A stretch of DNA of 20,685 bases. Origin: a virus. The notes beneath the pieces are model-generated. The model had not been told where the DNA came from and ran no database searches. It worked only from the letters and a program-made list of their open reading frames with translations. This document shows, in pieces, positions 1-20,685 of the stretch (its first letter is position 1; every line of letters starts with the position of its first letter). The stretch is from positions 1-20,685 of IMG/VR virus record IMGVR_UViG_3300023176_002506. One strand, given 5' to 3'. A program made the position numbers and the translations under genes.

Positions 1-13
1 CAATCCTTTCTGA
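1..13 (+). CDS. C-terminal end of an upstream gene (partial)
   Basis: Only the last codons are visible: Asn-Pro-Phe followed by TGA at 11-13. The stop overlaps the next ATG (ATG at 13-15), the same coupling seen through the rest of this cluster, which is the only reason to infer a gene here. Confidence 0.3.
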
Positions 14-243
14 TGGAAACAACTAACAACGATTGGATTGACTTTTGGGAAGGATCTGAATTAGAAACTCCAATAGATCGTCAAGACTATTACATGAGTC
101 AATTAACAGAAACAACTCTCAGTCAGTATGAAATTGAGCGTTTGATTGCACTTGTGCAGGATAACAATCAATATGAAGATGATCCAGATGATGTAGCATT
201 CTGGAATAATGTCATCACCAAACTCAACACCTTTCTTTCTTAA
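13..243 (+). CDS. Small acidic hypothetical protein, 76 aa
   Basis: A 76-residue, strongly acidic protein rich in Asp, Glu and Asn. It has no membrane segment, no Cys and no catalytic motif that I recognise. The middle (about residues 38-53) is predicted helical by its hydrophobic spacing, and an Asp-rich stretch (EDDPDD) sits near residue 56. The start overlaps the preceding stop by one base (TGATG), so translation is probably coupled to the upstream gene. The next gene begins only a few bases after its TAA. Function is unknown; such small acidic ORFs are typical of the early regions of cyanophages. Confidence 0.7.
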   Translation: METTNNDWIDFWEGSELETPIDRQDYYMSQLTETTLSQYEIERLIALVQDNNQYEDDPDDVAFWNNVITKLNTFLS

Positions 244-248
244 TAATC

Positions 249-443
249 ATGGATCGTGAAACCTTTGAGCGTGAGACTTCCATCGAAAACATGGGAGAAA
301 CTCTCTTTCTTCGTCTGAGTGATAAAGTCAAACGAGGAGAGAATGATGATGCTATTGCTATTTGTGAGGAGTGGATTGTTGATGGCGTAGATCCTCAAGA
401 TGGTGAATACGAATGGACTTTCATGGAGAATCATTATGTCTGA
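249..443 (+). CDS. Small acidic hypothetical protein, 64 aa
   Basis: A 64-residue acidic protein with a helical, charged middle (residues 15-45) and an aromatic C-terminal end (EYEWTFMENHYV). No domain is recognised. It starts five bases after the previous stop and its end overlaps the next gene by eight bases, so it sits in the middle of a translationally coupled string. The GAGGAG around 366-371 is inside the coding region and is not its own ribosome site. Confidence 0.65.
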   Translation: MDRETFERETSIENMGETLFLRLSDKVKRGENDDAIAICEEWIVDGVDPQDGEYEWTFMENHYV

Positions 444-624
444 TAAGATCGACAAACTAGAATATCTCATCCGTCAGTGTGAATCTATTCAAGTGCAGAT
501 TCACGACGATGATATAGACTACAAAAACTATTTGCTCCAACGTGTTATTGCAATGCGTGTGGAGTTTGAGAGACAACTATCTCTCGCAAATGCTGACCAC
601 AAAAAACTAGAACAGTCATTCTGA
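436..624 (+). CDS. Small coiled-coil-like hypothetical protein, 62 aa
   Basis: I choose the ATG at 436, giving a protein that begins MSDKIDKLEYLI, rather than the ATG at 400, because it leaves the standard short overlap with the previous gene and GGAG (425-428) lies 7 bases upstream as a ribosome site. The protein is almost wholly helical with heptad-like spacing of Leu, Ile and Val and alternating charges (for example EFERQLSLANADHKKLEQ near the C-terminus), so a short coiled coil or dimerising helix is likely. Its stop overlaps the next start (TGATG). Function is unknown. Confidence 0.7.
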   Translation: MSDKIDKLEYLIRQCESIQVQIHDDDIDYKNYLLQRVIAMRVEFERQLSLANADHKKLEQSF

Positions 625-770
625 TGCTTTATCTTGCAAGTGCAATTCTTGGTTGTGCGATAGGATTCAAGGCGGGATTCTTCTATGGGTTTCGTGTAGG
701 TCGAGATGATCAAGTTGTGCTTGAAAAAATATTAAAGGAAGAAAGACGAGCAAACCTAGAATGCTTGTGA
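624..770 (+). CDS. Single-pass membrane peptide, 48 aa
   Basis: A short gene starting at the ATG inside the TGATG junction with the previous gene. The first 24 residues are hydrophobic and Gly/Ala-rich (LYLASAILGCAIGF then AGFFYGF) and form one membrane segment. A charged cytoplasmic tail follows, with acidic then basic residues (ILKEERRANLE). It looks like a small inner-membrane protein that could anchor or inhibit a host membrane complex; that role is inference. It is the last gene of this coupled string, because the next 80 bases are non-coding. Confidence 0.6.
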   Translation: MLYLASAILGCAIGFKAGFFYGFRVGRDDQVVLEKILKEERRANLECL

Positions 771-794
771 CAGTTGGACAACCTGCACACAAAA

Positions 795-823
795 TGAGCA
801 CGGCGCCCCAGATCGTGTATTCT
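795..823 (+). promoter_or_regulatory. Sigma70-like promoter A (family of three)
   Basis: TGAGCA (795-800), 17-base spacer, TG-extended TATTCT (818-823). The -35 is poor (3 of 6), but the spacer closely matches those of the promoters at 1559 and 2740. Predicted start is near 830, about 23 bases before the ATG at 853. Unlike its two relatives it has no GTGGAGGG hairpin behind it. Confidence 0.45.
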
Positions 824-852
824 ATAAGGGTCAAAGAAATCCACGACGTTAA

Positions 853-1104
853 ATGCAACTGACCTCCAAAGATGCCAACATGATGGTTGACTTCTATCCC
901 GTGAAGTATGCCAACGGTGATGTTAGTGAGCGGATCATGCTCAAGATTGTTACTTTCTGCAATGCACGTCAGTCTAAGCGTTACATCCTCAAGCGTGATT
1001 TTCAACGTGAAGTAGATTCTCGCGTTGAGGGTTATGGTTACGTTGTGACCGATATGCACACCGAACCGCAACTCTTTAACTCTGGTCTCGCTTGCTGCTG
1101 CTGA
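853..1104 (+). CDS. Hypothetical protein, 83 aa, Cys-rich C-terminus
   Basis: First gene after promoter A. It is an 83-residue mixed alpha/beta protein with a basic middle (RQSKRYILKRDFQREVDSR) and an unusual terminus in which the last three residues are all Cys. A terminal CCC could bind metal or be lipid-modified, but nothing proves it. The start could also be the ATG at 880 or 883; 853 is preferred because it lies closest to the predicted transcript start. No Shine-Dalgarno sequence is visible, which is common for first genes on this window's transcripts. No family recognised. Confidence 0.65.
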   Translation: MQLTSKDANMMVDFYPVKYANGDVSERIMLKIVTFCNARQSKRYILKRDFQREVDSRVEGYGYVVTDMHTEPQLFNSGLACCC

Positions 1105-1107
1105 ATT

Positions 1108-1314
1108 ATGATTAAGAAAGGTGGCAATCCTTCGCCTGTCCAAGTTAATCTAGGCACCAAAGGTTACAACGTCTGGGTATACAAAAACAGCACAATGCAC
1201 CCAGACGGTGTAATCAGGCATCACTACAAAACATTAACTGCAAAGGGAAAGTATTATGACCGAGCAACAGCAACTGAAGTCGGTTGGCACTATATAAATC
1301 AACAGGCACAATGA
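1108..1314 (+). CDS. Basic hypothetical protein, 68 aa
   Basis: A 68-residue basic, Tyr-rich protein that begins three bases after the previous stop. It contains GYNVWVYK, a beta-strand-like stretch, and then KTLTAKGKYYDRATATEVGW, which could form a small beta-sheet plus helix. It is rich in Lys, His and Tyr and could contact nucleic acid or another protein; that is a guess from composition. Its stop overlaps the next ATG (ATGA at 1311-1314). No known family. Confidence 0.65.
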   Translation: MIKKGGNPSPVQVNLGTKGYNVWVYKNSTMHPDGVIRHHYKTLTAKGKYYDRATATEVGWHYINQQAQ

Positions 1315-1529
1315 GTATGTTTCATCAGCAAATCACGCTCACAATCAAGTCAATCACCAATCCTAAAGATTGGGTTGATGATGTAATTCAAGCACAACTA
1401 GATTTGAATCTTGGAGAGTATGCAACTCTCGATAAATTGACTGAAATTCATGAAGATTACGACGATGATTTGACCCCTGATGAAGAGGCACTGATTGTCT
1501 CCTATTTTACACATAACGACGCCTCCTAG
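1311..1529 (+). CDS. Acidic hypothetical protein, 72 aa
   Basis: Starts at the ATG of the ATGA junction at 1311, giving MSMFHQQITLTI; an upstream TTG-type start at 1284 would overlap the previous gene needlessly. The protein is acidic, with helical segments and a run of Asp (EDYDDDLTPDEEA) near residues 48-60. Its stop (TAG at 1527-1529) directly touches a terminator-like hairpin, so it closes this small operon. Function unknown. Confidence 0.7.
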   Translation: MSMFHQQITLTIKSITNPKDWVDDVIQAQLDLNLGEYATLDKLTEIHEDYDDDLTPDEEALIVSYFTHNDAS

Positions 1530-1560
1530 TGTGCCAGTCGGCGTAGTGGCACAATTTTTT
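1530..1560 (+). terminator. Intrinsic terminator overlapping the next promoter
   Basis: TGTGCCA (1530-1536) and TGGCACA (1547-1553) form a perfect 7-bp stem with a 10-base loop, followed by AATTTTTT (1554-1560). It begins right after the stop codon of the preceding gene. The T-run also supplies the first bases of the next promoter's -35 (TTGGCA), so termination and re-initiation elements are fused. The stem is short, so read-through is likely. Confidence 0.55.
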
Positions 1561-1587
1561 GGCACTGCCCCCAAAATCGACTATCTT
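1559..1587 (+). promoter_or_regulatory. Sigma70-like promoter B (family of three)
   Basis: TTGGCA (1559-1564, 5 of 6 to consensus), 17-base spacer, TATCTT (1582-1587). Spacer bases match those of the promoters at 795 and 2740 at many positions. Predicted start is about 1594, which is the first base of a strong hairpin. Confidence 0.55.
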
Positions 1588-1593
1588 AGAGGA

Positions 1594-1614
1594 GTGGAGG
1601 GGAGCGCCCTCCAC
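1594..1614 (+). other. 5'-terminal mRNA stem-loop behind promoter B
   Basis: GTGGAGGG (1594-1601) pairs perfectly with CCCTCCAC (1607-1614) around a 5-base loop (GAGCG). It begins 7 bases after the end of the -10 box, the usual start point of transcription, so the mRNA should carry this hairpin at its extreme 5' end. No T-run follows, so it is not a terminator. A near-copy is at 2775-2795. Confidence 0.55.
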
Positions 1615-1633
1615 GTCACTCTGACTCTAAACC

Positions 1634-1882
1634 ATGAAAAACCAGTTTCAATCTCTCACCGAAGATCGCGCTTTCATGAGTGCAATCCAAGGTCTGTATG
1701 CTTTCACTCTCGATAACAACGCCGATTGTGATATGGCATACGATTATATCTGCGAGCAGGCAGATATTCACTCTTTCGTTGCAGATAATGCTGCATGGGA
1801 TCTCTTCTACGATACCTGGCAATCTGCTGCTACTGAGGCAGAACTTGATGAGGCAATTATCGCTGGCGATTCTCGCTACTGA
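1634..1882 (+). CDS. Acidic, helical hypothetical protein, 82 aa
   Basis: First gene of the transcript from promoter B. The 82 residues are acidic and rich in Asp, Glu, Ala and aromatic residues (AAWDLFYDTWQSAATEAELDEAI), and look all-helical. There is no clear Shine-Dalgarno before the ATG; the 5' stem-loop ends about 20 bases upstream. The stop overlaps the next start (TGATG). No family recognised. The charge pattern would suit a DNA mimic or an inhibitor of a basic protein, but that is speculation. Confidence 0.7.
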   Translation: MKNQFQSLTEDRAFMSAIQGLYAFTLDNNADCDMAYDYICEQADIHSFVADNAAWDLFYDTWQSAATEAELDEAIIAGDSRY

Positions 1883-2076
1883 TGTCCCCCAAATTCGATT
1901 TTAACTACTACAAAATGAGCAACAACGTTTACCACGATTACATTCAGCAGAAAGGTTACACTGTCGCTGAGTGTCGCAAACCTGCAAAACGTGAGGTCCC
2001 TGCACATCTTCAGGATCGCTATTCTTCCTACGAAGAGTATCAGGAAGCGATCCACGATTTCCTCAACGGGATGTAA
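1882..2076 (+). CDS. Hypothetical protein, 64 aa
   Basis: A 64-residue, Tyr-rich protein whose ATG overlaps the upstream TGA by one base. An internal ATG at 1915 (MSNNVYHDYI) is an alternative start giving 53 residues. The middle is basic (ECRKPAKREVPAHLQDR) and the end is helical and acidic (SSYEEYQEAIHDFL). No domain recognised. Two bases separate its stop from a possible 20-residue membrane peptide. Confidence 0.65.
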   Translation: MSPKFDFNYYKMSNNVYHDYIQQKGYTVAECRKPAKREVPAHLQDRYSSYEEYQEAIHDFLNGM

Positions 2077-2078
2077 TC

Positions 2079-2141
2079 GTGACAACGGTAATTCTCGGAT
2101 CTCTCATCATTCTTTGGTTTTTCACTCCACTAAACAAATGA
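2079..2141 (+). CDS. Possible 20-residue membrane peptide (GTG start)
   Basis: A GTG at 2079, two bases after the previous stop, opens a 20-codon frame that ends in an ATGA overlap with the next gene. The peptide would be almost only hydrophobic (TTVILGSLIILWFFTPLNK). The fit of both ends to the local overlap rule and the clear membrane-segment character support it. Its size and non-ATG start make it uncertain, and it may be just a translational linker. Confidence 0.35.
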   Translation: MTTVILGSLIILWFFTPLNK

Positions 2142-2479
2142 CTGCACAAATCGGCATCGATTACACCAACGTCCTCAATACTATTCACTTTGTTGAGGAT
2201 ATCTTCATCGAGGAAGATAGCATCTGGTTGGGTGAAAAGCGTCTTGCTGCATTCACTCTCCTGCGCGAATATTCTGACGATCCTGGTAAGTATCGCGTGA
2301 ATGCGCGTCGTGAGGTTAAACTTGCGGACGGCACTCTCAATTACATCTATCCCCGCATTGCTGGGTTTGATACTATCGAAGAGTGCAAAGAGTTTATCGT
2401 TGAGTATATCAACACTGCGCCCTGCGCTGCTATCTTTGCTGAGCAACATCGTAACGCATTCGAGGCACTATGCGCCTGA
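2138..2479 (+). CDS. Hypothetical protein, 113 aa
   Basis: I choose the ATG at 2138 (MTAQIGIDYTNVL); the longer upstream frame from 1991 would cover two neighbouring coding regions. The protein is alpha/beta: a helix in the first 20 residues, then strands around EDSIWLGEKRLAAFTLL, a basic stretch (KYRVNARREVKL), and a helix rich in Glu (TIEECKEFIVEYIN). The last part contains two Cys in different helices. Its 3' end overlaps the next gene by ten bases. No family recognised. Confidence 0.7.
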   Translation: MTAQIGIDYTNVLNTIHFVEDIFIEEDSIWLGEKRLAAFTLLREYSDDPGKYRVNARREVKLADGTLNYIYPRIAGFDTIEECKEFIVEYINTAPCAAIFAEQHRNAFEALCA

Positions 2480-2631
2480 TTCTTCTCGCCTTTGTTGTCA
2501 CCTTCGGCAGCATCATTGGCATCAACGCTATCAACTCCGTTTCAAACATTCAAGATGCAAAACTACAACGATTCTGCAAACAAATCCCAGTTGGAGCATC
2601 CTATGACGACTTATGCCAAGAATTTCGATAG
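2470..2631 (+). CDS. Small membrane or secreted protein, 53 aa
   Basis: The first 20 residues are strongly hydrophobic after one Arg (MRLILLAFVVTFGSIIG), fitting a signal anchor or uncleaved signal peptide. The remaining 30 residues are soluble and carry two Cys (RFCKQIP and DDLCQEF) that could form a disulphide if this part lies in the periplasm. The gene overlaps the end of the preceding one and the start of the next. Function is unknown; its topology suggests action at the inner membrane. Confidence 0.6.
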   Translation: MRLILLAFVVTFGSIIGINAINSVSNIQDAKLQRFCKQIPVGASYDDLCQEFR

Positions 2632-2725
2632 TGGTTGCTGGGAAGATTACATGACCCCTGATGAGATCGAAGAGCATTATGAGCGCCGATTGTATGAAAA
2701 AAGCATGAGGCGGACCAGTTGGTAA
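2603..2725 (+). CDS. Small hypothetical protein, 40 aa
   Basis: The ATG at 2603 is favoured because GGAG stands 6 bases upstream of it; an alternative ATG at 2555 would add 16 residues and deepen the overlap with the previous gene. The protein has an acidic helix (TPDEIEEHYERRLYEKS) and ends in Arg-Arg-Thr-Ser-Trp. It is the last gene before promoter C. Unknown function. Confidence 0.55.
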   Translation: MTTYAKNFDSGCWEDYMTPDEIEEHYERRLYEKSMRRTSW

Positions 2726-2739
2726 AGTGTCACACGAAA

Positions 2740-2768
2740 TAGGCACAGCGCCTAAAATCCTGTATTGT
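2740..2768 (+). promoter_or_regulatory. Sigma70-like promoter C (family of three)
   Basis: TAGGCA (2740-2745), 17-base spacer, TG-extended TATTGT (2763-2768). The spacer is CAGCGCCTAAAATCCTG, closely like those of the promoters at 795 and 1559. Predicted start is near 2775, the first base of a hairpin. Confidence 0.55.
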
Positions 2769-2774
2769 TAACAA

Positions 2775-2795
2775 GTGGAGGGGATTTCCCTTCAC
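2775..2795 (+). other. 5'-terminal mRNA stem-loop behind promoter C
   Basis: GTGGAGGG (2775-2782) pairs with CCCTTCAC (2788-2795) through seven Watson-Crick pairs and one G-U, with a 5-base loop (GATTT). Its distance from the -10 box is identical to that of the hairpin at 1594. The loop differs but the pairing is kept, which points to selection on RNA structure. Confidence 0.55.
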
Positions 2796-2818
2796 AAACC
2801 ACTAACTAATCGCCTCTC

Positions 2819-3142
2819 ATGCGTAAAATCGAGTCTCAGATGATTGCCGCCGTTAAAGCATCTGCTAACTGGCAATCTGCTAACACTTCTGTATCCTACA
2901 ATGAAGAATCTGACGTGTCTGTTGTGCGTCTTCACGGCAACAAGATCGCTGAGGTTGGTGACAACTTCATGACCATTTTTGATGGTGGTTGGCAGACAAA
3001 TACCACCAAATCTCGCCTGAATGCACTTATCAATGAGTTTTGCAATTCTCTGACTGATGGTGTGTATCAGCGTGATTTTAAGTGGTATATTTCTGACAAC
3101 AACGTTGAGCGTGATTTCACTAACGGTTACATCTTCGCTTGA
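2819..3142 (+). CDS. Hypothetical protein, 107 aa
   Basis: First gene after promoter C. The 107-residue protein has an N-terminal helix (RKIESQMIAAVKAS) followed by a beta-rich body (VSVVRLHGNKIAEV, then GGWQTNTTKSRLNALIN). I have the impression that similar proteins occur in cyanophages and in some plasmids, built from the same helix, an LHG-x-x-IAE strand and a GGWQT-x-TTKSRLNAL motif, but I know of no assigned function. There is no clear Shine-Dalgarno; the leader is about 44 bases and starts with the hairpin. The stop is close to the next start at 3145. Confidence 0.75.
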   Translation: MRKIESQMIAAVKASANWQSANTSVSYNEESDVSVVRLHGNKIAEVGDNFMTIFDGGWQTNTTKSRLNALINEFCNSLTDGVYQRDFKWYISDNNVERDFTNGYIFA

Positions 3143-3144
3143 GT

Positions 3145-3309
3145 ATGTTAGCAGCATTAACTAAGTCTCGCCCTGCTAATTTCTACGCTAATCAAGTGAA
3201 ACTACTGCTCACAATCATTCTCGCAATTCTCTTCATCAATTCCCCCAATGCCCGCAATTTCACTGCAAACATTCTCACCACTGCTGCCGACTTCGTTGAC
3301 ACAAACTGA
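3145..3309 (+). CDS. Single-pass membrane protein, 54 aa
   Basis: Two bases after the previous stop, a 54-residue frame with a clear central membrane segment (VKLLLTIILAILFIN, residues 18-32). A basic N-terminal part (TKSRPANFYANQVK) should stay in the cytoplasm by the positive-inside rule. The tail is polar and ends one base before the next ATG. The next gene also encodes a one-pass membrane protein, so the two may form a pair. Function unknown. Confidence 0.55.
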   Translation: MLAALTKSRPANFYANQVKLLLTIILAILFINSPNARNFTANILTTAADFVDTN

Positions 3310-3310
3310 C

Positions 3311-3538
3311 ATGCAATCTTACTTCGATCGCTATTTCAATTCGATTCATTCTTTGCTGCTCACTATTGCTACGATTCTCGGATTCTGGGTTGGTGTTGTA
3401 ACTTTCGCCTCCCGCAGTGTGCGTGAATGGTATAACAATGGTGGCAAAGAATCTCTCACTCGCACATCACTTTCTGTCCTCAAGTTTATCAACAACAAGA
3501 CAGAATCGCTCTACTATTCTATTGAAGAAGCAGAATGA
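3311..3538 (+). CDS. Single-pass membrane protein, 75 aa
   Basis: The start at 3311 (MQSYFDRYF) is chosen because it follows the preceding stop by one base; an upstream start at 3248 would lie inside the preceding membrane-protein gene. Residues 12-33 form a membrane helix (SIHSLLLTIATILGFWVGVV) and the rest is a basic, soluble tail with helical character. The next gene overlaps by four bases (ATGA). Together with the gene before it this makes a small membrane module; the role is unknown. Confidence 0.6.
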   Translation: MQSYFDRYFNSIHSLLLTIATILGFWVGVVTFASRSVREWYNNGGKESLTRTSLSVLKFINNKTESLYYSIEEAE

Positions 3539-3696
3539 AAGAGTATCGAATCACTGTTGAAACCTGGGATGAATGCCAAACTATTTGGTATGAAAAGTCT
3601 AAGTTAAAGCGTAATCCAACTGACACAATCGCACAACGTGTTGCACACCAACTTTCAGGATTAAACCTCCGCCGCGTTACCGTTGACGCACTTTGA
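3535..3696 (+). CDS. Basic hypothetical protein, 53 aa
   Basis: Begins at the ATG of the ATGA overlap at 3535. The 53 residues open with a strand (KEYRITVETWDE), followed by a basic stretch (EKSKLKRNP) and a helix (DTIAQRVAHQL), then a last strand (RRVTVDAL). It could be a small beta-alpha-beta protein. The 3' end contains the -35 element of the next promoter. No family recognised. Confidence 0.55.
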   Translation: MKEYRITVETWDECQTIWYEKSKLKRNPTDTIAQRVAHQLSGLNLRRVTVDAL

Positions 3697-3711
3697 CAAC
3701 TGATATAAAAT
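3683..3711 (+). promoter_or_regulatory. Sigma70-type promoter for the 2OG oxygenase gene
   Basis: TTGACG (3683-3688), 17-base spacer, TAAAAT (3706-3711); each is 5 of 6 to consensus. The predicted start is about 17 bases before the ATG at 3735. A second TTGACA at 3693 is too close to any -10 to be used. Confidence 0.5.
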
Positions 3712-3734
3712 AGTATTCAACAATTTGATTCACA

Positions 3735-4358
3735 ATGTCCCAACTATCTGACAACCTGGAGAATAAAGTAACGCAGGAAGTTTATGGAATGTTTCCTACT
3801 CCTGTTGGACGATATTCTCTCGATAATTATGCACAACTCCGAAATGAAGTCTATACTTACATCAACAAAGTAAAGATTCAAGATGAGTCTGGGCGTGAAT
3901 CAATTTGCCACAATGTAAAACAAATTGGTAACAAGAATGAGTGTATCGAAGAGGCACCACTTCTCACTCAACAACTAATCGAAATTGCCCAAAAGTTTAA
4001 TGATGCCACTTACAACTATGATGTAAACTTTGCCATTAGTGAGGCATATCTAGAGATAGCAAATGAAGGAGCATTGTATGCACCACATGAGCACTCTAAT
4101 TGTTTATTCTCTGCCACTGTTTTGATTAACTACGAGACAGGACATGCTCCTGTTAAGTTTAGACGTAATGTGACCTCTAGTTATTATCCTGTGATGCAAT
4201 TTCCTTCCAAAGGTATGTCCCCCTACAATTTAACGGAAGCAACTACACCAATGGAGGAAGGAGATGTTATTATCTACCCGAGCATGATTACACATGGATA
4301 CGAAGGCAATGCAACCCCTAATCGTATTGCTCTCACTGTTAACTTCGTGCCCATCTAA
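3735..4358 (+). CDS. 2OG-Fe(II) oxygenase family protein, 207 aa
   Basis: Belongs by appearance to the putative 2OG-Fe(II) oxygenases common in T4-like cyanophages (PF13759-like). Such enzymes use iron, O2 and 2-oxoglutarate to hydroxylate a substrate; the phage substrates are not known. Visible landmarks are an N-terminal FPTPVGRYSL opening, APHEHSNCLFSATVLINYE near residues 116-134 with candidate iron ligand His118 or His120, then GDVIIYPSMITHGYE near residues 176-190 with His187, and Arg197 ten residues later as a likely 2-oxoglutarate contact. I see no classical HxD pair, as is usual for this subfamily. It has its own promoter, and an origin-like region follows its stop. Transcription is separate from the small genes on its left. 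Confidence 0.8.
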   Translation: MSQLSDNLENKVTQEVYGMFPTPVGRYSLDNYAQLRNEVYTYINKVKIQDESGRESICHNVKQIGNKNECIEEAPLLTQQLIEIAQKFNDATYNYDVNFAISEAYLEIANEGALYAPHEHSNCLFSATVLINYETGHAPVKFRRNVTSSYYPVMQFPSKGMSPYNLTEATTPMEEGDVIIYPSMITHGYEGNATPNRIALTVNFVPI

Positions 4359-4373
4359 TTAACACTCTCCGCG

Positions 4374-4424
4374 TAGTTTTCCACAGGATTGTTGATAACT
4401 TGTGGAAAAACATGTGGAAAACTA
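4374..4424 (+). other. DnaA-box cluster; candidate replication origin
   Basis: Three perfect TTTTCCACA sites (4377-4385 on +; 4401-4409 and 4413-4421 on -, 12 bases apart) and one TTATCAACA (4390-4398 on -, one mismatch to the E. coli box TTATCCACA). To my knowledge TTTTCCACA is the box form described for cyanobacterial origins. The outer pair lies in a perfect 12-bp inverted repeat (TAGTTTTCCACA / TGTGGAAAACTA). An A/T-rich tract (about 4423-4440) follows and could unwind. The whole stretch 4359-4625 lacks a gene; apart from this cluster it holds AGATCTC repeats and a promoter. Confidence 0.6.
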
Positions 4425-4558
4425 AATACATAAAAAAACATTGGTTTGTGTTGTTTACCTCTGAAGAATGTGTGATCTTTTAGTCATCTCGGACTGTAAC
4501 ACATCAACTCAGATCTCGCAAGATCTCAGAGGACACTACACAAACCCTCACAGACCAC

Positions 4559-4588
4559 TTGACAATAACTCAGAGAAGACTTATTGTC
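4559..4588 (+). promoter_or_regulatory. Strong sigma70 promoter with overlapping inverted repeat
   Basis: TTGACA (4559-4564, perfect), 17-base spacer, TATTGT (4582-4587). GACAATAA (4561-4568) and TTATTGTC (4581-4588) form a perfect 8-bp inverted repeat with 12 bases between, covering both promoter boxes. This is a typical operator layout for a dimeric repressor or activator. Predicted start is near 4594, about 32 bases before the ATG at 4626. Confidence 0.65.
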
Positions 4589-4625
4589 TTATCTGTAATC
4601 AACTCCAAGACACTTTGATTCACTA

Positions 4626-4817
4626 ATGGGACGCACTTACAAACGGAATGATCCTTACAATTCTCGGAGACCTAAGAGTATTCGAGAGAAAAGACAGTGG
4701 GGTAACAGTAAGAAATCCTCCACCAATTATGATGATTATTCCACAGACTTTTCCACAGGTAAGTATCAACGAAAGACCACAGAGTTTGACTCATTTGACC
4801 AGGGAGACTATCAATGA
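4626..4817 (+). CDS. Basic, low-complexity hypothetical protein, 63 aa
   Basis: A 63-residue hydrophilic protein with a strongly basic first half (RTYKRNDPYNSRRPKSIREKR) and a Ser/Thr/Asp/Tyr-rich second half. It has almost no hydrophobic residues, so it is probably disordered and may bind nucleic acid. It is the first gene after the promoter at 4559 and lies just downstream of the DnaA-box cluster; two further DnaA-like boxes are inside its coding sequence. The ATGA at 4814 couples it to the next gene, which is strongly acidic. That basic/acidic pairing suggests the two products may bind each other, which is inference. Confidence 0.65.
   Translation: MGRTYKRNDPYNSRRPKSIREKRQWGNSKKSSTNYDDYSTDFSTGKYQRKTTEFDSFDQGDYQ
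4737..4757 (+). other. Two DnaA-like boxes inside the basic-protein gene
   Basis: TATTCCACA (4737-4745, one mismatch) and TTTTCCACA (4749-4757, perfect), same strand and 12 bases apart, the same spacing as the pair at 4401 and 4413. They lie in coding DNA but repeat the geometry of the intergenic cluster. Confidence 0.45.
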
Positions 4818-4942
4818 CCATTGACCCTAACACCGATTGGATTGATGAGTTTCTGAGTGAAGAATCTGATGATGATTTAGATCTCTTCGATGATAGACAA
4901 GCACCCGAATTCTCAGAGGATAGTAGAGGAGACTGGTCATGA
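4814..4942 (+). CDS. Very acidic small protein, 42 aa
   Basis: A 42-residue gene, coupled by ATGA overlaps on both sides. About one third of the residues are Asp or Glu (for example FLSEESDDDLDLFDD). There are only two basic residues, both Arg. The density of acidic residues resembles a DNA mimic or an acidic partner for the basic protein encoded just before it. The N-terminal DPNTDWIDEFL is like the amphipathic start of other small acidic cyanophage ORFs. Function unknown. Confidence 0.6.
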   Translation: MTIDPNTDWIDEFLSEESDDDLDLFDDRQAPEFSEDSRGDWS

Positions 4943-5106
4943 GTAAGACTATCCAACTCCCTACAATTCCCCCAGTGGATATAAGAGTCTGGGAGAAGTC
5001 TCACAAATACTTTTGGGCATACAATTACGATGGTTGTCCTAAGTATGGTCCCTTTAGATCTCAGCAACTCGCTATCAGTGACGCTAAGCAATTCTCAGGC
5101 GCATGA
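4939..5106 (+). CDS. Hypothetical protein, 55 aa
   Basis: ATGA overlap at both ends. The product has an aromatic, beta-like middle (VWEKSHKYFWAYNYDG) followed by CPKYGPF and a short helix (SQQLAISDAKQF). This reads as a compact three-strand plus helix fold. It carries an AGATCT site near its end (5056). No family recognised. Confidence 0.6.
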   Translation: MSKTIQLPTIPPVDIRVWEKSHKYFWAYNYDGCPKYGPFRSQQLAISDAKQFSGA

Positions 5107-5324
5107 GTGACACCTACGGTAGCAAGATTGCGAGCATTCCTAATAGATTAGAGATGCTCCTAGATCTATACGATGAGGGACAATTACCCCCTGATGAGAT
5201 AATCGAAATGGTGCAATGGATGATAGACCTAGACCTGGATGATTACCTCACTCAGTATCAACAACTCTGCGACTATTACATTGCTGAAGGACTATGCTAT
5301 GATGTAGGAGTTGGGGAGAGTTAG
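5103..5324 (+). CDS. Hypothetical protein, 73 aa (DUF7417-like)
   Basis: The last gene of the four-gene operon. It is acidic and helical with the pattern LLDLYDEGQLPPDEIIEMV, then WMIDLDLDDYLTQYQQLCDYY and IAEGLC near the end. This resembles a widespread small phage family in which a motif of the type LFQxLIDTGLxxxLQGxYxRxAxxLIxxGxC is conserved; the match is partial and from memory. Its stop codon falls in the loop of a hairpin (5315-5335). Function of the family is unknown to me. Confidence 0.65.
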   Translation: MSDTYGSKIASIPNRLEMLLDLYDEGQLPPDEIIEMVQWMIDLDLDDYLTQYQQLCDYYIAEGLCYDVGVGES

Positions 5325-5335
5325 TTATACTCTCC
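5315..5335 (+). terminator. Hairpin at the operon end (weak terminator)
   Basis: GGAGAGT (5315-5321) and ACTCTCC (5329-5335) pair perfectly around a 7-base loop that contains the TAG stop. There is no T-run after it, so it may act as a stabilising 3' hairpin or operator rather than a terminator. The next promoter begins on the following base. Confidence 0.35.
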
Positions 5336-5364
5336 TTGACAGTATTGTGGGGTTGATATATAAA
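5336..5364 (+). promoter_or_regulatory. Sigma70 promoter in the 5325-5656 intergenic stretch
   Basis: TTGACA (5336-5341, perfect), 17-base spacer, TATAAA (5359-5364, 5 of 6). The -10 is also TATAAAAA, one mismatch from a T4-type late box, so either polymerase form might use it. It would transcribe the small ORF at 5429. Confidence 0.6.
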
Positions 5365-5428
5365 AACTTCCCTATCGCTAACCTACAAAAGTATAGCATC
5401 GACTTCGAGTTATTCCGAGGGAAATCAA

Positions 5429-5587
5429 ATGAAACTACGGGTCCCCCCCACTGAAAAAAATTTTGGGGGTATGAAAATCTCCCACAGGGTCTCGATGAAA
5501 GAGCAAATAGAATATATTCTGATTACCCTCTCAGAGACCTCTAGAATCGCCTACAAGGCACTTCTAACACGCTTCAAGGGCAAATAG
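5429..5587 (+). CDS. Possible small basic protein, 52 aa
   Basis: A 52-codon frame behind the promoter at 5336, with GAGG about 9 bases before the ATG. The C-terminal part is convincing as protein: a helix (KEQIEYILITLSETSRIAYKAL) with hydrophobic spacing and a basic end (TRFKGK). The N-terminal part passes through a C7/G5 hairpin and reads oddly, so the true start may be the ATG at 5471 or 5495, giving 38 or 30 residues. Without homologues it could be non-coding RNA instead. Confidence 0.4.
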   Translation: MKLRVPPTEKNFGGMKISHRVSMKEQIEYILITLSETSRIAYKALLTRFKGK

Positions 5588-5607
5588 TCAGTCTCATCAC
5601 TATTTGC
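5580..5607 (+). terminator. 9-bp stem-loop after the small ORF
   Basis: GCAAATAGT (5580-5588) and ACTATTTGC (5599-5607) form a perfect 9-bp stem with a 10-base loop; the ORF's TAG lies in the left arm. A T-rich tract with several short T runs follows (5609-5630). A/T-rich stem, so only a moderate terminator. Confidence 0.4.
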
Positions 5608-5612
5608 ATATA

Positions 5613-5642
5613 TTGTCAATTTCTTGTTTTACTACATACATT
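5613..5642 (+). promoter_or_regulatory. Weak sigma70-like promoter before the AbrB-like gene
   Basis: TTGTCA (5613-5618), 18-base spacer, TACATT (5637-5642). Matches are 5 of 6 and 4 of 6. Placed directly after the 5580 stem-loop, so it could restart transcription for the gene at 5657. Confidence 0.3.
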
Positions 5643-5656
5643 TGACAGGTATTGCA

Positions 5657-5830
5657 ATGACTATGAGTAAAAGATATATCCTTCCAGTAGAGGAAGATGA
5701 GCATGGAGATTGCTTCATCACACTTCCCGACGAGTTACTTGATGAAACTGGATGGGTCTGTGGGGATGAATTAGAATACTCCGAGGAAGTGGACGGATCT
5801 ATCATTATTCGGAAGTCAGTTTCTGAGTAA
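5657..5830 (+). CDS. AbrB/MazE/SpoVT-like swapped-hairpin protein, 57 aa
   Basis: The whole protein is one AbrB-type swapped-hairpin domain: a first strand (KRYILPVEEDEHGD), FITLPDELLDETGW, then GDELEYSEEVDGSIIIRK. The order beta, I-T-L-P, helix, G-W-x-x-GD-x-L, beta is the hallmark of the family, whose members act as DNA-binding transition regulators or antitoxins. It is very acidic, unusual for a DNA binder, so it could instead be a partner or decoy of a host AbrB-like regulator (cyanobacteria use such proteins widely). The start could be ATG 5657 or 5663; the TTG at 5624 is less likely. No toxin gene is adjacent. Confidence 0.7.
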   Translation: MTMSKRYILPVEEDEHGDCFITLPDELLDETGWVCGDELEYSEEVDGSIIIRKSVSE

Positions 5831-5869
5831 TTACAAAATCCGCGAAAAACCAAAACCGCGTTTAACCCA

Positions 5870-6145
5870 ATGAATCCAATTAGTTACAATGACCCTGCAG
5901 GGAATCCTACTACACCCCAAGGGGAGAGTGAGGTTGATCAGTTAGCGTATTTACTGACACAGGTGGGTAAAGCAATCGAGAATCTTTCAAAGCGTGTTGC
6001 TCAGTGCGAGGGTGCTCTTTCCAAATTGCCGCCGCCTTCGGCGGACATGATACAATACAAACCACCAGGAAGCGACAAGTATCTCAACATCAAAGAGATC
6101 CTGGATGATCTGTATGAGCGTCTAAATAAACTGGAAGCTCAATAA
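5870..6145 (+). CDS. Hypothetical protein with coiled coil, 91 aa
   Basis: A 91-residue protein with a Pro/Gly/Asn-rich head (residues 1-20), a helix with heptad character (VDQLAYLLTQVGKAIENL, continuing to about residue 50), a PPPSAD linker, and a second helix at the end (NIKEILDDLYERLNKLEAQ). It likely trimerises or dimerises. It stands directly before the large virion gene and shares its strand, so it may be a small tail or fibre-attachment component; this is from position only. The linker is encoded by a short GC-rich hairpin (CCGCC/GGCGG). Confidence 0.65.
   Translation: MNPISYNDPAGNPTTPQGESEVDQLAYLLTQVGKAIENLSKRVAQCEGALSKLPPPSADMIQYKPPGSDKYLNIKEILDDLYERLNKLEAQ
6121..6128 (+). promoter_or_regulatory. 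Possible T4-like late promoter before the 1207-aa gene
   Basis: TCTAAATA, one mismatch to the T4 late -10 TATAAATA, lying 22 bases before the ATG at 6151 and inside the end of the previous gene. A start about 12 bases downstream would leave a very short leader. Single 8-base match, so tentative. Confidence 0.35.
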
Positions 6146-6150
6146 CATGA

Positions 6151-9100
6151 ATGCCCGCCTATATCCTTGAAACTGGTCGTAGTTTCCCCAACCCTGTAGA
6201 CGGAGAAGATTATGAAAGACCCATGATCGATTACGATGGGTCTTCATACACACTCTCCTTCCTTGATCAGGGTCCTGGGTCGATGCCGCTCGGCAGGGAT
6301 AATGTCCACTACATTGGCGATGAAGAGCCTACCTGTGTAGGAGATTGTTTTAAGTATAGTCGCCAACCGATCTACAGATGGTATCGCGGCGCAAAATACG
6401 ATCACAAGTATACCAACAGAGAGCAACTCAGAGAAGAGGATGCTGTAGGTGATAACGAGGAGTGGCGTAAAGTCCTGAGGGGATACAACCCCGAGCCCCG
6501 ATCAGGGGATATTCCTGCGTTCTTTATTCTTAAGAAACAAGTTGGTAACTCTGTGCCGCTCTATAGTCATTATAGAGGAAGAAGTAATGATGATTCTATT
6601 CTTACATTATCTGCTACTCCTCCTGCTAGTGATAACAATGCTAGTTATCAGTTAGTTGGCAAGTTAGGATATGTGTTTACCAATGCTGCAGACGCTGCAG
6701 ACTACCTAGGATCTGGTGAAAACATCCTCCCACTGTATCACTATTTCAAAGATAACGTCATTCACAACGGATCTGCCGAGTCTGACAACTTCTATACCAT
6801 TGACCCATCTCAAGAAGTCAACCTGAGTGGCGGTCCTGTGCCCCCCAAAGACGCCATGAATGGCGAATATGGGTATCAGGGCATCCTTTGCTATGTTTTT
6901 CGCACAGATTCTCTGGATGCTCAGAAGAAACAAATCATTGACATTGGTAAAATTGGTCCTACAGGACAATGTATTGACAAATCTGGGTGGTATGCATGGA
7001 ATCAAACCACTCACACCTACGACAGATACAGAAGAAATAGCAATATTGGCACTCCTGCTACTGATGGATACGGTTGGCCTGTTGGGGATGTCCATGGTGG
7101 AGGGTCTGGTGTCTCTATTTTGGACACACAAGCAAACTTTGAATGGTTGTATGGACTGAATGGCGCCATCAAAGGTGCTGTCCCAAGGTTTTTGGGATTC
7201 CAATTTGGGTATGATTCCCAATTCATGTATTATTTGTATGACACATCATACCCTTGGAATGGTCCTCTCTTCGGAATTCAGTATGAATTGAGTGATAGGG
7301 CATGTTGTCCCAACTCAACATGCACTGCTGATGACGGTCAAGGCACTACAAGAAGCTATCCATGCTGTATTCCCAACCGAGAATTCTATTCTCACTTCTA
7401 TCAGATCCGCGAAGATGCTTGGAAGACCACAAAATCCACCATCACCCTAGAAGGAAACGCTGGATCTGGAGTAGAAGAGTCGTTTCAGACTGCTGGGACT
7501 GATGATCGCACTATATTTTTCCGCTATACCTCGTCTTCTGGTAGTTTTAGGAAGGGTGAAATCTTCCAAGGATGGATAATTAACCGCGTTTTCTACTTCG
7601 GAGACAAGATGAAGTGCGGTTATATGGAGTTGGGAAGGTATAATGGCGCTGATGGAAACAAATTTAGCTACAATCAGAGCATAACTGCTGCTGATGGAGC
7701 GACTGCAGTGGTCTTGTCGGGGTATGGAATCCCAGATAAGGTCGCATTTTGGGGTGTTTATGAGTTTGAAAAGAATATTCAATACTATAAAGTCAAGATT
7801 GACCCATCAGCACTGATCCCAACCCGCACTTTGGACCTTGCTGAGGCAGAAGCAGTGGTCAATACAGAGGGTGAAGTTACTGAAATCCGCATTATCAATG
7901 GTGGTGTTGGTTACATCAACCCCATTTTGGTGATTTCTGACCCACAACAGTTGGAAGAATACTCTGCAGAGGACACTGCACAGAATGTTAGACGTGGATT
8001 TAAGTCTGCATACAAGGATGGGATCAATCAATTCCCCGAACCTGAGACTGCAAGGGGGACAAGAAACTCTCAAAGGGGTATTTTGACCAAAGCTTCTCGC
8101 AAATATGGCAGAGCTGACCGAGAATTTGACACAGTTTTGCAATATGAAGCGGCAGAAGCAAAAATTGCAGACATTTCTCCGTCTGGTGTGATCCGAAAGA
8201 TCGTAATTACGAAGAGAGGGAGGGGATATGACCCCCAAAACCCGCCAATAGTCTACATTGCTGAGCAGGGAAGTCAAATTACGGTCGAAACTAAGATTAC
8301 ATCCGATGATATTAAGGCAACACCAGACGCTTTAAGCTCGATGTTGAATTCTGACAACCTCGGGACCGACATGAGTGACTATCAAAACATCATTAAGCAA
8401 AGTTTTGGTGCTTTAACTGAGGGAAGCACCACAAATGTGCCTGTCACTTACATGGAATTGGCGGAAGTTGACCCAGATGGCAAGTTTGCAATGTGCCAAT
8501 CGCTTCCTGCTGACTGTATTGACATCAGAATGGGTCTTCCATTGACCGATGCATTCCCACCAGCGTCAATGTTTGACGTTTTGGCGCAAAATGACGGTGC
8601 TGCTGAGTATCAAACCAAGTATCACTCTCGTGTTGGGTCAGAATTGGAGGGAATTGAGGGAAGAAGCAATGAATTGAATGGTCTCTACGGTGCTTTTGGT
8701 GGAAATCGTTGCATTTACGTCGATCAACCGATAATTTACAACATCAAGAAGTGGTTTCAGATGCCATGTGCCTATATGGCGGCAGATGAGGACGAAAATT
8801 CTCGCACATATGGCAAAACTGTCGCATATGGATACCTTCCTTACAAATATTGTGCCTCAAAAGAGGAAGAAGCACAATTCCAAGTGCATATGAGCATTGA
8901 GGGCACTACAAAAGGCTCTCAGGGTCAAGCATTTATGGAATTTTTGAATAATTTACCAAAACCACGCTTGACAGAAAGGCGAAAACTTGCTGGTGGCAAG
9001 AAAACTTGGAATTGTAGTCGTGGCACCGTCCAAGGAAGATGTTATCGTGATCCCAACAACTCTAGTGACCTAGTTTTCGTCCCAACTGGTCTAGATGAAA

Positions 9101-9774
9101 ATACATTTGACTACAATCGCAGTAATTTTACAGAATTGGAGCAATTCCAACTTTGGTTGGGAGATAACGTTGCTGGTTACACCCCAAACTCCACTTATGG
9201 ATTCTGGACCACCTATTCTTACAGTCCCACAGATCCAACTGCCGATGCAGAGGGTTTTGTCGCTGGCACAGACTCTGCATCATACACAGCAATCACTGTA
9301 AACAACAATCAATGCCCAACAGACCCCTTAGGCATCCCTGAGGACTGCTGGGACCGCTATGTGAGGAAGGGGACTAACACAGATGGTCCATTGGATGTAT
9401 TTTGTGGTTATGATGCGAATGGAAATGGTATTGCTGGTGAGACTTATTACGAAATATCGCATCCGACATCATCTACAGCATATTCTCTCTTCTTTGCGGG
9501 TCAGAGCAGCACAGGGACGGGTCTCTGCCACTCCTGTAACGCTCTAGAGAGTGTTGCCGACGTTTCTATTGCTATTGACCCTAGTAGAATAACAACTGGT
9601 AAATATAGAATGAAGATGGGACCGTATTCTGGCACCTTTAAGGTATTGAATTATCTTAGTGGTGGCACAACAGCACTCGGTCGCACACTTCGTAATTTGG
9701 GCAACCCCTACTTCGATGAGTGTCAAGATGAATACCCATATACCGATGGCAGGACAATCGGAGGTGTAACTTAA
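6151..9774 (+). CDS. Large virion protein with lectin-like repeats, 1207 aa
   Basis: Probable tail or baseplate-associated structural protein. Near the N-terminus (residues 72-252) are three copies of a repeat like DUF5648 (PF18885): PIYRWYRGAKYDHKYT, then VPLYSHYRGRSNDDSILT with GYVFT, then LPLYHYFKDN with DNFYTIDP and YGYQGILCYVFR. In other proteins this repeat has been linked to surface and carbohydrate-binding contexts. A Cys-rich patch follows (CC at about 385-386 and again near 402). Two GxGY beta-repeats lie at about residues 577-605 and 675-710, the same motif that fills the giant protein at 13933. Its stop overlaps the next start (TAATG). The second half (residues 720-1207) holds further Cys and no domain I recognise. 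An inferred role is host-surface contact at the tail; no enzyme motif was seen. Confidence 0.8.
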   Translation: MPAYILETGRSFPNPVDGEDYERPMIDYDGSSYTLSFLDQGPGSMPLGRDNVHYIGDEEPTCVGDCFKYSRQPIYRWYRGAKYDHKYTNREQLREEDAVGDNEEWRKVLRGYNPEPRSGDIPAFFILKKQVGNSVPLYSHYRGRSNDDSILTLSATPPASDNNASYQLVGKLGYVFTNAADAADYLGSGENILPLYHYFKDNVIHNGSAESDNFYTIDPSQEVNLSGGPVPPKDAMNGEYGYQGILCYVFRTDSLDAQKKQIIDIGKIGPTGQCIDKSGWYAWNQTTHTYDRYRRNSNIGTPATDGYGWPVGDVHGGGSGVSILDTQANFEWLYGLNGAIKGAVPRFLGFQFGYDSQFMYYLYDTSYPWNGPLFGIQYELSDRACCPNSTCTADDGQGTTRSYPCCIPNREFYSHFYQIREDAWKTTKSTITLEGNAGSGVEESFQTAGTDDRTIFFRYTSSSGSFRKGEIFQGWIINRVFYFGDKMKCGYMELGRYNGADGNKFSYNQSITAADGATAVVLSGYGIPDKVAFWGVYEFEKNIQYYKVKIDPSALIPTRTLDLAEAEAVVNTEGEVTEIRIINGGVGYINPILVISDPQQLEEYSAEDTAQNVRRGFKSAYKDGINQFPEPETARGTRNSQRGILTKASRKYGRADREFDTVLQYEAAEAKIADISPSGVIRKIVITKRGRGYDPQNPPIVYIAEQGSQITVETKITSDDIKATPDALSSMLNSDNLGTDMSDYQNIIKQSFGALTEGSTTNVPVTYMELAEVDPDGKFAMCQSLPADCIDIRMGLPLTDAFPPASMFDVLAQNDGAAEYQTKYHSRVGSELEGIEGRSNELNGLYGAFGGNRCIYVDQPIIYNIKKWFQMPCAYMAADEDENSRTYGKTVAYGYLPYKYCASKEEEAQFQVHMSIEGTTKGSQGQAFMEFLNNLPKPRLTERRKLAGGKKTWNCSRGTVQGRCYRDPNNSSDLVFVPTGLDENTFDYNRSNFTELEQFQLWLGDNVAGYTPNSTYGFWTTYSYSPTDPTADAEGFVAGTDSASYTAITVNNNQCPTDPLGIPEDCWDRYVRKGTNTDGPLDVFCGYDANGNGIAGETYYEISHPTSSTAYSLFFAGQSSTGTGLCHSCNALESVADVSIAIDPSRITTGKYRMKMGPYSGTFKVLNYLSGGTTALGRTLRNLGNPYFDECQDEYPYTDGRTIGGVT

Positions 9775-10304
9775 TGCCATTAGGACTTCTAAAACCTGTT
9801 GCCGCCCTAAACGGTCTTCCTTGCTCAGGACATGGACTCTGTTTGCCTCCTGTGGTGCATAGCACCCAATCTTGTGGTAGTCCTCCTATTCCTAGGACAA
9901 TTAAAATCAAGGAATACTCTTGTTGGTGGCCACCTCTGTCTCTGATCCCCATTTTTCCAATTACGCCAGACAGAGCAACTGTTTTGGTGCATGGATTTCC
10001 GATCATGCTTGCTGGAGACACATTTATTCCCCACCCGAGCACATGCACAAACATCATCATCTACATGTGCCCCTGTGGCAACGCTGTATGCCCCGTGCCG
10101 ACCCCTATTCCATGCTCTGTGCTAACTCTAGAGGATAAAGGGATTGGACACTCTAGGACGGCATATCCGACCACCATTTTCACGTTTGCACTCAAGAGAC
10201 TTGTCATAAGGATTCTTGATCCATTGGGCGTCGGATTCCCAGGATGGTCATACCCCTGCAGTAGTGTTGTTGCTTATGGGTCGATGACAGTTTGGTCTGG
10301 ATGA
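9774..10304 (+). CDS. PAAR-like spike-tip protein, 176 aa
   Basis: A Gly/Pro/His/Cys-rich protein that matches the PAAR idea: short strands with phrases such as VLVHGFPIMLAGDTFIPH and GLPCSGHGLCLPPVVHST. PAAR proteins cap the central spike of contractile tails; T4 gp5.4 (97 residues) is the phage prototype and binds a metal through His and Cys. Candidate metal ligands here include His20, His30, His73, His87 and Cys91. It is nearly twice the T4 length and carries extra Cys pairs (CPCGNAVC near residue 99) and a C-terminal extension. It is translationally coupled to the 1207-aa gene by a TAATG overlap. Confidence 0.7.
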   Translation: MPLGLLKPVAALNGLPCSGHGLCLPPVVHSTQSCGSPPIPRTIKIKEYSCWWPPLSLIPIFPITPDRATVLVHGFPIMLAGDTFIPHPSTCTNIIIYMCPCGNAVCPVPTPIPCSVLTLEDKGIGHSRTAYPTTIFTFALKRLVIRILDPLGVGFPGWSYPCSSVVAYGSMTVWSG

Positions 10305-10312
10305 TGTATAAT
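10284..10312 (+). promoter_or_regulatory. Sigma70 promoter within the end of the PAAR-like gene
   Basis: ATGACA (10284-10289, 5 of 6), 17-base spacer, TATAAT (10307-10312, perfect). It would start transcription near 10319 and serve the small genes at 10336, 10482 and 10658, which would then be partly independent of the late genes before them. Confidence 0.55.
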
Positions 10313-10335
10313 TAGTGGGTAGTTTGAGGTCACTC

Positions 10336-10485
10336 ATGGCAAAGGCAAAAGTTGGACTTGTCCGCAGCAATTATACCGAAGGTCCCCCCAAGAAAACTCG
10401 TCAAGGTTGCTCTAAGAATACTCACCTTGGTGCTTCCTCTCGCAACGGTCGCAAGAAGCGTTATCGTGGTCAGGGTAAGAAATGA
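10336..10485 (+). CDS. Small basic protein, 49 aa
   Basis: A 49-residue protein with about one quarter Lys or Arg (for example AKAKVGLVR at the start and NGRKKRYRGQGKK at the end) and only Asp-free, Glu-poor sequence between. It probably binds nucleic acid, or the internal lumen of a virion. TGAGGT about 10 bases upstream is a modest ribosome site. ATGA overlap with the next gene. The central TRQGCSKNTHLGASSRNGR is Gly/Ser-rich and probably unstructured. I have the impression that a similar small protein occurs near baseplate genes in other cyanophages, but I cannot name it. Confidence 0.65.
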   Translation: MAKAKVGLVRSNYTEGPPKKTRQGCSKNTHLGASSRNGRKKRYRGQGKK

Positions 10486-10658
10486 GACCTGAGACTAGAA
10501 AGTCTATGGAGATGCTTTTCTCTGCCAAATGGAATGTCCCCAAAGCAGCAGAGAATTGCAATCTTTCTTGGAAGGAAATGAAAATCACATTCAACGAGTA
10601 TTGTGCTTTTCACCCACCGACCTATAAAACCGAAAACAATCAACTGAATCTATTCTAA
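10482..10658 (+). CDS. Small HTH-like protein, 58 aa
   Basis: A 58-residue protein with a likely helix-turn-helix: helix TRKSMEMLFSAKW, then NVPKAAENCNLSWKEMKITF, where the first part (PKAAENCN) and second part (SWKEMKITFNEY) have the spacing of a recognition unit. It ends in a polar tail. It sits between a basic peptide and the 174-aa gene, with one-base or four-base overlaps on both sides. A transcription-related role (for example an accessory factor for late transcription) is possible but only suggested by the HTH-like pattern. Confidence 0.6.
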   Translation: MRPETRKSMEMLFSAKWNVPKAAENCNLSWKEMKITFNEYCAFHPPTYKTENNQLNLF

Positions 10659-11182
10659 TGACAAACGGCAGAGACTTACTCTACATCTCTAGAGAGCAAG
10701 AGATGGCACTTATAGAAGAGATGATCTATAAGATTAAAGTGTCTAAACCAGACATTCATCCGAGTAAGACCTGCTTTCTTTGTGTCTCCCCAGACTACTC
10801 AGGCATCGTGACGCAACTTCTGTCTCACGGTCTGAGTATGGATGGGGAGATTTTTCATATTGAGTCAGTTAACGTCCCATTCCCAGATGAGGATGCACAA
10901 CAATACAAAATTAACTTTGAGTTAAACTTTGCAGAGTGGGTATTAGATTGGAAAAATTTTGTGTTGATTGAGGCAGGGGTAATCCGAGGTAGCAACTACA
11001 CTTGGATTACCAATACCATGGAAAAGTTTGTAGAGAAGAATTATTATACTGTTGCTCTTTGCGAAAATATGCTTAGCAAGTTTAAGAGCGACTTTGTGTC
11101 ACTCTATTATGACGATTATATGACAGACTTACATTTTTGGTGGGAGAAACCAAATAACCACTGGCCCTGGGACTATAAATAA
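10658..11182 (+). CDS. Hypothetical protein, 174 aa (phosphoribosyltransferase-like?)
   Basis: An alpha/beta protein whose layout recalls a type I phosphoribosyltransferase: strand CFLCVSPDYSGIVTQLL (residues 39-55), then a central FVLIEAGVIRGSNYT (residues 101-115) in the place of the PRPP loop, and a C-terminal W-rich end (FWWEKPNNHWPWDYK). In active enzymes the loop reads hydrophobics-DD-x-x-x-TG-x-T; here Asp-Asp is Glu-Ala and Thr-Gly is Arg-Gly, so catalysis would be doubtful. This assignment is a fold guess by eye. An unrelated virion-assembly protein is equally possible. Start overlaps the previous stop (TAATG). Confidence 0.55.
   Translation: MTNGRDLLYISREQEMALIEEMIYKIKVSKPDIHPSKTCFLCVSPDYSGIVTQLLSHGLSMDGEIFHIESVNVPFPDEDAQQYKINFELNFAEWVLDWKNFVLIEAGVIRGSNYTWITNTMEKFVEKNYYTVALCENMLSKFKSDFVSLYYDDYMTDLHFWWEKPNNHWPWDYK
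11174..11181 (+). promoter_or_regulatory. T4-type late promoter (TATAAATA)
   Basis: An exact TATAAATA, the -10 used by T4 gp55-type late sigma factors, overlapping the stop codon of the previous gene. Transcription would start near 11193 and run into the 63-aa gene, gp25, gp6 and the giant structural gene. The match, the position and the late nature of the genes behind it agree. Confidence 0.6.
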
Positions 11183-11238
11183 ATTCGTAGTGATAGAAAC
11201 CACTATAAAAGTTCTGTTGACCCCTAAAGGAGAGACAG

Positions 11239-11430
11239 ATGGCAAATCACCCTATTCCAGATCAAGGCAACGAATTTATCAAGTCGGGAATGGTGTTAAT
11301 CACCGACCCTAGAAGTGATAAATACCTGGGTAAGGTGCATAAGCACCCCAACGATCCGCCCAAAGATCGTTATTCAAAATGGTGTGGTGGTAAAAATGGG
11401 TTTGACGATTTCGTTGAGCGTTGGCACTAA
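11239..11430 (+). CDS. Small basic hypothetical protein, 63 aa
   Basis: A 63-residue protein preceded by a strong ribosome site (AAAGGAGAG, about 6 bases before the ATG), one of the best in the window, so it is probably made in quantity. It has NEFIKSGMVLITDPRSDKY, then a Lys/His/Pro-rich loop (GKVHKHPNDPPKDR), then KWCGGKNGFDDFVERWH. Its stop overlaps the gp25 start (TAATG). I recall no function; conservation next to gp25 would suggest a baseplate or assembly role, which is inference. Confidence 0.7.
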   Translation: MANHPIPDQGNEFIKSGMVLITDPRSDKYLGKVHKHPNDPPKDRYSKWCGGKNGFDDFVERWH

Positions 11431-11840
11431 TGCCCTATAAGTTTAAGTCAGACAAAAACGTAAGTCGCGGGTATCGGGATTTTAACATGACGTTTAATTC
11501 CAATCCAAATACCCGCGACTTTGGTGCTGTCAAAAACGAGAATGCCATCAAGCAGTCCGTCATGAATCTTGTGAAAACAGCACTTGGAGAAAGACCTTTC
11601 CAGCATAACGTTGGATCTAGAGTAAATGCATTGCTATTTGAGCCGTATGATGTGTTTACTGGAGAGGCAATTAAAGACGAGATCAGATCAACACTCTCTC
11701 GCTTTGAAAGGAGAATCTCCGTAAGAGGAGTTGATGTGCGTGATGGGTATGACAACAATCAGATTGAAGTCAAACTTACTTACACAATTATCGGAGAGCA
11801 AATTATTAAAGAAGTAGATTTCGTGCTGGAGAAAGCGTAA
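11430..11840 (+). CDS. gp25: Baseplate wedge protein gp25, 136 aa
   Basis: Homologue of T4 gp25 (132 residues), a baseplate-wedge subunit of the GPW/gp25 family that joins the gp6 ring and primes sheath assembly. The family signature is clear: DFGAVKNENAIKQSVMNLVKT, followed by GERPFQHNVGSRVNALLFEP, and the beta-rich end (IEVKLTYTIIGEQIIKEVDF). I choose the ATG at 11430 (MPYKFKSD) because it makes the TAATG overlap; an ATG-like start three codons upstream lies inside the previous gene. It is followed after three bases by gp6, the usual order. Confidence 0.92.
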   Translation: MPYKFKSDKNVSRGYRDFNMTFNSNPNTRDFGAVKNENAIKQSVMNLVKTALGERPFQHNVGSRVNALLFEPYDVFTGEAIKDEIRSTLSRFERRISVRGVDVRDGYDNNQIEVKLTYTIIGEQIIKEVDFVLEKA

Positions 11841-11843
11841 GTC

Positions 11844-13928
11844 ATGTCGGCAATCCCATCAGAAGTAACGTCACTAGACTTTTTTGAAATAAAAGAGTCT
11901 ATTAGATCATACCTTAGGACTCGTAGTGAATTTACCGACTACGATTTTGAGGGATCTGCTGCGTCTTATTTGCTGGATATTCTAGCATACAATACTTACT
12001 ACACAGCATTCAATGCCAACATGGCGCTGAATGAAGCATTCCTTGAAACTGCAACTGTTAGAGATAACATTGTCAAGATTGCTAAGCAACTTAATTATAC
12101 ACCTAGGTCTATCAAAGCCGCAATGGCAGAGGTGACTGTTGATGTCCAAACAGAAATTGGATCCAACGGTTTGACCTACCCAGAATTTGTGAATCTCAGA
12201 AAGGGAGATTCCTTCATTGCTGAAACGGTGGTTGAAGATTTTATCTTCACACTCATGACAAAGCAAACTGCAGCAGTTGATCCAACAACGGGTATTGCTA
12301 CATTCAAGTGTCTTGCCATCTATCAGGGAAACCTTCTGACCCATTCCTTTATTGTCAACAACACAAAGACAAAGGAATATGTTATCCCAAGTGAAGATGT
12401 GGACACAGAGAGAATGATTGTCTATATCTCTCCCTCGGTGCAGTCCAGCGAAATTGATATCTACAACAAAGCAACGAGTGCCGTTGCATTAGATAGCAAT
12501 TCTCGTGTCTATTTCCTTGAGGAAGTAGATGACCTCAGATATCGTCTTATTTTTGGCGATGGTGTCCTCGGACGTAAATTGATTGATGGTGAGTTTGTCA
12601 AGATTGATTATGTTAGGACCACTGGCGAAGACGCTAACGGTGCTAGAGACTTCCAATTTATTGGTACAGCAACAGACTCACAAGGTAGAGTTATTGCAGC
12701 ATCCTCCATTTCCACAAGGACAGTTACTCCTGCTCAGGACGGGTCTCCAAGAGAAACTCCAATTTCAATCAAATATAATGCCCCCAGACTCTACACTACT
12801 CAAAATAGAGCAGTAACGGAGTCTGACTATGAAAACATCGTTAGACAACTTTACCCACAATCTAAGAGCGTTGTTGCATATGGTGGCGAGAGACTCAATC
12901 CACCTATCTACGGTAAAGTTTTTATTGCAGTCAGACCCCAAACTGGATCGACTCTAAACGAAACGACAAAAGCAAGACTTAGGAATCAACTTAAAGATTA
13001 TTCGATTGCATCTATTGGAATCGAAGTTATTGATCCCAAGGTCTTCTATGTCTTGCCGAAGACCTACGTCTACTACAACGGCAATAAGACAAATCTGACT
13101 GGTAATGATCTTGGGACTAAGATCCTTAAGAATATTGATGATTACAATTCTCAGAATTCTGCCAACAGATACAACGGAAGAATCGAAGCGTCTAAACTCG
13201 CAGCAGTGATTGACAATTCAGATCCTTCCATTTCTGGTAGCACATCTCAAGTAACTCTCGGTCAAAACCTGACAGAATTCAATTTTGGTCAAGTCTTTAA
13301 CCAGTGTCTTGATTTTGGAAACGCACTGTATAATCCAGACAATTATTCTGGCAGCCCGACTTCTGGTAACGGAACGGGAGGTGGATGTGCTCCTAATTTC
13401 TCTGTTGTGAAATCTGGCACATTCTATGCTACTGGATACACTGAAGATCTTGTGGCAGCAGGAACTACTGCAGGTGGCGTTATTCAGACTCCAGCATTTA
13501 GTAGCCTAGAAAATAACCAAACTCTTGTCCCTGTGAATCTTAGAGACGACGGTCTGGGTAATATGATTCTCGTTACCGTTAGGGACGAGCAAGAAGTAAT
13601 TTTGAATACCAATGTCGGCACAGTTGACTACGCATCTGGCACAGTTTGCGTCGGTCCTCTGAATATCGCTTTGACTCCTGATAACACAAATAGGGTGCCT
13701 GTTGTGGTTTATCCTGCTGGTGGATCTCTCACGGTCCCCGCTGGCACAGACCCAACGATTCTAAACCCTCAAGTTAACCCAATCGACTTTACAGTCAACG
13801 ATATTACTATTCCAACGTTTGATCCCAATAACTTTAATGGTTTCAACTTCGGTGGAACATCGACAATAAATATCATTGAATATCCCACGGATACCTTCCA
13901 GTATCCCGAGCTAGACGAGTGCTTCTGA
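11844..13928 (+). CDS. gp6: Baseplate wedge protein gp6, 694 aa
   Basis: Homologue of T4 gp6 (660 residues), which dimerises to form the continuous baseplate ring. Diagnostic parts are the N-terminal stretch with EGSAASYLLDILAYNTYYTA then NMALNEAFLETATVRDNI and AKQLNYTPRS (residues 33-90), the baseplate-J-like middle with YRLIFGDGVLGRKL near residue 236, and RAVTESDYENIVRQLYPQ near residue 325. The last roughly 190 residues (from about 505) include a Gly/Ser/Thr stretch (GSPTSGNGTGGG) and a beta-rich tail, which probably make up the extra length. GGAG 12 bases before the ATG is a modest ribosome site. Confidence 0.93.
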   Translation: MSAIPSEVTSLDFFEIKESIRSYLRTRSEFTDYDFEGSAASYLLDILAYNTYYTAFNANMALNEAFLETATVRDNIVKIAKQLNYTPRSIKAAMAEVTVDVQTEIGSNGLTYPEFVNLRKGDSFIAETVVEDFIFTLMTKQTAAVDPTTGIATFKCLAIYQGNLLTHSFIVNNTKTKEYVIPSEDVDTERMIVYISPSVQSSEIDIYNKATSAVALDSNSRVYFLEEVDDLRYRLIFGDGVLGRKLIDGEFVKIDYVRTTGEDANGARDFQFIGTATDSQGRVIAASSISTRTVTPAQDGSPRETPISIKYNAPRLYTTQNRAVTESDYENIVRQLYPQSKSVVAYGGERLNPPIYGKVFIAVRPQTGSTLNETTKARLRNQLKDYSIASIGIEVIDPKVFYVLPKTYVYYNGNKTNLTGNDLGTKILKNIDDYNSQNSANRYNGRIEASKLAAVIDNSDPSISGSTSQVTLGQNLTEFNFGQVFNQCLDFGNALYNPDNYSGSPTSGNGTGGGCAPNFSVVKSGTFYATGYTEDLVAAGTTAGGVIQTPAFSSLENNQTLVPVNLRDDGLGNMILVTVRDEQEVILNTNVGTVDYASGTVCVGPLNIALTPDNTNRVPVVVYPAGGSLTVPAGTDPTILNPQVNPIDFTVNDITIPTFDPNNFNGFNFGGTSTINIIEYPTDTFQYPELDECF
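13865..13872 (+). promoter_or_regulatory. Possible late-type box before the giant gene
   Basis: AATAAATA, one mismatch to TATAAATA, 60 bases before the giant gene and inside gp6. A single short match in A/T-rich coding DNA; it could allow separate late expression of the giant gene or be chance. Confidence 0.25.
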
Positions 13929-13932
13929 GAAT

Positions 13933-16900
13933 ATGTCTACACTAAGAATTTCCGACAGGGTAGAGCAGCAGTTTCCTGACTTTATCAAGTCGGAAGATAG
14001 ACAACTTATCGCGTTCCTCCAGGAATATTACAAATCCCAGGAGAAAATCGGCAGACCATACAACATCCTCAACGACTTGTTGAAGTGGTTGGATGTTAGC
14101 ACATATACCTCAGATAATTTGACCAGTAGCACTACGGTGCTGCAGTCTGTGGATCTAAACTCCACAGAGGTCGTTGTTGAAGACATTAACGGTTATCAGG
14201 AAACAAATGGCACCCTGATGGTCGATAATGAGATCATGTACTATGAGTCTACTACTCGTGGTCCTGACTCTATTCTGACCCCTGGTATTGCTCCGTTTGA
14301 ATTTGACAAAAAGAAGCAATTCCTAGAAAACCCTTATTTTGGGTTTGATGGCACTCGTCGTAGATTCCCGCTTACCTATCTTGGCACTCCAGTAAGCGCT
14401 GCATCAGCAGATCACCTCATCGTGACCGTCTATGGTCAAACATTACGTCCTGGGGATGACTATACCGTCGATGCCACCGATATCGTCTTTACAGACCCCC
14501 CTAGGGTCCCTGTAGGTGGCGATGACGAAGGATTCACTAGCATCGTCTATCTGGTTGGTTTTGCTGACAAAGTTGTTGTCACCATGGACGAGATTCCTCT
14601 GTCTGAGTGGGATCAGTCTAAGTATTATCCTCTGAGGGTGAATGGGGAAGCATATACTCCCATTTCTGACGTTGGTCTGATTGTTAACCGCACTGGTCAA
14701 CTCCAGCGTCCGTTTGAGCAATATAACGTTTATTATGACAACCTTGTCATGAAGTATGCATTGGGATCCTCGGATACCATGCATGTGCGAGCAGTTGAAT
14801 TTGTGCCTGCCAGTTTTGGATCTGGCGCAAGTGCTGTTTGTAATGTTGAAAACAACCAACTGACTAAAGTCCTTGTTAAGCAAGGTGGTAATGGATATAG
14901 ACTGGAATTTGCTCCTAGGGTAACTATCCAGACCGACACAACAGGAGAATTTGCCTGTGCTAATAGTTTGGTTGGTGGTATTAAGAATATCAATCTTATT
15001 GCTGGTGGTCAGGGGTATACATCATACAATCCCCCGATCCCAACCGTAACTGCACCTACAAACCCTAATGGCAGACAAGCTCAGGTTTCTATAGAAATTG
15101 ATGATGCGACTGGTCAGGTCACCAGCATCAATATCACCGACTCTGGATCGGGATATGACTTCATTCCAGTTATTAACTTCCAGAATCCTGGTGGTGGTAG
15201 AATTACCGATGCCACTATCGACTCCGAAGGTCGCGTAAATGTTGATAGCATTGGCATCACTGCCCCTGGCGTATTTTATTCCAATCCTCCAACTATTTAC
15301 ATCGATCCTGCTCCTGCTGACGGCATTAGCGCTCAGGCAGAGTGCTCTCTGGATTCCAATGGTGGCATTGCTACTGTTACAGTTACCAACCGAGGTCGTG
15401 GGTATACAACACCTCCTAGATGCCGTGTTATCGATCCAGTAGGCGCTCAGGTGCTTGATGTAACTGTTGCATCTGGTGCAGTCACCGATATCGAGCTTCT
15501 TACTGGAGGTAGGGGTTATGAAGATGCTCCATCCGTCTACATTGTTGATGATAGAAAAGATGCATATGGCAATGCCGTTGGCGGCAGAGGAGCCACTGCT
15601 GTTGCTACTATTTTCAATGGTGAGATAACTGACATCAACATTACCAACTTTGGCACAGGATATTCTGAGCAATTCCCTCCCAAAATCTTTATTGCTGAGC
15701 CCAGTGCTGCCAAAGCATCAGTTGACGTTGGATATGATGAAGTTACTGGTTTTGTCATTGAAGAGAGTGGCAGAAAGTATGTGCCTTCATCCTTTAATGG
15801 CGTTGTGCGTGGAGTCTCTTCCACAGTTGAATATGATGACTATGGTAACCAAATCTTTGCAAAAGAATCTCAAACTCGTGTTTCAACTCACCCAGTGGGG
15901 TCGGTTGTCCACAACCTAGATGCAATTTTCATCTATCAACTGTTTGAGAAGTTTAGAAAGCAATATCTCCCCACTATTGAGTTAGATCCGACCAAGGTCA
16001 ACCCAACAGAAGTCATTAAGAATATTCGTGACTTCTATTTGGCAAAGGGCACTGCTCTTGGCGCCAAATTCCTGTTTAAGGTCCTGTTTGGTGAAGAAGT
16101 CGATATTTCTTATCCAAAGGATCAAATCATCTCTCCATCTGCTGCAACTTGGGTTGTTGACACGATTTTGAGATGTCAGATCGTTTCTGGGTCTGCAGTA
16201 AACCTAATTGAGTCTGAGATCGTCCAATATGCCGACGAAGTTGACCAGGATGTCAAATATGCTTCGGCACTCGTTGAAAATGCAATCTCCATCATTAAAG
16301 GTGAAGATACAATTTACGAATTGGTCATTTCTGAGGAAACACTTGTTGGGACATTCAAAATCCCATACAACACTCGTCTTGTCGAGCCTCTGACTACAAC
16401 AGATCAGATTATCACTGTTGACTCCACTATTGGATGGCCAGAGAGAAATGGCACATTCTTTATTTCTGAGACTGAAGAAGTTCAGTATAAGGAAAAATCA
16501 CTCAACCAATTTATCGAATGCACCAGATCTAAAAATGGTGTTGTCGAAGATTGGGATCCAGGGTCTTTGATTTCGTCCAATATCTTCATTTATGCCAATA
16601 AAGGCACAAGCAATGAAGTGAAGATGCGTGTGCTTGGTATTGCTGAAGCAGCAGGCACTGTTCTGGATGATACTGGATCTTACTACCTGCCAGGTGACAA
16701 ACTCAACGTTGCTGCTTTGGGATCCGACTCCCCTGGTGAGCAAAGACTGGAATCCTGGTTCTACAATGTTAAGAAACTGATTCAGGTCGATAACATCGAG
16801 CCTGGTGGTCTTCTTCAGATTGCAACTGTTACCACAGAGCAACCCCACGGTCTGCTTGTGGAAGATACCGTCACAATCTATGGTGCAAACCCAGTTATTT

Positions 16901-19900
16901 ACAACGGCACATTCCAAGTTTCTTCTCGTATCGATGAATATACTTTCTCGTATAGAATCGACACCCCTAGCGACATTGTTCCTGTTGGCAATATTCTGCT
17001 TTCCGTTGACCTCAACAGAGGTAAGTCAACAGAACCTGCAATCAATAGAGTCGTTACCGAGTTTACGACTAATATTCAAAACTCCTTCTTTAACAATAAT
17101 TTTGTGTATGTGGCAGCATCTGGTCTGCCAAACTACAAGATTGGACCCTTTACTGGATCGGCACTTATCCCTGGTAACCAGAGAAAACTGGTTAGGATCC
17201 CCAGGGTTGTTAATACCGTTTCAGAAAGAGAAGAGATCAAACCCAACACCGCTATTGGTGCATGGGTGAATGGTGTCTCTATTTGGACATATAAGTCTGC
17301 TGAGGCAATTCTCTTTGGTCCTCTTACTGGTATTAGTGTTACAAATGCTGGTCAAGACTATGATGCTGGTGCTCCCCCAGTAGTCTTGATCGAAGGTGGT
17401 GGTGGAGCTGGCGCGTCTGCAACTGTTACCGTTAACGGTAGCGTATCCTCTTTTGAGGTCACAAATGGTGGTAGTGGTTATGAAACTTCTCCACTAATCT
17501 CCATCGTTGGTGGAGGTGGCACAGGTGCATCTGGCACCGCTGTGGTTACTAATGGTGTTATCACCAGAATTCTGGTTGCATCTCCTGGTAGTGGATTCAC
17601 TTCCCAACCTAGCATCACCATTACTGGTGGTGGTGGCACGGGTGCTACTGCTATTGCAAACATTCGTGGTCCTATCCAGTCTGTCACTTTGACTAATGCT
17701 GGTAGTGGTTACACATCGCTTCCTAAGGTCACTGTGACCTCTGGTGAAGGTGCTCTAGCACAACCGATCGTCCTGAATGGCCGTATCGTGTCTATTGCTA
17801 CTATTAACTCTGGTAGACGTTATACCACTGCTCCTAGAGTCATTATCAACGGTGATGGATTTGGTGCTATTGCTAAGGCGACTATTGCAACTACTGGTGA
17901 AGACGCTGGTAAAGTAATTGGTATTGAGATCGTAAACAGAGGTATTAACTATACCCAAGGTAACACCACTGTTAGACTTGAAGCAGTTGGCGATTTTGCA
18001 ACGTTTGAAGCGCAGGTGTTTGAATGGAATAAAAACTTTGAATATGAGTTGAATTCCAAGTATGACGTTGCTAGAGGTTACGTCTTTACTGGTCTCAACA
18101 ACCAATATGGTGGTGAATATGCCCACCTCTCCGACCCCAAGGAATTGCGTTATGTGGTTGGCGATAACGTCTTCCTCAATGCAGAAACGAATAGATTCCA
18201 AGAATTAGAGACAAACTATAAGCACTCTCCAATCTTGGGTTGGGCATATGACGGCAACCCGATTTATGGACCTTATGGTTATGGCGATCCCACTGACCAA
18301 AACAGTGGTATCAGAAGACTTCGCACATCTTACAAACTGAAAGATGAGATCGTCTATGACGCTCTGACCAATACAAACCCCGCTAGGGTAGATGGTCCTT
18401 TGCTTTCGGACTATCCTGCTGGATCCTTTGTGCCCGACTATGAGTATGTCTTCCAGTCTGGTGATCTCGATCAGTATAATGGTCGTTTCTGCAAAACACC
18501 AGAGTATCCCGATGGCACCTATGCATACTTTGTAACCATCGACTCTTCTGATGCAGGTATTCCTCAGTTTCCATACATCTTGGGTGGAGCATTCAACTCA
18601 CTCCCAGACTCCTGGAACCTGTCTCAAGGTGCAACTCAAGAAAACATCCCCACAGACGTTGTTAGATATCGTGTGCCTTTTGTTGAGGTTGATATCGATG
18701 TTGAGCGTCAACCAAACCAAGAGTCTGATGTCCTGACGACAGAGAATGAAGGTTGGCCCATCATCTTTGAGATTCAAGATAGCAATCAGGATGGCATCAT
18801 CGATGCTCTAGAGCAACAAGAGCTTCTGGAGATGACCGAGGAAGCAACCCTGCAAATTTATGATTACTTCCCGAAAGTTTCTGCAGAGTCCAAAGTCGAT
18901 ATTGACATTGAAACTGTTACTCAGTTTGAAACTGCACAGATTGATGGTTTCGTTATTGAAAACCCTGGTCAATCTTATCAGGTCAATGACACTATTTTCT
19001 TTGACAACGAAGGCACAGGTGGTTTTGGCGCATCGGCAATCATCGATTCGATTAAAGGTGTTGCAGTCACGTCATATAGTAAGGAGATCATCAACGATAG
19101 ACCCTACGGTGTTATCACAACATCTGAGAATCATGATTTGATTGCTGGCGATGAAATCATTGTCAACTCTGAGCCCATCACCGCCAACACCAACAAGACT
19201 TTCAAAGTTAAGGTGGTGTCTGGTATTGAAGATGTTACCGTTGATATCCCTGGTAGTGGATATACAGCGACCATTCCTCCCACTTATGAGCTGATCAGCA
19301 ACAATGGTAAAGATGGTGAGTTTTCAATTAACCTCAGATCCGATGGTGTTGCAGATTCCTTTAATATCATCAACTCTGGTAATGGTTTTGATATTAACGA
19401 CCCCCCGCAGATTCGTGTCAGTCACCCACAATCGTTTACCAAGACTAGATATTGGTTGTCTGAATATCTGAATGATGGTGGCACTCTGCAGGTCCACGAT
19501 TCGACAATTACCAGCAAGAGAGAATACTACGTTTGTGGATCTCTTGAAGAAACCGAAGATGACGATATGCTCGGCATCCTCGCTAAGTTTGATGTCAATG
19601 GAGATGTGCTTTGGGTTAGGACTTTGCTGCCCAACAACGCTGGCGTCAAGAGAATGGAATTCGTTTCTCTGTATGTTGATGACACAGAAGAAAACGACGC
19701 CATTTATGTTGCAGGCCAAACATATGATCCCAACAACGCAGCATTTAACCCTGATATCTGGTTTGGTAAGTATATCTCCGAAAGAGACGCTCAGAATGCC
19801 CCCACAGGCACTCTACAGTGGCAGAAATCTATCGCAGGTATCTCTGGTCCTGCCAGAAGGGATTTCGTAAGTGATATCTATCTGGATCAGAATAAGTCAA

Positions 19901-20685
19901 TCTATCTGGTTGGTTATACAGATACTAACGCATTAGATGCGATGGATATCTGGGTCATTCAATCCAACAATGATGGCGACATCAAAGAGAAGCGTAAGAT
20001 TGCTTCTTCCAATGGTGATGAAAGAATTGACCAAATCAAGTGGATCTCCGATGACAGATTCTTCTTCACTGGCGTTAACTTTGATACAGATAACCTCATT
20101 TATGGTGAATTCTTCTTCGATGGGGCAAACATCGAAGTTGATTACGTCAAGCAGATTCCCCCCATCGGTGGTGGTTATGTAAGAAACTCCAAGTTTGAAA
20201 TTGATGAGTATGGTGACGTATTCATCTGCTGGGATGTATTTAACAACGCTAATAGTAAGTTTGAAAGAATTCAATTTGGTAAGTTCACTCTTTCTGATGT
20301 AAACAATGCAAATGCTTGGAAGTTTATCAAAACTATGACTCCTCAGGGAGACTACACTTCCATCAATGCAACTGGTTTCCACGTTGACATCTTCGGCAAC
20401 GTTGTCATTACTACTACTATTGACTATGCGGAAGATAGAAAAGCAACAACCATCCATTCCCTTAAGTTTGATGGCACGCTTCAATATGAAAGCATCATCG
20501 AAACTACCGATCAGGTTGGATCGAGAAACAAAACTTCTGTTGTTGATAACTCTGGTGATATTATCGTCATCAATGAAAGACTCGTCCCAGAGCAGTTTGC
20601 AGTCTTTAGATTTGATGACGCCAGTGATGACGATTACGACACCACCAAGAGAAATATTGGCACATTCAGCATTGCTGTGCCTGGA
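13933..20685 (+). CDS. Giant baseplate or tail structural protein (partial)
   Basis: Open to the right edge, at least 2251 codons, starting four bases after gp6. Layout by residue: 1-56 helical start (QQFPDFIKSEDRQLIAFLQE) typical of cyanophage structural proteins; 317-596 GxGY beta-repeats (8); 704-730 FYLAKGTALGAKFLFKVLFG then SYP, a motif I associate with T4-like baseplate proteins such as gp7 homologues; about 957-1000 a HGL-x-x-x-D-x-V-x-I type strand module; 1133-1356 six more GxGY repeats; 1431-1553 a YHYH domain (ILGWAYDGNPIYGPYGY, then DLDQYNGRFCKTPEYPDGTY); 1616-1627 EF-hand loop; 1670-1830 three GxGY repeats; 1857 onward, blocks such as ILAKFDVNGDVLWVR and SIYLVGYTD, like beta-propeller (SBBP or Delta-60) repeats. 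The position after gp6 and the motif at 704 suggest the gp7-like place in the wedge, enlarged by surface domains. No stop codon was found on reading each codon. Confidence 0.85.
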   Translation, partial: MSTLRISDRVEQQFPDFIKSEDRQLIAFLQEYYKSQEKIGRPYNILNDLLKWLDVSTYTSDNLTSSTTVLQSVDLNSTEVVVEDINGYQETNGTLMVDNEIMYYESTTRGPDSILTPGIAPFEFDKKKQFLENPYFGFDGTRRRFPLTYLGTPVSAASADHLIVTVYGQTLRPGDDYTVDATDIVFTDPPRVPVGGDDEGFTSIVYLVGFADKVVVTMDEIPLSEWDQSKYYPLRVNGEAYTPISDVGLIVNRTGQLQRPFEQYNVYYDNLVMKYALGSSDTMHVRAVEFVPASFGSGASAVCNVENNQLTKVLVKQGGNGYRLEFAPRVTIQTDTTGEFACANSLVGGIKNINLIAGGQGYTSYNPPIPTVTAPTNPNGRQAQVSIEIDDATGQVTSINITDSGSGYDFIPVINFQNPGGGRITDATIDSEGRVNVDSIGITAPGVFYSNPPTIYIDPAPADGISAQAECSLDSNGGIATVTVTNRGRGYTTPPRCRVIDPVGAQVLDVTVASGAVTDIELLTGGRGYEDAPSVYIVDDRKDAYGNAVGGRGATAVATIFNGEITDINITNFGTGYSEQFPPKIFIAEPSAAKASVDVGYDEVTGFVIEESGRKYVPSSFNGVVRGVSSTVEYDDYGNQIFAKESQTRVSTHPVGSVVHNLDAIFIYQLFEKFRKQYLPTIELDPTKVNPTEVIKNIRDFYLAKGTALGAKFLFKVLFGEEVDISYPKDQIISPSAATWVVDTILRCQIVSGSAVNLIESEIVQYADEVDQDVKYASALVENAISIIKGEDTIYELVISEETLVGTFKIPYNTRLVEPLTTTDQIITVDSTIGWPERNGTFFISETEEVQYKEKSLNQFIECTRSKNGVVEDWDPGSLISSNIFIYANKGTSNEVKMRVLGIAEAAGTVLDDTGSYYLPGDKLNVAALGSDSPGEQRLESWFYNVKKLIQVDNIEPGGLLQIATVTTEQPHGLLVEDTVTIYGANPVIYNGTFQVSSRIDEYTFSYRIDTPSDIVPVGNILLSVDLNRGKSTEPAINRVVTEFTTNIQNSFFNNNFVYVAASGLPNYKIGPFTGSALIPGNQRKLVRIPRVVNTVSEREEIKPNTAIGAWVNGVSIWTYKSAEAILFGPLTGISVTNAGQDYDAGAPPVVLIEGGGGAGASATVTVNGSVSSFEVTNGGSGYETSPLISIVGGGGTGASGTAVVTNGVITRILVASPGSGFTSQPSITITGGGGTGATAIANIRGPIQSVTLTNAGSGYTSLPKVTVTSGEGALAQPIVLNGRIVSIATINSGRRYTTAPRVIINGDGFGAIAKATIATTGEDAGKVIGIEIVNRGINYTQGNTTVRLEAVGDFATFEAQVFEWNKNFEYELNSKYDVARGYVFTGLNNQYGGEYAHLSDPKELRYVVGDNVFLNAETNRFQELETNYKHSPILGWAYDGNPIYGPYGYGDPTDQNSGIRRLRTSYKLKDEIVYDALTNTNPARVDGPLLSDYPAGSFVPDYEYVFQSGDLDQYNGRFCKTPEYPDGTYAYFVTIDSSDAGIPQFPYILGGAFNSLPDSWNLSQGATQENIPTDVVRYRVPFVEVDIDVERQPNQESDVLTTENEGWPIIFEIQDSNQDGIIDALEQQELLEMTEEATLQIYDYFPKVSAESKVDIDIETVTQFETAQIDGFVIENPGQSYQVNDTIFFDNEGTGGFGASAIIDSIKGVAVTSYSKEIINDRPYGVITTSENHDLIAGDEIIVNSEPITANTNKTFKVKVVSGIEDVTVDIPGSGYTATIPPTYELISNNGKDGEFSINLRSDGVADSFNIINSGNGFDINDPPQIRVSHPQSFTKTRYWLSEYLNDGGTLQVHDSTITSKREYYVCGSLEETEDDDMLGILAKFDVNGDVLWVRTLLPNNAGVKRMEFVSLYVDDTEENDAIYVAGQTYDPNNAAFNPDIWFGKYISERDAQNAPTGTLQWQKSIAGISGPARRDFVSDIYLDQNKSIYLVGYTDTNALDAMDIWVIQSNNDGDIKEKRKIASSNGDERIDQIKWISDDRFFFTGVNFDTDNLIYGEFFFDGANIEVDYVKQIPPIGGGYVRNSKFEIDEYGDVFICWDVFNNANSKFERIQFGKFTLSDVNNANAWKFIKTMTPQGDYTSINATGFHVDIFGNVVITTTIDYAEDRKATTIHSLKFDGTLQYESIIETTDQVGSRNKTSVVDNSGDIIVINERLVPEQFAVFRFDDASDDDYDTTKRNIGTFSIAVPG
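14884..15780 (+). repeat. GxGY protein repeat, first cluster (8 copies)
   Basis: Coding repeats of 28-45 residues following I/V-x-x-I-x-I-x-x-x-G-x-G-Y-x-x-x-P-x-I/V. Examples are NITDSGSGYDFIPVINF, TVTNRGRGYTTPPRCRV, ELLTGGRGYEDAPSVYI and NITNFGTGYSEQFPPKI. Copies at DNA positions near 14884, 15004, 15142, 15265, 15391, 15508, 15646 and 15763; two are degenerate (Phe-Tyr or Lys-Tyr for Gly-Tyr). Confidence 0.6.
17344..17955 (+). repeat. GxGY protein repeat, second cluster (6 copies)
   Basis: Six copies spaced 35-45 residues apart near 17344, 17464, 17581, 17695, 17806 and 17935 (for example EVTNGGSGYETSPLISI and TLTNAGSGYTSLPKVTV). Between them are GGGGTGA-type Gly runs encoded by near-identical GGTGGTGG stretches, so this cluster is younger or more homogenised than the first. 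Confidence 0.6.

Follow-up and report, generated by a model that had tools for sequence, protein, structure and literature searches.

The region at positions 4374-4757 of the 20,685-b fragment of a T4-like cyanophage analyzed here (hereafter, the window) has, judging from its sequence and that of its relatives, an even chance of being a bipartite cis-acting element that serves as a phage replication origin started by the host DnaA. It is part of a ~400-b region conserved among T4-like cyanophages (Kyanoviridae), an element that occurs in about 200 cyanophage records, and in the window it comprises, in this order, a box cluster, an A/T-rich tract, a 45-b block, a predicted promoter and a pair of boxes within a gene (Table 1). 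The boxes are conserved and selected, which suggests that the phages recruit or control the replication starter of the host. T4-like phages serve as the textbook example of replication that needs no host initiator. The more general proposal, that T4-like cyanophages start from one bipartite host-DnaA origin, half of which lies in a coding gene, so that a T4-type module would be placed under a host initiator, is one that we hold with a little less than even confidence.

The original prediction of a T4-like cyanophage is borne out by the baseplate genes gp25 (11421-11840) and gp6 (11844-13928); these, and a 2OG-Fe(II) oxygenase ORF at 3735-4358, were recognized with Pfam or PHROGs. A search of the literature accessible without subscription yielded no paper that links cyanophages with DnaA boxes and origins. 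As to where the copying of DNA starts in the abundant marine cyanophages, a review mentions only a prediction for Syn9, namely a single theta origin (PMC2984593). The element lies at 52,565-52,597 in Syn9 and at 19,231-19,264 in S-PM2. The conserved DnaA-box element thus offers a definite place, sequence and protein to examine in Syn9 or S-PM2.

Table 1. Features of the element in the window (positions are those of the window).
Feature	Start	End	Strand	Remarks
Upstream DnaA-box cluster	4374	4424	.	Outer 12-b inverted repeat; read directly, conserved in relatives
Exact cyanobacterial DnaA box TTTTCCACA	4377	4385	+	Read directly
Weak DnaA box TTATCAACA	4390	4398	-	Read directly
Exact DnaA box TTTTCCACA, first of tandem pair	4401	4409	-	12-b period
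Exact DnaA box TTTTCCACA, second of tandem pair	4413	4421	-	
A/T-rich tract, candidate unwinding stretch	4422	4443	.	AAATGGTTAAAAAACATAGGT in relatives
Conserved 45-b block AATGTG..TAGTCATCTCGGACTGTAACACATCAACT	4466	4509	.	GTTGTTGTCTTAGCACGCnnCCTATCGAnTGTCAAC in relatives
Predicted sigma-70-type (early) promoter TTGACA-17 b-TATTGT	4559	4587	+	TATAAT in most relatives
Small gene MGRTYKRND... carrying the second box pair	4626	4817	+	phrog_3226 / phrog_1464
In-gene box TATTCCACA	4737	4745	+	TTTTCCACA in several relatives
In-gene exact DnaA box TTTTCCACA	4749	4757	+	12 b from TATTCCACA

Upstream Box Cluster

Three exact copies of TTTTCCACA and one of TTATCAACA, located in noncoding DNA within a 12-b inverted repeat and adjoining an A/T tract, had been reported in the original prediction, and all of these features were found again on re-reading. 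The cluster (4377-4421), which precedes CTAAATACATAAAAAAACATT, is placed after the end of the 2OG-oxygenase ORF (4358) and before the next ORFs; the arms of the repeat, TAGTTTTCCACA (4374-4385) and TGTGGAAAACTA (4413-4424), are fully complementary. The window contains four exact TTTTCCACA boxes, as compared with 0.40 expected, and at least four were obtained in 0 of 100 shuffles of the window. Three of the four lie within 45 b. Degenerate boxes (TTWTNCACA, one mismatch) were no more frequent in the window than expected by chance, and the enrichment in the window is limited to the exact cyanobacterial form.

In relatives, the boxes follow one of two arrangements with a 12-b period, (+,-,-) or three tandem boxes (-,-,-), which is what separate protein sites would be expected to give. 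Since several relatives carry three tandem boxes in place of the inverted repeat, the repeat is not the functional unit; the two arrangements therefore rule out a hairpin or palindromic operator and favor separate binding sites. Immediately after the boxes, at 4422-4428, the sequence CTAAATA is similar to the T4 late promoter motif. A late promoter at this spot was rejected, as relatives show CTAAATG or GAAATA there.

Conservation among Cyanophages

A distant blastn search with positions 4300-4640 of the window matched 17 cyanophage records. With the S-RIM32 element as the query, 129 matches were obtained at E 0.01, and the first 71 b of that element gave 205 matches at E 1, all but one of them cyanophages. 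In relatives, the element occupies one conserved place, a largely non-coding gap between small ORFs, which is located at or just behind the 2OG oxygenase in Syn1, S-PM2, S-CAM1, S-RIM32, Sf-CH11, Sf-FP1 and Sf-FR1. In records with annotated PAAR, gp25 or gp6 genes, it precedes these by a few kb. Absence of the cluster from close relatives had been raised in the original prediction as a point against it; relatives in fact have the cluster too, in many cases next to the 2OG oxygenase. The tRNA-Asn and tRNA-Leu annotated across the element of S-PM2 (L251:3953-4109) are probably spurious, as are, likewise, the hypothetical ORFs annotated over it in Syn1 and S-RIM2.

The order of the modules in relatives is boxes, AAATGGTTAAAAAACATAGGT, the block GTTGTTGTCTTAGCACGCnnCCTATCGAnTGTCAAC and a TTGACA-17-TATAAT promoter; upstream cluster, A/T tract, conserved block and promoter stay together, and the A/T tract is present in nearly all relatives aligned. 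A structured RNA in the conserved block was rejected, because RNAalifold on 15 sequences yielded no pair and hence no consensus RNA structure. An nhmmer profile from which the box columns had been removed found the element in S-RSM4, Syn9 (E 2e-16) and S-SM1 (E 4e-15), the latter two of which had not been used in building the profile. It also gave weak matches in P-SSM4 (E 0.03) and P-HM2 (E 0.14; 0.002 with the full profile). These box-less matches, at 51,052-51,109 in P-SSM4 (L432-L440) and 35,603-35,721 in P-HM2 (L441-L450), are followed by promoter-like sequence without DnaA boxes. The T4 genome showed neither a box cluster nor an nhmmer match to the element.

A close box cluster was found in 22 of 26 cyanophage records, a fraction that is not a prevalence because 21 of the 26 had been entered as element matches; it was absent from S-RSM4, P-SSM2, P-SSM4 and P-HM2. 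Among five cyanophage records picked blind, two (Syn9 and S-SM1) have the cluster. No prevalence was taken from the exact-pattern matches listed for IMG/VR and GTDB, which mix many unrelated genomes. The boxes are thus not needed by every relative: the cluster is missing from P-SSM2, P-SSM4 and P-HM2, and S-RSM4 retains the remainder of the element in its absence. Of 117,845 9-mers, only TTTTCCACA forms recurring close pairs in every one of eight genomes (six element matches and two blind), and the best unrelated 9-mer does so in three of the eight. The boxes are concentrated at the locus: within 1.1 kb for 5/5 exact boxes of S-RIM32 (194 kb), within 0.7 kb for 5/6 of S-CREM1, and within 460 b for seven boxes of DSL-LC03. 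In DSL-LC03, a freshwater Synechococcus phage, five exact TTTTCCACA boxes lie within 75 b (L254:4388-4460), ~0.4 kb behind the first cluster.

The Presumed Binding Protein

In S. elongatus PCC 7942, Anabaena PCC 7120 and Cyanothece 51142, the consensus DnaA box reads TTTTCCACA, assays on such boxes have been reported for Anabaena and Cyanothece, and the 9-mer TTATCAACA is listed among the boxes of the Cyanothece linear chromosome (PMC4674748); this source confirms the cyanobacterial DnaA-box form that had been named in the original prediction. We found that cyanobacterial chromosomes also have tandem boxes with 12-b spacing. The presumed oriCs of marine Synechococcus, located before dnaN, contain 0-1 exact boxes and several one-mismatch boxes, with a DnaA-trio arranged as box-GC-rich-CTACTAC, and no exact box was found in the presumed oriC of Prochlorococcus; the hosts were assigned from genome size, GC content and the gene preceding dnaN. 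Given the published consensus, the 12-b tandems of the chromosomes and the comparison with host oriCs, DnaA is the likely binder of the phage boxes.

Another protein, phage- or host-coded, might instead prefer TTTTCCACA, with DnaA not being involved. This would accord with the lack of boxes in some Prochlorococcus phages and in S-RSM4, which has an inverted repeat, GGTTCTCAATA...TATTGAGAATC, at the box position, as if binders were exchangeable. We nevertheless consider it very improbable, as the 9-b match to the DnaA box of the host phylum is exact and is accompanied by the weak forms TTATCAACA, TTATCCACA and TTTTCAACA, and the 12-b tandem spacing is shared with cyanobacterial chromosomes. S-RSM4 has a single TTWTCCACA in 194 kb, and its inverted repeat lies at L252:3960-4000. 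The repeats TTCTCAATA/TTGAGAA found behind the boxes of DSL-LC03 are similar to it, and the two are possibly an exchanged binding module.

A second alternative, already raised in the original prediction, retains DnaA as the binder: boxes multiplied with the phage genome would bind DnaA and keep the host oriC free of it. Exact boxes are dense at the locus and few elsewhere, such titration needs neither skew nor trios nor an unwinding stretch, and the presumed marine Synechococcus oriCs have few exact boxes, so that a few strong phage boxes could compete. Titration sites of the datA type likewise consist of a cluster of strong DnaA boxes. Unlike datA, however, the element has a conserved promoter, A/T tract and block adjoining the boxes, and titration requires neither a fixed place, nor conserved neighbors, nor two clusters ~330 b apart around a promoter. 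Furthermore, only 3-7 exact boxes per genome are present at the locus, with a long array like that of datA in none except DSL-LC03. A titration or decoy site is therefore rather improbable.

In presumed marine Synechococcus and Prochlorococcus genomes, convergent pairs of TTTTCCACA recur at separations of 272-291 b or 44 b (L310:2338-2618, L315:2141-2421, L312:2269-2579, L314:2299-2593, L311:1976-2028, L313:2086-2138 and L316:1947-1999); these pairs sit away from oriC, one of them behind recG. A location of close host pairs near dnaA was considered and rejected, the flanking gene being of the beta-lactamase family.

Boxes within the Downstream Gene

A second tandem pair of boxes (4737-4757), overlooked in the original prediction, lies ~330 b downstream of the first cluster. 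Relatives of the small gene that carries it were gathered by protein search and then dereplicated (n = 43); because they were collected by protein, codon choice is free in this set. An exact box was present in 33 of the 43 genes, as compared with 4.3 ± 1.9 expected when synonymous codons were redrawn, and the 78,760 b of sequence following these genes contain one box. This excess over what synonymous choice would give demonstrates selection on the box DNA, by which the in-gene boxes are maintained. The in-gene box is mostly coded as Phe-Ser-Thr (TTT TCC ACA), and in some lineages it lies at the same spot on the other strand, TGTGGAAAA, coding (S/Y)-V-E-(N/K). At least one exact box is found within 350 b upstream of the gene in 36 of 38 cases. 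An alignment of 33 small-gene loci shows the upstream boxes, the A/T tract (TTAAATGnnTAAATAAATATA), the block GTTACCTtGGAccG-TAACACAtCA and TTGTC-AACA, and then the promoter CTTGACA...TATAAT and the in-gene boxes. An earlier synonymous-site test (0/60 differences) was discarded for partial circularity, as the box pattern itself had been used to fetch three of the sequences in it.

The position of the promoter between the two clusters, in the window and in relatives, raises the possibility that DnaA bound at both regulates this sigma-70-type promoter, through looping repression or activation and with no replication start, thereby tying an early phage operon to host DnaA or to the cell-cycle state. 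The TTGACA-17-TATAAT motif is a good one, the isolates have a similar promoter downstream of the boxes, DnaA is a known transcription factor, and the layout with two clusters could also be that of a looped, DnaA-controlled promoter. However, the distance from boxes to promoter varies from about 110 to 250 b, and conservation extends to the A/T tract and the block, even in the boxless S-RSM4. The element also persists with different genes behind the promoter in different phages (the MGRTYKRND gene in the window versus Kyano_Gp96 in S-CREM1), and for this reason the element does not serve one gene. We regard regulation of the promoter alone as unlikely.

Candidate Replication Origin

We prefer the hypothesis that the element is an origin. 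Host DnaA would bind the upstream cluster, with its three exact boxes and one weak box, and also the second cluster inside the next small gene; DnaA and transcription from the promoter between the clusters would open the A/T-rich DNA, onto which the phage replisome (T4-type helicase, gp59 loader and primase) would be loaded. The first rounds of copying would then start at the element, before T4-type recombination-dependent replication takes over. A T4-type helicase with gp59 loader and primase is known from this phage group. The binding of DnaA, the opening of DNA by it and the start of copying at the element are inferred. The arrangement, with a promoter and A/T DNA lying in the ~330 b that separate the two clusters, is reminiscent of a transcription-activated bipartite origin. 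The promoter motif is present and is followed in some phages by very A/T-rich DNA, and most members include DnaA boxes. If DnaA is used, the start of the phage would depend on the replication state of the host and on hosts with a working DnaA system, and the boxless state of three Prochlorococcus phages would be a host-linked trait.

The skew inflection that the original prediction had named as a check did not materialize: GC-, AT-, purine- and keto-skew, over whole sequences and at 4-fold sites, showed no consistent change at the element in ten complete genomes. A GC-skew extreme within 6-13 kb of the element, where present, mostly has the sign of a terminus, and an AT-skew minimum 0.6 kb from the element occurs in S-CREM1 only. 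Recombination-dependent replication of the T4 type may erase or blur the skew. No DnaA-trio was seen by eye beside the boxes in the phage elements, and a phage helicase loader could make such trios unnecessary. In the window, S-CREM1 and S-H38, the A/T tract is unstable to a moderate degree only. A ~100-b stretch lying 210-260 b downstream in S-RIM32 and S-CAM1 ranks within the 0.04% of the genome with the lowest stability. The A/T tract is found 5' of the nearest box, at its TTTT end; the unwinding stretch of known oriCs is at the 3' (CACA) end. This unusual side counts against an origin, as do the inconsistent skew, the missing trios and the boxless S-RSM4.

Like the oriCs of the cyanobacteria PCC 7942, PCC 7120 and 51142, the element has several exact intergenic TTTTCCACA boxes in A/T-rich surroundings. 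It differs from them in not being beside dnaN, in lacking a DnaA-trio and a skew switch, in the opposite placement of the A/T tract relative to the nearest box and in having one cluster within a coding gene. The bipartite origins of B. subtilis and Helicobacter, in which box groups flank dnaA, similarly have two DnaA-box groups a few hundred bases or a gene apart; in the phage element, in contrast, what lies between the clusters is a phage promoter and the beginning of a small gene. P1 oriR, pSC101 and lambda use host DnaA in a compact origin, as is proposed here, together with an own initiator (RepA, O) and iterons; at the element, neither an own initiator nor an iteron array of this type was seen. 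In lambda, the origin sites lie inside a gene, as does the second box pair here, and transcription through the origin is required.

T4 origins, including ori(uvsY) and ori(34), work through promoter R-loops and without DnaA. The element shares with them a T4-like phage as its bearer and a promoter with A/T-rich DNA upstream of baseplate genes, whereas T4 has no box cluster and gave no nhmmer match. In T4, ori(uvsY) is located near uvsW. We observed a ResIII/DEAD helicase gene (phrog_16), possibly UvsW-like, 1.5-3 kb upstream of the element in S-CREM1 (L005:1651-2910) and S-H38 (L006:3216-4463).
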